Below are positions 1-64,000 of a stretch of DNA of 64,000 nucleotides, piece by piece; position 1 is the first letter of the stretch; each line of letters begins with the position of its first letter. Position numbers and translations under genes: made by a program. Source of the stretch: Bifidobacterium tissieri (lineage in GTDB: Bacteria; Actinomycetota; Actinomycetes; Actinomycetales; Bifidobacteriaceae); contig NZ_MWWV01000019.1 of the NCBI RefSeq assembly GCF_002259645.1, forward strand, positions 1 through 64,000, read 5' to 3'. The notes below the pieces were generated by a model. That model ran no database searches and was not told where the DNA came from. It was given only the letters and a program-made list of their open reading frames with translations.

Positions 1-517
1 GCGTGCCGGGCCAGGTCTCACGGCAGGCGGTCTCCGCGCCGCGCAGCCCGTCGGTGACGAGCACGTCCGGCGCGGGCATGCGCGAGAACAGCGCCGTGTA
101 GGCCGCCTTGGACTCATGCCCGCACCATTGGAAGTCAAGCGTCTCGCCGGTCTCGCCGTCGATGGCGATGATCAGGCACCAGCCGTGGTCCATGTACGTG
201 CCGTCCGCCATCACCGTATGATGCCTGGCCGTCACGGACGGTATGCGCGGATGGATGTTCCAGCACCAGGCGGTGCGCTTGCGCAGGGCGCGCGAGTCAC
301 CGGACGGGTCGATCGCACACTGCGGCTGCCTGCCCAGCAGCCAGGTCAGGAATTCGTCCAGCATGCGCGCCCGCGCGGCCCGTTCCTGCGGCATCGTCGA
401 GCTCAACGAACAGTCGGGACACTTCCACCGTTGGGTGCCCTTCGCGGTCCTGCCGTTCTTCTTCATCGCCCGACCGCAGATCGGGCACTTCTTCGCCTTG
501 CTGGATTTCGTTCTCAC
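1..517 (-). CDS. IS256-group (IS1249-like) transposase, 5' part, cut by window edge
   Basis: The reading frame starts at a GTG whose first base is 517 and runs off the window at base 1, giving about 172 residues of a family usually near 390 residues. It opens with a zinc ribbon (CPICG, then CPDC about 18 residues later), typical of IS1249-like transposases. A DDE-type core follows, with MADGTYMD supplying the first catalytic Asp and later VTDGLRG resembling the second Asp region. The product would cut and join the ends of its own element. The catalytic Glu lies beyond the window. There is no strong ribosome-binding site before the GTG, so a start further upstream is possible. Family assignment is by motif recall. 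Confidence 0.75.
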   Translation of the reverse strand, partial: MRTKSSKAKKCPICGRAMKKNGRTAKGTQRWKCPDCSLSSTMPQERAARARMLDEFLTWLLGRQPQCAIDPSGDSRALRKRTAWCWNIHPRIPSVTARHHTVMADGTYMDHGWCLIIAIDGETGETLDFQWCGHESKAAYTALFSRMPAPDVLVTDGLRGAETACRETWPGT

Positions 518-649
518 GACATCCAGCCCACCACCCGACCCATGGCACAAGCCGGCTATTTTCCCGCCGTCGAAAATAACCAGCCGACACGCCTACTGCC
601 ACAAGGCCAGATGCCAGTTATAAGCACCACAAAAGTTCCTATAACCCCG
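1..649 (-). mobile_element. Insertion sequence of the IS1249 type, one end only
   Basis: The element's left end can be placed at about 645-650. The DUF3800 reading frame on the minus strand is coherent down to base 649 and then turns into non-homologous sequence that includes the transposase leader. The terminal bases, read on the minus strand, start near GGGTTATAGGAAC. A mirrored GTTATA...TATAAC pair (about 617-645) sits just inside, a plausible transposase-binding inverted repeat. The other end and the target duplication are outside the window, so the boundary is inferred to within a few bases. Confidence 0.6.
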
Positions 650-714
650 AGATAGTATTCGGACAGCTTGCCCCATTCGCCGGACTCGTCCACGAAGATG
701 CTCAATTCGCTCAA
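649..714 (-). pseudogene. DUF3800 protein, N-terminal fragment truncated by an insertion sequence
   Basis: Read on the minus strand from TTG at 714, the peptide is LSELSIFVDESGEWGKLSEY. The IFVDESG segment is the signature start of DUF3800 proteins, a putative RNase H-like metal-dependent family in which this Asp is thought to be catalytic. An AGGGAA ribosome-binding site lies 4 nt before the TTG. After residue 22 the frame enters the insertion sequence, so only the first strand of the domain survives here. The rest of the gene may lie beyond the element, outside the window. DUF3800 genes are commonly found in defence and mobile contexts. Confidence 0.65.
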
Positions 715-715
715 C

Positions 716-798
716 CGATTCCCTGACAAGACGGCGGATAAAGGAATGCCGGGGGAATACCCCCGGCGACTTGGAGCCTCGCCCTTACGGGACGAAGC
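716..798 (-). ncRNA. Structured 5' leader of the DUF3800 gene (candidate DUF3800-type RNA motif)
   Basis: The predicted transcript starts near 798. Read 5' to 3' on the minus strand it contains a small GACG/CGTC pairing, a CCC-GTAA-GGG hairpin and a perfect 8-bp stem (767-760 with 755-748, loop of four). The stem is followed by a spacer that leads directly to the DUF3800 ribosome-binding site. Conserved structured RNAs (DUF3800-I to -XI) have been described upstream of DUF3800 genes. This leader fits that arrangement in position and compactness, but I could not match it to a specific class. Confidence 0.45.
748..767 (-). repeat. Perfect 8-bp hairpin in the DUF3800 leader
   Basis: GCCGGGGG (748-755) and CCCCCGGC (760-767) pair perfectly around the loop AATA. 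No U-run follows on either strand, which argues for a structured RNA element and not an intrinsic terminator. Confidence 0.8.
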
Positions 799-804
799 GT
801 CACC

Positions 805-833
805 ATTATGACAGAACCAGCTCTGACATGCAA
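805..833 (-). promoter_or_regulatory. Sigma-70 promoter of the DUF3800 leader
   Basis: On the minus strand the -35 is TTGCAT (833-828), the spacer is exactly 17 nt, and the -10 is CATAAT (810-805). Transcription would start near 798, immediately before the structured leader. This is one of the best-formed promoters in the window. Confidence 0.7.
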
Positions 834-993
834 GAGCCAGGATTCATGATGGCTATACTAATGGCGAATGCCCCGGAACGTCACTCATGCGAAACATCAT
901 GAAACATTGGTGCTTTTTCTTTCCGGCACAGCTAATTGAGGCTAAGGTGTGCGGTCATTGACTGAGTGTTACCGCGCAGGGGGGCACATATCA

Positions 994-1032
994 AGAAAAA
1001 AAGCCCTGCTTTCCAAGCGGGAGTAGGGCTTT
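994..1032 (-). terminator. Intrinsic terminator downstream of the tRNA remnant
   Basis: Read on the minus strand, AGCCCTACTCCCGCTTGGAA continues into AGCAGGGCT and then a run of U. The outer AGCCCT/AGGGCT arms pair around an imperfect stem, and the T-run corresponds to the A-run at 994-1002. It lies directly after the tRNA-like 3' end, as in an intact tRNA gene. Confidence 0.6.
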
Positions 1033-1033
1033 C

Positions 1034-1069
1034 GGTCGGGCTGACGGGATTTGAACCTGCGACATCCTG
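1034..1069 (-). pseudogene. tRNA-Pro 3'-half remnant (possible attachment-site scar)
   Basis: Bases 1069 to 1034 on the minus strand read as the variable loop, T arm and acceptor 3' strand of a tRNA. They match the intact tRNA-Pro at 4820-4893 over about 35 positions with roughly three differences. One difference puts a mismatch in the T stem, so this copy is not functional. There is no 5' half. A tRNA 3' half followed by its own terminator, in the same orientation as an intact copy 3.8 kb away, is the usual footprint of site-specific integration at a tRNA gene. Confidence 0.6.
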
Positions 1070-1427
1070 TTAGGATCGGGGGTTCTTGGCTCACCTTGAA
1101 ACCGTTGGAATTATGCCGTTCTTGAGTTTTGAATTTCTTTGTTCAGACCACCCGGATTGGTAAATCGTGACGGTCATTGTTAGCAAAATGTTAGCGTCCC
1201 AGACCATCGAAACAGCTTAAACACTCGGCGCGTCGAAACACTGCCCCAGATGCTCTGTTAGCATCACTGCCCTTCATGATGACGATCTTCTCCGAACAGG
1301 TGATTGAAGAGAACTTGACCCGCTCTCCCCATTCACCCTAATTGGAGCTGAATGCGGAATAATCGACCCGTCTCCAACGACTGTCGTTCAAGTGTGGCGG
1401 ATATCGCCATGAACGGGACGCCCGAAG

Positions 1428-2858
1428 TCAGCGCTCAGCCCATCGCAGCCGAGCGTAGGCGAATGCGCAGATGAGCAGCAGGGCGGCCGCGATGAACACG
1501 GCGCGCAGGGAGCCGTCAAGCGAGGGTGTGAAGGTGGCGACCACACCGAACACGGCCACGCCGATCGCGCCACCGACCTGACGGAACGTGTTGAACACCG
1601 CGCTGGCGATACCCGCCTGCTTCTGCTCCACGCTCACCAGCACCAGTCCGGACAGTGCCGGCGTGACCAGTGCGCCGCCAAGGCCGACGACGCTCAGGGC
1701 GACGGCGATCGCCCATGCGGGCATTGGAGCCGGCACCAGCACCGCGGCAAGGAACCCGACGGCCATGGCAATCAGTCCAATGGACACGGTGAACCGGGTG
1801 CCCATCGAGTTGATGACCTGCCCGCTGAACACGTTGATGACCACCATGACCACCGCGGAGGGAATGAACACCAGCCCGGCGGCGAACGGGCTCATACCCT
1901 GCTCGCTTTGCAGGAACAGGGTGGAGATGAAGACCATACCGAACCAGTTGAAGATCATGATGAAGCCCACGATCAGCGAGATGCGCATGCCGTCGTTGCG
2001 GAACAGGTTCAGCGGCACCATCGGATGCCCGACCTTGGCTTGTGCGATCACGAACAGCACGAGTGCGGCGACGCCGACAGACAGCAGCGCGAGCGTCACC
2101 GGTGAGGAGATGCCCAGGGAACCGATTTCGATGACGCCGGCCACCAGCGAGGCGAGACCAATCAGCGCGAGCGTCTGACCGAGCCAGTCGAACGAGATGG
2201 CACGGGTGGGCGATGGTGCAACCTTCGGTGCAAGAGCGAGCACAATCAGGCAGAACGGCACGTTGACCGCGAAAATCAGGCTCCAGTGGATTGGTGTGAG
2301 CAAACCGCCGAACATTGGGCCGAACGCGGATGCCGAAGCCGAGCCGGCGCCCCACAGGCCGAGGGCGAACGCACGGCGGCGCGGATCGGGATTGGCCTCG
2401 TTAATCAAGGCCATCGACGCCGGCAGGATCAGGGCTGCGGCCACGCCCATCAGGCAACGGCCGACGATGAGCACCAGCATGGTCCACGCGAAGGTGCTCA
2501 GCAGGGATGCCGCTCCGAACAATGCCGTGCCGAAGAAGAACATGCGCTTGGCACCGAACTTGTCAGACAGACTGCCGGCGAGCAGCAGCAGCGAGGCGAA
2601 CAGCAGCGTGTACCCGTCGATCATCCACTGCTGCAACGCCATATTGCCGCCAAGGTCGGCGGTGATGGTCGGCAGTGCCACGTTGACAATCATGGTGTCC
2701 ATACCGGTCAGGAAGAACGCCAGCGAAGTGGTGAAAGTGGTCAGCCCGGCGCTGTAGCGGGCCGAGCGACGCGATGCGCGACGGGTTTCACGCTCGAGGC
2801 TTTCGTCTTCGCACACGAGGCCGAGGGCTGCGGATTCGTTGATTGATGTCATACTCAC
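1428..2858 (-). CDS. MFS drug/solute exporter, DHA2 (EmrB/QacA) family
   Basis: A 476-residue integral membrane protein with about 14 predicted hydrophobic segments after a 40-residue cytoplasmic N-terminus. The motif-A loop is GSLSDKFGAKR. A motif-C-like antiporter signature, with GPMFGG, lies near residue 180. The family exports drugs or toxic metabolites using the proton gradient. The start is either GTG at 2858 or ATG at 2852; the AGGTGAG upstream fits neither well. It is divergent from a LysR regulator across a 134-bp gap with a palindromic operator, so the regulator probably controls it. The substrate cannot be deduced. Confidence 0.88.
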   Translation of the reverse strand: MSMTSINESAALGLVCEDESLERETRRASRRSARYSAGLTTFTTSLAFFLTGMDTMIVNVALPTITADLGGNMALQQWMIDGYTLLFASLLLLAGSLSDKFGAKRMFFFGTALFGAASLLSTFAWTMLVLIVGRCLMGVAAALILPASMALINEANPDPRRRAFALGLWGAGSASASAFGPMFGGLLTPIHWSLIFAVNVPFCLIVLALAPKVAPSPTRAISFDWLGQTLALIGLASLVAGVIEIGSLGISSPVTLALLSVGVAALVLFVIAQAKVGHPMVPLNLFRNDGMRISLIVGFIMIFNWFGMVFISTLFLQSEQGMSPFAAGLVFIPSAVVMVVINVFSGQVINSMGTRFTVSIGLIAMAVGFLAAVLVPAPMPAWAIAVALSVVGLGGALVTPALSGLVLVSVEQKQAGIASAVFNTFRQVGGAIGVAVFGVVATFTPSLDGSLRAVFIAAALLLICAFAYARLRWAER

Positions 2859-2992
2859 CTATATCCCATTGGTTTACATGTTTCCGTTTGTTTATTGCAA
2901 TAGCTATGGTATTCTTCAAGACATCAGTAAAATAGCGTTTTATAAATGCTTATGGCTTACATCCTATAAACCTTTGGTTTATGGAGGTCGCA
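2859..2992. promoter_or_regulatory. Divergent MFS/LysR control region
   Basis: AT-rich intergenic sequence in an otherwise GC-rich region. It contains the 17-bp palindrome at 2966-2982 and a related half-site GGTTTAC at 2871-2877 close to the exporter start. Two sites flanking a divergent promoter is the usual LysR-type arrangement of recognition and activation sites. Confidence 0.55.
2966..2982. promoter_or_regulatory. Palindromic LysR-type operator
   Basis: ATAAACC-TTT-GGTTTAT is a perfect 7-bp inverted repeat with a 3-bp centre and contains the T-N11-A core favoured by LysR regulators. It ends against the GGAGG ribosome-binding site of the LysR gene, so bound protein would also block its own expression. 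Confidence 0.65.
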
Positions 2993-3913
2993 ATGTACGA
3001 CAGAAGACTGGACGCGGTGATCGCCGCCGCGCAGACCGGCAGCTTCGCCAAGACCGGCCATCGCCTGCATATTTCCACGCCGGCGGTGGCCAAACAGGTC
3101 AATACGTTCGAAAGGGAATACGGCCTGACGCTGTTCGACCGATCGCGCAGCGGCGTGCAACTCACCAAAGCCGGCCGAGAGTTCGTCGAGGACGCGCGGA
3201 TGATTGTGCGCCAATGCGAGGAGATCCTGCGCCGTGCGCAACAACGCGGCACCGACGGCATCGCCACCGTTCGTCTTGGCGTTTCCATCCTGCGCCCCGG
3301 CCGCCGTATCCTCGACCTATGGCAACGCGACGCCGGCAAGCACACCGACATCCGCCTGGAACTGGTGTCGATGCCCGACGACTCCGAAGCCATCAACGAC
3401 ATCATCACCCATCTCGGCGAAAACATCGACCTGATCTCCACGGCGTTCGACACCGGCTATTGGAACGACACATGCAGCACCGTCGCCCTCGATTCCGAGT
3501 CACTGTGCGTGGCCGTGCCACGCAACCACACGCTGGCGAGACGCGCACGACTCACATTGAAAGACCTCGAAGGCACGCGCATCCGCATCCTCAAGCGCCA
3601 TCGCGGCGCCAACGACACGGCTCGGGACTTGTTGGAACAATGCCCTGCCATCGATCTGATCGACATCGACCGCTACGACCTTGACACGTTCAACGACTGC
3701 GCCGAATCCGGCGACCTGCTCATCTCCAAACCGATGTGGGCCGGCATTCACCCACAGCTCGTCAACGTAGCCGTGGACTGGCCCGAACCGGTCATCATGC
3801 ACTACGGGCTGCTCTATCCGCTCGATGCCACCCCGGCAATTCGCACGTTTATCTCCCGCATCGCCGCACTATCCGGCCTTACTGGCGAACCCCGTGCACT
3901 ACCTCATTCATGA
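2993..3913 (+). CDS. LysR-family transcriptional regulator
   Basis: A 306-residue regulator. An N-terminal winged helix-turn-helix (about residues 1-60) shows the LysR pattern AAQTGSFAKTGHRLHIS...VAKQVNTFE...LFDRSR. A periplasmic-binding-like effector domain follows (about 90-300). I chose ATG 2993 over the in-frame ATG 2981 because GGAGG (2983-2987) lies inside the longer form and is correctly spaced for 2993. It probably regulates itself and the divergent MFS exporter through the palindrome directly upstream. The effector is unknown. Confidence 0.88.
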   Translation: MYDRRLDAVIAAAQTGSFAKTGHRLHISTPAVAKQVNTFEREYGLTLFDRSRSGVQLTKAGREFVEDARMIVRQCEEILRRAQQRGTDGIATVRLGVSILRPGRRILDLWQRDAGKHTDIRLELVSMPDDSEAINDIITHLGENIDLISTAFDTGYWNDTCSTVALDSESLCVAVPRNHTLARRARLTLKDLEGTRIRILKRHRGANDTARDLLEQCPAIDLIDIDRYDLDTFNDCAESGDLLISKPMWAGIHPQLVNVAVDWPEPVIMHYGLLYPLDATPAIRTFISRIAALSGLTGEPRALPHS

Positions 3914-3968
3914 TCCTTGGGCCTTTGTCTTCCGGCTCCTGGCTTGCGGGATTGGTGACATCCGCCGT

Positions 3969-4694
3969 CTACTCGATAGACCGTGGCTTGTGTTCGAGCA
4001 CGAGTTTCATCTTGCTGTTGTCCATCAGCCACGAGTACAGGTTCCGGTCCAGAATCATCGCCAGATCGAAACAGGCCCGCACCGCGTCCGCCAGTGTGAT
4101 GCGCCGGTTCTCGCCCGGCAGCGGGACGCCGTTGACGAGCGGCTCGTGGTGGGCGACCCGATTGCGCAGGGCATGCACGGTCTTGACAATGTTCAGCGCG
4201 TATTTTCTTGTCCACTTGGCGTTCGCGTCCGCTGCGTGCCGACGGCCGCCAGGGAAGGACTTGGCGATGCCTTTGCGCCAGAACCCGAACGTCAACGCCG
4301 CGACGAGATGGCCATGCGTGTGCCATTTCTTCTGCTGGATGGTGAGATGGCCCCATGTCTCACGGATCTGACGCTGAGTACGGTCGTCGAAACGCGGCCC
4401 CGCCATGTACCAGTCCTCGGTGCCGGCCTGCTCCAAGGCGATGAGGGACAGCTGCCGATCCATGTGGTTGCGCAAGGCGACTTCAAGGATGGCGATGTCG
4501 CCCATGCACGCGCTGGCCATGTCATGATCCCACAGGTACAGTCGCAAAGCCGGGCATGAACGTCTCCGTGCTTCGGAGTCATGGGATGAGAGCCGTTCGT
4601 CGGTGATGCACGAGCATAACGCCCTCTCCTGTGGACTGCCCTTCCGGGGAGTCTGTGAGAGGAAATCGGCTGCTGGGTTTGACTGTCGGCTCAT
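3969..4694 (-). CDS. Abi-family (HEPN-type) protein
   Basis: 241 residues. A central segment (RLYLWDHDMASACMGDIAI then EVALRNHMDRQL) and the C-terminal motif LRNRVAHHEPL match Abi-type abortive-infection proteins. RNRVAH fits the R-X4-H active site of HEPN ribonucleases, suggesting a growth-arresting RNA cleaver. The first 60 residues are low-complexity and may not be part of the conserved fold, so a later start is possible. The gene sits just downstream of tRNA-Pro and between two tRNA-derived repeats, a typical place for cargo defence genes. No antitoxin is adjacent. Confidence 0.72.
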   Translation of the reverse strand: MSRQSNPAADFLSQTPRKGSPQERALCSCITDERLSSHDSEARRRSCPALRLYLWDHDMASACMGDIAILEVALRNHMDRQLSLIALEQAGTEDWYMAGPRFDDRTQRQIRETWGHLTIQQKKWHTHGHLVAALTFGFWRKGIAKSFPGGRRHAADANAKWTRKYALNIVKTVHALRNRVAHHEPLVNGVPLPGENRRITLADAVRACFDLAMILDRNLYSWLMDNSKMKLVLEHKPRSIE

Positions 4695-4783
4695 AACCCG
4701 TTATCATCTTCCAAGAAATCCCCCAAAGGGCCTCTCCGGACGGTCTTCGACTGAGCCGTGATGCACTGGGGGTTCTCTTTTAA

Positions 4784-4814
4784 AGAGGGCTACTTCCCTT
4801 GGAAGTAGCCCTCT
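4784..4814 (-). terminator. Intrinsic terminator of tRNA-Pro
   Basis: AGAGGGCTACTTCC (4784-4797) and its exact complement (4801-4814) form a perfect 14-bp stem with a CTT loop. On the minus strand it is followed by TTTAAAAG and begins 2 nt after the tRNA CCA end. Confidence 0.85.
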
Positions 4815-4816
4815 TG

Positions 4817-4893
4817 TGGTCGGGCCGGCGGGATTTGAACCCGCGACATCCTGCTCCCAAAGCAGGCGCGCTACCAAACTGCGCTACAGCCCG
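4817..4893 (-). tRNA. tRNA-Pro (anticodon TGG)
   Basis: The minus-strand cloverleaf is complete. The acceptor stem CGGGCTG pairs with CGGCCCG, the D arm contains TTGGTAGCGC, the anticodon stem CCTGC/GCAGG encloses the 7-nt loop TTTGGGA with anticodon TGG, and the T loop is TTCAAAT. The mature 3' CCA is encoded (4817-4819). A perfect terminator follows. Its 3' half is duplicated at 1034-1069. Confidence 0.95.
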
Positions 4894-5081
4894 ATGCGTC
4901 CGTACAAGATCGAGACAATGCCGACCGTGCATGAACACGAATTACCAGTATAACCCATGACGGCCCGCGTGTCGTCCTTGTGTCACCTCGAAGTTTTTAC
5001 GACGGGCTGTTTTCCCTAGTGCTGAAAACAGAAATCACCGAACGATCTTCTCGACGAACGATCCTCGCAACGGGCGCGACC

Positions 5082-5087
5082 TATAAT
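5082..5087 (+). promoter_or_regulatory. Consensus -10 element upstream of the membrane protein gene
   Basis: TATAAT, exact consensus, about 47 nt before ATG 5134. The -35 is not obvious. Confidence 0.4.
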
Positions 5088-5133
5088 CAACGGGAAGAAG
5101 CAATGGCGGAGAGGAAACAAGAAACGGGGGCCC

Positions 5134-6297
5134 ATGGGCAGGCATCAGCAGGCGGAGACGCTTGGACTCATCGCATCCTTGGTCTGCACGCTCGCATCCG
5201 GCCTGATCATGGAGCTCTATCGCACGTTCGCGTCGGCCATCTGGATGGTTTCAGGCCGACTCTTCGCCGTATGTGCAGGTGTGGTCGCCGCATGCGCCGT
5301 CATCGCATTCATCGTCGGATACACTCGTCAATCACGGTCGTGGAGTCTCAAGCGAGGATGGATCGTGCCGATTCGCCGCGCGTTCGAGACCTTATCCCTA
5401 TCCGTGGTCTACGCGGCAACCGTGTTTCTCAGTGTCTACGCGATGATGGAGATCATCAACGGCACAATGGGCATCGCCATATTCTCCACGTACATTTCCA
5501 CCGTCACCGCCATATTCTCAGGCATTGTCGGATACGTTGTATTCGTGCAGGCCGATACGTTGAATTCGCGGACCATCGCATCATTGCTACCGCTGTTTGT
5601 CGTCTCCGGCGTCAGCACCGCCGGACTGACCACCGATGATCCCAACTGGTGGAAGAACAACTTCTCCCAACTCGGCGACCGCACCACATTCGCCGCGCGC
5701 ATGTTCAATTCGACACTGATTCTGGCGGGCATCTGCGTGATCATCCTCAGCTACTTCGCCATCTCCGAACTCATCACCACGCAACGCATGCGACTTAAAT
5801 GGCGGGCGGTGAACAACACCGAAGCCCCCAAGGTCGGTGACGAACCGGGAGCTGAATTCGACATTCCTCATTTCTGGGCACGAATCCTCTGCATGTCCAT
5901 CCTGCTTACTCTGGCCGGTGTCTGCTTCGCCGGAGTCGGATTCTTCCGATACACCCCGCATCCCATCCTGCACAACGTATTCGCGCGCGGACTGAGCCTG
6001 CCGATGAGCCTGCTTATGATCTTCCTGCCATGGCTTGCGCCGCAATTGTCCCGCGCCATATACGTGGTATCGGATCTCATCATCGTTGCCATCGTGGTGG
6101 CAGGACTCAACTGGTTGCAGGGCGGCACAACACTCACCAATGTGGAGGCGCTTGCCTGCATTCTGTTCATGGGCTGGTTCATCGTGTTCTCAAGACAGAT
6201 CGCGGCCATTGAAGCGGACCGTGTGTATGCCCAGCTAACGGCGGATCGTCCGGTGAGTGTCGTACCGCCCGAGTCGCGCATCTCCCCGCAGAACTGA
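5134..6297 (+). CDS. Multi-pass membrane protein, possibly DUF998-related
   Basis: 387 residues with about eight hydrophobic segments, two near the N-terminus (10-32, 42-62) and the rest spread to residue 360. A loop reading WWKNNFSQLGD followed by MFNSTLILAG resembles the conserved NxxSxLG / FNxxLIxxG pattern of DUF998 proteins, whose function is unknown. The ribosome-binding site is weak (CGGGGGCCC just before the ATG). A consensus -10, TATAAT, lies at 5082-5087. The gene is monocistronic and closed by a strong hairpin. No catalytic motif is visible. Confidence 0.7.
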   Translation: MGRHQQAETLGLIASLVCTLASGLIMELYRTFASAIWMVSGRLFAVCAGVVAACAVIAFIVGYTRQSRSWSLKRGWIVPIRRAFETLSLSVVYAATVFLSVYAMMEIINGTMGIAIFSTYISTVTAIFSGIVGYVVFVQADTLNSRTIASLLPLFVVSGVSTAGLTTDDPNWWKNNFSQLGDRTTFAARMFNSTLILAGICVIILSYFAISELITTQRMRLKWRAVNNTEAPKVGDEPGAEFDIPHFWARILCMSILLTLAGVCFAGVGFFRYTPHPILHNVFARGLSLPMSLLMIFLPWLAPQLSRAIYVVSDLIIVAIVVAGLNWLQGGTTLTNVEALACILFMGWFIVFSRQIAAIEADRVYAQLTADRPVSVVPPESRISPQN

Positions 6298-6359
6298 ATA
6301 ACCGGCGGTCCCGCACACCGTGTCGATTGATCGACCGGTATGTGGGACCGCCGGTTATT
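6297..6359. terminator. Long bidirectional hairpin between the membrane protein gene and glgX
   Basis: AATAACCGGCGGTCCC (from 6297) pairs with GGGACCGCCGGTTATT (to 6359), and the inner CACACCG/CGGTATGTG bases extend the stem around a TGTCGATTGATCGA-type loop. It starts at the stop codon of the + gene and could serve both convergent genes. Confidence 0.7.
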
Positions 6360-6419
6360 AGGGAAGCGGTTCCGCTAGCGAACCATTGGACCTTGGCCTG
6401 AATCTTGGCCCAGAAGCCC

Positions 6420-8558
<2,139 letters not shown>

Positions 8559-8738
8559 ACTTACAGTATCGCATTACCGTGTCACAAAGTCTCGTTCGCG
8601 AGTGAACCGGAGATGAATCGTATGTGATGTGTACTGGTTCTGTGAGATTCCCGGCGTTCCAATCCCCGAGTGTGAACGGTCACGTTGTTAAAATAGGGGT
8701 GCACCACTCAATAGCGAAGAGACGAAGGAGTTTTCGCC

Positions 8739-10469
8739 ATGACAGATGGATACAAGCCGGTTGGGGACGGCGACTCGCAGTATGTGCCGCCGGACAGTGC
8801 GGCGACCGATGAAGGAGCTGGACAGCAGCCGTCGATGGGGGGTCCGTCGGTTTCGGGGGCGTCCGCATTTCCTCAGCAGCCCGATTCCGCCGTTTCTGGC
8901 ACCTATCAGTCCGGAACGGGAACACCGCTGCCGCAAGCCGCGCAGCCGTATCAGCCCTACTCGCCACAGCAGTCCTACGATCGGCAGCCGTTCAGCCAGC
9001 CTGCCTACGGCGGCTACGGTCAGGGTCAGGATTCTTCACAGTTCCAGTCCGGACAGCCTGATCAGCCCGGCGTGACGCAGCAGCCGTTTGGTCACTCGTT
9101 CGAGACTCCGGTTCCGGATTCGTCTCCGTTCCAGCCTCAGCAATCGGGAGCGCAGTCTGCTCAGCCGGCGGCGTTTGACGCCGGTGCCGGACACGACGCC
9201 AATGTGGCCGGATCCTCCGATCCATTTGGTGTCCCGCCATATACGACCGGCCCGGTCGCGCAGCCGCAGTCTCAGCCGACTGCACCGTTGCAGGTTCCCT
9301 CCGCTGAGCAGCCGACGTCAGCAGGAACGCAGCAACCGTTTGATGGAGCGACGGCATCGCCTGCCACTGACGACTCCTCTTCGTTGGACGCGCCCGCTCA
9401 GCCCGCTCAGCCCGTGTCCGACCCCTTTGCCGCGGGACCGGTTCCCCCGGTTTCGGCCGTGCCGTCCCAGCCGGCTGGCGGACCTCAGGTTCCCGGTGCT
9501 GGCCCGTCCGGCCCCGGCGTTCCCCCCGTCGGCGGCCAGCCGCCGTATGGCGGATTCCAGCAGTCCGGCCCCGGTCAGGTTCCGCAGGGTCAGCCGCCGT
9601 ATGGTGCGCCCATGCCCCCGGCTCAGAAGAAGCCCAACAAGAAGCTGGTTCTGGGACTGAGCATCGGTGGTGGCATCGCCGCGCTCGTCGTCATCGTGCT
9701 GGTCGTGCTCGCCTTCCTTCCCAGTGGCAAGCCGACCGCGGACGACTACACCAATGCGTTGAACCAGACGTCGAAGATCAGCACGAAGTACTACAGCATC
9801 AGGACGAAGCTCAATGATGTGTACGCCGTGAGCTACGATCCGTCCAAGAACATCGAAGATAGCGACATCACGAGTCTCAAGGAGAAGGTGAAGGACTATC
9901 AGAGTGCGGTGTCCGAGCTGGGGAAGCAGGACAAGCTCCTCAAGGACGAGAACGTCAAGGGCAAGTATGACGCCTATGTGAAGGCATCCGACGCATACGC
10001 CTCCTACATCAACGGTCTCGCCGATTCCGCAATGCCCATGTCCAAGTCGGTGAAGGCCTGCGCCACGGCACCGACGGCAAGCCTGTACGACAGCGACTTC
10101 TACGATAAGTACAACCAGTACATCAACGACTGCTCCACAAGCCTTGAAGAGCTCAGCAAGGCGAAGGACAAGGACGTGGCGAAGTACGGTACCGATATGA
10201 AGGACTACATCGGCAAGCTGGGTGACCTCATCCACCAGATGCAGGCGCTTGGTGATCCGAATAACATCCGATACGGCACTGATGAGTACAACAAGATGAG
10301 CGAGCTGTCGGACCAGTTCTACGAGCTGAGCTCCGATGGTTACGACATCGATTCCGCCTTCTCCGAGGCGCTCAAGGAGACCGAGGACAAGACGAATCCT
10401 GAGGATGCGCTCAACGATCTCAATGATGTGCTGCAGGACGGATTCCACGATGCGCTGAGCAAGAAGTGA
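8739..10469 (+). CDS. Pro/Gln-rich single-pass membrane protein of unknown function
   Basis: 576 residues in three parts. Residues 1-300 are low-complexity and rich in P, Q, S and G, with many QP, QQP and PPYG words and no signal peptide. One transmembrane helix lies at about 302-327, preceded by a KKPNKK stop-transfer patch, so the N-terminus should be cytoplasmic. The C-terminal 245 residues are Lys/Asp-rich and mostly helical, and would lie outside the cell. It contains only two cysteines, both in the outer domain, which could form a disulfide. The start is supported by AAGGAG at 8727-8732. Proline-rich cytoplasmic tails of this kind occur in several actinobacterial envelope proteins; no family is recognised. 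Confidence 0.82.
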   Translation: MTDGYKPVGDGDSQYVPPDSAATDEGAGQQPSMGGPSVSGASAFPQQPDSAVSGTYQSGTGTPLPQAAQPYQPYSPQQSYDRQPFSQPAYGGYGQGQDSSQFQSGQPDQPGVTQQPFGHSFETPVPDSSPFQPQQSGAQSAQPAAFDAGAGHDANVAGSSDPFGVPPYTTGPVAQPQSQPTAPLQVPSAEQPTSAGTQQPFDGATASPATDDSSSLDAPAQPAQPVSDPFAAGPVPPVSAVPSQPAGGPQVPGAGPSGPGVPPVGGQPPYGGFQQSGPGQVPQGQPPYGAPMPPAQKKPNKKLVLGLSIGGGIAALVVIVLVVLAFLPSGKPTADDYTNALNQTSKISTKYYSIRTKLNDVYAVSYDPSKNIEDSDITSLKEKVKDYQSAVSELGKQDKLLKDENVKGKYDAYVKASDAYASYINGLADSAMPMSKSVKACATAPTASLYDSDFYDKYNQYINDCSTSLEELSKAKDKDVAKYGTDMKDYIGKLGDLIHQMQALGDPNNIRYGTDEYNKMSELSDQFYELSSDGYDIDSAFSEALKETEDKTNPEDALNDLNDVLQDGFHDALSKK

Positions 10470-10563
10470 CGGCGTGGTCGATGGTCGGCCCCCGGTGTGT
10501 GGTGTTTGCCGGTGCCGCATCGACGGCGTTGCAGTGAAATTCCGAAGCTCTGACGTTTCCGAT

Positions 10564-10598
10564 GGGGCCCGCGTTTGTGGAATGCGAACGCGGGCCCC
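10564..10598 (+). terminator. GC-rich hairpin between the Pro/Gln-rich gene and aroA
   Basis: GGGGCCCGCGTT (10564-10575) pairs perfectly with AACGCGGGCCCC (10587-10598), a 12-bp stem with an 11-nt loop. There is no U-run, so termination may be Rho-assisted. It also rules out the in-frame ATG at 10575 as the aroA start. Confidence 0.65.
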
Positions 10599-10612
10599 GT
10601 CATGTCTCACGC

Positions 10613-10618
10613 TAGTAT
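10613..10618 (+). promoter_or_regulatory. -10 element placing the aroA transcript start at its ATG
   Basis: TAGTAT at 10613-10618 is followed by exactly 7 nt and then ATG 10626. This spacing puts the transcription start on the A of the start codon, the actinobacterial leaderless pattern. No Shine-Dalgarno sequence precedes the ATG. Confidence 0.55.
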
Positions 10619-10625
10619 GTCAGAC

Positions 10626-11966
10626 ATGACAGCTTCCACAGATCTTTGGCGCGCCCCCAAGGCGGCGGCGCCCCTCAATGCAACGGTAACCATTCCTGGC
10701 AGCAAGTCCCTGTCCAACCGGTATCTCATTCTTGCGGCCATGGGATCGCGGCCGGTCACCTTGATTGGTCTCCTGCGTTCGCGCGATACCGAACTCATGA
10801 TGGGAGCCCTTGAATCCCTAGGCGTGGAATGTCGGATCGATGACCATGAGGAAACCACGGTCACCGTTGTCCCGCCGGCCGACGGGGTGTTCAAGGGGAA
10901 TTCCTCGGTGTTCTGCGGGCTTGCCGGAACCGTGATGCGATTCGTGCCCGCGCTGGCCCTGTATGCCGATGGCCCGGTGCGGTTCGATGGAGACGAGCAG
11001 GCGTACCAGCGCCCGATGGCACCGTTGCTGGAGGGATTGGAACAGCTGGGTGCCCATATCGATTACGAGGGGGAGCGTGGTCGGTTGCCGTTCACGCTGA
11101 CGCCGCCCGAGCATGTTGCCGGTGGAGCAGTGTCGATCGACTCGTCCGGCTCCAGCCAGTTCATCTCCGGACTGTTGCTGGCCGCCCCGAAGCTGGGAAA
11201 CGGACTAACCCTGACCCATACCGGTGAACATCTGCCCAGCCTGCCACATATCCGCATGACCATGGCTGATCTTTCGGCCGCCGGTGTGAACGTGACCATG
11301 GATGATCACACGTGGACGGTACGTCACGGTGCCGTTCAGTTGCCGGAACGCGTGGTGGTGGAACCGGATCTGTCGAATGCGGCACCATTCCTTGGGGCGG
11401 CGTTGATCGCCGGAGGTACGGTTCGGGTTCCGAACTGGCCTGAGACGACCACGCAGCCTGGCGGCCTGCTGCCTGGTTATCTGGAACGTATGGGAGCCGA
11501 TGTGTCCGTTGAGGTGTCGGGCGACGGGGTGCGAACGTTGTCGGTCACATCCGATGGCACGATTCATGGACTTGGTGAGTTCGATCTTTCGGCGGCGGGG
11601 GAGATCGCGCCGTCTCTGGCCGCGATTCTGGTATTCGCCGACGCTCCGACATCACTGGTGGGCATCGGACATCTGCGTGGTCATGAAACGAACCGTCTGG
11701 AGGCGCTGGTCACGGAGATCGAGCGTGTGGGTGGCAGCGCCCATGAGTTGCCTGATGGTCTGCATATCGATGCCGTTCCCTCGGACGTGTTGCATGGTGC
11801 CGTGATGGAGACGTATGCGGATCATCGTATGGCTACGTTTGCTGCCATGCTGGGATTGCGCATCGACGGCATCGATGTCGTCAACGTGGCGACCACGCGT
11901 AAGACCATTCCGGACTTTGTCGGACTGTGGACGTCCATGCTGGGAAAGGACACTTCGACTAACTGA
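10626..11966 (+). CDS. aroA: 3-phosphoshikimate 1-carboxyvinyltransferase (EPSP synthase)
   Basis: 446 residues. The enzyme joins PEP to shikimate-3-phosphate, the sixth step of the shikimate pathway. PGSKSLSNR (about 24-32) and GLAGTVMRF (about 98-106) are the PEP/S3P binding motifs, and the C-terminus has the MATFAAMLGL and TIPDF segments of the second domain. I chose ATG 10626 because in-frame upstream ATGs lie within a hairpin or lack signals, while this one sits 7 nt after a -10 hexamer. The other aro genes are 41 kb away at 53-56 kb, so aroA is separate from the cluster. Confidence 0.93.
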   Translation: MTASTDLWRAPKAAAPLNATVTIPGSKSLSNRYLILAAMGSRPVTLIGLLRSRDTELMMGALESLGVECRIDDHEETTVTVVPPADGVFKGNSSVFCGLAGTVMRFVPALALYADGPVRFDGDEQAYQRPMAPLLEGLEQLGAHIDYEGERGRLPFTLTPPEHVAGGAVSIDSSGSSQFISGLLLAAPKLGNGLTLTHTGEHLPSLPHIRMTMADLSAAGVNVTMDDHTWTVRHGAVQLPERVVVEPDLSNAAPFLGAALIAGGTVRVPNWPETTTQPGGLLPGYLERMGADVSVEVSGDGVRTLSVTSDGTIHGLGEFDLSAAGEIAPSLAAILVFADAPTSLVGIGHLRGHETNRLEALVTEIERVGGSAHELPDGLHIDAVPSDVLHGAVMETYADHRMATFAAMLGLRIDGIDVVNVATTRKTIPDFVGLWTSMLGKDTSTN

Positions 11967-11984
11967 CGTTTCCTCTTGCAGACA

Positions 11985-12180
11985 CAATGATGGGGTGGCC
12001 GTCCACATCGGATGGCCACCGTTGCAAGCTAGTTTGTTTTGGCTTGCAGGACACTCTTGCGGGTGTCCGCTCCAAGTCTTATGCCATTGTCATGGCTGCT
12101 TGGCTCGCGTTTCACTGCGGATTGCCCGCCGCCCCGGAGGGTGGCTGGTCTTACGTCCGCTCCACGTGCGTTTATGGTCT
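11985..12180 (-). ncRNA. Predicted omega/re-RNA (TnpB guide RNA)
   Basis: TnpB nucleases are guided by an RNA made from the 3' end of tnpB and the element's right end. Here that interval contains three stem candidates on the minus strand. They are GGACAC/GTGTCC inside the last tnpB codons (about 12068-12049), TGCAAGCC/GCTTGCA just past the stop, and GGTGGCC/GGCCACC (12020-11994). The guide would be copied from the bases beyond the right end, that is, the aroA 3' flank. This is inferred from family behaviour and position. Confidence 0.4.
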
Positions 12181-13329
12181 CCGGGGCACTCCCGGCGACC
12201 TTGATGTTGATCGCGGCGTTCAGGTCGCGGTCGATCACGAGTCCGCATCCGTCGCAATGGTAGACGCGCTCGGACAGGGAGAGCTTGGCTTTCACCCTCC
12301 CGCAGTTCGAGCATGTCCTGCTTGACGGATACCAGCGGTCGATGACGTGCAGTCGTGCGCCGGTTCGCATGGTCTTGTATTCCAGTTGGCGGCGTATCTC
12401 GAAGAAGGATGCGTCCTCTATCGCCTTGGCGAGCCGATGGTTTCCGACCATGCCATGCACGTTCAGGTCTTCGATCGAGATGTCCGAGTAGGTGGAGGCG
12501 AGTCGCGTGGTGAGCTTGTCCAGCAGGTCGCGCCGCTGGTTGGCGACGCGCGCGTGCAGACGCGCCACGCGTTCGCGCGCCCTGCGCCGACGGTTCGAGC
12601 CTTTCGTCTTGCGGGACAACGCCTTCTGCGCGCGTTTCAACCGACGCTCGCTCATCCCCAATGCATGTGGGTTGGCGATCATGGTGCCGTCCGACAATAC
12701 GGCCAGCGTCTTGACACCGAGGTCGATGCCGACCGCACCGCCTTTCGGAGGCACCAATGGCGCATTGTCGGCCCGTTCCACGGTCAGCGCGGCGTGCCAG
12801 CGTCCCGCATGCCGGCTGACGGTCATGCGCAGCACCCGACCATCGCCGACCCGCTTCGCCACGTTCTCCATGCAGTGCACGCGGCCGATCCGCGGCAGTC
12901 TCAACGCGTTCGCGTCCCCGTCGATCAGACCGTATGAGCCGGTCGTGTATGCGAACCGGGGTGTTGTCCGATCCTTCGCCCTGAACCGGGGGAAGCCAAC
13001 GCGACGGCCCCTGCGTCGCCCCCTGCGGCTTTTCGACCAGTTCGCAAGGCGTTCGACAGGGCCTCCAGACCGCTGTTGTACGCCTCCTTGCTGTTCTCCC
13101 GCCACCACGGCACACCGCTCCCGTCCACGGCCAGCGTGTCCTTGTTGGCGTTCCACCAGCGGCGCAGCGCGTACAGCGACCACTCCGGCTTCCCGCGCAC
13201 GTCGATCATTGCCTTGACATGGGCGAGACCCGCGTTGAACGCGAACCGCGCCGCCCCCGCATGCGCGACCAACAGCCGCTCCTGCGTGGGGGTCGGGTCC
13301 AACGCGACCCTGACCGCCTCAAGCATCAT
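12029..13329 (-). pseudogene. tnpB: TnpB RNA-guided nuclease, frameshifted
   Basis: The N-terminal part starts at 13329 (overlapping the tnpA end) and reads to about KEAYNSGLEALSNAL. The homologous continuation NWSKSRRGRRRGRRVGFPRF is in another frame, reached by one missing base near 13041-13050. The C-terminal part keeps the whole RuvC-like site: Asp in GIDLGVKT, Glu in ISIEDLNV, a CSNCG...CDGCG zinc ribbon and the last Asp in DRDLNAAIN. Restored length would be about 433 residues, normal for TnpB. Without a frameshift or sequencing error the protein is split and probably inactive. Confidence 0.85.
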
Positions 13330-13900
13330 GAGCCGCCCTCAACGCGGCCTCCGCCTTGTTCCTGGCGGCATGCCTGCCGTACAGGCGCGCGCAGAACGAG
13401 GTCAGCACCTCGGTCATGTCACATACGAGGTCATCATCCAGCTCCGAATCGTCCACGACGATCAGCCTGCGCCCCGCCGCCTTCAACGCGGACTCAACGA
13501 GTCCCGCGTCCATGCGCGCCAGCCGGTCGCGATGCTCCACGATGATGGTGCCCACCGTGGAGTCGGCGAGGATTCGGTTCAATCTGCGCCGCCTGTCGTT
13601 CATGCCACTGCCGGTCTCCGTGACCACCTCCGGGGATTCGACGCCCATATTGATGGCGAACGCCTTCAACCGGTCCGCCTGACGCTGCAGATCATCCTTC
13701 CGGTCGGATGAAGAGACCCGCGCATAGCAGACCGTACGCGAACCCACGGCGGGAACAGCGGGCTTCTCATACTTCGGGTCATGGATGAGCCACACGCTAC
13801 CCGAACGCTCGAACGGGACCGGCATACGATTCTCACGACACCACTTCCACACCGTCTGCTCGTTCAACCCCTCACGAGCCGCCCATTCCTTCACACGCAT
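13319..13900 (-). CDS. tnpA: IS607-type serine recombinase TnpA
   Basis: 193 residues. An N-terminal MerR-like DNA-binding helix-turn-helix (VKEWAAREGLNEQTVWKWCRE) precedes a resolvase domain. RVSSSDRKDDL contains the nucleophilic serine, and EHRDRLAR contains the conserved arginines. This order, HTH before the catalytic domain, is specific to IS607. ATG 13900 follows a -10 (TATGAT at 13912-13907) by 6 nt, so the message is probably leaderless. The 3' end overlaps the start of tnpB, indicating coupled expression. Confidence 0.92.
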   Translation of the reverse strand: MRVKEWAAREGLNEQTVWKWCRENRMPVPFERSGSVWLIHDPKYEKPAVPAVGSRTVCYARVSSSDRKDDLQRQADRLKAFAINMGVESPEVVTETGSGMNDRRRRLNRILADSTVGTIIVEHRDRLARMDAGLVESALKAAGRRLIVVDDSELDDDLVCDMTEVLTSFCARLYGRHAARNKAEAALRAAHDA

Positions 13901-13906
13901 GAATAA

Positions 13907-13912
13907 ATCATA
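13907..13912 (-). promoter_or_regulatory. -10 element of tnpA
   Basis: TATGAT on the minus strand, 6 nt before ATG 13900. A TTGTTT about 18 nt further upstream could be the -35. Confidence 0.45.
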
Positions 13913-13989
13913 ACATGTCAAAACAAGGAAAAACAAGTCAACACGGCATCATGCGACAGTCCCATCATCGTATGAGTAAGCATATGAAA

Positions 13990-14037
13990 AATCCGGTTGT
14001 CATTCATGCGTAGAACTGCATGAATGACAACCGGATT
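13990..14037 (-). terminator. Intrinsic terminator of ackA
   Basis: AATCCGGTTGTCATTCATGC (13990-14009) is the exact complement of 14018-14037, a perfect 20-bp stem with an 8-nt loop. On the minus strand it ends in a run of U and follows the ackA stop by about 30 nt. Confidence 0.88.
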
Positions 14038-14069
14038 AGCGTCACTCAATCAATGATTGCCAGTGATGC

Positions 14070-15299
14070 TCACTTGGTGAACACGTTGCCGTAGGAGTCC
14101 TTGCCCTCGGCGGCGATGGCGGCGGACTTGCGGGCGATGGCAAGCTCCTCGTTGGTCGGGTAGACGGCCACGATGACGGAGCTGTCGGGCGTGGAGATGA
14201 TGCGCGGCTCGGAGGTGTGCACGTTGTTCTTCTCCTCGTCCAACTTCACGCCGAACGGAGCAAGGCGGTCGATGACCATCTTGCGGATGGGGGAGGCGTT
14301 CTCGCCGACACCGGCGGTGAAGGTGATCACGTCCACGCCACCCATCTGGGCGGTGTAGTTGCCGATGTAGGCCACGATGCGGTGCACGTACACGTCGAGG
14401 GCCAGCTGGGCGTTCTCGTCGCCCTCATCGGCCAGACGCATGACCTCGCGCATGTCGCCGAAGCCGGTCATGCCGGTCAGACCGGACTTCTTGTTGAACA
14501 GGGAGTCCAGCTCATCCACGTTCATGTGGGCGTTGCGGATCAGGTGGAACACGACAGCCGGGTCGATGTCACCGGTACGGCCACCCATGACCAGACCCTC
14601 GAGCGGAGTGAGGCCCATGGAGGTGTCGATCGGCTTGCCGGAGATCTGGGCGGAGGCGGAGGCACCGTTACCGATGTGCAGCACGATCTGCTTGAGACCC
14701 TCGGCCGGCTTGCCGATGAGCTCGGGAACCACGGAGCCAACGAACTCGTGGGAGGTGCCGTGAGCGCCGTAACGGCGGATCTGGTAACGATCGGCGATCT
14801 CCTTGTTCAGGGCGTAGGTGCTGGCCTCCTTGGGCAGCTGGAAGAAGAAGGAGGAGTCGAAGACGAAGACCTGCGGCACGTCGGGCAGCAGAGTGCGCAT
14901 GACTTCGGCGCCGGTGGCCTCAGGGCCGTTGTGCAGCGGAGCCAGCACGGCCAGATCCTTGACCTTGCCGATGGTCTTGTCGGTGACCAGAGCCGGACGC
15001 GGGAAGATGGAGCCGCCCTGCACCACACGATGGCCGACAGCCACGATGCCGGACTCGTTCAGATCCGGACCATACTCCTTGAAGAAGCCGAGCACGCGCT
15101 TGAGGCCTTCCTCGTGATCGTGGATCGGCTCGGTCAGCTTGTGCTTTTCGCCGTTGTATTCGTGCTTGTAGTTGCCGTCGATCGGTTCGCCGATCTTCTC
15201 AACCAGACCGGATGCGATACCTTCACCGGTTTCGAGATCCACCAGCTGGTACTTGATCGAGCTGGAGCCGGAGTTGATGACAAGGACGGTTTTCGCCAT
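14070..15299 (-). CDS. ackA: Acetate kinase
   Basis: 409 residues. It transfers phosphate from acetyl phosphate to ADP, the main substrate-level ATP step after phosphoketolase in the bifid shunt. The ASKHA-fold signature NSGSSSIKY is at residues 9-17, and the GNGASASA and GLTPLEGLVMGGRTGDIDP segments form the nucleotide and substrate site. ATG 15299 is chosen over 15314 because GGAGG lies 8 nt before it. It is transcribed alone, with a strong terminator downstream and a CRP-like dyad about 150 bp upstream. Confidence 0.96.
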   Translation of the reverse strand: MAKTVLVINSGSSSIKYQLVDLETGEGIASGLVEKIGEPIDGNYKHEYNGEKHKLTEPIHDHEEGLKRVLGFFKEYGPDLNESGIVAVGHRVVQGGSIFPRPALVTDKTIGKVKDLAVLAPLHNGPEATGAEVMRTLLPDVPQVFVFDSSFFFQLPKEASTYALNKEIADRYQIRRYGAHGTSHEFVGSVVPELIGKPAEGLKQIVLHIGNGASASAQISGKPIDTSMGLTPLEGLVMGGRTGDIDPAVVFHLIRNAHMNVDELDSLFNKKSGLTGMTGFGDMREVMRLADEGDENAQLALDVYVHRIVAYIGNYTAQMGGVDVITFTAGVGENASPIRKMVIDRLAPFGVKLDEEKNNVHTSEPRIISTPDSSVIVAVYPTNEELAIARKSAAIAAEGKDSYGNVFTK

Positions 15300-15448
15300 T
15301 AGGGCTTCCTCCATGACTACTAGTGATTGGGGAGCATAATTGCTCCACTTCCTTGATCGAGGGTACTCGTTGGTGGCTACATTCCGGTAGTGATTTGCAT
15401 GGTTTTTTCATTGGGGAACCATTGACATCGCAAGGAATCGAAATGATT

Positions 15449-15464
15449 TGTGAGGAATGTCACA
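15449..15464. promoter_or_regulatory. CRP/GlxR-like palindromic site upstream of ackA
   Basis: TGTGA-GGAATG-TCACA has both half-sites identical to the CRP-family consensus TGTGA-N6-TCACA. It lies about 150 bp before the ackA ATG. In related actinobacteria GlxR, a CRP-family protein, binds such sites in central-carbon genes. Whether this genome has the regulator cannot be seen here. Confidence 0.5.
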
Positions 15465-15489
15465 CCTGACGCATTCGTGTCCGCGCATG

Positions 15490-15528
15490 CAACAAGGGTG
15501 CCCGGTCGAGACCATGGCACCCCTGTTG
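15490..15528. terminator. Hairpin downstream of guaA
   Basis: CAACAAGGGTGCC (15490-15502) pairs with GGCACCCCTGTTG (15516-15528) with one mismatch. The T-rich tail is on the + strand (CGTTCTTTTGG), so its polarity is ambiguous; guaA is the only gene that ends nearby. Confidence 0.5.
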
Positions 15529-15586
15529 CGTTCTTTTGGTGATCTGTCAATCTATGACTGATTGGCAGATCGGCAAGTCCCCTGCA

Positions 15587-17149
15587 TCACTCCCATTCGA
15601 TGGTTGCCGGCGGCTTGCTGGTGCAGTCGAGGACGACTCGGTTGATCTGACGGCATTCATTGGTGATGCGCGTGGAGATCACGGCGAGCACATCGTAGGG
15701 CAGACGGGACCAGTCGGCGGTCATGGCATCCTCCGAGGACACCGGACGCAGGACGATGGGGGAGCCGTAGGTACGTTCGTCGCCCTGGACGCCCACGGAG
15801 TGCACGTCAGCGAGCAGCACGACCGGGCACTGCCAGATGTCGCGGTCGAGACCGGCCTTGGTGAGCTCCTCGCGGGCGATCGCGTCGGCTTCGCGCAGCA
15901 GATCGAGACGTTCCTTGGTGATCTCGCCGATGATACGGATGCCGAGGCCCGGGCCGGGGAACGGCTGACGCCAGACGATCTCGTCGGGCAGGCCGAGCTC
16001 GGTGCCGATGGCGCGCACCTCGTCCTTGAAGAGGGTGCGCAGCGGTTCGATAAGCTGGAACTTGATGTCCTTGGGCAGGCCGCCCACGTTGTGATGGCTC
16101 TTGATGTTGGCCGCACCGTCTCCGCCACCGGATTCGACGACGTCAGGGTAGAGGGTGCCCTGAACGAGGAACTTGACCTCCTTGCCGCGGGCACCAGCCT
16201 CTTCGAGCACCTGCAGCTGGGCCTTTTCGAAGGTGCGGATGAACTTCTCGCCGATGATCTTGCGCTTGCGCTCGGGTTCGGAGACACCCTTGAGCGCGGT
16301 GAGGAAGTCGTCGGCCGCATCGACGGTGATGAGGCGGATGCCGGTGGCCTCGACGAAGTCGTGCTTCACCTGCTCGACCTCGCCCTTGCGCAGCAGACCA
16401 TGGTCCACGAACACGCAGGTGAGCTGGTCACCGATGGCCTTGTGCACGAGTGCCGCGGCGACGGCGGAGTCCACGCCGCCGGACAGGCCGCAGATGACCT
16501 CGGCGTCGCCGACCTGCTCGCGGATCTTGGCGACTTGATCGTCGATGATGCTGGATGCGGTCCAGTTGTCAGGCAGTCCGGCGCACTTGTGCAGGAAGTT
16601 TTCAATGAGATCCTGACCGAGCGGGGTGTGCTTGACCTCGGGGTGCCACTGCACGCCGTAGAGCTTGCGGGATTCGTCGGCCATGGCGGCGACGGGGGCG
16701 CCCTCGGTGTGCGCGAGCACCTTGAATCCCTCGGGGGCCTTGTTGACGGCCACGCCGTGGCTCATCCAGGTGCTCTGGTCGGTGGGGGAGCCGGCGAGGA
16801 TGCCCTCGGCATCGGTGATGACGGCGGGGGTCTTGCCGTATTCGCCGAGCGCGGCCTTGTCGACGTCGCCGCCGAGTTCATGCGCCATCACCTGGAAGCC
16901 GTAGCAGATGCCGAGCACGGGGACGCCGGCGTCGAAGATCTTTGTATCGATGCTGGGGGCGCCGGGTTCGAATACCGAGGCGGGGCCACCGGAAAGAATG
17001 ATTGCCTGCGGGTCCTTGGCTAGGATCTCATCCACGGGCATGGAGTGCGGCACCAGTTCGGAATAGATGTGCGCTTCGCGCACGCGGCGTGCGATCAACT
17101 GCGCGTACTGAGCGCCGAAGTCGACGACGAGAACCGGTCCTTTGGCCAT
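15587..17149 (-). CDS. guaA: GMP synthase, glutamine-hydrolysing
   Basis: 520 residues. It converts XMP to GMP using glutamine and ATP. The class I amidotransferase domain has Cys82 in GICYG and His169 in WHPE. The ATP-pyrophosphatase domain has the P-loop SGGVDS at 223-228, and the C-terminal dimerisation domain ends in [11 protein letters not shown], the usual ending. The full-length two-domain form is intact. It sits between ackA and xfp, an order unrelated in pathway but plausibly conserved in bifidobacteria. Confidence 0.97.
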
Positions 17150-17610
17150 ACGAGCCTCCCTTGGGGTTCAGAAGATATGTAGAGAAAACAGTGTGTCGAT
17201 TATCACCGGAGATTACGACATAAGGTGTTCGTCCGGGTTCGCATGCGCATGCTGTTCGTTCGGATACCGGCGACACGCCCTTCGGATGCAACAGCGCTTG
17301 CGCATCTTCCCGTGATCGGTTTCTTCACATCATGGCAAACTCAGGCAACCGAAAACCCAAGAGTTATCGGCCTGACGGGGCTTTTCGGCGAACGAAGAAA
17401 GCGCACAAGTTTCGATCCTCTATGACAACTTTTCGAACATTTCTTAACAAAAGTCCGTCGGTCGATTATGCAAAAGTCCGCGAGTTCCTTTACCATTAAG
17501 GACGATTAGGAAATGCAGTTCATTGCACGTTCCAATCCAAGGAACTCAAGGGATTGCAATCCTGAGAAAATAACCGATCGCACATCAAGTGCAGAAGTAC
17601 AGGAGTACAC
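17150..17610. promoter_or_regulatory. Long guaA/xfp divergent region and xfp leader
   Basis: 460 bases with no gene. Features seen are a 12-bp palindrome GCATGCGCATGC (17241-17252), an AT-rich promoter-like stretch around 17410-17510 with TTTACCATTAAGG, and a second 12-bp palindrome GGATTGCAATCC (17551-17562). The latter's left half can alternatively pair with CAATCC at 17533-17538, giving a small leader stem. The xfp ribosome-binding site (ACAGGAG) follows. Long leaders are common for very highly expressed genes such as xfp. Confidence 0.45.
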
Positions 17611-20088
17611 ATGACGAGTCCTGTTATTGGCACCCCTTGGAAGAAGCTGAACGCTCCGATCTCCGACGAGACCCTCGAGGCCGTCGACAAGTACTGGCGC
17701 GTGACCAACTACCTTTCCATCGGTCAGATCTACCTCCGCAGCAACCCGCTGATGAAGGAGCCCTTCACCCGTGAGGACGTGAAGCACCGCCTGGTCGGAC
17801 ACTGGGGCACCACCCCTGGCCTGAACTTCCTCATCGGCCACATCAACCGTCTTATCGCTGATCATCAGCAGAACACCGTGATCATCATGGGACCGGGCCA
17901 CGGTGGCCCCGCTGGTACCTCCCAGTCCTACGTCGACGGTACCTACACCGAGTACTTCCCGAACATCACCAAGGACGAGGCTGGCCTGCAGAAGTTCTTC
18001 CGTCAGTTCTCCTACCCGGGCGGCATCCCGTCCCACTACGCTCCGGAGACCCCGGGTTCCATCCACGAGGGTGGCGAGCTGGGTTACGCTCTGTCCCACG
18101 CCTACGGCGCCGTGATGAACAACCCGAGCCTGTTCGTGCCGGCCATCGTCGGCGACGGTGAGGCCGAGACCGGCCCGCTGGCCACCGGCTGGCAGTCCAA
18201 CAAGCTCGTGAACCCGCGCACCGACGGTATCGTCCTGCCGATCCTGCACCTCAACGGCTACAAGATCGCCAACCCGACCATCCTGTCCCGCATCTCCGAC
18301 GAAGAGCTCCACGAGTTCTTCCACGGCATGGGTTACGAGCCCTACGAGTTCGTCGCTGGCTTCGACGATGAGGATCACCTGTCGATCCACCGTCGCTTCG
18401 CCGAGCTGTTCGAGACCGTCTTCGACGAGATCTGCGACATCAAGGCCGCCGCTCAGACCGACGACAAGCACCGTCCGTTCTACCCGATGATCATCTTCCG
18501 CACCCCGAAGGGCTGGACCTGCCCGAAGTTCATCGACGGCAAGAAGACCGAGGGTTCCTGGCGTTCCCACCAGGTGCCGCTGGCTTCCGCCCGCGATACC
18601 GAGGAGCACTTCAACGTCCTCAAGCACTGGCTCGAGTCCTACAAGCCGGAGGAGCTGTTCGACGAGAACGGCGCCATCCGTCCCGAGGTCACCAAGTTCA
18701 TGCCGCAGGGCGAGCTGCGCATCGGCCAGAACCCGAACGCCAACGGTGGTCGCATCCGTGAGGACCTGAAGCTCCCGAAGCTCGAGGACTACGAGGTCAA
18801 GGAAGTCAAGGAGTTCGGCCACGGCTGGGGCCAGCTCGAGGCCACCCGTCGCCTCGGTGTGTACACCCGCGACGTCATCAAGCTGAACCCGGATTCCTTC
18901 CGCATCTTCGGACCTGACGAGACCGCTTCCAACCGTCTGCAGGCCTCCTACGAGGTCACCAACAAGCAGTGGGATGCCGGCTACCTGTCCGATCTGGTCG
19001 ACGAGCACATGAACGTCACCGGTCAGGTTGTGGAGCAGCTGTCCGAGCACCAGATGGAAGGTATGCTCGAGGCCTACCTGCTCACCGGTCGTCACGGCAT
19101 CTGGAGCTCCTACGAGTCCTTCGTGCACGTGATCGACTCCATGCTGAACCAGCACGCCAAGTGGCTCGAGGCCACCGTGCGTGAGATCCCGTGGCGCAAG
19201 CCGATCTCCTCCCTGAACCTGCTCGTCACCTCCCACGTGTGGCGTCAGGATCACAATGGCTTCTCCCACCAGGATCCTGGTGTGACCTCCGTGCTGCTGA
19301 ACAAGTGCTACAACAACGACCACGTGATCGGCATCTACTTCGCTGCCGATGCCAACATGCTGCTGGCCGTTGGTGAGAAGGTCTACAAGTCCACCAACAT
19401 GATCAACGCGATCATCGCCGGTAAGCAGCCGGCCGCCACCTGGCAGACCCTGGACGAGGCTCGTGCCGAGCTCGAGAAGGGTGCCGCCGAGTGGGAGTGG
19501 GCTTCCAACGTTCACTCCAACGACGAGGTCGAGGTTGTGCTCGCCTCCGCCGGTGATGTTCCGACCCAGGAGCTCATGGCCGCCGCCGACAAGCTGAACA
19601 AGCTCGGTGTGAAGTTCAAGGTCGTCAACGTGGTGGATCTGCTCGCTCTGCAGTCCGCCAAGGACAACGATCAGGCCCTGTCCGACGAGGACTTCGCCGA
19701 CCTCTTCACCGCCGACAAGCCGGTCCTGTTCGCCTACCACTCCTACGCCCACGACGTGCGTGGTCTGATCTACGATCGCCCGAACCACGACAACTTCAAC
19801 GTCCACGGCTACGAGGAGCAGGGCTCCACCACCACGCCGTTCGACATGGTGCGCGTGAACAACATCGACCGTTACGAGCTGACCGCTGAGGCTCTGCGCA
19901 TGGTCGACGCCGACAAGTACGCCGACGAGATCAAGAAGCTCGAGGACTTCCGCCTCGAGGCCTTCCAGTTCGCCGTCGACAACGGCTACGATCACCCGGA
20001 TTACACCGACTGGGTGTGGCCGGGCGTCAAGACCGAGCTGCCGGGTGCCGTCTCCGCCACCGCCGCCACCGCTGGCGACAACGAGTGA
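17611..20088 (+). CDS. xfp: Xylulose-5-phosphate/fructose-6-phosphate phosphoketolase
   Basis: 825 residues, the normal bifidobacterial length. This thiamine-diphosphate enzyme cleaves xylulose-5-P and fructose-6-P with phosphate to acetyl phosphate plus glyceraldehyde-3-P or erythrose-4-P, the key step of the bifid shunt. GPGHGG (94-99) and GDGEAETGP (181-189) are the ThDP/Mg signature region. Codon use is strongly restricted to GC-ending major codons, the clearest case in the window, consistent with one of the most abundant proteins. It is closed by a perfect terminator and followed by pta. Confidence 0.98.
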
Positions 20089-20115
20089 GATTCGTCACAT
20101 TACCGGTAACGGTCT

Positions 20116-20171
20116 GATTCGTTAGCGAATCGGGAAAACCCCTACAGCCTAAATGGTTGTAGGGGTTTTCC
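20116..20171 (+). terminator. Terminator of xfp
   Basis: GGAAAACCCCTACA (20133-20146) pairs perfectly with TGTAGGGGTTTTCC (20158-20171), with T residues inside the 3' arm. A separate 16-bp palindrome, GATTCGTTAGCGAATC, stands just before it at 20116-20131. Confidence 0.88.
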
Positions 20172-20334
20172 ATATTCGTGAATTTGCCGATCGGTTAACG
20201 GCCGATGCAAACCACGACAACATACGACAACAATCGTCCGTGAGAAGCGTTCACACACTTACAATAGTGAAGGTTGCAATGCAGTGTTGCCGCACCTCAG
20301 TTCAGTAATGAACTGACCATTCGCGAAGGAGTGT

Positions 20335-22011
20335 ATGACCGTGAGTCTCACCAGTGTGTATATCGCCAGCCCGGAAGCCGCCAATGGCCGCAATGTAGTC
20401 GCCTATGGCGTTGTGTCCGCCCTCGCCGGACAGTACAAGACGGGCGTGTTCCGCCCGGCCGCCTGCAAGAAGGAGACCTTCACCGACGTGCTGCTGGGAG
20501 CTGCCAATGCCGGACAGACCCGCGAACAGGCCGTCGGCGTGTGCCCCTGTGCCGCCCGCGAGGACAAGGAAGGCGCCCGCGGCGATATCGTGCGTGCGTA
20601 CTCCGCCGCCGTGACCGCCGTTGAGCCGGAAGCTGTCGTTGTTGTCGGTACCGACAAGAGCAGCATCTTCGATCCCGGTGCATTCGACTTCAACGCCGCC
20701 GTGGCCGCCGACCTCAAGGCTCCCGTGTTCCTTGCCGTGTGCGCTCTGCAGCGCGACGCCAAGCAGGCCAAGGCCACCGTCGAGGCCTGCGCCAAGAGCG
20801 TCAAGGACGCCGGCCAGACCGTCGCCGGCGTGTTTCTGACCGGTTGCGATGACGAGAAGGCCCTGTCTGTCAAGGAGGCGCTCTCCGACTTCGCCGCCCC
20901 GGTGTGGACCGTGCCCGCCCACGATTGCGGCACCGAAGAGGAAGCCAAGGCCGCCCTCGCCGACTTCGAGGCCCACGTTCCGGCCGCGCAGATCCTGGCA
21001 GCCCTGAATCAGGACTTCGCCCAGCCCACCACGCCGTACGCCTTCCAGTCCGACCTGCTGAACAAGGCCAAGGCCGCCAAGAAGACCATCGTCCTGCCGG
21101 AAGGCGAAGAGGACCGTATCATCAAGGCCGCCGACTACCTGCTCGAGCGCGACATCGTCAACCTGATCATCGTCGGTGAGAAGGACCAGATCCTGGCCCG
21201 CGGCAAGGAGCTCGGACTGAACTCCCTGGAGAAGGCAACCTTCCAGTCCATGAACGACGAGGAAGTGCTTGCTCCGATGGTGGAGAAGCTGTGCGAGCTT
21301 CGTGCCAAGAAGGGAATGACCCCGGAGCAGGCCCGCAAGCAGCTGACCGACGCCAGCTACTTCGGCACCATGCTGGTGGTGCTCGGCAAGGCCGATGGTC
21401 TGGTCTCCGGCTCCATCAACTCCACCGCCAACACCGTGCGTCCGGCCCTGCAGGTCATCAAGACCAAGCCCGGCCAGAAGCTGGTCTCCGGCGCGTTCCT
21501 CATGTGCTTCAAGGATCACGTTGCCGTGTTCGCCGACTGCGCCATCAACCTCAACCCGAATGCCGAGCAGCTTGCCGAGATCGCCCTGCAGTCCGCTGAG
21601 ACCGCCAAGGCCTTTGGCATCGACCCCAAGGTCGGCATGTTGTCCTACTCCACCCTCGGCTCCGGCAAGGGCCCGGACGTGGACCTGGTCGAAGAGGCCA
21701 CCTCGCTCGTCAAGCAGAAGAACCCGGAACTGCCCGTGGTCGGCTCCATCCAGTTCGACGCCGCATGGTCGCCGGTCGTGGCCGCCACCAAGGCCAAGGG
21801 CAACGACGTCGCCGGACACGTCAACGTGTTCGTGTTCCCCGACCTGTGCGCCGGCAACATCGGCTACAAGGCCGTGCAGCGCTCCTCCGGCGCTCTGGCC
21901 ATCGGCCCGGTCCTGCAGGGTCTGAACAAGCCGGTGAACGATCTGTCCCGTGGCGCCAACGTCGAGGACATCATCAACACCGTGGCGCTGACCGCAGTCA
22001 CCGCCCAGTGA
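20335..22011 (+). CDS. pta: Phosphate acetyltransferase
   Basis: 558 residues. It interconverts acetyl phosphate and acetyl-CoA, linking the phosphoketolase product to biosynthesis. The C-terminal 330 residues are the PTA_PTB catalytic domain (KTIVLPEGEEDRIIKAA, DGLVSGSINSTANTVRPALQ, GPVLQGLNKPVNDLSRG). The N-terminal 220 residues are a BioD-like domain. The protein is shorter than the about 700-residue Pta with a DRTGG middle domain, which seems absent. The start is supported by GAAGGAG 4 nt upstream. It has its own promoter region after the xfp terminator. Confidence 0.96.
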   Translation: MTVSLTSVYIASPEAANGRNVVAYGVVSALAGQYKTGVFRPAACKKETFTDVLLGAANAGQTREQAVGVCPCAAREDKEGARGDIVRAYSAAVTAVEPEAVVVVGTDKSSIFDPGAFDFNAAVAADLKAPVFLAVCALQRDAKQAKATVEACAKSVKDAGQTVAGVFLTGCDDEKALSVKEALSDFAAPVWTVPAHDCGTEEEAKAALADFEAHVPAAQILAALNQDFAQPTTPYAFQSDLLNKAKAAKKTIVLPEGEEDRIIKAADYLLERDIVNLIIVGEKDQILARGKELGLNSLEKATFQSMNDEEVLAPMVEKLCELRAKKGMTPEQARKQLTDASYFGTMLVVLGKADGLVSGSINSTANTVRPALQVIKTKPGQKLVSGAFLMCFKDHVAVFADCAINLNPNAEQLAEIALQSAETAKAFGIDPKVGMLSYSTLGSGKGPDVDLVEEATSLVKQKNPELPVVGSIQFDAAWSPVVAATKAKGNDVAGHVNVFVFPDLCAGNIGYKAVQRSSGALAIGPVLQGLNKPVNDLSRGANVEDIINTVALTAVTAQ

Positions 22012-22060
22012 TGATGTTCCGTCACTGACATTTCGTCACTGAACCATTCATGGTTCATAG

Positions 22061-22090
22061 GGGTCATGGCTTCATGCCATGGCCCTTTTT
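22061..22090 (+). terminator. Terminator of pta
   Basis: GGGTCATGGC and GCCATGGCCC form a 10-bp stem around TTCAT, directly followed by TTTTT. Confidence 0.85.
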
Positions 22091-22222
22091 CGTTGTTACG
22101 CCGACAATGCTGCGTATCGCATCGCGAGCCATGATCGGCGTGTCGAAACACCTGCCCGCAGTTCCGGCCTTTCCCTATAATGCTTTCATTTGCACCGCCG
22201 TTCGAGAAGGGATGCCGATTTC

Positions 22223-23704
22223 ATGCGACAGGGTTTTGACAACGACAAGTACATCGAATTGCAGGCCGCCAACATTCGGAAGCGCATCGCGCAATTCGGT
22301 GGCAAGCTCTACCTGGAATTCGGTGGCAAGCTGTTCGACGACTACCATGCATCACGCGTATTGCCCGGTTTCGAACCGGACACCAAGTTCCGCATGCTGC
22401 AGAGTCTGTCCGATGACGTGGAGATCGTCATCGCAGTCAACGCCAACCACATCGAAAAGGCCAAGGTTCGTGGGGATCTTGGCATCACCTACGACGAGGA
22501 CGTGCTTCGTTTGATCGACGTATTCCGAGCCCATGGTTTTCTCGTCGGCTCTGTCGTGCTCACCCAGTATGCCGGTCAGCCCGCCGCCGACGCCTATCGT
22601 CATCGTCTGGAACGGCTGGGCATCACCTGCTATCTGCATTATCCGATCGCCGGATACCCGCATGACATCGAGCATATCGTTTCCGATCAGGGCTACGGTC
22701 GCAACGACTACATCAAGACCAGCCGTCCGCTTGTCGTGATCACGGCTCCCGGTCCCGGATCCGGCAAACTCGCCACCTGCCTGTCGCAGCTCTACCATGA
22801 GCATCGCCGTGGTATCGCAGCCGGCTACGCCAAGTACGAGACGTTCCCCATCTGGAACCTTCCGCTCAACCATCCCGTGAACATCGCCTACGAGGCCGCG
22901 ACGGTCGATCTTGACGACGCCAACATCATCGACCCGTTCCATCTGGAGGCGTACGGCAAGACCACGGTCAACTACAACCGCGACGTTGAGGCGTTCCCCG
23001 TGCTCAAGGCCATGATGGAGCGGATCATGGTGGAGAGCCCGTATCAGAGTCCTACGGACATGGGCGTGAACATGGCCGGGTTCGCCATCAGCGACGATGA
23101 GGCGTGTCGTGAGGCGGCCGATATGGAGATCGTGCGTCGCTACTTCACCGCCGTGGTCAACGAGAAGCGCACCGGTTTTGGCGAGGAGCAGGTGGAACGA
23201 CTGCGTTCCATCATGAAGAAGGCCGGCGTGGATGAGAATCTGTCGCCGGCGCGCTCCGCCGCGTTGAACCGGGAACGGGAGACCGGTGCCCCGGCCGGAG
23301 CCATGGTGCTGCCGGACGGGCGCGTGGTCACCGGCAGGACCGGAGACCTGCTGGGTGCCGCCAGCGCACTGCTGATGAATGCGCTGAAGACCGTGACCGG
23401 CGTGGACCAGTCCGCGCTCGTGATCGACGAGGCGGCCATCGAGCCCATCTGCCAGTTGAAGACCAGCCATTTGCACAGCGTGAATCGCCGTTTGCATTCC
23501 GATGAGACCCTGATCGCACTGTCCATTACGAGTGCGACCAGTCCGACCGCCGCCAAGGTGATCGACGGACTGAAACTGCTGCGTGGATGCGATGCGTTCT
23601 TCTCCGTCATCATCTCCGCCACCGACGAGGCGTTGTACCGCAAGCTTGGCATCAACGTGTGCTGCGAGCCGAAGTACGAGCGGGTGAGCCTCTACCATAA
23701 GTAG
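22223..23704 (+). CDS. DUF1846 family protein
   Basis: 493 residues, the typical size of DUF1846, a conserved cytosolic family of unknown function seen in Gram-positive bacteria. The N-terminus (GFDNDKYIELQAANIRKRI) and the ITAPGPGSGKLATCLSQLYHE segment are family hallmarks. The latter looks like a P-loop (GPGSGK) and suggests nucleotide or phosphate binding, though no activity is established. ATG 22223 is preferred over 22190 because AAGGGATG precedes it at acceptable spacing and family members start at this point. It stands alone after pta. Confidence 0.9.
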   Translation: MRQGFDNDKYIELQAANIRKRIAQFGGKLYLEFGGKLFDDYHASRVLPGFEPDTKFRMLQSLSDDVEIVIAVNANHIEKAKVRGDLGITYDEDVLRLIDVFRAHGFLVGSVVLTQYAGQPAADAYRHRLERLGITCYLHYPIAGYPHDIEHIVSDQGYGRNDYIKTSRPLVVITAPGPGSGKLATCLSQLYHEHRRGIAAGYAKYETFPIWNLPLNHPVNIAYEAATVDLDDANIIDPFHLEAYGKTTVNYNRDVEAFPVLKAMMERIMVESPYQSPTDMGVNMAGFAISDDEACREAADMEIVRRYFTAVVNEKRTGFGEEQVERLRSIMKKAGVDENLSPARSAALNRERETGAPAGAMVLPDGRVVTGRTGDLLGAASALLMNALKTVTGVDQSALVIDEAAIEPICQLKTSHLHSVNRRLHSDETLIALSITSATSPTAAKVIDGLKLLRGCDAFFSVIISATDEALYRKLGINVCCEPKYERVSLYHK

Positions 23705-23723
23705 CCGGCACGAATGCCGATAA

Positions 23724-23800
23724 GCCGTGGCGTGGGATGAATCATGGGACGGGCTGTTCCCCCGGTGTCCTTGAGACCATCACACGCCACAGCTGTTCGC
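23724..23800. repeat. Inverted repeat between convergent DUF1846 and dehydrogenase genes
   Basis: GTGGCGTG near 23724 and CACGCCAC about 60 nt later are complementary and could close a long hairpin between the convergent genes. Weak as a terminator because no U-run follows. Confidence 0.3.
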
Positions 23801-23826
23801 AGGCTCCGCGGTTTCTTCAGTACTGG

Positions 23827-24765
23827 CTACTTGTACGTGTAGAAGCCCTCACCGGCGTTGATACCGGTCTTGCCTTCGTCGATGTATCGCTTGAGCATGG
23901 CCGCGATCTTCCCCTGAACGGTGTTCGGATCCTTGGCACGCGGATCCAAGGCACCGATGTTGTAGGCGGTGGTCAGTCCCACGATGTCGAGGATGCGGAA
24001 CGGGCCGAGCGGCGCTCCGGTGGCCAGCATCCACGTCTTGTCGATCGTTTCCACGTCGGCAACATCGGTGGCGAGCAAGGCCTCTGCGGCGCTCAGGAAT
24101 GGAACGAGCATGCTGTTGAGAATGTAGCCGGGCTGCTCCTTCTTGAGCTTGAGGGGAATCATGCCGATCTCCTCGGCGAATTCGACCACGGTATCGTAGG
24201 CCGCGGGATCGGTTCCGGGATGACCCATGATCTCGGCCGTGTTGTTCCGCCAGATCTCATTGGCGAAATGCAGCGCAAGGTACTGCCCGGGACGTCCCGT
24301 GTATTCCGCGAACGTGCTGGGCAGCATGGTGGAGGAGTTGGTGACCACGATCGTCCGCTCCGGAAGATGCTTGGCGAGCTCCGTGTAGAACGCGATCTTG
24401 TCCTGCGGATTCTCGGCGATCGATTCGATCACAAGGTCGGCGTCCTTCGCCGCCTCCTCATAGGAGGTCGTGTATTCGATGCCATTGAATGCCTGCTCGA
24501 CCTGGGCCTTGAGCTCGTCGATCTGATCGGCGGTCAGATCGGGGGAGGGGGCGAGTCCGCGGCAGTAGGCGGCCGGATTGGTCTTCATCGCTTCGAGTGT
24601 GGACAGATAGATGCCCTTGAGTCGTTCGAACTTCGGCCTCGCACGGTCGATGGAAGCCTCGCTACGCAACCATACCGTCATGTGGAATCCCTTATAGGCG
24701 ATCTGGAAGGCGATCTGACTACCCAGCACACCGCCACCGGCGACAACGACATTGCTGATCTTCAT
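23827..24765 (-). CDS. 3-hydroxyacyl-CoA dehydrogenase family protein
   Basis: 312 residues. The Rossmann signature VVAGGGVLGSQIA sits at the N-terminus, ESIAENPQDK and TNSSTMLPS are the central motifs, and a C-terminal helical dimerisation domain ends in INAGEGFYTYK. It is predicted to use NAD(P) on a 3-hydroxyacyl-CoA or a similar beta-hydroxy acid such as gulonate. ATG 24765 is chosen because AAAGGATC precedes it; the longer frame has no support. No thiolase, hydratase or acyl-CoA gene is nearby, so the physiological substrate is open. Confidence 0.85.
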   Translation of the reverse strand: MKISNVVVAGGGVLGSQIAFQIAYKGFHMTVWLRSEASIDRARPKFERLKGIYLSTLEAMKTNPAAYCRGLAPSPDLTADQIDELKAQVEQAFNGIEYTTSYEEAAKDADLVIESIAENPQDKIAFYTELAKHLPERTIVVTNSSTMLPSTFAEYTGRPGQYLALHFANEIWRNNTAEIMGHPGTDPAAYDTVVEFAEEIGMIPLKLKKEQPGYILNSMLVPFLSAAEALLATDVADVETIDKTWMLATGAPLGPFRILDIVGLTTAYNIGALDPRAKDPNTVQGKIAAMLKRYIDEGKTGINAGEGFYTYK

Positions 24766-24931
24766 ATGTGATCCTTTCACCATTGATTGCGGATCGGGCC
24801 TCGTTCGACATCGAACACCGAAACGGCAATGAGACCGCGTGCGGACAAGAGTCCACATATCCGTATCATATGCATGATCCACAGGATACGCGGCATTTGT
24901 TGCCGCATCATGCCATGGAGTTCCCGGCTCG

Positions 24932-25615
24932 TCAACGGTGTGCGTTGATCCACGCGATGGCCAGCTGGGTGCGATTCATCAGACCGAGTTTGTCGAGCAT
25001 GGCGCTGATCCGGTTGCGTACCGTTCCCTCGCTGAGAAACAGGCTCGCCGCGATCTGACGATTGTCGTAGCCTTCGGCGACCAGTGCGGCCACGTCCCGT
25101 TCCCGATCGCTGAGCACGTCCAGATCCCGTATGCCTATCGCCGTGGACCGACGAGTATGGTTTCCCGATGCCATCTGCGGGGTTGTCGAAGCCGTTGACG
25201 TCGGGGATACGGACAGTTTGTTCAGCACGTCCGCTCCCAATACGATCTGCCCCGCCATCACGGCCTGCATCGCCGGGCCGACCGCCGAGACATCCTGTTT
25301 GATGAGATATCCCTTTGCCCCGAGTCCGATCGCCTGGGCGATATAGTCCTGATCCGAGAAGGTGGTGAGGAACAGGATCCTGGCCGACGGATCCCGGTGC
25401 AGGATCTCCCGAGCCGTTGTCAGACCGTCCTTGCCGGGCATCTGGATATCGATCAGCAGCACATCTGGATGACTGGCAGGAGAGGAGAAGTACCGGGTGA
25501 CGGCGTCATCGCCGCCGCACGCCGTCCACAGCACATCGGCGGCATGCGTGGCGGTGAGTATGGTCTCCAATGACTGGCATACGATCGGATCGTCGTCCAC
25601 GATTGCCGTCTTCAT
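24932..25615 (-). CDS. Response regulator, NarL/LuxR family
   Basis: 227 residues. The receiver domain (1-125) has the acidic pocket DDD at 7-9, phospho-acceptor Asp56 in LLIDIQMPG, and Lys near 105 in KGYLIKQD. After a Ser/Thr-rich linker (about 138-160) comes a LuxR helix-turn-helix (LSDRERDVAALVAEGYDNRQIAASLFLSEGTVRNRIS). ATG 25615 gives 4-nt spacing from AGGAGG; ATG 25618 would be too close. It is encoded 48 bp after the sensor kinase, and the target is probably the divergent ABC operon with the palindrome at 26971-26997. Confidence 0.93.
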   Translation of the reverse strand: MKTAIVDDDPIVCQSLETILTATHAADVLWTACGGDDAVTRYFSSPASHPDVLLIDIQMPGKDGLTTAREILHRDPSARILFLTTFSDQDYIAQAIGLGAKGYLIKQDVSAVGPAMQAVMAGQIVLGADVLNKLSVSPTSTASTTPQMASGNHTRRSTAIGIRDLDVLSDRERDVAALVAEGYDNRQIAASLFLSEGTVRNRISAMLDKLGLMNRTQLAIAWINAHR

Positions 25616-25663
25616 CATGCCTCCTATCGATGTCCCCATGTCGAATCATAGCGATGGCACGCC

Positions 25664-26911
25664 CTAGCGCATGGCATCGGATGGATGCTGAGACCAGCGT
25701 GTTTTGGGCAGGGACACGAATACCCGCCATCCGCCCTGATACGGGCCGCACAGTGACGTTCCGCCAAGCGCTCGCACACGGGTCTCGATATCCGATAGAC
25801 CCATGCCGCGCAGGCCTTCGATGTCATCGTCCGTTCCCGCTGTGGACGAATCGATCCGACCCGTGCCGCCATCCGCCGGACCATCATGCCGAGACGGTCC
25901 CTCGTCCTGTACGACCAGTTGCCAGAATGCGGGGAAATCACGAAGGGTGACGGTGGCCTGCTTGGCCTTGCTGTGCCGCACCACGTTCGACAACGATTCG
26001 CGAATAACCGTGGCAAGACAACGGGCCACCGGCGCGGGAGCCGCACCGATTCCATTGAGCAGTCGCACGGAAAAACCCGACGACACACCGCTGAACGAAT
26101 GCACGGCATCCGCTATCTGAGCGGTGAAATCAGTGCCGTCATCCTCGAGATCGTGCACGGAACGACGGATCATGGTCATGGCATCGTTCAGCGTATCGCC
26201 GAGTGCGGCATACCCCTGTGACGCATGGGGGGCACCGGTGGCATCGGCGATCGCCTTGCCTGCCTGCGCCTGCATGATCGCCCGGGTGAGCAGATGGCCC
26301 ACATTGTCATGGATTTCGCGTGCGATGCGGGTACGCTCACCGAGCGTCGCCATACGGACGGCCCGTGCGCGCTCCTCGTCGATGTCGCTCAATCGGATTC
26401 GCATGATACGGGAATCGTGCCGTGCACGGTCTTGCGTCCGCTGCAACGTCCGTCGCAGTGTGTGCGCTTCGACGCGTGCGGAACCCAGACCGTTGCCAAG
26501 CAGCGTGACAGCCGTGACTATCACTGGCACTGACGGGGCAAAACCGTCCACAGCACCATCCCTCATGAGCAGAACAACCAATGGAACCAGCCATATGAGC
26601 CCAATGCCGCGGTCGATGATCCGTCGCCATCGACGCGCATCGAAGAACGCCGGGGACCTTGCGCAGTCATAGGCAATCAACGGCAGAAACGCACACCATT
26701 GAGGAAACAGAACGGCGGCGACGGCATATCCTGCTCCCGCGTAGCCGAGCCACCGTCCATGTTCAGGGGCAAGTCCCTCGACAAGCCCGGCATATGCCAC
26801 CGATACAAGGAACCCAGCAACCGTCAACGGCATCGTCGCTGCCGATGGATTCGCAAGCGCCAGTGTCAGACCGGCCGCGATCAGCAATGCCTGTTCCCCG
26901 ATCGCACGCAT
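25664..26911 (-). CDS. Sensor histidine kinase, HisKA_3 (NarX/DesK-like)
   Basis: 415 residues. Five to six membrane helices (about 5-125) have short loops, so the sensor probably reads membrane state or a lipophilic ligand. The dimerisation helix has the phospho-acceptor His201 in REIHDNVGH. The ATPase domain has the N-box ESLSNVVRHSKA (Asn309) and a late GMGL box, but the D-box reads VQDEGPS where DxGxG is usual. It forms a pair with the regulator directly downstream. Confidence 0.92.
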   Translation of the reverse strand: MRAIGEQALLIAAGLTLALANPSAATMPLTVAGFLVSVAYAGLVEGLAPEHGRWLGYAGAGYAVAAVLFPQWCAFLPLIAYDCARSPAFFDARRWRRIIDRGIGLIWLVPLVVLLMRDGAVDGFAPSVPVIVTAVTLLGNGLGSARVEAHTLRRTLQRTQDRARHDSRIMRIRLSDIDEERARAVRMATLGERTRIAREIHDNVGHLLTRAIMQAQAGKAIADATGAPHASQGYAALGDTLNDAMTMIRRSVHDLEDDGTDFTAQIADAVHSFSGVSSGFSVRLLNGIGAAPAPVARCLATVIRESLSNVVRHSKAKQATVTLRDFPAFWQLVVQDEGPSRHDGPADGGTGRIDSSTAGTDDDIEGLRGMGLSDIETRVRALGGTSLCGPYQGGWRVFVSLPKTRWSQHPSDAMR

Positions 26912-26934
26912 GGCCCCTCCTCGATGTTTCGTCT

Positions 26935-26945
26935 ATGACATGACA
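26935..26945. promoter_or_regulatory. Repeat of the operator half-site in the kinase/ABC gap
   Basis: ATGACATGACA here recurs exactly at 26975-26985, 40 bp (about four helical turns) away, inside the large palindrome. This suggests cooperative binding on one DNA face. Confidence 0.5.
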
Positions 26946-26970
26946 CTATCGCAGCGGACCACCATCGCTC

Positions 26971-26997
26971 CTGCATGACATGACAAATGTCATGCAG
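26971..26997. promoter_or_regulatory. Palindromic operator of the two-component/ABC locus
   Basis: CTGCATGACA and TGTCATGCAG are perfect 10-bp inverted arms separated by 7 bp, in the 184-bp gap between the divergent histidine kinase and ABC ATPase genes. It is the strongest dyad in the gap and the natural candidate for the response-regulator site. Confidence 0.65.
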
Positions 26998-27095
26998 GTC
27001 GGAGGAATTCGTGACGTTTGGCGGTGGCGTCGACCATGCGATGGCGGGAAGATGAAATCAGCGAGACGGGCACGACAGGTAAGGATGGTCCTATC

Positions 27096-28067
27096 ATGAC
27101 GACACCGACGGGGATGGATACGAATACGGATACGCCGGCCGTGAATGTCAGCCATCTGGTCAAGCGGTATGGCGACATGGTGGCGCTCGACTATTTTGAT
27201 CTTGACGTGAAGGCGGGGGAGATCTTCGGTCTGCTCGGTCCGAACGGATCGGGCAAGACCACCGCCATCAACTGCATTCTTGCATTGCTTACGTATGATT
27301 CGGGAACGATACGCGTATTCGGTGAGCCGATCACCCCCGGCTCGTATGCGCTGAAACGCCGTATCGGCATCGTGCCGCAGAATGTGGCGGTGTTCAACGA
27401 ACTGACGGTGATCGAGAACATCGACTATTTCTGCTCGTTGTATGTGCCCAGACGTGCCGAGCGCGAGCCGCTGGTCGAGGAGGCCATCGACTTCGTCGGC
27501 CTTGGTGAATTCCGAAAATACCGTCCGGGCAAACTGTCCGGAGGCCTGTTGCGACGACTCAACATCGCCTGCGGCATTGCGCACAAGCCCGATCTGATCT
27601 TCTTCGACGAACCCACCGTGGCCGTGGACCCGCAGAGTCGCAACGCGATCCTCGAAGGCATCCAGCGGCTGAACCGCAGCGGGGCGACGGTGATCTACAC
27701 CAGCCATTACATGGAGGAGGTCGAACAGATCTGCGACCGCATCCTCATCATGGACCATGGCAGGCATCTCGCCCTCGGCACCGCCGAAGAGCTCAAGGGC
27801 ATGATCGACACCGGCGAGCGCATCAGCGTGGAGACGCTGGACCTTTCCGACGAGACGCTGCATCGGATTCAGCAACTCGGCTTCGTGATCGACGCCGTGT
27901 ACGACGGGCGGGAACTCGCCGTGCGCTGCCGTCATGGCGACCATAACCTCGTCGATCTGCTGGGAATCCTGCGCGAGTCGGGAGCCGGTATCGGCCATCT
28001 GACCAGTCGACCGCCAACCCTCAACGACGTGTTCCTCGAACTGACCGGCACGGCGTTGCGCGACTGA
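27096..28067 (+). CDS. ABC transporter ATP-binding protein (exporter type)
   Basis: 323 residues. Walker A is GPNGSGKT (48-55), Walker B LIFFDEP is followed by TVAVDPQSR, and the H-loop is YTSHYMEE. The signature reads LSGGL where LSGGQ is usual, as in many CcmA/DrrA-type exporter ATPases. A C-terminal 80-residue extension is typical of that group. ATG 27096 is chosen as the first codon of the conserved domain; AAGGATGG upstream is a rather distant ribosome-binding site. First gene of an operon with two ABC-2 permeases. Confidence 0.92.
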   Translation: MTTPTGMDTNTDTPAVNVSHLVKRYGDMVALDYFDLDVKAGEIFGLLGPNGSGKTTAINCILALLTYDSGTIRVFGEPITPGSYALKRRIGIVPQNVAVFNELTVIENIDYFCSLYVPRRAEREPLVEEAIDFVGLGEFRKYRPGKLSGGLLRRLNIACGIAHKPDLIFFDEPTVAVDPQSRNAILEGIQRLNRSGATVIYTSHYMEEVEQICDRILIMDHGRHLALGTAEELKGMIDTGERISVETLDLSDETLHRIQQLGFVIDAVYDGRELAVRCRHGDHNLVDLLGILRESGAGIGHLTSRPPTLNDVFLELTGTALRD

Positions 28068-28100
28068 CCTGCCAACGCTTCGAACAGGAAAGGAGGGGCC

Positions 28101-29324
28101 ATGTGGACCACGTTTCTCATCACGTTGAAAACGAATCTGCGGCAGAGGGCGGCACTGTTCTGGATGTTCGTCTTCCCGATCGTGTTGGCGACCATGTTCA
28201 ACGGCATGTTCGGCAATCTTGCCGACGCCTACCGGATCACCGCCGTTACCGTGGCCGTGGTCGAAGACGAGAATTGGGGCAAGGCGGATGGTGCCGCCCA
28301 GTTCGTCGACGCGCTCGCAGGACGGTCCAATAACGTCGCCGACCTTGACACACGGCTCATCGATACCACACCCGTGCCCTCATTGGCTGAGGCGAAACGG
28401 CTCATTACCGACGATACGACGATCGGATACCTGACCGTCAATGCCGACGGCATGCTGTCCCTGACGCTTTCGACCGATACGGTGGAAACCGTCAAGGACG
28501 CCAGTGGAAACGCCTCAGTCAGCCCGGTCACGGTAGCTGCCCTGCATAATGCAATCGCGCTCTACAACCGCACGGACGCCGTTACTCGGCGTACGATCAT
28601 CGACCATCCGCAGGCGGTTGTCAGCCAACGGTTCTGGGAGTCGGTGGGATCCGTGTCCGCCATGACGAAGGAGACATCACTCACCAATTTCAAACCCAAT
28701 GCCACGGCCCGATACTATTACGCGCTGCTGGGCATGGTGTGTCTGATGGCGATGTCGTACGCGATCTCGGCTGTCACGATGGCGCAGGCGAACCTTTCCG
28801 CATTGGGAATCCGCCGCACGGTCGCACCCCTGAGCCGCGCAGCCCAATTGGCCGCCGGATTCCTTGCCAGTTGGCTGTGTTCATTCCTGAGTCTGATCGT
28901 CGCACTCGCTTATATCCGATACGTATGCGGCATCGCGTTGGGAGGACGGGAACCGGCCGCCGTGCTCGCGGTTGCGGTGGCCTCGTTCATGTCCTGTGCA
29001 TTCGGCACGATGATCGGCGCGATCCCTGGATTGACACATGCCACGAAGATCGGCCTGACCAGCGCGATCCCGTGCACCCTGTCGTTGTTCACCGGATTGT
29101 ATGGGCAGTTCGCCATGAACCTGAGCGATTGGATCACCCGCAATGCACCGGCGCTCGCCATCATCAACCCGGCTCAGCAGGTGACCAACCTGTTCTACGA
29201 CATTCTCTACTACGACAGCTATCGTCCGTTCGGGACGACCTGCGGCATACTGCTCGCCATGAGCGCCGTGTTCCTTGCCGTGGGCGTCGTCATGCTCAGG
29301 AGGCAGCGCTATGAACACCTGTAA
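28101..29324 (+). CDS. ABC-2 type permease
   Basis: 407 residues. One N-terminal helix (about 12-40) is followed by a large extracytoplasmic domain (about 50-205), then five helices and the ending RRQRYEHL. This is the YhgE/ABC-2 plan of lipid, drug or peptide exporters. AAAGGAGG sits 4 nt before the ATG. It is co-transcribed with the ATPase 33 bp upstream and overlaps the second permease by 14 bp. Confidence 0.9.
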   Translation: MWTTFLITLKTNLRQRAALFWMFVFPIVLATMFNGMFGNLADAYRITAVTVAVVEDENWGKADGAAQFVDALAGRSNNVADLDTRLIDTTPVPSLAEAKRLITDDTTIGYLTVNADGMLSLTLSTDTVETVKDASGNASVSPVTVAALHNAIALYNRTDAVTRRTIIDHPQAVVSQRFWESVGSVSAMTKETSLTNFKPNATARYYYALLGMVCLMAMSYAISAVTMAQANLSALGIRRTVAPLSRAAQLAAGFLASWLCSFLSLIVALAYIRYVCGIALGGREPAAVLAVAVASFMSCAFGTMIGAIPGLTHATKIGLTSAIPCTLSLFTGLYGQFAMNLSDWITRNAPALAIINPAQQVTNLFYDILYYDSYRPFGTTCGILLAMSAVFLAVGVVMLRRQRYEHL

Positions 29325-30645
29325 GGCCACGTTGCGAGTACTGGCCGCGCACCGACTTTACGTGATCATCTATCTGGTGTTCATCGGCATTATGATGTTC
29401 GCCATCAGCTGGTCGGCGCTCACGTCGAATACGGATGTGGGGGACTCATATGAACCGAGGAAACCGGTTGTGGCGGTTGTCGACCGGGATCGGGGAAGGG
29501 GTGATATCGCCGTCGCCATGCAGGACTATCTGCGTGCCGACAACGAGATCATCACGGTGGAGGACGATCCGGAGGCGTTGCAGCAGGCGGTCGCGTCGAA
29601 CTATGTGGATCTCATCGTCATCGTTCCCCACGGGTATGCCGATGCGTTGATCGCGTCGGCAGGGCATGGGGAGCCGCCGGCCGTGGAGACGATCACCAGC
29701 TATACCTCCGGTGCCGGAGCGATGGCGTCGATGGGCGTGAACGGGTTCCTGTCGCTCACCCGCACCACGCTGATCGGTGAAAGCGCCGAGGCCACTGCGG
29801 GCGTAACGGAGGATGCGACGTCCACGGCCGTTCCCACAGTGGATCAGCTCGCCGAAGCCGCGAAATCCGTGGCCGACGTGGTCGACGATCCGTCCGTGAA
29901 CCCCGCCATCGCCGTGGACCACGCCGACAGGACCGCGGAGGATACCAGTTCGACCAACCTCGCTGCCATGGGATTCGGTACCACCATGAAGACGGCACTG
30001 TATCCGCTGCTCCTTGCCATGGTGGTCTGCACGGCGCTCGTGACCGGCGTATTCAACGCGGGGGAGACCAAGCGACGCCTCGACGCGTCCCCTCAGCGGT
30101 CCTCATCTCTGGGTATGCAGCGTATGGCCACCATGGGGGCGTTCTCACTCGTTGTGGCCATCGGATACCTGATCATCGCATTCGCCCTGATGCTCGCGGC
30201 GGGACACGACCCCTTCCTGCTCCCACCGGCCGGCGTGGCCATGACGGTCTGCACAACCGGCGTGTATGCGCTTATGGCCGTGGCCTGCGGATTCCTGCTC
30301 GGCGAATGCGGGGTCTCGGAGACCATGGCCAACGGAATCGCCAATGTGTTCGGACTACTGACGCTGTTCACCTCCGGCACCATGCTCCCGCTGAGCATGA
30401 TGCCGGAGGTCATGATCACGGTGGGCAAGTTCCTGCCTGGATCGTGGTATTGCCAGACCATAGACCACGCGCTCGGCATCGGCACGGCCGCTGCCGGCGT
30501 CAGCGTGGGGGACTGGGCCTCATGCCTGGGACTCGTGGCGCTGTTCGGCGTAGCATTCATATGCCTGGGCCTTGGTGTGGGACGGTTCCGTCGATCACGG
30601 CCGGCAACCGGAGGTGCTGCCGTCACCCAGCTCGCCGAATCATGA
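29311..30645 (+). CDS. ABC-2 type permease (second subunit)
   Basis: 444 residues. A first helix (about 14-38) is followed by an extracytoplasmic domain rich in acidic and Ala/Thr residues (about 45-220), then six helices. It starts at ATG 29311 with AGGAGG 7 nt before, overlapping the end of the first permease, so the two are translationally coupled and probably form a heterodimeric channel with the ATPase. The middle part, including TAGVTEDATSTAVPTVDQL, is low complexity. The substrate is unknown; a divergent two-component system suggests an antimicrobial or lipid stress function. Confidence 0.9.
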   Translation: MNTCKATLRVLAAHRLYVIIYLVFIGIMMFAISWSALTSNTDVGDSYEPRKPVVAVVDRDRGRGDIAVAMQDYLRADNEIITVEDDPEALQQAVASNYVDLIVIVPHGYADALIASAGHGEPPAVETITSYTSGAGAMASMGVNGFLSLTRTTLIGESAEATAGVTEDATSTAVPTVDQLAEAAKSVADVVDDPSVNPAIAVDHADRTAEDTSSTNLAAMGFGTTMKTALYPLLLAMVVCTALVTGVFNAGETKRRLDASPQRSSSLGMQRMATMGAFSLVVAIGYLIIAFALMLAAGHDPFLLPPAGVAMTVCTTGVYALMAVACGFLLGECGVSETMANGIANVFGLLTLFTSGTMLPLSMMPEVMITVGKFLPGSWYCQTIDHALGIGTAAAGVSVGDWASCLGLVALFGVAFICLGLGVGRFRRSRPATGGAAVTQLAES

Positions 30646-30668
30646 GGGGATCGTAAGGGGACGCGGAG

Positions 30669-30697
30669 GCCATGCCGTTGTGACGGAATGGCATGGC
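30669..30697. terminator. Hairpin between convergent ABC permease and AlbA_2 genes
   Basis: GCCATGCC (30669-30676) and GGCATGGC (30690-30697) pair perfectly with a 13-nt loop in the 69-bp convergent gap. No U-run on either strand. Confidence 0.5.
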
Positions 30698-30714
30698 TGC
30701 ACGCCGGGGCCTGT

Positions 30715-32196
30715 TCAGCTGGTCTTCAGTCGGTACCGCTGTGTCGGATCATCCTGCAATCGCACCGTTGCGACGCGTCCCTCCTTTACAAGCTCCCGTA
30801 GCCCCGACGTGGCCGCCAATGGGGTGAGACTCAGCTCGCGGATGATCTCCTTGACGCTCATCGCCGAATGCCGTTCCAGCAACGTCATGATCTCCTTCGA
30901 CACATCGCTCGGAGAACCATGCTTGATCGTGCGATGCTTGGTGATCGTCATCGTGAACGTGTTGATGTCATTGCGCGTGGTGGCCGGTTCGATGCCGTTC
31001 TCACGCAACGCCGCGGCGATACGCTGATAGCCGTCGCCCCCCTCCGGGTTCACGAATCCGCCATCCGGATAGGGCGTGGACTCCAGCAGCGTGAACAGGA
31101 ACTGATTACGTGTGGACGAGAACGCCGTGCCGGCCACGGGATTCGACCCGGCCAGCACATCATGCGTCACCGTGCCGTACAGGCCACCAGGATTGCTGAT
31201 CTCGATACGATCGGTGAACACGCTCACATGCACCTGCGTGCCACGCGCATCGGGCGAATAGTCGCGATGCGTCAGCGCGTTGGCGATCGCCTCGCGCAAC
31301 GCGGCAGGCGGATAGTCGGGCTTGCGGGCGCCGATCCAACGCATCAGCGACGTCACCGTATCATCGATCATCACCGGAATCGAACCGACCACCGTCTGCG
31401 AGGCGATGAGCCGTTCGTCACCGCGGAACACGTCGTTGCGATTCGTGCCGGGGAACACGGCGATCGACACGTTGAGCCGGGGAAAGAACTTCTGCGGATA
31501 CCGTCCGAGAGCCAGCAGCCCAGCAAGCGTCGGACGCAGCACACTGCCGGCACGCCCGTAATCCGAATCATCATGCCGCAGCACCTGCAAATCCAGCAGC
31601 GTATCCGTATCACTGCGATCGGCGAACACATGGGGATGCTGACTGCGCACCCGCTCCAGCAGACCGGCTGTCAGCGTGGGATCAAGATCGGCGATCGCGG
31701 CATCCGCGACGATGTCCAGATCATAGGTGGGCTGCAGATGCTCCTCGATAAGTCGGTCCACCTCATACGCGGTCATGCGACGGTCGCCGTCGCCGGTACG
31801 AATATACGAGCCGCCATGCGCTCCAATGGAGGAGACGAAACACGGCTTGTCCCTCGGCAACATCTCATCCACACGGGCGAACACCAGATTCGACCCCTCA
31901 AACGGACAGGTCACGATCACCGGACGCACCACGGGCGTCATCTTCTCACAGGCCTGACTGAGCGACTCCTGCATGGAACGGGCGTTGAAATCCGGCACCG
32001 GAGTGAAGCCGTTCTTCTCCGAAAGGCCCAGAATGATCCAGCCGCCGGCCCCATTCGAGAACGCGGAAAGCGTGTCCGTGATGGTCGACGAAATCTTGCG
32101 CTTGCATTCCTTGACCTCGCACTGCTGTGTGTCATTGCCGATCAGACGCATCAGCTCGATCAACTCGGTCATCTTCGCGGTGTAGTCGTCAACCAT
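30715..32196 (-). CDS. AlbA_2/Schlafen-type regulator with GHKL-like ATPase and winged helix
   Basis: 493 residues. An N-terminal AlbA_2 (divergent AAA_4) domain, about 15-130, has VKECKRKIS and NGAGGWIILG. A HATPase-like domain, about 270-370, has LREAIANALTHRDY and IEISNPGGL. A C-terminal winged helix (about 430-493) follows. The family comprises predicted DNA-binding transcriptional regulators with nucleotide-binding ability and often lies near mobile or stress genes. The ribosome-binding site AAGGAGG precedes ATG 32196. The function of this one is unknown. Confidence 0.85.
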   Translation of the reverse strand: MVDDYTAKMTELIELMRLIGNDTQQCEVKECKRKISSTITDTLSAFSNGAGGWIILGLSEKNGFTPVPDFNARSMQESLSQACEKMTPVVRPVIVTCPFEGSNLVFARVDEMLPRDKPCFVSSIGAHGGSYIRTGDGDRRMTAYEVDRLIEEHLQPTYDLDIVADAAIADLDPTLTAGLLERVRSQHPHVFADRSDTDTLLDLQVLRHDDSDYGRAGSVLRPTLAGLLALGRYPQKFFPRLNVSIAVFPGTNRNDVFRGDERLIASQTVVGSIPVMIDDTVTSLMRWIGARKPDYPPAALREAIANALTHRDYSPDARGTQVHVSVFTDRIEISNPGGLYGTVTHDVLAGSNPVAGTAFSSTRNQFLFTLLESTPYPDGGFVNPEGGDGYQRIAAALRENGIEPATTRNDINTFTMTITKHRTIKHGSPSDVSKEIMTLLERHSAMSVKEIIRELSLTPLAATSGLRELVKEGRVATVRLQDDPTQRYRLKTS

Positions 32197-32459
32197 GGCG
32201 GGCCTCCTTGGATTCCATTGTCTCGCACCAGTCCGCCGTTCGGCCGCCGCCCTGCGTCGTTGGCCTGCAATTCATCAAGAATTCATAATCGACCGATTCC
32301 GGCCCTTCTCCCGGACCGATTCCCCCTCCGTATGCATCCTGTACGCTCGTATATGACGGCGAGAGCCTCGGTGGCCGATGTGGTCACCGAGGCTCTCGGA
32401 TATGTGCTGCCGGTCGCGTATCGCGCCGATTTCACTGATTGCGCTGATGCGCGGAATGC
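32197..32459. other. Gap between AlbA_2 gene and purine permease
   Basis: 263 bases. It holds the AlbA_2 gene's ribosome-binding site, a duplicated GACCGATTCC word near 32300-32325, and the terminator hairpin of the permease gene. No gene. Confidence 0.4.
32361..32397 (-). terminator. Hairpin downstream of the purine permease
   Basis: GAGAGCCTCGGTG (32361-32373) pairs perfectly with CACCGAGGCTCTC (32385-32397). A 13-bp stem without a U-run, 60 bp past the permease stop. Confidence 0.6.
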
Positions 32460-33860
32460 CTACTCGGCGTCGGCGGGGGCCTCCTTCGGCGCGGACAGGA
32501 AGTGGTCCTCGCTGGGAAGCACGAGGTTGAGGATCACGGCCACGACGAACGCGACGGCGATGCAGTTCGAGGCGAAGATCTGCTGGAACAGTGCCGGGAA
32601 GTGCACGAAGATGTCGCTCACCTGCGTGAATCCGATGCCGATGGTCAGGCTCAGCGCCGCGATGGTGATGTTGCGCTGCGAGTAGCCGGCCTCGGAGATC
32701 ATCTGGAAGCCGGAGAGGATGATGTTGCCGAACATCATGATCGTGCAGCCGCCGAGCACCGCCTGCGGCAGCGAGTTGAACACCTCGGCGATGGCCGGGA
32801 CGAAACTGGCGAGGATCAGGATCACGCCTCCGGAGAGGATCACCTTGCGGTTGACCACCTTGGTCATGGACACCAGACCGATGTTCTGGGCGAATGAGGT
32901 GAGTGGCAGACATCCGAACAGGCCGGAGACCGAGGAGATCAGACCATCGCCCGCGATGGCTCCCGCGGTCTCGCGTTCGGTGGGCAGACGATTGAGGCCC
33001 ACTTTGGTCAGCGCGGCGGTGTCGCCGAGCACCTCGACCGAGGAGACGACATACAGCAGACCGAGCGAGATGATCGCACCCCAGTCGAATTCGGGCTTGA
33101 ACGGCATGAACTGCGGTACGGATACGATCGACAGGTGCTGGAATCCGGAGAAGTCGACCTTGCCCATGGCGATGGCCACCACGTATCCCACGACCAGGCC
33201 GAACAGCACCGACAGTTGCTTGGCGGTGCCCTTCATGAGCAGCTGGAACGCCAGGCAGGCGACCAGTGAGATCAGACCGAGCGTAAGGTTCTGCCAACTG
33301 CCGAAATCGGCGGCGCCGGATCCACCGCCGAAGCTGGTGGCACCCACGGTGAGCAGGGAGAAGCCGATCGAGGTGACCACAATGGCGGAGACGATCGGCG
33401 GCACGAATCGGCGCCAGTACCGGGCGGTCAGGCCGAGCACCAGCTCCAGCAGTCCTCCGACCATGACCGCTCCCACCACGGCACCGTATCCCTTGTCGGC
33501 GCAGATCGCCACGGCGGCGGCAACGTAGGTGAATGAGATGCCGGTGACCATCGGCAGCTTCGAGCCGATGCGCCAGGCTCCATACAGCTGCAGGCAGGTG
33601 CCCAGACCTGCCACCAGCAGACCGGCCTGAATGACCGTCGCCGACTGCTCGGGGGTCATCTTCGCCGCGGAAGCCACGATGAAGATCGGTGCCAGATTCG
33701 CCACGAACATGGCCATCACATGCTGCAGGCCGAAGGGGATGCCCTTCCAGAAGGAGACCGGAGCGTCAAGGCTGCTCAACGCCTCGAACGAAATGCCGGA
33801 GGGATGACGGTCCTCCTTGGTGTCCGGAGTATGTTCCGGCTCCGTTGTCTTGTCACTCAT
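32460..33860 (-). CDS. Xanthine/uracil permease (NCS2 family)
   Basis: 466 residues, with about 14 hydrophobic segments. NCS2 motifs are present, including the SSVEVLGDTAAL segment and the NTPLTSFAQNIG-like GCLPLTSFAQNIGLV. ATG 33860 is preferred because AGAGGAA precedes it and the extra N-terminal frame lacks signals. It imports a nucleobase with protons. The neighbouring xpt upstream makes xanthine the most likely substrate, so the pair imports and traps xanthine. Confidence 0.9.
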   Translation of the reverse strand: MSDKTTEPEHTPDTKEDRHPSGISFEALSSLDAPVSFWKGIPFGLQHVMAMFVANLAPIFIVASAAKMTPEQSATVIQAGLLVAGLGTCLQLYGAWRIGSKLPMVTGISFTYVAAAVAICADKGYGAVVGAVMVGGLLELVLGLTARYWRRFVPPIVSAIVVTSIGFSLLTVGATSFGGGSGAADFGSWQNLTLGLISLVACLAFQLLMKGTAKQLSVLFGLVVGYVVAIAMGKVDFSGFQHLSIVSVPQFMPFKPEFDWGAIISLGLLYVVSSVEVLGDTAALTKVGLNRLPTERETAGAIAGDGLISSVSGLFGCLPLTSFAQNIGLVSMTKVVNRKVILSGGVILILASFVPAIAEVFNSLPQAVLGGCTIMMFGNIILSGFQMISEAGYSQRNITIAALSLTIGIGFTQVSDIFVHFPALFQQIFASNCIAVAFVVAVILNLVLPSEDHFLSAPKEAPADAE

Positions 33861-33930
33861 GCGTATTCCTCTCATGATTCTCTGTTTTCGGATCCCGCGA
33901 AAGTGTCGTGGAATCCCAAATCCCATAGGA

Positions 33931-33960
33931 AAGGGAGGGCCATTGTGGGTGCCCTCCCTT
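33931..33960 (-). promoter_or_regulatory. Intercistronic hairpin between xpt and the permease (attenuator candidate)
   Basis: AAGGGAGGGC (33931-33940) and GCCCTCCCTT (33951-33960) form a perfect 10-bp stem. On the minus strand it is followed by TTTCC, only 16 nt after the xpt stop and 70 nt before the permease start. It may terminate part of the xpt transcripts or protect the mRNA. Confidence 0.65.
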
Positions 33961-33976
33961 GGGAACGAAATGATGA

Positions 33977-34555
33977 TCAGGCGAATTCGATATCGCCGGT
34001 CTCGGGGTTCATGGACTTGACGATCGCCAACGAATCCAGATCGTATCCGGCTTTGCGCAGCTGCTCGCCTCCATTCTGGAAGCCCTTCTCCACGGCGATG
34101 CCGATGCCTTCCACGACGGCGCCGGCATGGTTGCAGATCTCGATCAGACCCTGCAGCGCCTTGCCGTTGGCGAGGAAATCGTCGATCAGCAGCACATGGT
34201 CGCCGGGGGAGAGGAACTTCTTCGCCACGATCACCGGGAATTCACGCTGCTTGGTGAAGGAATAGATGGTGGTCACGTACTGGTCGCCGTCGAGGTTGAT
34301 GGACTGCGCCTTCTTGGCGAACACCACGGGAACGTTGCCGAAATGACGGGAGGCACAGCAGGCGATGCCGATGCCGGAGGCCTCGATGGTGAGAATCTTG
34401 TTGATGGTCTTTCCGCGGAAATGCTCGGCCCAGGCCGCGCCCATGTGGTCGAACAGTTCCACATCGCACTGATGGTTGAGGAAAGCGTCTACCTTGAGTA
34501 CATTGCCGGGCTTGACGGTGCCCTCCCTGCGGATTCGCTCCTCGAGTTCCTTCAT
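33977..34555 (-). CDS. xpt: Xanthine phosphoribosyltransferase
   Basis: 192 residues. It makes XMP from xanthine and PRPP. The PRPP loop is [13 protein letters not shown], and the N-terminal [11 protein letters not shown] and IEASGI segments are typical Xpt. Full length, with a typical GGGG ribosome-binding site before ATG 34555. It lies in an operon with the NCS2 permease and feeds XMP to GuaA, whose gene is also in this window. I looked for a purine riboswitch upstream and found none. Confidence 0.95.
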
Positions 34556-34732
34556 GCATACCCCTTTGGTTGATGGCCGTTCGGCACGTTGCCGTTCATG
34601 GTCTGTTTACTTCGCGGACAGCAATGGTCCACGTATGTCTAGCAGACTACTCTGGGCATGGGATGACGGCGCGGCTGGCGGTGATGGGTTGCAGCGGCCG
34701 CGCAAACCATCGGAATCGAATGGGGATGAGAC

Positions 34733-36100
34733 ATGGCGGATGCACAGGTTGCCGGGGGAATGCCGGCGCGGTCGGCGAGCGCATACGAACAGATTGACTC
34801 ACGGCCGTTGACCGGCCATCAGAAAAGCATCATCGGACTGGTCATCGCGGGGAACATCGCCGAGTTCTTCGATATGTTCCTCATCGGATTCGTAGTGGCG
34901 CTGTTGTCCGACGCATGGCGGCTGACCGGCATCGAAGCCGGCGTGATCCTCGCGTGTTCGGGTCTCGGCACGGTGGTCGGAGCCATCATGTGGGGGCGTC
35001 TGGCCGACGCCTACGGTCGCAAGCGCGCCTTCCTCTGGTGTGTGGTCTGCTTCGTGCTGTTCACCATGCTGTCGGTGGTTCTGCCGGACCGGGCCTGGGT
35101 GCTGCTGGCGGTTCTTCGTGTCGGTGTCGGCATTGGCGTGGGTGGCCTCAACATCACCTCCATCCCCTATGTTCAGGAGTTCGTGCCCACCCGGCATCGT
35201 GGACTGCTCGCGGGGCTGGCGTCCGTGTTCATCCCGCTCGGCCTGCTGCTGGGCTCCATCGGTCAGAGCGTGGTCGGCAACCATTGGCGCGTCCTGCTCG
35301 CCCTCGGCGCCATTCCGGTGCTGTTGCTGTTGTGGCTGCGCCAGGTACCTGAATCTCCCCGGTACTACCAATCCCAGGGCCGTGACGACAAGGCGAGGGA
35401 ATCCCTTGCCTGGGCCATGGAGATCCCCGTTGCCCAGGTCGGGGCATTGCCTCACGTGGACATGGAGACCCGATCCCATTACTCCGTGCTGTTCGCACGG
35501 CATCTTGGCTCCCTGATCATCGTGGCGCTCGGAACGTTCTGTTTCGTTCTCGGCGGGGCGGCCATCCAATCATGGGGACAGACGTTGCTCAAGGATGCGT
35601 TCGGCTTCCCCACGAGGACGGTCGCCTACCTGTTTATGGGAATATCCGTCGCCGACTGCATCGGACGATTCGGATCCGCCTGGCTGGCCGATCATGTCGG
35701 ACGCCGTCTGACCATGTTCGGTTTCGGCATCATTGGCGCGGCGGCCTGTTTTGCCGCGGCCTTCTACCATCCCACGGGAATCGTGTTCGCCATCGAGGTG
35801 ACGCTCATCATGACCTTCGCGGACGGCGTGTTCGGCATCATCAACGCCTTCGGTGCCGAACAGTTCCCCAATGCGGTGCGGTCCACCGGCATCGGACTGG
35901 GATACGGCATCGGAGCCACGGCGAAGATCATCAGTCCGTTCCTCATGGGTCTGCTGGTCGGCGGGGACGCGATCTCCCAGAACATCGACATCAGTGTGAT
36001 CACCACGGCATTCGTGTTCTTCGGCATCTGTCTGATCGTAGGATCCGTGACCTATCTGTTCGCCAGGGAGACCAGGGGCAAGGGGCTGGAAAGTCTCTGA
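34733..36100 (+). CDS. MFS transporter, metabolite:H+ symporter type
   Basis: 455 residues and 12 transmembrane segments. The motif-A loop GRLADAYGRKRAF follows helix 2, and PESPRYY in the central loop (about residue 205) is typical of sugar/organic-acid MFS transporters. FFDMFLIGFVVAL in helix 1 resembles the aromatic-acid/metabolite AAHS group. It likely imports a small organic solute. The start follows GGGGATGAG. Monocistronic; the substrate cannot be named. Confidence 0.85.
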   Translation: MADAQVAGGMPARSASAYEQIDSRPLTGHQKSIIGLVIAGNIAEFFDMFLIGFVVALLSDAWRLTGIEAGVILACSGLGTVVGAIMWGRLADAYGRKRAFLWCVVCFVLFTMLSVVLPDRAWVLLAVLRVGVGIGVGGLNITSIPYVQEFVPTRHRGLLAGLASVFIPLGLLLGSIGQSVVGNHWRVLLALGAIPVLLLLWLRQVPESPRYYQSQGRDDKARESLAWAMEIPVAQVGALPHVDMETRSHYSVLFARHLGSLIIVALGTFCFVLGGAAIQSWGQTLLKDAFGFPTRTVAYLFMGISVADCIGRFGSAWLADHVGRRLTMFGFGIIGAAACFAAAFYHPTGIVFAIEVTLIMTFADGVFGIINAFGAEQFPNAVRSTGIGLGYGIGATAKIISPFLMGLLVGGDAISQNIDISVITTAFVFFGICLIVGSVTYLFARETRGKGLESL

Positions 36101-36302
36101 AATCATTACAACAACCTGAAAACGTGGCGCGACTGTACCGTGGTACAAACCGGGGTTTGGACTTTACCATGTGAGACGCGTTAGGGCCATGACGGCCTGA
36201 ACGCTATAGTAAGGTCTCCGTGCCGGCATACGTCGGCAGTGGGGATACTGCATCCGGACGCGAATACGCGGACGATGCGGGAGAACAATGAAGGAGCGGT
36301 TC
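36101..36302. promoter_or_regulatory. Promoter and leader of putP
   Basis: About 200 bases. A palindrome GTACCGTGGTAC and a TATAGT -10-like word (about 36208) are present, then a GC-rich leader in which GCATCCG and CGGACGATGC could form a stem just before the ribosome-binding site. Confidence 0.35.
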
Positions 36303-37907
36303 ATGCAGATCAGCGATATCTGGGTGTTCTTGGCCATGGTCCTGTATTTCGTGGCCATGCTGTCGGTTGGATTCTTCTACTCACGACGATCCAACTCCTC
36401 GGCATCCCAGTACTTCGCCGGCGGCCGTGGCGTGGGACCGTGGCTGACCGCGCTGTCCGCGGAAGCATCCGACATGTCCGGCTGGCTGTTGATGGGACTT
36501 CCCGGCCTTGCCTACTTCACCGGTGTGGCCGATGCCGGATGGACCGCCGCCGGACTGGCCATCGGCACCTATCTCAACTGGAAGATCGTGGCCAAGCGTC
36601 TGCGCCGCTATTCCGTCGCCGCAGGTAACGCCATCACCATTCCGGACTTCTTCTCGAAGCGCTTTGCCGACACGAAGAGAATCCTGTCGACCATCGCCGC
36701 GCTCATCATCATCGTGTTCTTCGCCGTATACGTCGGCAGCTGCTTCGTCACCGTCGGCAAACTGTTCGACACGCTGTTCGGTCTCGACTACCACCTCATG
36801 ATGGTGCTTGGAGCCATCGTCGTCTTCCTTTACACCGTGATCGGCGGATACCTGTCCGTGGTCCTCACCGACTTCATCCAGGGCATGCTCATGTTCTTCG
36901 CGCTCGCCGTGGTGTGCAGCGGAACCGTGATCAGCGCGGGCGGCATCGATCATGTCGCAGCGTTCCTGTCCGATATTCCCGGTTACCTCAGCGCCAACCA
37001 CACCGCCACACCGACCGTCGATCCGGCCACGGGAGCCCAGCTGGCACAGGGAGGACAGCCGCTGTTCGGCGCGCCCGCCGAATTCGACGTGATCACCATC
37101 GTCTCCCTGCTCGCCTGGGGCCTCGGATACTTCGGCATGCCGCAGGTGCTTGTCCGCTTCCTGTCGGTCCGTGACGCCGAGGAAATCAAACAGTCCCGTA
37201 TCATCGCCACCGTATGGGTCGTCATCTCGCTTGGCTGCGCCATCGCCATCGGCCTGTTCGGACGCGCGCTCCTGCCGGTGCAGTTCGCCACCCAGTCGGC
37301 CGCGGAAAGCGTGTTCATCGTGCTCAGTCAGATGCTGCTGCCCAGCTTCATCTGCGGCGTGGTGGTGTCCGGCATCTTCGCCGCGTCCATGAGCTCCTCG
37401 TCAAGCTACATGATCATCGCAGGATCCGCCGTGGCTGAGAACATCTACCGTGGCATCTTCAAACGCAACGCGAGCGACCGACAGGTCATGTGGGTGGCCC
37501 GCATCACCATCCTCGTCGTGTTCGTATTCGGTTGCATAATCGCATCCGACCAGAACTCATCCATCTTCCAGGTCGTCTCCTACGCGTGGGCCGGTCTCGG
37601 CGCATCCTTCGGCCCGCTCATGCTGTTCAGCCTCTACTGGCGTCGCACCAACAAGTACGGTGCCATCGCCGGCATGCTCTCCGGCGCGATCACCGTATTC
37701 GTGTGGAATCTGGCCATCAAACCGCTCGGCGGCATCTTCGGCATCTACGAACTGCTGCCCGCGTTCATCGTCTCCGCCGCGGCTATCGTCGTGGTGTCCC
37801 TGCTGACCCGTGCCCCGGGCAAGGAGATCACCGACGTATTCGACCACTACATGGACGATGACACCAACGTGGGAGAACTGCTCGAAGAGCATGCCGTCAA
37901 GGCCTAG
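36303..37907 (+). CDS. putP: Sodium/proline symporter
   Basis: 534 residues of the solute:sodium symporter family with 13 transmembrane segments. PutP-specific segments include AEASDMSGWLLMGLPG near residue 55, LPAYF-like GLAYFTGVADAGW, and GIFAASMSSSSSYM, which holds Na+-site serines. ATG 36303 is chosen over 36288 because AAGGAG overlaps the earlier codon and is 6 nt before this one. It imports proline with sodium. Confidence 0.93.
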   Translation: MQISDIWVFLAMVLYFVAMLSVGFFYSRRSNSSASQYFAGGRGVGPWLTALSAEASDMSGWLLMGLPGLAYFTGVADAGWTAAGLAIGTYLNWKIVAKRLRRYSVAAGNAITIPDFFSKRFADTKRILSTIAALIIIVFFAVYVGSCFVTVGKLFDTLFGLDYHLMMVLGAIVVFLYTVIGGYLSVVLTDFIQGMLMFFALAVVCSGTVISAGGIDHVAAFLSDIPGYLSANHTATPTVDPATGAQLAQGGQPLFGAPAEFDVITIVSLLAWGLGYFGMPQVLVRFLSVRDAEEIKQSRIIATVWVVISLGCAIAIGLFGRALLPVQFATQSAAESVFIVLSQMLLPSFICGVVVSGIFAASMSSSSSYMIIAGSAVAENIYRGIFKRNASDRQVMWVARITILVVFVFGCIIASDQNSSIFQVVSYAWAGLGASFGPLMLFSLYWRRTNKYGAIAGMLSGAITVFVWNLAIKPLGGIFGIYELLPAFIVSAAAIVVVSLLTRAPGKEITDVFDHYMDDDTNVGELLEEHAVKA

Positions 37908-38019
37908 CCTCCGTACGGCCCATCATCACGCGCTTGACCGCGCCCGATGGTAGATTCATGTACTCGGTTTTACCGTGATGAACGACGACACGAATCGACA
38001 TCGGGACAGGGGATTGCGA

Positions 38020-40707
38020 ATGATGGTATATGACGAACCGGAGGTCATCGCCCGCAGTGCGGAGGAACTGCTGGGAGGCCTCAACGATCAGCAGGCCGAA
38101 GCCGTGCAGTATCACGGGCCGGCCCTGCTGATCGCCGCCGGTGCCGGATCCGGCAAGACTCGGGTACTCACCCGACGCATCGCATGGCTGCTCAGCCAGG
38201 TGGGTGCCTGGCCCAGCCAGATCCTGGCCATCACCTTCACCAACAAGGCCGCCGCCGAAATGAAGGAACGACTCACCACGCTGATCGGCCCGGTGGCCCA
38301 GCGCATGTGGGTCTCCACCTTCCACTCCGCATGCGTGCGCATCCTGCGTCGCGACGGCGAGAAGATCGGCCTCAAATCCGGATTCTCCATCTACGACACC
38401 GCCGACTCGCAACGCCTGATCAAGATCGTCTGCACTGAACTCAACATCGACGTCAAACGGTACACGCCCAGGTCCATCCTCGCCCGCATCTCCGACTACA
38501 AGAACGGACTTGTCGGATGGCAGGAACGACTCAGGGAATACGCCCCGCAATTCAAACCCGGCGTCCGCGGATCCCAGATCGGCAGTTTCGGCGACATCGA
38601 AGTGCTCTATGCCTGCGTGTACGCGGAATACCAGTACCGGCTCGCCGCGGCCAACGCCGTGGACTTCGACGATCTGATCATGCGCACCGTCGAGTTGCTG
38701 CGTGCCGATCCCATGGTCGCCGACTACTACCGACGCAAATTCCGGTACATTCTCGTCGACGAGTACCAGGACACCAACCACGCTCAGTATGTACTCGTGC
38801 GTGAGCTCGGCGGCGTGGATGCCGGGCAATCGCGTGAACCCAATGCGAGTGGCGCCGGCAAGACCGGACCGGCATGGATCACCGTGGTCGGCGACTCCGA
38901 CCAGTCCATCTACGCGTTCCGAGGCGCCGATATCCGCAACATCCAGGAGTTCGAAAAGGACTTCCCGAACGCCAAGACCATCATGCTGGAACAGAACTAC
39001 CGTTCCACACAGACCATCCTCAACGCCGCCAATGCGGTGATCGCGCTGAATCCCGGGCGCAAACCCAAGAAACTGTGGACGGCTCTCGGGGAAGGCAGCA
39101 AGATCATCGGCTACGCGGCCGACAACGCCCAGCAGGAGGGCGCGTGGATCGCCACCGAGATCGCCAGACTGGCCGGTGAGGAAGGATTCCGATACTCCGA
39201 TATCGCGATCATGTATCGCGCCAATGCACAGTCACGCTCCCTCGAAGAGGGGCTCATCAACGCGGGAATCCCCTATCAGATCGTTGGCGGAACCAAGTTC
39301 TACGAACGCAAGGAGGTCAAGGACGCCATGGCCTACCTGCAGACGATCGCCAACCCCGCCGACGACGTGAACCTCCGACGCATCCTCAACGTACCCAAGC
39401 GTGGACTCGGCGCACGCGCCGAAGCCGTGCTCACCATGTACGCCGCCGATCATCAGACCAGCGCATGGGGGGCACTGGAAGCGCTCGACACCATCGAAGG
39501 CGTGCCTACCCGCACCGCCAACCTGCTCACACAGTTCCGCGACCTCATGCGCTCGCTGCGGGAGTTCGCCGCGGCCAACGACTCCAAGCCGAGCGAGATC
39601 GTGGCCGAGGTGCTCGACAAGTCGGGTCTGCTGGCCGAACTGCGCAAGTCCACCGACCCGCAGGACATGACACGCGTGGACAATCTTTCGCAGCTGCAAT
39701 CCGTGGCCGCCGAGTACGAACAGAACACGCCCGACGCCACGCTCAACGGATTTCTGGAGACCACGGCGCTGGTGGCCGACAGCGACCAGCTGCCCGGCGA
39801 GGGCGAGGACAGCGGCACCGTCACGCTCATGACCCTGCATACCGCCAAGGGACTGGAATATCCCGTGGTGTTCCTTACCGGCATGGAACAGGGGACCTTC
39901 CCGCATTCCCGCGCCATGGAGGATGAAAGCGAGCTGGAGGAGGAACGGCGACTCGCCTACGTTGGCATCACCCGCGCCCGTCAGATCCTGTATGTCACCC
40001 GCGCCGCGGTGCGAGCGCAATGGGGCCAGGCGGCGGAGATGCTGCCCAGTCAGTTCCTCGACGATATTCCCGAGGACCTGATCGAATGGAAGCGCAGGGA
40101 GACCTCATCCGAACGCATGCGCGGCGGCTGGGGGAGCGGTTTCGACGACGATGACGAGTTCGGCGGTTTCGAATCCGGCTCGTCCGATTCCGGGTACGGA
40201 TCGTTCGGTTCATCGCGTCGGTGGGGATCCGCGTCTGGGCGTTCCTCCGGCGGTTCGTATGGTTCCGGTTCCTACGGTTCGGGCTATGGTTCCGGATCGT
40301 CGAGTTCGTCGTCCCGTTTCGGATCACGGTATGGTTCCGGATCGTCACGCTCCTATGGCGGGGCCTCCGGTGGCTCGTCCTATGGGTCTCGTTCCGGCTC
40401 CTCGTCGTCCCGTTCAGGCGCGTCCCGTTCGGGCAAGGTGACCACGAGGCGAATGCAGCGCGATCTGTTCGGCTCGCTGTCGAAGGCCAAGGCCGCCGCC
40501 GAACGCAAGACGTCCGGGAGCGATCATGATTCCGTCCCCAACGTCGCTGATTTCCATGCGGGGGACAAGGTCACCCACGACCAGTACGGTCTGGGAACCG
40601 TGGTCGCCGTGGAGGACAAGGGCCGTAATTCCGTGGTGACCGTGGACTTCGGCTCCGACGGCGTCAAGCGGCTGCTGCTGCGGGTGGCACCCATCGAAAA
40701 ACTGTAG
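38020..40707 (+). CDS. pcrA: UvrD/PcrA-type ATP-dependent DNA helicase with Gly/Ser/Tyr-rich tail
   Basis: 895 residues. Superfamily 1 motifs: AGAGSGKT (40-47), LAITFTNKAAAEM, VDEYQDTN (motif II), GDSDQSIYAFRGAD, TLHTAKGLEYPVVF and AYVGITRAR. It unwinds DNA 3'-5' in repair and replication. Residues 703-806 form a low-complexity S/G/Y/R segment, and about 840-895 is the PcrA Tudor-like domain (VTHDQYGLGTVV). The start could also be GTG/ATG near 37978 (MMNDD); AGGGGATT before the 38020 ATG favours this one. Pairing with putP is not functional. Confidence 0.93.
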   Translation: MMVYDEPEVIARSAEELLGGLNDQQAEAVQYHGPALLIAAGAGSGKTRVLTRRIAWLLSQVGAWPSQILAITFTNKAAAEMKERLTTLIGPVAQRMWVSTFHSACVRILRRDGEKIGLKSGFSIYDTADSQRLIKIVCTELNIDVKRYTPRSILARISDYKNGLVGWQERLREYAPQFKPGVRGSQIGSFGDIEVLYACVYAEYQYRLAAANAVDFDDLIMRTVELLRADPMVADYYRRKFRYILVDEYQDTNHAQYVLVRELGGVDAGQSREPNASGAGKTGPAWITVVGDSDQSIYAFRGADIRNIQEFEKDFPNAKTIMLEQNYRSTQTILNAANAVIALNPGRKPKKLWTALGEGSKIIGYAADNAQQEGAWIATEIARLAGEEGFRYSDIAIMYRANAQSRSLEEGLINAGIPYQIVGGTKFYERKEVKDAMAYLQTIANPADDVNLRRILNVPKRGLGARAEAVLTMYAADHQTSAWGALEALDTIEGVPTRTANLLTQFRDLMRSLREFAAANDSKPSEIVAEVLDKSGLLAELRKSTDPQDMTRVDNLSQLQSVAAEYEQNTPDATLNGFLETTALVADSDQLPGEGEDSGTVTLMTLHTAKGLEYPVVFLTGMEQGTFPHSRAMEDESELEEERRLAYVGITRARQILYVTRAAVRAQWGQAAEMLPSQFLDDIPEDLIEWKRRETSSERMRGGWGSGFDDDDEFGGFESGSSDSGYGSFGSSRRWGSASGRSSGGSYGSGSYGSGYGSGSSSSSSRFGSRYGSGSSRSYGGASGGSSYGSRSGSSSSRSGASRSGKVTTRRMQRDLFGSLSKAKAAAERKTSGSDHDSVPNVADFHAGDKVTHDQYGLGTVVAVEDKGRNSVVTVDFGSDGVKRLLLRVAPIEKL

Positions 40708-40723
40708 TTTGCATGGTGAGTAG

Positions 40724-40768
40724 CATCCTTTTCGGGAAAGTCAAGACTTGATTTTCCCGGACAGGATG
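40724..40768. promoter_or_regulatory. Long imperfect dyad after pcrA
   Basis: CATCCT-ttt-CGGGAAA-gt-CAAG mirrors CTTG-att-TTCCCG-gac-AGGATG over 45 nt. It may act as the pcrA terminator or as an operator for the ABC cassette downstream. Confidence 0.5.
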
Positions 40769-40861
40769 ATCACAATCACTCGAATCCATATGTTGACGGC
40801 ATTCGTCATGGATGTCGCTGGACATATCGGCTGAAATATGCAGAAGTAGCAGGAGAAGATT

Positions 40862-41260
40862 GTGAAGAACAAGCTGTTCGCGTCCATTCCATCCATCGTT
40901 TTCGGCGTGCTCATCGCCGTCGCTCCGCAGACGTTCGCCTATGTCTGCAAAGTGGGGGAGATGCCCATGGCGTGCCATTGGACGGCACAGGCTGAGATCG
41001 GTGTCGGTTCGCTCATCGCTTTGCTGGGTGTCGTCGCCCTGTTCGTCTCCCCGCAGATCCGCATTGGCCTGAACATCGGTGTGGTGCTGGGCGCGGTGCT
41101 CGCCATCGCCATCCCCACGGTGCTCATCGGCGTGTGCCCCGGAGCCATGATGCATTGCCACATGGTTGCCAGGCCAACGCTGATCGTGCTCGGCGTGCTG
41201 TCCATCGTTTTCGCCGCCATCGGCATGTGGCTGGACTCACGTCTGGCCAAGCGCTCCTGA
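40862..41260 (+). CDS. DUF4418 membrane protein
   Basis: 132 residues, starting GTG with GGAGAAG upstream. Four hydrophobic helices. Two Cys/His clusters, MACHWTAQAEIG near residue 40 and GVCPGAMMHCHM near 95, are characteristic of DUF4418 and could bind metal or form disulfides. The function is unknown. It is followed within 40 bp by an FtsX-like permease and then an ATPase, so it is the likely accessory or ligand-handling subunit of that transporter. Confidence 0.82.
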   Translation: MKNKLFASIPSIVFGVLIAVAPQTFAYVCKVGEMPMACHWTAQAEIGVGSLIALLGVVALFVSPQIRIGLNIGVVLGAVLAIAIPTVLIGVCPGAMMHCHMVARPTLIVLGVLSIVFAAIGMWLDSRLAKRS

Positions 41261-41297
41261 TCGAAGCGTCTGACACGTCGGAAGCGCATCGGGAATC

Positions 41298-42515
41298 ATG
41301 TCAGTACGCATCTCACTCGCTCGCCTGCCATTGGAGAATCTCCGGCGCAGGCCCTTCCGCACCGCATCGCTGATCACGGTGGTGGCTATCCTCTCCGTCG
41401 CGTTCTTCGGAGGATCCATGCTGGCCATGAACCTCAATAAGGGGTTGACGAGCATGGAGGAACGTCTCGGAGCCGATCTTATGGTCGTGCCCCAGGCCAC
41501 CGAATCCAAGGCTGAGGCCCTGCTGACCGACGGCACGCCGAACACCTTCTATTTCACCAACGATATCGAATCGAAGGTCGCCAAGGCCGATGGGATCGCG
41601 CAGATCACCTCACAGACCTATATCTCGTCGCTCGCTGCGGCATGCTGCGTCGAAAAGCTGCAGATCATCGGCTTCGATCCGAAGACCGACTTCGTGATCG
41701 AGCCGTGGGTCGCGTCCCAATACGACGGAACGCTGGCCGACGGCGAGATGGTGGCCGGTGCCAATGTGAACGTATCCACTGATGGCACCATCGAACTGTA
41801 TGGCCGCTCCTGGCCTGTTGTCGCGCAGTTGGCCAGCACTGGTACCAGTCTCGACAACTCCGTGTTCGTCAATAAGGCCACAGTGCCGCAGATGGTCGCC
41901 GCCTCGGCGAAGGTCGCCAGGCAGGTCATGCCGCAGGAATATGCGTCCAAGGCCGTCTCGTCCGTGCTGATCAAGGTCCAGGACGGCTATGACGCGCATA
42001 CGGTGGCGAATAACATCGCTCGCATCGATCCGCAGCTGTCGTCGGTCGGATTCGTGTATCCGGGAGGCGTCACAGCGTCCACCAAAACATCATTGAACAC
42101 CATGTTGTCTTATATGCTGGTGTTCGTCGCCGTGCTGTGGGTGATGGGGCTGATCGTCATGCTCGCCGTGTTCGCATCCTCGGTCAACGAGCGCAAGAAG
42201 GAGTTCGCGTCCCTGCGTATCATGGGTGCCACTCGCGGCATGCTCACTTCCATTGTCATCCGCGAATCGCTGGTCACCGGTCTTGCCGGAGGTCTTATTG
42301 GCGTGGCGATCGCATCGTTGATCGTCTTTCCCTTCAGTGGATACATCGGCAAGCAGATGCAGCTCCCATACCTGCAGATAGGCATCGGTATGAGTCTATG
42401 TCTGGCGCTGGTGGCCTTGACGTTCGCCGTGATCACCGCGGTTCTGGCATCGCTGTTCGTCGTCATCCGCATCGGTCGCCCGGAGGCGTATCTGACGCTG
42501 AGGGAAGGAGAATGA
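41298..42515 (+). CDS. FtsX/MacB-type ABC permease
   Basis: 405 residues with the MacB plan: one helix near 20-45, a large external domain (50-265), then three helices near 270-395, with the typical loop NERKKEFASLRIMGATRG after helix 2. The external domain carries an uncommon vicinal Cys pair (116-117) in SLAAACCVEKLQ, then a segment GFDPKTDFVIEPWV. It is coupled by a 1-nt gap to the ATPase gene. Such transporters often move lipoproteins, peptides or, in some groups, act beside metal-uptake systems. Confidence 0.87.
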   Translation: MSVRISLARLPLENLRRRPFRTASLITVVAILSVAFFGGSMLAMNLNKGLTSMEERLGADLMVVPQATESKAEALLTDGTPNTFYFTNDIESKVAKADGIAQITSQTYISSLAAACCVEKLQIIGFDPKTDFVIEPWVASQYDGTLADGEMVAGANVNVSTDGTIELYGRSWPVVAQLASTGTSLDNSVFVNKATVPQMVAASAKVARQVMPQEYASKAVSSVLIKVQDGYDAHTVANNIARIDPQLSSVGFVYPGGVTASTKTSLNTMLSYMLVFVAVLWVMGLIVMLAVFASSVNERKKEFASLRIMGATRGMLTSIVIRESLVTGLAGGLIGVAIASLIVFPFSGYIGKQMQLPYLQIGIGMSLCLALVALTFAVITAVLASLFVVIRIGRPEAYLTLREGE

Positions 42516-42516
42516 C

Positions 42517-43350
42517 ATGCTGCTGGAGATCAAGGACCTCACCCGGGAATTCGTGCGCAGGGGAGTGCCATTCGCCGCAGTCGATCATGTGAATCTGTCC
42601 ATGGATGACGGCGAATTCATCGCGATAGTCGGCCGTTCGGGCAATGGCAAGAGCACGTTGCTCAATATGGTGTCCGGGTTGCTCCGCCCCACCTCGGGCA
42701 CTGTGACGGTCGAGGGGAAAACAGTCGCCGAACTCGATGACAGAGCGTTGTCACGTCTGCGCAATCGCACCATCGGCTTCGTCACGCAGAGCCAGACGCT
42801 ATTGCCTAATCTGACCGTGATCGACAATGTGATCCTGCCGGCTGTGCTCTTCCCGGATGATCCCGTCACCCATGATCAGGATCACGCCGCCGAAGAGGCA
42901 ACCGCGCCGGACGTGCCGAAGCAGACCATTTCGGGGCAGGACCCCTCCGCCGACCAGAGTGATCCGGACATGCCCGACGTCATCGCCCCGGCCACGTCCC
43001 CATCACCGAGCGACGAGCAAACCGATGCGTTGACCATGCGAGCCCATGCACTGCTGGCCGATCTGCAAGTCGATGATCTTGCCCATAGCTATCCCCGTGA
43101 ACTGTCCGGCGGCGAGATGCGTCGCGTTTCCATCGCGCGTGCGCTGATGAACCAGCCCAAGCTGCTGATCGCCGACGAGCCGACGGGAGATCTGGACGCG
43201 GAAAGCACCCTTATCGTCATGCGTTTGCTGCGATCCCTGGTCGATCGGGGGACATCGGTGCTCATGGTCACCCATGACGCCGATGCGCTTCCCTACGCGG
43301 ATAGGATACTGACATTGGATGCCGGGCGACTCGCCGAAAAGACGGCATGA
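42517..43350 (+). CDS. ABC ATPase of the LolD/MacB group with acidic insertion
   Basis: 277 residues. Walker A is GRSGNGKST (39-47), the Q-loop is TQSQTLLP (about 90), the signature is LSGGEMRR (196-203), Walker B is LLIADEPTGDLDAE and the H-loop is TH near 251. Between the Q-loop and signature, roughly residues 113-170 are an acidic Pro/Ser/Asp-rich insertion absent from ordinary LolD ATPases, in the helical subdomain that contacts the permease. It pairs with the FtsX-type permease directly upstream. Confidence 0.88.
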   Translation: MLLEIKDLTREFVRRGVPFAAVDHVNLSMDDGEFIAIVGRSGNGKSTLLNMVSGLLRPTSGTVTVEGKTVAELDDRALSRLRNRTIGFVTQSQTLLPNLTVIDNVILPAVLFPDDPVTHDQDHAAEEATAPDVPKQTISGQDPSADQSDPDMPDVIAPATSPSPSDEQTDALTMRAHALLADLQVDDLAHSYPRELSGGEMRRVSIARALMNQPKLLIADEPTGDLDAESTLIVMRLLRSLVDRGTSVLMVTHDADALPYADRILTLDAGRLAEKTA

Positions 43351-43378
43351 TGACAAAGTCCCGTCTTTGCCGTACACT
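43350..43378 (+). promoter_or_regulatory. Promoter of rpsD
   Basis: ATGACA (43350-43355), 17-nt spacer, TACACT (43373-43378). The transcript should start near 43385 and give a leader of about 180 nt before rpsD. Confidence 0.6.
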
Positions 43379-43384
43379 TTCTCT

Positions 43385-43566
43385 CTTGGTGTCCGCTTTC
43401 AGGCGGAAACCTATCTGGAGCCTTAGCCCGTCAATGGGTCGGTGGTTGCGGTAACGATCGCGACCATTCGTGCCACGGCACGGTGAAGCATTGGAGAGGC
43501 CGGCTCAGCGCATGGCATCGTCGTGCGTTCCGTTCAGATAACGACAGAAACAAAGGATGAACATTC
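43385..43566 (+). ncRNA. Structured rpsD leader (candidate S4 autoregulatory element)
   Basis: About 180 nt without a gene between the predicted start and rpsD. GTCCGC and GGCGGA form an early hairpin, and later GC-rich segments such as CGTGCCACGGCACGG can fold. S4 represses its own operon by binding leader RNA in several bacteria. Whether this leader does so is inference from length and position only. Confidence 0.35.
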
Positions 43567-44193
43567 ATGACTAACGTTCAGCGCTCCCGCCGTCAGGTGC
43601 GTCTTTCCCGCGCCCTCGGCATCGCTCTGACCCCCAAGGCCCAGCGCATCTTCGAGAAGCGTCCGTACGCTCCCGGTGAGCACGGCCGCACCCGTCGTCG
43701 CACCGAGTCTGATTACGCCGTTCGTCTGCGCGAGAAGCAGCGTCTGCGCGCCCAGTACGGCATCTCCGAGAAGCAGCTGCGTGCCGCTTACGAGAAGGGC
43801 ACCCACGAGGCTGGCCAGACCGGTCTCGCCATGCTGCAGCACCTCGAGTCCCGCCTTGACGCCCTCGTGCTGCGTGCCGGCTTCGCCCGCACCACCGCTC
43901 AGGCCCGTCAGTTCGTCGTGCACGGCCACATCATGGTCGACGGCAACAAGGTGGATCGTCCGAGCTACAAGGTCCGTCCCGGCCAGACCATTCAGGTCCG
44001 TCCGAAGAGCCAGACCATGGAGCCCTTCCAGGCTGCCGCCGAAGGCGTGCACCGTGACGTGCTGCCGGCCGTCCCGGGCTACCTGGATGTCGATCTGGCT
44101 TCGCTGAAGGCTACCCTGACCCGCAAGCCCCTCGCCGAGGAGATCCCGGTTCAGGTGAACATCCAGTACGTGGTCGAGTTCTACGCTCGCTGA
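43567..44193 (+). CDS. rpsD: 30S ribosomal protein S4
   Basis: 208 residues. Primary 16S rRNA-binding protein that nucleates 30S assembly. The S4 domain RLDALVLRAGFARTTAQARQFVVHGHIMVDG is intact. There are no cysteines, so this is the zinc-free (C-minus) form common in actinobacteria. AAAGGATG precedes the ATG. Monocistronic, with a strong terminator. It sits upstream of the DUF948-alaS-ruvX-mltG-aro region, an order recalled as actinobacterial. Confidence 0.98.
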   Translation: MTNVQRSRRQVRLSRALGIALTPKAQRIFEKRPYAPGEHGRTRRRTESDYAVRLREKQRLRAQYGISEKQLRAAYEKGTHEAGQTGLAMLQHLESRLDALVLRAGFARTTAQARQFVVHGHIMVDGNKVDRPSYKVRPGQTIQVRPKSQTMEPFQAAAEGVHRDVLPAVPGYLDVDLASLKATLTRKPLAEEIPVQVNIQYVVEFYAR

Positions 44194-44209
44194 TTCTGGT
44201 TTCAGCTTT

Positions 44210-44246
44210 TCGCCCTGCGCGCCGCTACGGCCGCAGGGCTTTTTCG
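44210..44246 (+). terminator. Terminator of rpsD
   Basis: GCCCTGCG and CGCAGGGC pair around CGCCGCTACGGC, followed by TTTTTCG. Confidence 0.85.
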
Positions 44247-44417
44247 TATCCAGACCCCGATGGCGTTGCTGATCTTCACCATTGACGATCTCGGAAGAGA
44301 TTCGGTATCGGGGAGGAATCCGGGAACAATCAGGGCAAACCCGGATGCCGTTCCACCGTCATTGCGTTCATAATGAAGTCAAAGCAATGCATTATCGCAC
44401 AACAGAGGTGGAATATC

Positions 44418-44777
44418 ATGAGACTTCTTGGCAACATTCTGTGGCTGATCCTTGGCGGCTTGTTCCTCGCATTGGGCTGGGCCGTGATCGGCATCGTCCT
44501 CTGCATCACCATCATCGGCATACCGCTGGGACTCCAGGCGTTCAAGATGGCGCAGCTGACGCTGACCCCGTTTGGCAAGCAGGTGGATTACGCCGGTGGA
44601 TTCGGCTCACTGCTGCTCAACATCATCTGGATCGTGGTCGCCGGACTGTGGATGGCGATCGGCTATGTACTCGCCGGGTTGGCCAACTGCATCACCATCA
44701 TCGGCATTCCGTTCGGCATCCAGTCCTTTAAAATGGCCAAGCTCGCGCTTATGCCGTTCGGCGCGGTCATTCGCTGA
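44418..44777 (+). CDS. YccF domain membrane protein
   Basis: 119 residues made of two tandem YccF repeats. Each has a hydrophobic helix ending in CITIIGIPLGLQAFKMA or CITIIGIPFGIQSFKMA, a family hallmark. Probably an inner-membrane protein of unknown function. ATG 44418 is chosen because GAGGTGG lies upstream and the repeat unit begins immediately after; the earlier ATG 44373 has no signal. Monocistronic. Confidence 0.88.
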   Translation: MRLLGNILWLILGGLFLALGWAVIGIVLCITIIGIPLGLQAFKMAQLTLTPFGKQVDYAGGFGSLLLNIIWIVVAGLWMAIGYVLAGLANCITIIGIPFGIQSFKMAKLALMPFGAVIR

Positions 44778-44784
44778 CCAATCA

Positions 44785-44836
44785 TGACCGCTTGCGGATC
44801 TATCGCATGCATCCGTTGCATGATCGCAAGCGGTCA
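44785..44836. terminator. Bidirectional terminator between YccF and OmpR-type genes
   Basis: TGACCGCTTGCG (44785-44796) and CGCAAGCGGTCA (44825-44836) pair perfectly over 12 bp in the convergent gap. Confidence 0.75.
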
Positions 44837-44848
44837 GACATGCGTCCG

Positions 44849-45556
44849 TCAGCCGATGCGGTAGCGGTCTCCACGCTGTGTCATGAACAGACCCGCCTGA
44901 TGCAGTTTCCGCTCAAGCGACCGCATGACGGTCATCATGACGTCACGCTGTTCAAAAAACCCGTTACCGCACACTCCCTCGAGCAATTCCTCGAATGACA
45001 GATAATCGCCATCGACACGGACCAGCATCTCCAAAGCCGCATATTCCCGAGGGGACAGGGGAAGCGGGCGGTCCAGCCTACCGTAGAACGCCCGTCTGGC
45101 GTCAACGTCCAGCGTCAGATCGCCACGAGTCAGGATCGATGAGCCAGATGATACTCCGGTACGTGACAGCATCCGGACGTGGGCCAACAGTTCCGAGTCC
45201 GAGAACGGTTTGCGCAGCTCGTCGTCGATCTGCGATAGCATTCCCGCATCGGTGGCGGTATCACGGGAATCGGTGGTACCGTTCCGGGGGTCGTCATTCG
45301 CCGTGTCCAGATTGGTGGAACGCAGATACAGCAGTTTGGCGTTCATCATCTGCGTCACGATCAGATCCAGATCGTGACGATCCGCATGCTGCGGGAACGT
45401 GTCGTCCATGATGACCAATTCCGCGGTGAACGGCTCATTCTCCTCGGATTCGTCATCATTCGCAGGGATCGTCCTGACGATGTATCCAGCCGACTCAAGC
45501 GTCGCACGCGCCGCATTGCGCAACGCCATGTTGAGTGTCGCCAACAGAATCCTCAT
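44849..45556 (-). CDS. OmpR/PhoB-type winged-helix response regulator
   Basis: 235 residues. The first 120 form a diverged receiver: a hydrophobic start MRILLATLN replaces the usual acidic pocket, Asp in LVIMDDTFP could be the acceptor, and a 30-residue linker rich in Asp/Asn/Thr (about 85-110) interrupts it. The C-terminal winged helix (145-235) has the LTLDVDARRAFY and LSPREYAALEML elements of PhoB. GGGAGG lies before ATG 45556. No kinase is adjacent, so it may be an orphan. It is divergent from a histidine phosphatase gene across a tandem operator. Confidence 0.8.
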   Translation of the reverse strand: MRILLATLNMALRNAARATLESAGYIVRTIPANDDESEENEPFTAELVIMDDTFPQHADRHDLDLIVTQMMNAKLLYLRSTNLDTANDDPRNGTTDSRDTATDAGMLSQIDDELRKPFSDSELLAHVRMLSRTGVSSGSSILTRGDLTLDVDARRAFYGRLDRPLPLSPREYAALEMLVRVDGDYLSFEELLEGVCGNGFFEQRDVMMTVMRSLERKLHQAGLFMTQRGDRYRIG

Positions 45557-45675
45557 CGAACCTCCCATGATGTGCGTCCCATTGCCTGTGTTCAGCATAA
45601 GGTGCATGGAGGAAAAACGACGGAATTCCGATTCGTCGACCGGGCTGGCGACAACGTGCGTGCCCCGCGTTCCCC

Positions 45676-45695
45676 ACCATGTGACACCATGTGAT
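45676..45695. promoter_or_regulatory. Tandem 10-bp repeat, candidate OmpR-type operator
   Basis: ACCATGTGAC and ACCATGTGAT are head-to-tail, differing only in the last base, with one-turn spacing in the gap between the winged-helix regulator and the phosphatase gene. OmpR-family proteins bind direct repeats spaced one turn apart. Confidence 0.55.
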
Positions 45696-45749
45696 GGGAC
45701 CAATGCGACGACCGTCGTCGCGCACACGGTACGGAATGGATGGAACGCG

Positions 45750-46580
45750 ATGATTACCGAAGTGGTGATGGTGCGGCACGGGCGCACCTGCTTCAACCTC
45801 GAACGCAGACTCCAAGGACAGATCGACGTCCCTCTCGACATCATCGGACAATGGCAGGCGGATCAGACCGGGTTCGAACTCGCTCGCCGATACTACTGGG
45901 CTAAGGTCAGTCGCATCGCTGACCGGCCGGAGACCCTTCCCCAACCGGGTCCCGGAGCCGCTCGACACAGCGATGTCGAGGAATACCGCAAGGCCTCTGC
46001 CTCCCGCAGAACCTTGCGCGTGGTGGCGTCGGATCTGTTCCGAGCCCGGCAGACCGCTCATGCGTTCGCCGATATTCTCGGTCTCCCTGTTGAACTCGAC
46101 GAACGGATGAGGGAACGCTCATTCGGACGATGGGAAGGTCTCACCCGCCCGGAAATGCGCGCAATGGACGCCGAAGCTTATGCATCATGGAAGGCCCATA
46201 CCGGGGGAGAGACCAAATACGGCGTGGAAACGCGGACCCATGTCGGACGGCGTGGCGCGGATGCGGTGGTGGACCTCATCGAACGCGCCCGCGGCGAGGA
46301 ACGCGAGACCACGCTGGTCATCGTGGGACATGGATCCTGGATCGTCGCCACCATCGAGACGCTGCTTGGCATGGACCCCGACAATCTGAGCAATCTCGGT
46401 TCCATGCGCAATGCCTTCTGGTCGAGGCTCACCCCCGTGTATACCGGTGACGGCGCGCTGCGATGGACGCTCGATGAATTCGACACCGGTCCCGCCATCG
46501 CCGGGTCGATGGACTGGGAGAACGGTCCCGAGGACCTGCGCAACGACGATATGCCGCGATGGAAGCCCATTCCGGCCTGA
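45750..46580 (+). CDS. Histidine phosphatase (phosphoglycerate mutase-like) superfamily
   Basis: 276 residues. The catalytic RHG motif is VRHGRT near residue 9, the second histidine is in VGHGSW, and RERSFGRWEG carries the acidic residue. A Pro/Arg-rich insertion of about 40 residues (RPETLPQPGPG to RKASASRR) sits after the first strand and is absent in the gene downstream. Probable cytosolic phosphomonoesterase of unknown substrate. ATG 45750 follows GGATGGAA. It is followed within 20 bp by a second family member. Confidence 0.88.
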   Translation: MITEVVMVRHGRTCFNLERRLQGQIDVPLDIIGQWQADQTGFELARRYYWAKVSRIADRPETLPQPGPGAARHSDVEEYRKASASRRTLRVVASDLFRARQTAHAFADILGLPVELDERMRERSFGRWEGLTRPEMRAMDAEAYASWKAHTGGETKYGVETRTHVGRRGADAVVDLIERARGEERETTLVIVGHGSWIVATIETLLGMDPDNLSNLGSMRNAFWSRLTPVYTGDGALRWTLDEFDTGPAIAGSMDWENGPEDLRNDDMPRWKPIPA

Positions 46581-46586
46581 GAGTGG

Positions 46587-46592
46587 GATAAT
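46587..46592 (+). promoter_or_regulatory. -10 element of the second histidine phosphatase gene
   Basis: GATAAT followed by exactly 7 nt and ATG 46600; no ribosome-binding site. This is the leaderless arrangement. Confidence 0.5.
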
Positions 46593-46599
46593 CAGAGAT

Positions 46600-47277
46600 A
46601 TGACGTTTCATCTGCATCTGGTCCGTCACGGACAGACCTATTTCAACCGATACAACCGTCTGCAGGGCTGGTCGAATTCCCCGCTGACCGAATCCGGCAT
46701 CGCTGACGCCGAGAAGGCCGGGCACAAGCTGGAGGGCGTCGATTTCGCGGCGGCCTACTGCTCCGACACCACGCGCGCTGAACTGACCGCACGATCTATC
46801 CTCGACATCAACGAAAAAGCCGGACACCAGCGCCCGGAGCTGACCGTCGACATGCATTTCCGCGAGCAGTTCTACGGCTACTATGAAGGCCTCGACATGG
46901 CCATGGCGTGGTATGCCGCCGGTGCTCCGCACGGAGTCAAGACCTATAACGCCATCGTCGAGAAATACGGTCTGGCCGCCACCAAGGACTTCCTCAAGGA
47001 AGCCGACCCGTTCCATGACGCCGAAAGCGAAACCGAATACTGGACGCGTGTGGAGGGAGGATTCGACCTCATCGCCGGCAATGAACGACTCTCCGACGGC
47101 GACGATGTACTGGTGATCTCACACGGCAACACACTGCTCAGCCTGATGCACCGATTCGCCCCCGCGGGATACGATCTGAGCGAACGTCCTGCGAACGGCA
47201 GCGTCACCGTGCTTGATTTCGATCCGACCAAGCCGTTGGACGACGGCGGCATCACCATCATCTCCTATAATCAGTGA
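46600..47277 (+). CDS. Histidine phosphatase superfamily protein
   Basis: 225 residues. LVRHGQTYFN holds the phospho-accepting His near 9, RLQGWSNSPLTESG is the phosphoglycerate-mutase follow-up, and VISHGNTLL is the second His. It lacks the insertion of its upstream paralogue. ATG 46600 is supported by the -10 placed 7 nt upstream; in-frame codons to 46411 overlap the previous gene. Substrate unknown. A hairpin terminator follows. Confidence 0.9.
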   Translation: MTFHLHLVRHGQTYFNRYNRLQGWSNSPLTESGIADAEKAGHKLEGVDFAAAYCSDTTRAELTARSILDINEKAGHQRPELTVDMHFREQFYGYYEGLDMAMAWYAAGAPHGVKTYNAIVEKYGLAATKDFLKEADPFHDAESETEYWTRVEGGFDLIAGNERLSDGDDVLVISHGNTLLSLMHRFAPAGYDLSERPANGSVTVLDFDPTKPLDDGGITIISYNQ

Positions 47278-47284
47278 GTTCCAT

Positions 47285-47323
47285 CGGCGAACGGTGATGC
47301 GATTCAGACGCCACTGTTCGCCG
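47285..47323 (+). terminator. Terminator after the histidine phosphatase genes
   Basis: CGGCGAACGGTG (47285-47296) and CACTGTTCGCCG (47312-47323) pair over 12 bp, one as G-U. Confidence 0.7.
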
Positions 47324-47406
47324 TAGGTGATAGCCTTTGGATTTGTATTTGCGTCCGGGACTGCTGCAATGTCCGGGAAGTCGTCAAGGAAACGAGGTAT
47401 TCGGCA

Positions 47407-47817
47407 ATGGATATCGGTCAGATCGCCGGCCTGATCGCGGCCATCGCGTTCGCCATTCTGGCGGGCTTCATGATCTACCCGCTGATTCGTTTGGGAAAGC
47501 TGTTCGACCAGATCGCCCAGACGGTCAAGGACACCGGAGACCATGCGCTTCCCGCCCTTGACGAGGGCGTGACCACCGTGCAGAAGGTCAATCGTTCTCT
47601 CGAGGATGTCAACACCATCTCCGATGCCGCCCAGCGCTCCGCCTCGAACGTGGGCGCGCTCACCGATCTGTACGGATCATTCCTCGGCAAGCCGGTGATC
47701 AAGGCCGCATCCACCGTGTGGGCGCTCAAGGCCACCGCACAGGACTTCCTGAATCGACGCGCATCCGGTCGCCATGCCGAGCCGTCGCCGCTGTCGGACG
47801 ACGCCAAGGGGGAGTAG
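47407..47817 (+). CDS. DUF948 protein
   Basis: 136 residues: one N-terminal helix (about 8-28) followed by an extended helical domain typical of DUF948, a family related to methyl-accepting-like coiled proteins of unknown role. Serines and acidic residues dominate the end. Followed 4 bp later by a small membrane protein, then alaS, an order recalled from several actinobacteria. The AAACGAGG ribosome-binding site is weak. Confidence 0.8.
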   Translation: MDIGQIAGLIAAIAFAILAGFMIYPLIRLGKLFDQIAQTVKDTGDHALPALDEGVTTVQKVNRSLEDVNTISDAAQRSASNVGALTDLYGSFLGKPVIKAASTVWALKATAQDFLNRRASGRHAEPSPLSDDAKGE

Positions 47818-47821
47818 ACGA

Positions 47822-48067
47822 ATGTTCAAACGCATCTTCTGGATTTCGCTCGGCGTGGGCATCGGCGTGATGGCCGTGACCAAGGCTCAGGCCTATGTGA
47901 AGGCCCACACGCCGGAGCCTGCCAGACAGTTCGTGTTCGGCCCCGACGAGGAGCAGCCTCCCATCACCCTGCAGACGGTGCAGGCCCTGTTCGACGACTT
48001 CCAGCAGCATCGTCGTGCCCGTGAGGAGCAGCTCAACCGCGAGTTCATCGAGCGCAGCGCCCGCTAA
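47822..48067 (+). CDS. Small membrane protein upstream of alaS
   Basis: 81 residues: one helix (about 5-22) followed by a Glu/Arg-rich tail (VQALFDDFQQHRRAREEQLNREF). It starts at ATG 47822 after GGGGGAG and is probably co-transcribed with the DUF948 gene. Small conserved proteins occupy this position in related genomes (DUF6167-like); I do not assign a function. Confidence 0.75.
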   Translation: MFKRIFWISLGVGIGVMAVTKAQAYVKAHTPEPARQFVFGPDEEQPPITLQTVQALFDDFQQHRRAREEQLNREFIERSAR

Positions 48068-48182
48068 CCCGATAACCCATCATGCAATCATCGCGGATGG
48101 TTCTCCGCGAGTCATGACCAGTAATTTTTCGCGGGCCGATCGCCGCGCTCGCAAGCCAATCAATTAAAGGAGTCGCACGTCC

Positions 48183-50864
48183 ATGCGCACATCGGAAATC
48201 GCCAAGCGATATCTGGATTACTTCTCGAAGCATGACCATCTGGTCGTCCCTTCGGCATCCCTGATCTCGCCGAACCCGACCACGCTGTTCACCATCGCCG
48301 GCATGGTGCCGTTCATCCCCTATCTGCTCGGCGAGCAGACACCGCCCCGCAAGCGTATGGCCAGCAACCAGAAGTGCGTGCGTACGCTTGACATCGACGA
48401 GGTCGGTAAGACCACCCGTCACGGCACGTTCTTCCAGATGCTCGGCAACTTCTCCTTCGGCGACTACTTCAAGGAGGAGGCCATCCATTTCGCCTGGGAG
48501 CTGCTGACCACCCCGCAGAGCGAAGGCGGCTATGGCTTCGACCCGGAGAAGCTGTGGGTCACCACGTACACCGACGACGAGGAAGCCCGCTCCATCTGGA
48601 AGAACGAAGGCTTCGATCCCGAGCACATGCAGATCTTCGGCATGGAGGACAACTTCTGGACCACCGGTGGTCCCGGCCCCGGTGGCCCCTGCTCCGAGAT
48701 CTACGTCGATCGTGGTCCCCAGTATGGCAAGGACGGTGGCCCCGCCGCCGATGAGACCCGCTTCATCGAGATCTGGGACCTCGTGTTCGAGAACTACGAG
48801 GTCGACAACGTCAAGTCCAAGACCGACCTGCACATCGTGGGCGAGCTTGAGAACAAGAACATCGATACCGGTGCCGGTCTCGAGCGTCTTGCCTACCTCA
48901 TGCAGGGCAAGGAGAACATCTACGAGACCGACGAGGTCTACCCGGTCATCGAGGAGGCCGAACGTCTCTCCGGTCTGAAGTACGGCGAGAATGCCGATGC
49001 CGATGTGCGCTTCCGTGTGGTGGCCGATCATGTGCGTTCCGCGCTGATGATCATGAGCGACGGCGTGCGTCCGAGCAACGTCGGCCGTGGCTACGTGCTG
49101 CGTCGTCTGCTGCGCCGCACCGTGCGCTCCATGCGTATGCTGGGCGTCACCGAGGAGGTCATGCCGCACCTGCTGCCGGTCTCCAAGAACGCCATGGCCC
49201 CCAGCTACCCGGAACTTGAGACCACGTTCCACGAGGTCTCCGAATCCGCATACGCCGAGGAGGACGCGTTCCGCCGTACGCTCGACAACGGCACGTCCAT
49301 TCTCGACGTGGCGGTCAAGAAGGCCAAGTCCGAAGGCTCCGATCCTGTGGTGTCCGGCAAGGACGCCTTCACCCTGCATGACACCTACGGTTTCCCGATC
49401 GAGCTGACGCTCGAGATGGCCGCCGAACAGGGTGTGAAGGTGGACGAGGCCAAGTTCCGTGAGCTCATGAACGAGCAGAAGTCCCGTGCCCGTGCCGACG
49501 CGCTCAAGAAGCGTCACAATGTGGACCTGTCCGTGTACGACGACTTCAAGAAGACGCTTGAGGCCCCGCTCGAATTCCTCGGCTACACCGAGTTCTCCAG
49601 CCGTTCCAACGTGCTGGGCATCATTCAGGAGGGCAAGGGCTCCGTGGCGGCCGTCAGCGCTCCCGCCACCATCGAGGTCATCCTCGATCGCACCCCGTTC
49701 TACGCGGAGGCCGGCGGTCAGCTCGCCGATCAGGGCGAGATCCTCACCGACGACGGTGCCGTGCTCGAGGTGGACGACGTGCAGCACCCGATCAAGGGAC
49801 TGACCGTGCATCAGTGCCGTCTGACCGAAGGCACGCTGGTTCGCGGCGCCAAGGTCACCGCCACCATCGATCAGGATCGTCGTGGCGCCATCGCCCGCTC
49901 CCACACCGCCACGCACATGGTGCACAAGGCGCTGCGCGAGGAGCTCGGCCCGCAGGCCACCCAGCGTGGCTCCGAGGATGCCCCGAACCGTCTGCGCTTC
50001 GACTTCCAGTGGGGCAAGGCGCCGAGCAAGGACGTGATGAACGCGGTTGAGGCCCGTGTGAACGATCGTCTGCGCGACAACCTTGCCGTGACCACGCAGG
50101 AGATGAAGTTCGACGACGCCATCGCCCTCGGTGCCATGCACCTGTTCGGCGAGAAGTACGGCGACATCGTGCGCGTCGTCTCCATCGGCGAGGATGGCTG
50201 GAGCCGTGAGCTGTGCGGCGGCACCCACGTTGACCATGTCGGCAAGATCGGTGCCGTGTCCATCATGTCCGAGGCCTCCGTTGGCACCGGCGTCCGCCGT
50301 GTCGACGCCGTGGTTGGTCAGGGAGCCTACGACTTCCACGCCCGCGAGCACGCGCTGGTGTCCCAGCTGTCCGACAAGCTCAACGCCCGTCCGGACGAGC
50401 TGGCCGATCGCGTCAATGCCCTGCTGGCCAAGCTCAAGGAATCCGATCGACGTCTGGCGGCCATGTACGAGAGCAATCTCGCCGCTCAGGTGCCGCAGAT
50501 CCTCGAAACCGCCAAGGATTCCGCCGACGATGTGGCCGTGGCCGTGAAGAACGTCGGTCACTTCGGATCCGTCGACGCCCTGCGCAAGTCCGTCATGGAT
50601 ATCCGCGGTCGCTTCGGCGAATCCAAGCCGCTCGTGGTGGCGCTTGCCGGCGAGGGCGAGAACGGCAACCCCGTGATCATCGTGGCCACCAATGAGGCGG
50701 CCCGCGGCGCTGGCATCAAGGCCGGCGATCTTGTTCGCACCGCATCCAAGACCCTTGGCGGTGGCGGTGGCGGCAAGCCCGACTTCGCCCAGGGCGGTGG
50801 CCAGGATGCCGGCAAGATCGACGAGGCCCTCTCGTCCCTGAAGGCCCAGGTGCTGCAGCACTGA
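48183..50864 (+). CDS. alaS: Alanyl-tRNA synthetase
   Basis: 893 residues, normal length. Class II core at the N-terminus ([33 protein letters not shown]), editing domain with the [11 protein letters not shown] and [10 protein letters not shown] metal-binding residues, and a C-terminal DHHA1-type Gly-rich part with [15 protein letters not shown]. It charges tRNA-Ala and clears mischarged Ser/Gly. AAAGGAG lies 10 nt before the ATG. The 16-nt gap to ruvX suggests one transcript. Confidence 0.97.
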
Positions 50865-50881
50865 ACGGGACGGAACATTCC

Positions 50882-51349
50882 ATGTCATGTTGGTTAGGCG
50901 TGGATCTCGGTAATGCTCGGGTCGGACTCGCGAAGTCCGACCCAGAGCTTACCTTTGCGCACCCCATCGGCAATGTGCAGGTATGGGGAAACGACTATTT
51001 TCATGTGCTCGATGATGTGCTCGATGTGATCGAGGATGAGGACATCACCCACGTAGTGGTAGGGCACCCTTTGCAATTGAACGGCGCGGAAGGGAAAAGC
51101 GCCAAGAAGGCACGGCGATGGGCCGGCGCGTTGGAGCGGCGCATCGCGGAGGAAGGCATTGCCGTCACGGTAGAATTGCTGGATGAGCGGTTGACGACGG
51201 TTGATGCGCATCGTCAGCTTCGTGAAGCTGGACTGAGTACGCGTGAGCACCGGCCGAGTATAGATCAGCAGTCAGCCGTGGTGCTGTTGCAGGAGGCTTT
51301 GGACAGGAACGCGCGAGAACGCGCCGGAACAGCGGTTATGGAGGTTTGA
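50882..51349 (+). CDS. ruvX: RuvX/YqgF-type putative RNase H-fold nuclease
   Basis: 155 residues. The YqgF family folds like RuvC and is reported to process pre-16S rRNA 5' ends. LGVDLGNARVGLA carries the first Asp, LLDERLTTVDA the central Glu, and SIDQQSAVVLLQ the C-terminal acidic motif. Overlaps the start of mltG by its TGATG, so translation is coupled. Confidence 0.93.
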   Translation: MSCWLGVDLGNARVGLAKSDPELTFAHPIGNVQVWGNDYFHVLDDVLDVIEDEDITHVVVGHPLQLNGAEGKSAKKARRWAGALERRIAEEGIAVTVELLDERLTTVDAHRQLREAGLSTREHRPSIDQQSAVVLLQEALDRNARERAGTAVMEV

Positions 51350-52539
51350 TGGCCGACGACGATATGCAGGACTTTTTCGCTGAGCAGGCCGAATGGGTCG
51401 GTGAGGACGGTAAGTCGGAGCCCGACGCATCCGTTCCTCCGCGACCTCCTCGTTCCCGCAAGGAGATGCAGCAGTATCGGCGCAAACAGCAGCGGGCCCG
51501 GCAGGTCAAAGTCATCATCGCTGTGGTGTTCGTTTTGTTGCTGCTCGTATGCGGATGGCTGGTCTTCTCCAAGATCGGCGGCGCCCGTGACGCCCTGCAG
51601 ATCACTCGTTCTGAGGCCGCGGACTATCCGGGGCCGGGATCGGGTGATGTCGAATTCACCGTGGAGACCGGTCAGAACAGTGTGCAGATCGGTGACAATC
51701 TCGAGAAGGCGGGCATTGTCAAATCCAGTGCCGCATTCCAGCAGGCGGTCAAGAATGCCGGACTCGAAAACCATCTGCAGCCAGGCGTGTTCCAACTGCA
51801 GTACCGTATGAAGTCCGACGCGGTAGTGAAGATCCTCACCGATTCCAATAACGCCAAGGGATTCCTGGTGGTCAATCCCGGTGAGCGACTCAGCACGGTA
51901 CTTGATCAGGCCGCGGACCTGTCCGGTATCGACCGGTCAGAATTCCAAGCCATCGTCGAGGGCAAGGGCGAAGGCATCCTTCCCGCGGAGGCCGGCGGCA
52001 GCTTCGAAGGATGGCTGGAACCCGGAAACTACAACGTCAAGGAATCGAAGTCGGCCGCGGACATCATGAAGACGATGGTCGACAAGCGCATCGCCAAGCT
52101 CGACAGTCTTGGCGTACCCACCGGCGACGATCGTGAACGCATCCTCAAGATCGCGTCCATCGCCGAAGGCGAAGTCAACAAGTCCGACTACTACGGCAAG
52201 GTCACCCGCGTCGTGGAGAACCGACTTGCCAAGGACATGCCCCTCGGCATGGATTCGGTGATCGCCTATGGCAACAACGTCGAACCCCGCGCCCTGACCA
52301 AGACGATGCTGTCCGACACCAGCAACCCCTATAACTCCCGTGTGCAGAAGGGGCTGCCGCCGACACCCATCAACCAGCCCGGCGACAACGCCATCAAGGC
52401 GGCGATGCATCCCGAGGACGGCGATTGGCTGTACTTCGTGACGGTCAACCTCGACACCGGCGAAACGAAGTTCACCGCCGACGAGAACGAGTTCCAGCAA
52501 TTCTCCAAGGAATACGAAGACTGGGAGGCTAATAACTAG
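51349..52539 (+). CDS. mltG: Endolytic transglycosylase MltG (YceG-like)
   Basis: 396 residues. A 50-residue charged cytoplasmic tail rich in R/K, a single membrane helix at about 54-74, then a LysM-like and the YceG catalytic domain. The catalytic Glu lies in IASIAEGEV, and INQPGDNAIKAAMHP is the C-terminal signature. It trims nascent glycan strands during cell-wall synthesis. ATG 51349 with GGAGG is preferred over the TTG one codon earlier. Coupled to ruvX, an arrangement common in actinobacteria. Confidence 0.95.
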   Translation: MADDDMQDFFAEQAEWVGEDGKSEPDASVPPRPPRSRKEMQQYRRKQQRARQVKVIIAVVFVLLLLVCGWLVFSKIGGARDALQITRSEAADYPGPGSGDVEFTVETGQNSVQIGDNLEKAGIVKSSAAFQQAVKNAGLENHLQPGVFQLQYRMKSDAVVKILTDSNNAKGFLVVNPGERLSTVLDQAADLSGIDRSEFQAIVEGKGEGILPAEAGGSFEGWLEPGNYNVKESKSAADIMKTMVDKRIAKLDSLGVPTGDDRERILKIASIAEGEVNKSDYYGKVTRVVENRLAKDMPLGMDSVIAYGNNVEPRALTKTMLSDTSNPYNSRVQKGLPPTPINQPGDNAIKAAMHPEDGDWLYFVTVNLDTGETKFTADENEFQQFSKEYEDWEANN

Positions 52540-52553
52540 CCGAATCGTGATCC

Positions 52554-52997
52554 TCAGAACAGACTCAGCAGGACCACGATCACGGCTGCCAGGACAATGG
52601 CCGGGGCGAAGGGAATCGAATCCCCGCCCCGGCCTTTGCATAGGCCCAGCATGATCAGACCAATCAGTCCCATAAGCATCCACCATAACAGCACCGCCGT
52701 CAGACCGAACCAGCCGACGGCAAACCCCATCATCAGCGTGCAGGTCACATCACCGAACCCCAGCGTGCCGGGACGAACCATCGCCAGACCCAACTGAACC
52801 AATGCGGAACCCAGTCCCAGCACGACGCTCATGGCCAGCGACGGCCACTGTCCGTAAAGCACGCACCAGACGACCAGACAGAGCAGCTGCGCCGCCGAAC
52901 CTCCCACGATCACAGCACGCGGCACCCGGCGTGTCCGTATATCGGTACACGTCACCACAAATCCGGCCACTGCTGTAGGAATGAAAAGGTACGTCAT
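52554..52997 (-). CDS. Small prepilin peptidase (A24 type)
   Basis: 147 residues, with about six hydrophobic segments. The two aspartates of A24 proteases are present: Asp19 in [10 protein letters not shown] and Asp83 in GFGD. It lacks the N-terminal methyltransferase domain of PilD. It would cleave class III signal peptides of Flp/Tad-type pilins. ATG 52997 is chosen since the longer frame has no signals; TATCTT 7 nt upstream suggests a leaderless transcript. No pilin or assembly genes are adjacent, so its substrates must lie elsewhere. Confidence 0.8.
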
Positions 52998-53068
52998 TAC
53001 TCGTAAGATATACCGAGGCTGAACGACAAACGTTCGGTTGGAAATACACGTGGACAAAGGAGCGGGAG

Positions 53069-54256
53069 ATGTTGCGCTGGCAGACGGCTGGGGAATCACA
53101 TGGCGAGGCGTTGGTGGCCATGATCGAGGGATTGCCGTCCGGCGTGGCCGTCACATCCCAGGACATCAAGGACGCGTTGGCCCGCCGACGTCTGGGATAC
53201 GGTCGTGGAGCCCGTATGAAGTTCGAAGAGGACAAGGTCCGTATGCTCACCGGCGTGCGCCACGGCTCCACGCTCGGCTCGCCGATCGCCATCGAGATCG
53301 CCAACACCGAATGGCCCAAGTGGACTGAGGTCATGAGCGCCGATCCGCTTGATCATGACATTCCGCGTGAAGGGCGCAACGCTCCGCTGAGCCGTCCCCG
53401 TCCTGGTCATGCCGATCTCACCGGTATGCGCAAGTACGGTTTCGATGACGCTCGCCCCGTGCTGGAACGCTCCAGCGCTCGCGAGACGGCGTCCCGAGTG
53501 GCTCTCGGCGCGGTCGCCGCGAAGTTCCTTGAGCAGACGCTCGGCATTCGCACCGTCTCCCATGTCATCTCCATCGGAGGGGCCGGCGTCGACGAGAACG
53601 CGCCGCTGCCCACTCCCGACGATGTGGCTGCGCTTGACGCTTCCCCCGTCCGTACCCTCGACAAGGACGGCGAGGCCCGCATGAAGGCCCGCATCGATGA
53701 GATCAAGAAGAGCGGCGACACCGTCGGCGGCGTGATCGAGGTACTGGCATACGGCGTACCCGCCGGACTGGGAACCTACGTGGAATCCGATCGTCGTCTC
53801 GATGCCGCGCTCGCCGGTGCCGTCATGGGCATTCAGGCGATCAAGGGCGTGGAGATCGGCGATGGCTTCCTCGAGGCCGTCCGTCCCGGCTCCCAGGCCC
53901 ATGATGAGATCGTGACCGATGAGCATGGCCGTATCACCCGTCTGTCCAACAGGGCCGGCGGCATCGAGGGTGGCATGTCGAACGGTCAGCCGATTCGCGT
54001 GCGCGCGGCCATGAAGCCCATTCCGTCGATTCCGCGTGCGCTGCGTACGGTGGACGTGCTGACGGGCGAGGCCGCACAGGCCATCAACCAGCGTTCTGAC
54101 ACCACGGCGGTTCCCGCGGCATCCGTGGTGGCCGAAGCCATGGTTCGTCTGACGCTCGCCCGCTTCGTGCTGGAGAAGTTCGGTGGTGATTCGGTGTCGG
54201 AGATTCGCCGCAACGCCGAGGCGTACCTGGCATCCTGGCCCGAGCATATGCGCTAG
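53069..54256 (+). CDS. aroC: Chorismate synthase
   Basis: 395 residues. It removes phosphate from EPSP to give chorismate with reduced [23 protein letters not shown] at the N-terminus and RPRPGHADL near residue 110 are signatures, and the C-terminal [14 protein letters not shown] matches the third. GGAG precedes the ATG. First of the aroC-aroKB-aroQ cluster, with a 14-bp gap to the next gene. Confidence 0.97.
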
Positions 54257-54270
54257 GGGAGTCCGCTGTT

Positions 54271-55884
54271 ATGACATTGATCCCCAAGGCCGTGCTTATC
54301 GGCATGCCGGGTGCGGGCAAGACCCGCATCGGGCAGGATGTGGCCGATCTGCTTGATGTGGAATTCATAGACTCCGATGTGGAGATCGAAGCCCGGGAAG
54401 GCGTCAAGATCCCGCAGATCTTCGAGACGCGCGGTGAACAGGAGTTCCGCCAGATCGAAGCGGAGGTGATCCTCGATTACCTCCACGATTTCGATGGCGT
54501 GCTGTCGCTCGGCGGAGGCGCTCCGATGACCGACCGCGTCTATGACGCCCTCGAATCGTATATCGCTCAGGGCGGCACCGTCGCCTATCTTGATGCGGAT
54601 CCGAACGAGGCCATCGCTCGCGCGTCCCGTTCCGGGAACCGCCCGTTGCTTGCCGACGGTGCTGCGAAGAAGTGGCGCCGGCTGTATTCCCAACGTCGTC
54701 CCGTATTCGAACGGCTGACGAATTGCATCGTGCACACGAAAGGAAAGACTCCCATGCAGGCTGCACAGAACATTGCGGATTCAGCAAACGAACGCGTGGT
54801 GCATGTCACGGGTACTGATCCGTACGATGTGCGCATCGGCGCACACGTGGCAGGCCATCTCGCCGAGGTGCTGGGCGACAAGCCGGTGCGGATCGCGCTG
54901 ATCCACACCACCCCCGTTCAACGTCATTCCGACCGGGCGCGCACGCTGCTGCGCCGCGCCGGATACGAGGTGTCCGACATCACCATTCCCGATGCCGAGG
55001 CCGGCAAGACCATCGAGGTGGCCAACGGCATCTGGAAGCGTCTGGGCGAAGAAGGATTCACCCGATCCGACGCCGTGGTGGGGCTCGGCGGAGGCGCAGC
55101 CACCGATCTGGCCGGATTCGTCGCCGCCACCTGGATGCGCGGCATCCGCTACGTGAATTGCCCGACGTCGCTGCTGGCCATGGTGGACGCCTCCACCGGT
55201 GGCAAAACCGGCATCAACACCGATGCCGGCAAGAATCTGGTCGGATCGTTCTACACGCCGGCCGGTGTGCTTGCCGATCTGACCACGCTCGCCACCCTGC
55301 CGAACGACATCTTCGTCGAAGGACTGGGCGAGGTCGCCAAGTCCGGCTTCATCATGGACACCGAGATCCTGCGAATCCTCGAAAAGAACGCCGACGCCCT
55401 GCGTACCTTCGATCCTGAGAACATATCCGACGATCTCGAGCATGTGATCGCCGAACTCATCGAACGCACGGTGAGGGTGAAGGCATACCACGTCTCCTCC
55501 GATCTCAAGGAGAAGGGCCTGCGGGAGTTCCTCAACTACGGACACACCATGGGGCACGCGATCGAGAAACTCGAGCACTTCCGCTGGCGTCATGGCAACG
55601 CCGTGGCCGTCGGCATGGTGTACGCGGCCGAACTGGCCCACCTGCTCGGCTACATCGATCAGGATCTGGTGGACTACCATCGCTCGTTGCTGTCCTCGCT
55701 CGGCCTGCCGATCTCGTGGAACGGCGGTGAATTCGAAGACGTGCTGGCGCTGATGCATCGTGACAAGAAGGCCCGTGGCAACATGCTGCGCTTCGTGGTA
55801 CTCGACCGCCCCGGTCATGTCGTTCACCTCGACAATCCGCCGGCAGACGTCGTGGAAGAGGCGTTCCGTCGCGTCCAGCAGTAA
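54271..55884 (+). CDS. aroKB: Fused shikimate kinase / 3-dehydroquinate synthase
   Basis: 537 residues. Residues 1-165 are shikimate kinase (P-loop GMPGAGKT at 11-18, DSDVEIE, GGGAPM). Residues about 175-537 are dehydroquinate synthase, with [23 protein letters not shown] and the metal-site histidines NYGHTMGHA. It carries out steps 2 and 5 of the shikimate pathway in one chain. The fused order kinase then synthase has no stop or ribosome-binding site between parts. Known fusion in Bifidobacterium. Confidence 0.95.
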
Positions 55885-55911
55885 GCAGATAACGAAGCAA
55901 AGGAGAGCATC

Positions 55912-56358
55912 ATGACCAAGGTCATCGTTGTCAACGGGCCGAATCTCGGCCGTCTCGGCGTGCGCCAGCCGGATGTGTACGGACGACAGGATCTTGAGGA
56001 ACTTCGGCGTCTGTGCACCGAATGGGGCGGGGAACTCGGACTTGACGTGGAAGTGCGTCAGACCGACGACGAGGCGGAGATGGTCCACTGGATGCATCAG
56101 GCAGCCGACGAGAAGACCCCGGTGGTGATGAACCCCGCCGCGTTCACCCACTACTCGTATGCGCTTTCCGACGCCGCGCACATGGTGGGCGACGCAGGTT
56201 TGCCGCTCATGGAGGTGCACATCTCCAATCCGTCCGCGCGCGACGAATTCCGCAAGCGTTCCGTGATCAGCCCAGTCGCCACCGGAACCATCACCGGCAT
56301 GGGCTTCTTCGGATACAAGCTCGCCCTCGAGGCCGTGGCGCACATCGTCAACGGCTGA
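55912..56358 (+). CDS. aroQ: 3-dehydroquinate dehydratase, type II
   Basis: 148 residues, full length. VVNGPNLGRLG is the start, Tyr in RQPDVYG the catalytic tyrosine region, NPAAFTHYSYAL the substrate-binding segment, and VEVHISNP the last signature (as MEVHISNP). It makes dehydroshikimate. AAAGGAGAG precedes the ATG. Last gene of the aro cluster; a terminator hairpin follows. Confidence 0.95.
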   Translation: MTKVIVVNGPNLGRLGVRQPDVYGRQDLEELRRLCTEWGGELGLDVEVRQTDDEAEMVHWMHQAADEKTPVVMNPAAFTHYSYALSDAAHMVGDAGLPLMEVHISNPSARDEFRKRSVISPVATGTITGMGFFGYKLALEAVAHIVNG

Positions 56359-56369
56359 CCGCATTTCGC

Positions 56370-56404
56370 AGGCCCCGTCCGCTTCATCGCGTGACGGGGC
56401 CTGA
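56370..56404 (+). terminator. Terminator of the aro cluster
   Basis: CAGGCCCCGTC pairs with GACGGGGCCTG, an 11-bp stem around CGCTTCATCGCGT, followed by ATTTGTC. It excludes the ATG at 56391 as a start for the next gene. Confidence 0.7.
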
Positions 56405-56432
56405 TTTGTCACGTATAGGTAAAGGACGCCAG

Positions 56433-58088
56433 ATGTCACTCACTGCTGCCGAACGCCAACTCATCGCCTCGGCATCGCACTGGTTCGACGACAACCGTGG
56501 ACGCTTCATTGAAGAGCTTTGCGAACTATTGCGCTACCCGTCGGTTTCCGACGAATCCGATCCATCACCAAAACCAGGCGAACCATACGGTCATGAAGTG
56601 CGCCGCGTCTTCGACCACATGCTCGACAAGGCCAGATGTGACGAATTTCCAACGCATGACTACGACGGGCACGTCATCGAAGTCGCATACCCGCAGACCG
56701 CTTCGGACGAACAGACCACAGACGACGGACAGGCCACGGATGACATCGCCTTCATCAGCCATCTTGACGTCGTACCCGCAGGACCGGGGTGGACGCACGA
56801 CCCGTTCAAGCCACGCATCGAAAACGACGGCGATATCATCATCGCCCGCGGCGCGCTTGACGACAAAGGCGTCGCCCTGATCACCTATTGGCTGCTGAGG
56901 TTCTTCGCAGAACAGGGTCAACGGTTCCACCATCGGGTCCGTATGCTGTTCGGCGGCTCCGAGGAGCCAGCGTTGAACGACATCAAATGGTTCGTGCGTA
57001 ACGGGGGAGCGCCATACCAGTCCATCGTCACCGACGGTCCGTTCCCCGTCAACAATATCCAAAAAGGACTGCTTGACATCGACATCGCCATCCCGGTAGG
57101 CGAACAGCTTGCGGACTGGCACTCTGGATCCTCGACCAACACCATTCCTGCGGTCGCATCCGTGGAGTTGCATGGCATCGACATCGATGACGCGCGACAG
57201 GCGCTCGCAGCTGCGAACAGTGACGGTGCCGACACCGGGGACGGAGGGGATGCGTACCGGCGTATTCATGTTCGCGGAACGTCGTCGGGCGTCACCGTCG
57301 AGGCACATGGTATCTCCGGTCATGCGTCCAAGCCGGACGGCACCATCAACGCCATCGCGCTGCTCGCCTCACGCCTCGATGACGCCGGACTGCTTTCCGG
57401 GCGCGACGCCACGGCGGCGGCGAGCATAGCCCGATGGGCAGCGGACCCATATGGTGCCGCGCTTGGCATTGATCACGACAATGAGGAAAGCGGCCCGACC
57501 ACCGTTAACGTCGGCATCATCATGCCTCGTCATGAATTCGATCCCCAGGCCATTGCCGACAATGAGATCGTCTCGGTGTCGAATGGCAATACGACGGACG
57601 ACGATACACCGGATAACGACGGCAACGCCATCGTGATGCATCTTGACATTCGTTACGCGGTCGGCCAGACGAAGGATGAGATTCTCGATGCCATCAGCGC
57701 CAGAGCGGCGATGATCGGCGGTCGACTTGTCGCCGTGGTGAACGATGACCCGTATTATGTTTCCGCCGACGACCCTCGGGTGCGGCTGTTGACCGACACC
57801 TATAACGATGTGACCAGCACCGCCGAACGCGCGAAGCCGGTTGCCATGGGCGGTGGTACCCATGCCCGTTTCGTTCCGCGCGCCTTGAACTTCGGTCCTG
57901 AATTCCATGCCGACAGCGTGCCGGCGTCCGAAGGACTGGTGTTCGAACCGCCGGCATGCATTGCGCCGGGAACCGGTGCCGCGCACGGCGTCGACGAATG
58001 GGTATCCATCCGCAACCTCAGGGCGGCGTTTCTTATGTACGTGCTAGGTCTGGTACGTCTTGACCAATATTTGGATGGGAAGGCATAG
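56433..58088 (+). CDS. M20-family metallodipeptidase (PepV-like)
   Basis: 551 residues. HLDVVPAGPGW (metal His/Asp), RGALDDKGV, and GGSEEPA (catalytic and metal Glu) are the M20 signature, with the late SGHA and GGGTHARFVP segments. It hydrolyses dipeptides in the cytoplasm. An inserted acidic stretch (SDEQTTDDGQATDD) precedes the first metal motif. ATG 56433 with AAAGGA is preferred. Monocistronic. Confidence 0.9.
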   Translation: MSLTAAERQLIASASHWFDDNRGRFIEELCELLRYPSVSDESDPSPKPGEPYGHEVRRVFDHMLDKARCDEFPTHDYDGHVIEVAYPQTASDEQTTDDGQATDDIAFISHLDVVPAGPGWTHDPFKPRIENDGDIIIARGALDDKGVALITYWLLRFFAEQGQRFHHRVRMLFGGSEEPALNDIKWFVRNGGAPYQSIVTDGPFPVNNIQKGLLDIDIAIPVGEQLADWHSGSSTNTIPAVASVELHGIDIDDARQALAAANSDGADTGDGGDAYRRIHVRGTSSGVTVEAHGISGHASKPDGTINAIALLASRLDDAGLLSGRDATAAASIARWAADPYGAALGIDHDNEESGPTTVNVGIIMPRHEFDPQAIADNEIVSVSNGNTTDDDTPDNDGNAIVMHLDIRYAVGQTKDEILDAISARAAMIGGRLVAVVNDDPYYVSADDPRVRLLTDTYNDVTSTAERAKPVAMGGGTHARFVPRALNFGPEFHADSVPASEGLVFEPPACIAPGTGAAHGVDEWVSIRNLRAAFLMYVLGLVRLDQYLDGKA

Positions 58089-58209
58089 TACCAGCCAAAC
58101 TGGATACCATCGGGCATGGTGAAATCCTCCGCGACAGCATGTTGTTGTCATCGCTGTTGTCCGGAAGACCCAAAGTGGAAGACCCCCACGGGCGAAAAGA
58201 GGGAAGAGC

Positions 58210-59151
58210 ATGTCCATGAAATCCATTACCCGAGTCGCGGCGGCCGTCGTGGTGCTCGCTACTACATTGTCGTTTTCGGCCTGCGGCACATCCGATGCGA
58301 CCGACTCCACTGCAAGCGATAGCGGGGATCACAGCCTCAGCGGCAATCCCACCGACGGCTACGACGTCAGTGGGGTGAAGAAGGATGACGCCATCGCCGC
58401 GTTGCTTCCCGAATCGGTGACCAGTGACGGCAAGTTCGTCGTCGGTATGGACACCTCGTATGCTCCCGCCGAATTCATCAGCACCGACGGCAAGACGCCG
58501 ATCGGCTATGAAGTCGATATGGCCAAGGCGTTGGGCAACATCTTCGGATTGGAGACAGAGCCGACCACGGCCGTGTTCGACTCCATCATCCCCTCCATCG
58601 GCTCCAAATACGATGTCGGCATTTCATCGTTCATTCCCAGTCCCGACCGCGTCAAGTCCGTGGATTTCGTGACCTATCAGACCGTCGGCACCGCGTTCGT
58701 GGTGAAGAAGGGCAACCCGCAGAACATTGATCCCAATAATCTGTGCGGCAGGAAGATCGCCGTGCAAACCGGCAGCACTCAGGAAACGGAAGTCAACGCA
58801 TCGTCCGATCAGTGCAAGGCCGATGGCAAGGATGCGGTTGATGTTCTGTCGTTCAAGCAGCAGACCGACGTGACCACCTCGGTGATGACCGGCAAGGCCG
58901 AATCCTTCTACACCGGCACCGACGCGACCGGATACGCCATCAAGAAGTCCGATGGTGCTCTTGAACAGCTTGAGCCCGTGCGTGACACCGTCAAGGTCGG
59001 TGCCGCCGTGAAGAAGGGCGACGCCCAGACCCGTGAGGCCATGCAGAAGGCTTTGCAGAAGCTCATGGACGACGGCACCTTCCAGAAGATCATGGACTAC
59101 TGGGGCGTCGGCTCCACCGCCGACAAGACCGCGGAGGTCGTCACTGAGTAG
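58210..59151 (+). CDS. Amino-acid ABC transporter substrate-binding lipoprotein, orphan
   Basis: 313 residues. A lipoprotein signal peptide ends in the lipobox LSFSAC (lipid-modified Cys at 25), then a short Ser/Asp linker and a type II SBP domain (SBP_bac_3): FVVGMDTSYAPAEF, GYEVDMAKAL, RKIAVQTGSTQE. Predicted to bind a polar amino acid or related compound. GAGGGAAGAG lies before ATG 58210; ATG 58216 is also possible. No permease or ATPase gene flanks it, so it would share a transporter encoded elsewhere. Confidence 0.87.
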   Translation: MSMKSITRVAAAVVVLATTLSFSACGTSDATDSTASDSGDHSLSGNPTDGYDVSGVKKDDAIAALLPESVTSDGKFVVGMDTSYAPAEFISTDGKTPIGYEVDMAKALGNIFGLETEPTTAVFDSIIPSIGSKYDVGISSFIPSPDRVKSVDFVTYQTVGTAFVVKKGNPQNIDPNNLCGRKIAVQTGSTQETEVNASSDQCKADGKDAVDVLSFKQQTDVTTSVMTGKAESFYTGTDATGYAIKKSDGALEQLEPVRDTVKVGAAVKKGDAQTREAMQKALQKLMDDGTFQKIMDYWGVGSTADKTAEVVTE

Positions 59152-59291
59152 GATGTCTGGCAGGCTGTTGCATGCTACAGAAACCGGCATTACCGGCACT
59201 CCAGCAGCATGAGTTTCTGCGGGTATGCATCCGAACGGTTTATACAAGATGGAACACGCCGCGTCATGTGCCGATGATAAAGTGAAATTCC

Positions 59292-60953
59292 ATGGTTAGA
59301 AGAAAACATGGCATCGCGCAAGAGCACATCACCAAGCACATTTTCGTCACCGGCGGAGTTGTGTCCTCGCTCGGCAAGGGACTTACGGCTTCGTCCCTTG
59401 GCCGTCTTCTTCGCAGCCGTGGCATCCACGTCCTGCAGCAGAAGCTCGACCCCTACATCAACGTTGATCCGGGTACCATGAACCCGTTCCAGCACGGCGA
59501 GGTCTACGTGACCGAAGACGGTGCCGAGACGGATCTCGACATCGGTCACTACGAGCGTTTCCTCGACGTGTTCCTCTCCCAGAAGGCCAACGTCACCACC
59601 GGTCAGGTGTATCAGGAGGTGCTGCGCAAGGAACGCGCCGGCGAATACCTCGGCCAGTGTGTCCAGGTCATTCCTCATATCACCAACGAGATCAAGTCCC
59701 GTATGCGTGCCCAGGCGTCCGATGACGTCGATGTGATCATCACCGAGATCGGCGGCACCGTCGGTGACATCGAATCCCAGCCGTTCCTTGAGGCCGCCCG
59801 CGAGGTCCGTCGCGACATCGGTTCCGACAACTGCATGTTCGTGCACGTCTCCCTCGTGCCGTACATCGCCGCCGCCCATGAGCTGAAGACCAAGCCCACC
59901 CAGCATTCCGTGATGATGCTGCGCCAGCTCGGCATCGCCCCCGACGCGCTGGTGCTGCGCTCCGACCGTCCTCTCAACCAGAGCATCAAGGACAAGATCT
60001 CCCTGATGTGCGACGTGGACGAGGAAGGCGTGGTCAACTGCGTGGACGCTCCGAGCATCTACGACGTGCCGAAGACGCTGTTCAATGAAGGTCTTGACGC
60101 CTACGTGGTCCGTGAGCTCGGTCTGCCGTTCCACGACGTCAACTGGGCCGAATGGTCCGACCTGCTCGACCGTGTGCACCACCCCAAGCACGAGGTCAAC
60201 ATCGCCATCGTCGGTAAGTACATCGATCTGCCCGACGCCTACCTGTCCGTCACCGAGGCCATCAAGGCCGGCGGTTTCGCCAACTGGGCTAAGGTGAACG
60301 TCGAATGGGTCGCCGCCGATGATTGCGAGACCGAAGAGGGGGCAGCCAAGGCCCTGGCCGACGTCGACGGCATCGTGATTCCCGGCGGTTTCGGCATCCG
60401 TGGCATCGACGGTAAGATCGGCGCGCTCAAGTACGCCCGTGAGAACCGTCTCCCCGCTCTGGGCCTGTGCCTTGGCCTGCAGTCCATGGTCATCGAGTAC
60501 GCCCGTCACGTCCTTGGACTCGAGGACGCGAACTCCACTGAGTTCGAGCCCGAGTGCGAGAACCCGGTCATCGCCACGATGGAGGAGCAGAAGGACATCG
60601 TCGCCGGCAAGGGCGACATGGGTCACACCATGCGACTGGGTTCCTACCCGGCCGAGCTGGAGGAGGGTTCCCTCGCCGCCCAGCTGTACGGCACCACCCA
60701 CGTCACGGAGCGTCACCGTCATCGTTACGAGGTGAACGTGGCCTACAAGGATCGTCTGCGTGAGGCTGGTCTGCGTATCTCCGGTCAGAGCCCGGACGGT
60801 GAGCTCACCGAGTTCGTCGAGCTGCCGCAGGATGTGCACCCGTTCTACATCGCCACTCAGGCCCATCCGGAGTTCAAGTCCCGCCCGACCAAGCCGCACC
60901 CGCTGTTCGCCGGACTGGTCAAGGCCGCGCTTGATCATCAGGCCACGCACTGA
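59292..60953 (+). CDS. pyrG: CTP synthase
   Basis: 553 residues. It aminates UTP to CTP with glutamine and ATP. The N-terminal domain starts [20 protein letters not shown], with [16 protein letters not shown]; the amidotransferase domain has the Cys in LGLCLGLQ and His/Glu near the end. Full length. No ribosome-binding site stands out before ATG 59292. A strong terminator follows. Confidence 0.97.
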
Positions 60954-61007
60954 TCGACACGATCGACGCATACTGGTCAACTCGTACCGGTAATCCGATC
61001 GATGAAT

Positions 61008-61050
61008 CGAGGCCCGTCGCGCATTCTTGTGTGACGGGTCTCGTCTTTTT
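61008..61050 (+). terminator. Terminator of pyrG
   Basis: GAGGCCCGTC and GACGGGTCTC pair around GCGCATTCTTGTGT, followed by GTCTTTTTT. Confidence 0.85.
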
Positions 61051-61213
61051 TCAAGCGTGGCTTCTGTAATCTTTCTCACGTTTGCCAATGGATAATTCAC
61101 GGAACGCCGATTAGTGTTGTTCGTGATGTTCTGTTAGGTTTGCTACGGACAGAAAGCACTTTCGTCAAGGTCCCGGTATTCATGACATATCGGGCGATGG
61201 GAGGACACTCAAG
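61050..61213. promoter_or_regulatory. suf operon promoter region
   Basis: About 160 bases with no gene. GGATAAT near 61090 is a -10-like word, and CACGGAAC/GTTCGTG flanks form an imperfect dyad near 61100-61125. No SufR gene is next to it. Confidence 0.35.
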
Positions 61214-62731
61214 GTGACGGATGAAATGACGTCGCAGGAGACCCCGAATACGGGATCCGCGGCGGCTGACGTGGAGATGAGCCAGTATGTGGCCGACCGT
61301 TCCCGCGTCAACGAGGACAAGATCAAAAAAGACGATGAGATCATTTCGCAGTTCGGCGACTACAGCTATGGATGGCATGATTCCGATGCCGCCGGCGAGG
61401 CTGCGAAACGTGGTATCGATGAGAACGTGGTGCGTGCCATCTCCGCCGATAAGGGCGAGCCTGAATGGATGCTCGATATGCGTCTGCGCGGCTACAAGGC
61501 GTTCCTCGAAAAGCCGATGCCTGATTGGGGTGTCGATCTTTCCGGCTTCAATGCCGATGATTTCAAGTACTACGTCAAGCCGATCGACAAGCAGGCCAAG
61601 AGCTGGGACGAACTGCCCGACGACATTCGCAGCACCTATGACCGACTGGGTATCCCCGAGGCCGAGAAGAAGCGTCTGGTCTCCGGCGTGGCCGCCCAGT
61701 ACGAGTCCGAGGTGATCTACAACTCCATTCAGGAGGATCTGAAGAAGCAGGGCGTGATCTTCGTTGACACCGACACCGCCGTGCGCGAATATCCGGAGCT
61801 CGTGAAGAAGTACTTCGCCACCGTGGTGCCGCCGGAGGACAACAAGTTCGGCGCGCTGAACACGGCGGCATGGTCCGGTGGCTCGTTCGTGTATGTGCCG
61901 AAGGGTGTACACGTGGACATCCCGTTGCAGGCGTACTTCCGCATCAACACGCCGGCTATGGGACAGTTCGAGCGTACGCTGATCATCGCCGATGAAGGCT
62001 CCTACGTGCATTACGTCGAGGGATGCACCGCACCTATCTGGTCCGAGGACTCCCTGCACGCGGCCATCGTCGAGATCGTGGTGGAGAAGCACGCTCGCGT
62101 GCGCTACACCACCGTGCAGAACTGGTCGAACAACGTGTACAACCTGGTCACCCAGCGCGCCTACGTGCGTGAGGGCGGCACCATGGAATGGGTGGACGGC
62201 AACATCGGCTCCAAGGCCACGATGAAGTATCCGGCATGCATTCTTGCCGAGCCGTACGCCAAGGCAAGCACCATGTCGCTCGGCTTCGCAGGCAAGGGCC
62301 AGTATCAGGACACCGGCGCCAAGATGATCCACCTCGCCCCGCACACATCGTCGACCATCGTCGCGAAGTCCATCTCCCGTGGCGGCGGCCGTTCCGCATA
62401 TCGCGGACTGGTGAAGATCATCAAGGGCGCGGAGGGATCCTCCAACTCCACGGTCTGCGACGCCCTGCTTGTGGACAACTACAGCCGTTCCGATACATAT
62501 CCGCATGTGGACGTGCGTGAGGACGATGTGTCCATGGCTCATGAGGCCACTGTGTCGAAGGTCTCCGAAGACCAGCTCTTCTATCTGATGAGCCGTGGTC
62601 TTTCCGAGGAGGAGGCCATGGGCATGATCGTACGAGGATTCGTGGAGCCGATCAGCCGCGAGCTGCCGATGGAGTACGCGCTCGAACTGAACCGACTTGT
62701 TGAACTGCAGATGGAAGGATCGGTGGGCTGA
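61214..62731 (+). CDS. sufB: Fe-S cluster assembly scaffold SufB
   Basis: 505 residues. With SufC and SufD it forms the complex that builds iron-sulfur clusters. The Suf core (about 100-480) shows [31 protein letters not shown], and [12 protein letters not shown] with the conserved Cys. GTG 61214 is preferred because GGAGG lies 8 nt before it. First gene of the operon; sufD begins 1 nt after its stop. Confidence 0.95.
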
Positions 62732-62732
62732 T

Positions 62733-64000
62733 ATGACCGAGGCAACGAATACCGAAACCACAAGCGTCGAAACGGCCAAGGAGGTCGCGGCCGAACTGAA
62801 TATTCCGGTGGCCGATCTCAACGATCCGTATGCCGTTCCCGCTCTTATGCCATCCAGCGCCGACAAGGCCAAGCGTTCCTTCGAGGCCGATGATTTCGCC
62901 ATGCCCACGCGGAAGCAGGACGACTGGCGCTATACGCCGATCGAACGCATCGAGGAATTCTTCACCGTGTTCAAGCCGAGCGGTGAGACCACCGTGGAGG
63001 TCGGCGCAATCGACGGTACCGAAATGTCCGCCGACAACGTGAAGCTGTACCAGACCAAGCTGGGCGAGGAGCCGTCCGGCACGGTCTCCAAGCCGACCGA
63101 CCGCGCCGCGGCCGTGGAATGGCAGTCCGGTTCCACCGCAACCGTTGTGGAGCTCTCCGGCGAACTGCCTTCCCCGGTATTGGTGAAGGTGAAGGGTTCG
63201 GGACTGGATCTCGACGCCTTCCATCTGGTCATCAAGGCCGCCGACAAGACCCATGCCGATGTGATCGTCGAACACGAAGGCAAGGCCCGTCTTGCCGAAG
63301 GCGTGGAGATCACCACCGGCAAGGACTCCCATGTCTCCACCACCTTCGTACAGGAATGGGACCCCGAATCCAAGCATGTCGGTAACCACCGTATTCATGT
63401 GGGCGAGGGCGCATCCCTGCGTCACTCGGTGGTCACCCTCGGCGGTGACGTGGTCCGCCTGCGCATGGATCAGGACTTCGGCGGCGAGCAGGGCGAGCTC
63501 AACATGCTTGGCATCTACTTCGTGGATCCCGGTCAGCACATCGAGAACCGCACCATGGTGGTACACAACCATCCCGACTGCAAGTCCCGCGTGGTCTACA
63601 AGGGCGCCCTCGACGGCAAGGGCGCACACTCCACATGGGTGGGCAACGCACTCATCCAGCCGACGGCTCCGGGAACCGATTCCTACGAGCTCAACCGCAA
63701 CCTTGTGCTTACCCCGGGTGCAATCGCCGACTCTGAGCCGAATCTGGAGATCGAGAACGGCAACATCATTGGTGCCGGCCACGCCAGCTCCGTCGGACGT
63801 TTTGACGATGAGGAGCTGTTCTACCTGCAGTCCCGCGGCATCCCTGAGACCGAGGCCCGTAAGCTCGTGGTCCGTGGTTTCTTCGCCGAACTGATCGAGG
63901 AGATCGGCATTCCGTCCATTTCCGAGCACCTGATGAGCGTCATCGATCGGCGTCTTGCCCGCGGTGAAAGCGCGGCCATGGCCGAGGTCCTCGAAGAGAA
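62733..64000 (+). CDS. sufD: Fe-S cluster assembly protein SufD, 3' end outside window
   Basis: At least 422 residues starting at ATG 62733, one base past the sufB stop. The Suf core motifs MLGIYFVDPGQHIENRTMVVHN-like and SRGIPETEARKLVVRGFFAE are clear. The protein lacks the SufB-type catalytic Cys region and would act as the SufC2BD partner. The C-terminus runs past base 64000. Confidence 0.94.
   Translation, partial: MTEATNTETTSVETAKEVAAELNIPVADLNDPYAVPALMPSSADKAKRSFEADDFAMPTRKQDDWRYTPIERIEEFFTVFKPSGETTVEVGAIDGTEMSADNVKLYQTKLGEEPSGTVSKPTDRAAAVEWQSGSTATVVELSGELPSPVLVKVKGSGLDLDAFHLVIKAADKTHADVIVEHEGKARLAEGVEITTGKDSHVSTTFVQEWDPESKHVGNHRIHVGEGASLRHSVVTLGGDVVRLRMDQDFGGEQGELNMLGIYFVDPGQHIENRTMVVHNHPDCKSRVVYKGALDGKGAHSTWVGNALIQPTAPGTDSYELNRNLVLTPGAIADSEPNLEIENGNIIGAGHASSVGRFDDEELFYLQSRGIPETEARKLVVRGFFAELIEEIGIPSISEHLMSVIDRRLARGESAAMAEVLEE

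Follow-up and report, generated by a model that had tools for sequence, protein, structure and literature searches.

The window analysed here, a stretch of 64,000 nucleotides (64 kb) from Bifidobacterium tissieri, carries a cassette of three genes encoding a DUF4418 protein, an FtsX permease and an ATPase. They form a single operon on the + strand, with gaps of 37 nt and then 1 nt between them, and are preceded by a palindromic site. The features are as follows.

40735..40758, + strand: near-perfect palindrome GGAAAGTCAAGACTTGATTTTCCC, with the core AGTCAAG-A-CTTGATT; probable operator for the iron-responsive regulator of bfeUO
40862..41260, + strand: DUF4418 protein, 132 aa, GTG start at 40862 (Pfam E=1.4e-32)
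41298..42515, + strand: FtsX/MacB-type permease, 405 aa (Pfam FtsX C-terminal domain, E=9.7e-13)
42517..43350, + strand: ABC ATPase of the LolD/MacB/FtsE type, 277 aa (Pfam ABC_tran, E=7.4e-35)

A first-pass annotation of this DNA had described three close genes in one direction, two Cys/His clusters in the DUF4418 protein (MACHW and CPGAMMHCH) and a CC pair in the permease. The coordinates, strand and spacing of the reading frames, and their translations, bear this description out. The cassette is flanked in the window by pcrA on one side and rpsD on the other, and in 32 named Bifidobacteriaceae records pcrA is mostly upstream and rpsD mostly downstream. The PcrA/UvrD helicase (window 37975-40707) has a long Gly/Ser-rich stretch ahead of its C-terminal tudor domain.

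The cassette proteins and their cysteines

The first protein matches the DUF4418 model (PF14387) over positions 2-116 of 117, with 112.9 bits against a cut-off of 27. Homologues from Fusobacterium, Acetoanaerobium and a deep Actinomycetota genome (G252) match the full-length model above the cut-off, and the Treponema homologue exceeds it via the second half of the model only; in Treponema saccharophilum, the protein comprises 67 residues that form a single hairpin corresponding to that second half. The AlphaFold model (pLDDT 78.5) contains four transmembrane (TM) helices arranged as two hairpins, and comparison of the first and second halves of the family with hhalign gives a probability of 97%, the E-value referring to a database of one. 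Judging by sequence, DUF4418 is a tandem-duplicated TM hairpin, each unit of which carries a C-x(n)-M-x-C motif. Every one of 72 aligned sequences has C92, M97 and C99, and every one but that of T. saccharophilum has C29 and C38. V28, C29, M36, C38, P85, C92, M97 and C99 are invariant in a set of 13 diverse members. Because the two ends of the protein and its middle loop carry Lys and Arg residues, both cysteine loops are predicted to face the outside.

No match of DUF4418 to the PDB was found by sequence, and no distant relatives were found in viral contigs; the DUF4418 alignment is too divergent for scanning. A copper-storage or VKOR fold was considered and rejected: no Foldseek match is significant (best E 0.07), and the VIA-align Z values of 11-14 are at the ordinary level for helical bundles. 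A possible DUF4418 relic in another genome (G422) was likewise set aside, since the 20-bit match is below the cut-off and reads as chance. In a study of Bifidobacterium longum treated with inflammatory factors, the DUF4418 gene and the ABC permease with the next locus tag were both downregulated about two-fold (PMC7701253).

The permease consists of TM1, an extracytoplasmic domain at about residues 58-258 and three further TM helices. This topology, the PF02687 match (48.7 bits) and the LolD-type ATPase encoded 1 nt downstream place it among type VII (FtsX/MacB-type) ABC systems. It falls outside LolCDE, MacB and FtsEX, missing every NCBIfam cut-off tested: the best score is to ADOP (28.6 bits), followed by LolE (26 vs 540), MacB (23 vs 966) and FtsX (23 vs 225). 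The ATPase, whose best NCBIfam match is LolD, is also under the cut-off. A low-complexity insert of roughly 50 residues between the Q loop and the signature (window 42860-43020) makes the protein longer than its homologues; the insert differs in length among bifidobacteria and is absent in Fusobacterium.

The outer domain of the permease contains an invariant C116-C117 pair (SLAAACCVEK) and an invariant W137. The pair is found in all 70 aligned sequences and is missing from every sif-type permease examined, and on the evidence of these alignments it is specific to the cassette. A Methylocella homologue that scores above the sif-type permeases has neither the CC pair nor a DUF4418 gene annotated nearby.

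It may be that the permease and ATPase are an ordinary BceAB- or LolCDE/MacB-like pair that removes or extrudes a lipid, a peptide or haem, with the cysteines forming structural disulfides only. The permease model does fold like LolE, HrtB and MacB (Foldseek matches) and like BceB, and paired extracellular cysteines may be structural. However, the cysteines are invariant in all lineages, the CC pair is limited to the cassette, a vicinal pair would be an unusual structural disulfide, and a TGA codon replaces one of the two cysteines in a genome that decodes selenocysteine (see below); the cut-offs missed for LolCE, MacB and FtsX also argue against it. An ordinary pair is quite improbable, and it is likely that the cysteines have a functional role.

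Linkage to iron uptake and a shared operator

DUF4418, scored by its curated cut-off, is present in 57 of 299 relatives, and the cassette permease (E<=1e-20) adjoins it in the identical 57. The first-pass annotation had staked its interpretation on the two genes co-occurring elsewhere and on conservation of the cysteines, and both expectations hold, with the cassette cysteines invariant across four phyla. The three-gene grouping is not a matter of chance, given the 57/57 co-occurrence and the invariant cysteines of distant homologues. An even sample of 296 Actinomycetota contains 8 genomes with DUF4418 and 9 in which the permease profile exceeds 186 bits, namely those 8 and one further genome (G068); scores then fall to 142 bits, and from there on the matches are sif-type permeases. 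Outside bifidobacteria, the cassette genes can be split: they lie 20 kb apart on the same contig in G056 and on different contigs in G124.

Which genes accompany the cassette depends on the lineage. The first-pass annotation had asked for a fourth gene, naming iron or haem genes as examples; some lineages have the sif/fet iron set in this position, and others have sulfur-relay or cysteine genes. Fusobacterium vincentii has the order sifA-sifB-sifC-sifD-sifE-DUF4418-FtsX-ATPase on one strand, and in G252 the order is sifB-sifC-DUF4418-FtsX-ATPase-sifD-sifA. SifA/PF10080 is present in all 57 cassette-bearing relatives (a count that ignores kinship) and, in the phylum sample, in 6 of the 8 DUF4418 genomes compared with 22 of 296 overall (kinship again ignored). 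By operon clustering and co-occurrence, the cassette thus belongs to the broad Fet/Sif iron-uptake gene set, although in bifidobacteria it is a separate locus. The genome of the window has its own sif locus beside an FTR1 permease, orthologous to bfeUO-sifABCDE of Bifidobacterium breve. In that species, the sif genes are needed under ferrous-iron limitation, where bfeUO-sifABCDE mutants fail (PMC5449479).

The palindrome provides a second connection to this operon. In the window, AAGTCAAG-A-CTTGATTTT and the likely -35 box (TTGATT) overlap, and CACAAT is a possible -10 box. The palindrome is kept upstream of DUF4418 in most bifidobacterial species other than Gardnerella, where the cassette lacks it, and its flanks vary. 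In the genome of the window, bfeU too is preceded by a similar site, at a distance of 96 bp. The bfeUO motif was reportedly first described by Cronin in 2012. Lanigan et al. report a repressor site with the sequence AAAATCAAGACTGTTGTT upstream of bfeUO (PMC5449479). The 7-1-7 dyad of the operator might point to a regulator of the Fur family, though this is a guess.

Matrices built from either set of sites find the other. For one Bifidobacterium genome (G354), a matrix was made from the bfeU sites of other genomes only; across 1.6 Mb (70%) of G354, it scores the bfeU site at 29.1 bits, the cassette site at 26.2 and the third match at 18.3. That third match (L244 17274) lies 170 bp upstream of a gene encoding a 270-aa lipoprotein-like protein, and could be an additional regulon member or a chance occurrence. 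When 23 loci of 12.4 kb are scored with the bfeU matrix, the cassette promoter comes out on top in 21 of them, and in the 64-kb window the cassette operator is the best match, narrowly and at a modest score (13.2 vs 12.5 bits). Conversely, when the 10-kb sif/bfe region is scored with a matrix of cassette sites, the bfeU promoter is the best match in 18 of 19 non-Gardnerella genomes, in two of which the called ORF start is upstream of the site. The bfeU-promoter site is missing in two Gardnerella-type genomes, and for sifA itself no upstream site was found. In G354, a gene for a Fur-family regulator begins at a weak match to the cassette matrix (L243 15315, 13.0 bits).

The promoter site thus groups the cassette with the genes under the bfeUO operator, and it is very likely that in bifidobacteria the cassette is part of the iron regulon. 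Iron limitation induces bfeU, and so the cassette would most likely respond in the same way. Against this, a B. breve microarray under iron limitation lists 14 induced genes, none of them recognisable as the cassette, and the cassette is not recognisably among the transposon insertions that conferred iron sensitivity (PMC5449479).

Sulfur and copper neighbourhoods and a probable selenocysteine

In Treponema and in one Actinomycetota family, the neighbours of the cassette genes belong to sulfur metabolism. The Treponema cassette is located near a cysteine synthase, an Rrf2 regulator and PLP lyases. In G056 and G068, the FtsX-ATPase genes are divergent from TusBCD/DsrEFH-like genes, which are followed by YeeE/YedE and TusA. 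An Rrf2 gene overlaps DUF4418 in G056, and another is beside the FtsX-ATPase pair in G124, where DUF4418, on its other contig, has a NapH-like polyferredoxin and DsrE-like genes next to it. These contexts could indicate sulfur or thiol traffic, in which a sulfur compound such as cysteine or a persulfide would be moved by the complex through the membrane or out of it; its link to iron would then be sulfur for Fe-S clusters or a thiol reductant. However, no sulfur genes adjoin the cassette in Bifidobacterium, Fusobacterium or G252, and no substrate pocket was identified, and we regard sulfur transport as unlikely. A thiol-redox function would fit both the iron and the sulfur contexts, and a dedicated iron transporter would not.

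The features by which a selenoprotein is recognised occur together in G068. The CC pair of its permease (L152 7310-8515) is encoded by TGA-TGC, with TGA at the first Cys. Beyond the TGA, the frame shares 60% identity with the G124 protein, and where codons differ, half of the changes are synonymous; with the frame conserved in this way, the gene is not an old pseudogene. The genome has a tRNA-Sec (anticodon tca) beside selB, and a hairpin with a stem of 7 bp and a GGGCG loop lies 18 nt from the TGA, within the published bSECIS limits (PMC13188914). Such a hairpin occurs by chance at 38 of 372 codons of this gene (about 10%), and none of three Cys orthologues has one at the corresponding place. 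DUF4418 was found neither on the permease contig of G068 nor in a search of the genome. The permease is a candidate new selenoprotein in a single draft genome, in which Sec probably replaces the first Cys of the pair; the accessible text of a recent selenoproteome review names no FtsX permease. One draft genome is a slender basis, but the place of the TGA within the pair is suggestive.

In one Actinomycetota family, four loci (L114, L116, L153 and L154) combine a short DUF2318/PF10080 protein and an ATPase with two FtsX permeases. Each has a CsoR-type regulator next to the set, and all but L114 also have a heavy-metal P-type ATPase there. This set is a copper-linked relative of the sif/fet ABC system.

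Copper offers a further explanation for the cassette. The C-x(n)-M-x-C motif of DUF4418 is a plausible Cu(I) ligand set. The Cys/Met sets might thus bind Cu(I) for the ABC pair to move or release, for example to load a P19/EfeO-type copper-using periplasmic partner of FTR1 or to keep copper off iron sites. When iron is scarce, B. breve induces csoR and a cation P-type ATPase (PMC5449479), the copper-linked DUF2318 loci point the same way, and selenocysteine can also be a metal ligand (PMC13188914). None of the loci read, however, has the cassette itself next to copper genes, and the weak fold similarity of DUF4418 to copper storage proteins is that of a generic helical bundle. Copper handling by the cassette is given a low probability. 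For the cysteines themselves, redox chemistry is somewhat favoured over metal binding, a preference backed by the one probable Sec substitution.

The earlier proposal of a redox- or metal-sensing ABC module, linked to metal or cysteine, is thus partly supported and narrowed to iron. Its metal and cysteine links gain from the extracytoplasmic cysteines, the operator shared with bfeUO, the sif/fet operon fusions and the probable Sec at the CC pair; nothing was found in favour of sensing.

Proposed mechanism and comparison with known systems

FtsX/MacB-type ABC proteins such as LolCDE, MacB and FtsEX act on the outer face of the membrane, often by mechanical work instead of transport. The cassette may encode one membrane complex of this kind, with the permease, the ATPase and the four-helix DUF4418 protein as a third subunit; with only a single permease gene, the permease would be a homodimer. 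The complex would be switched on together with the FTR1 iron-uptake operon bfeUO and would serve Sif/Fet-type iron acquisition. The ATPase would drive conformational changes of the permease outer domain, whose CC pair could exchange with the two C...M-x-C centres of DUF4418. Electrons or thiols would be delivered outside the membrane, and Fe(III) would be reduced or released before uptake by FTR1. We infer the stoichiometry, the reducing direction and a cargo of electrons or thiols and not metal. As a whole, the proposal of a MacB/LolCDE-type module performing extracytoplasmic thiol (or soft-metal) chemistry for Sif/Fet iron acquisition is tentative, with a little under an even chance of being correct.

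A wider reading is more doubtful still. The FtsX-type ABC machine, a redox-active CC (or Sec-Cys) pair and the duplicated-hairpin membrane partner might together constitute a previously undescribed, ATP-driven extracytoplasmic thiol/selenol relay, which would power reductive iron acquisition here and sulfur chemistry elsewhere. If the CC pair is redox-active, the cassette would be an ABC machine with electrons or thiols as its cargo. The findings connect DUF4418, a domain of unknown function, with the way gut commensals deal with iron, and single out the residues concerned.

The closest comparison is to the FetABCD/SifABCD systems of Campylobacter jejuni (fetMP-fetABCDEF) and B. breve (bfeUO-sifABCDE). 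These share with the cassette an FtsX permease, a LolD-type ATPase, a cysteine-bearing membrane partner and linkage to the same iron operon, the bifidobacterial cassette probably being in the bfeUO regulon. The cassette is nevertheless distinct from the Fet/Sif ABC system proper, which has two unlike FtsX permeases and a DUF2318/FtrD-like protein where the cassette has one permease and DUF4418; SifB/SifC-type permeases lack the CC pair, and the bifidobacterial cassette has its own promoter. For C. jejuni, a relay of reducing power by FetBCD and FetA has been put forward, and the mechanism suggested here is close to that proposal (PMC10783030). The role of the FtsX-type ABC transporter in Fet/Sif iron systems is an open question according to its discoverers (PMC6083913, PMC10783030). 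The cassette poses the same problem in compact form, with one permease, one ATPase, a small partner, six conserved cysteines and a shared operator.

The HrtBA haem exporter and MacB/LolCDE resemble the cassette in the four TM helices and large outer domain of the permease, and HrtB, like the cassette, has a single permease gene. The cassette differs from them in its scores, below every curated cut-off tested, in its CC pair and in its obligatory DUF4418 partner; no outer-membrane or lipoprotein partner was seen. DsbB and VKOR, like DUF4418, have four TM helices and two outward cysteine pairs, but DUF4418 has no conserved CxxC, its invariant pairs being the C-x(n)-M-x-C of a duplicated hairpin, and its matches to the VKOR fold are weak. 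The selenoprotein-rich Sao transporter (SaoP, SaoB and SaoX) is, like the G068 permease, part of an ABC system in which Sec takes the position of a Cys. The Sao proteins are listed under other family models (PMC13188914), whereas the cassette-type Sec is at the CC pair of an FtsX permease and in one genome only.
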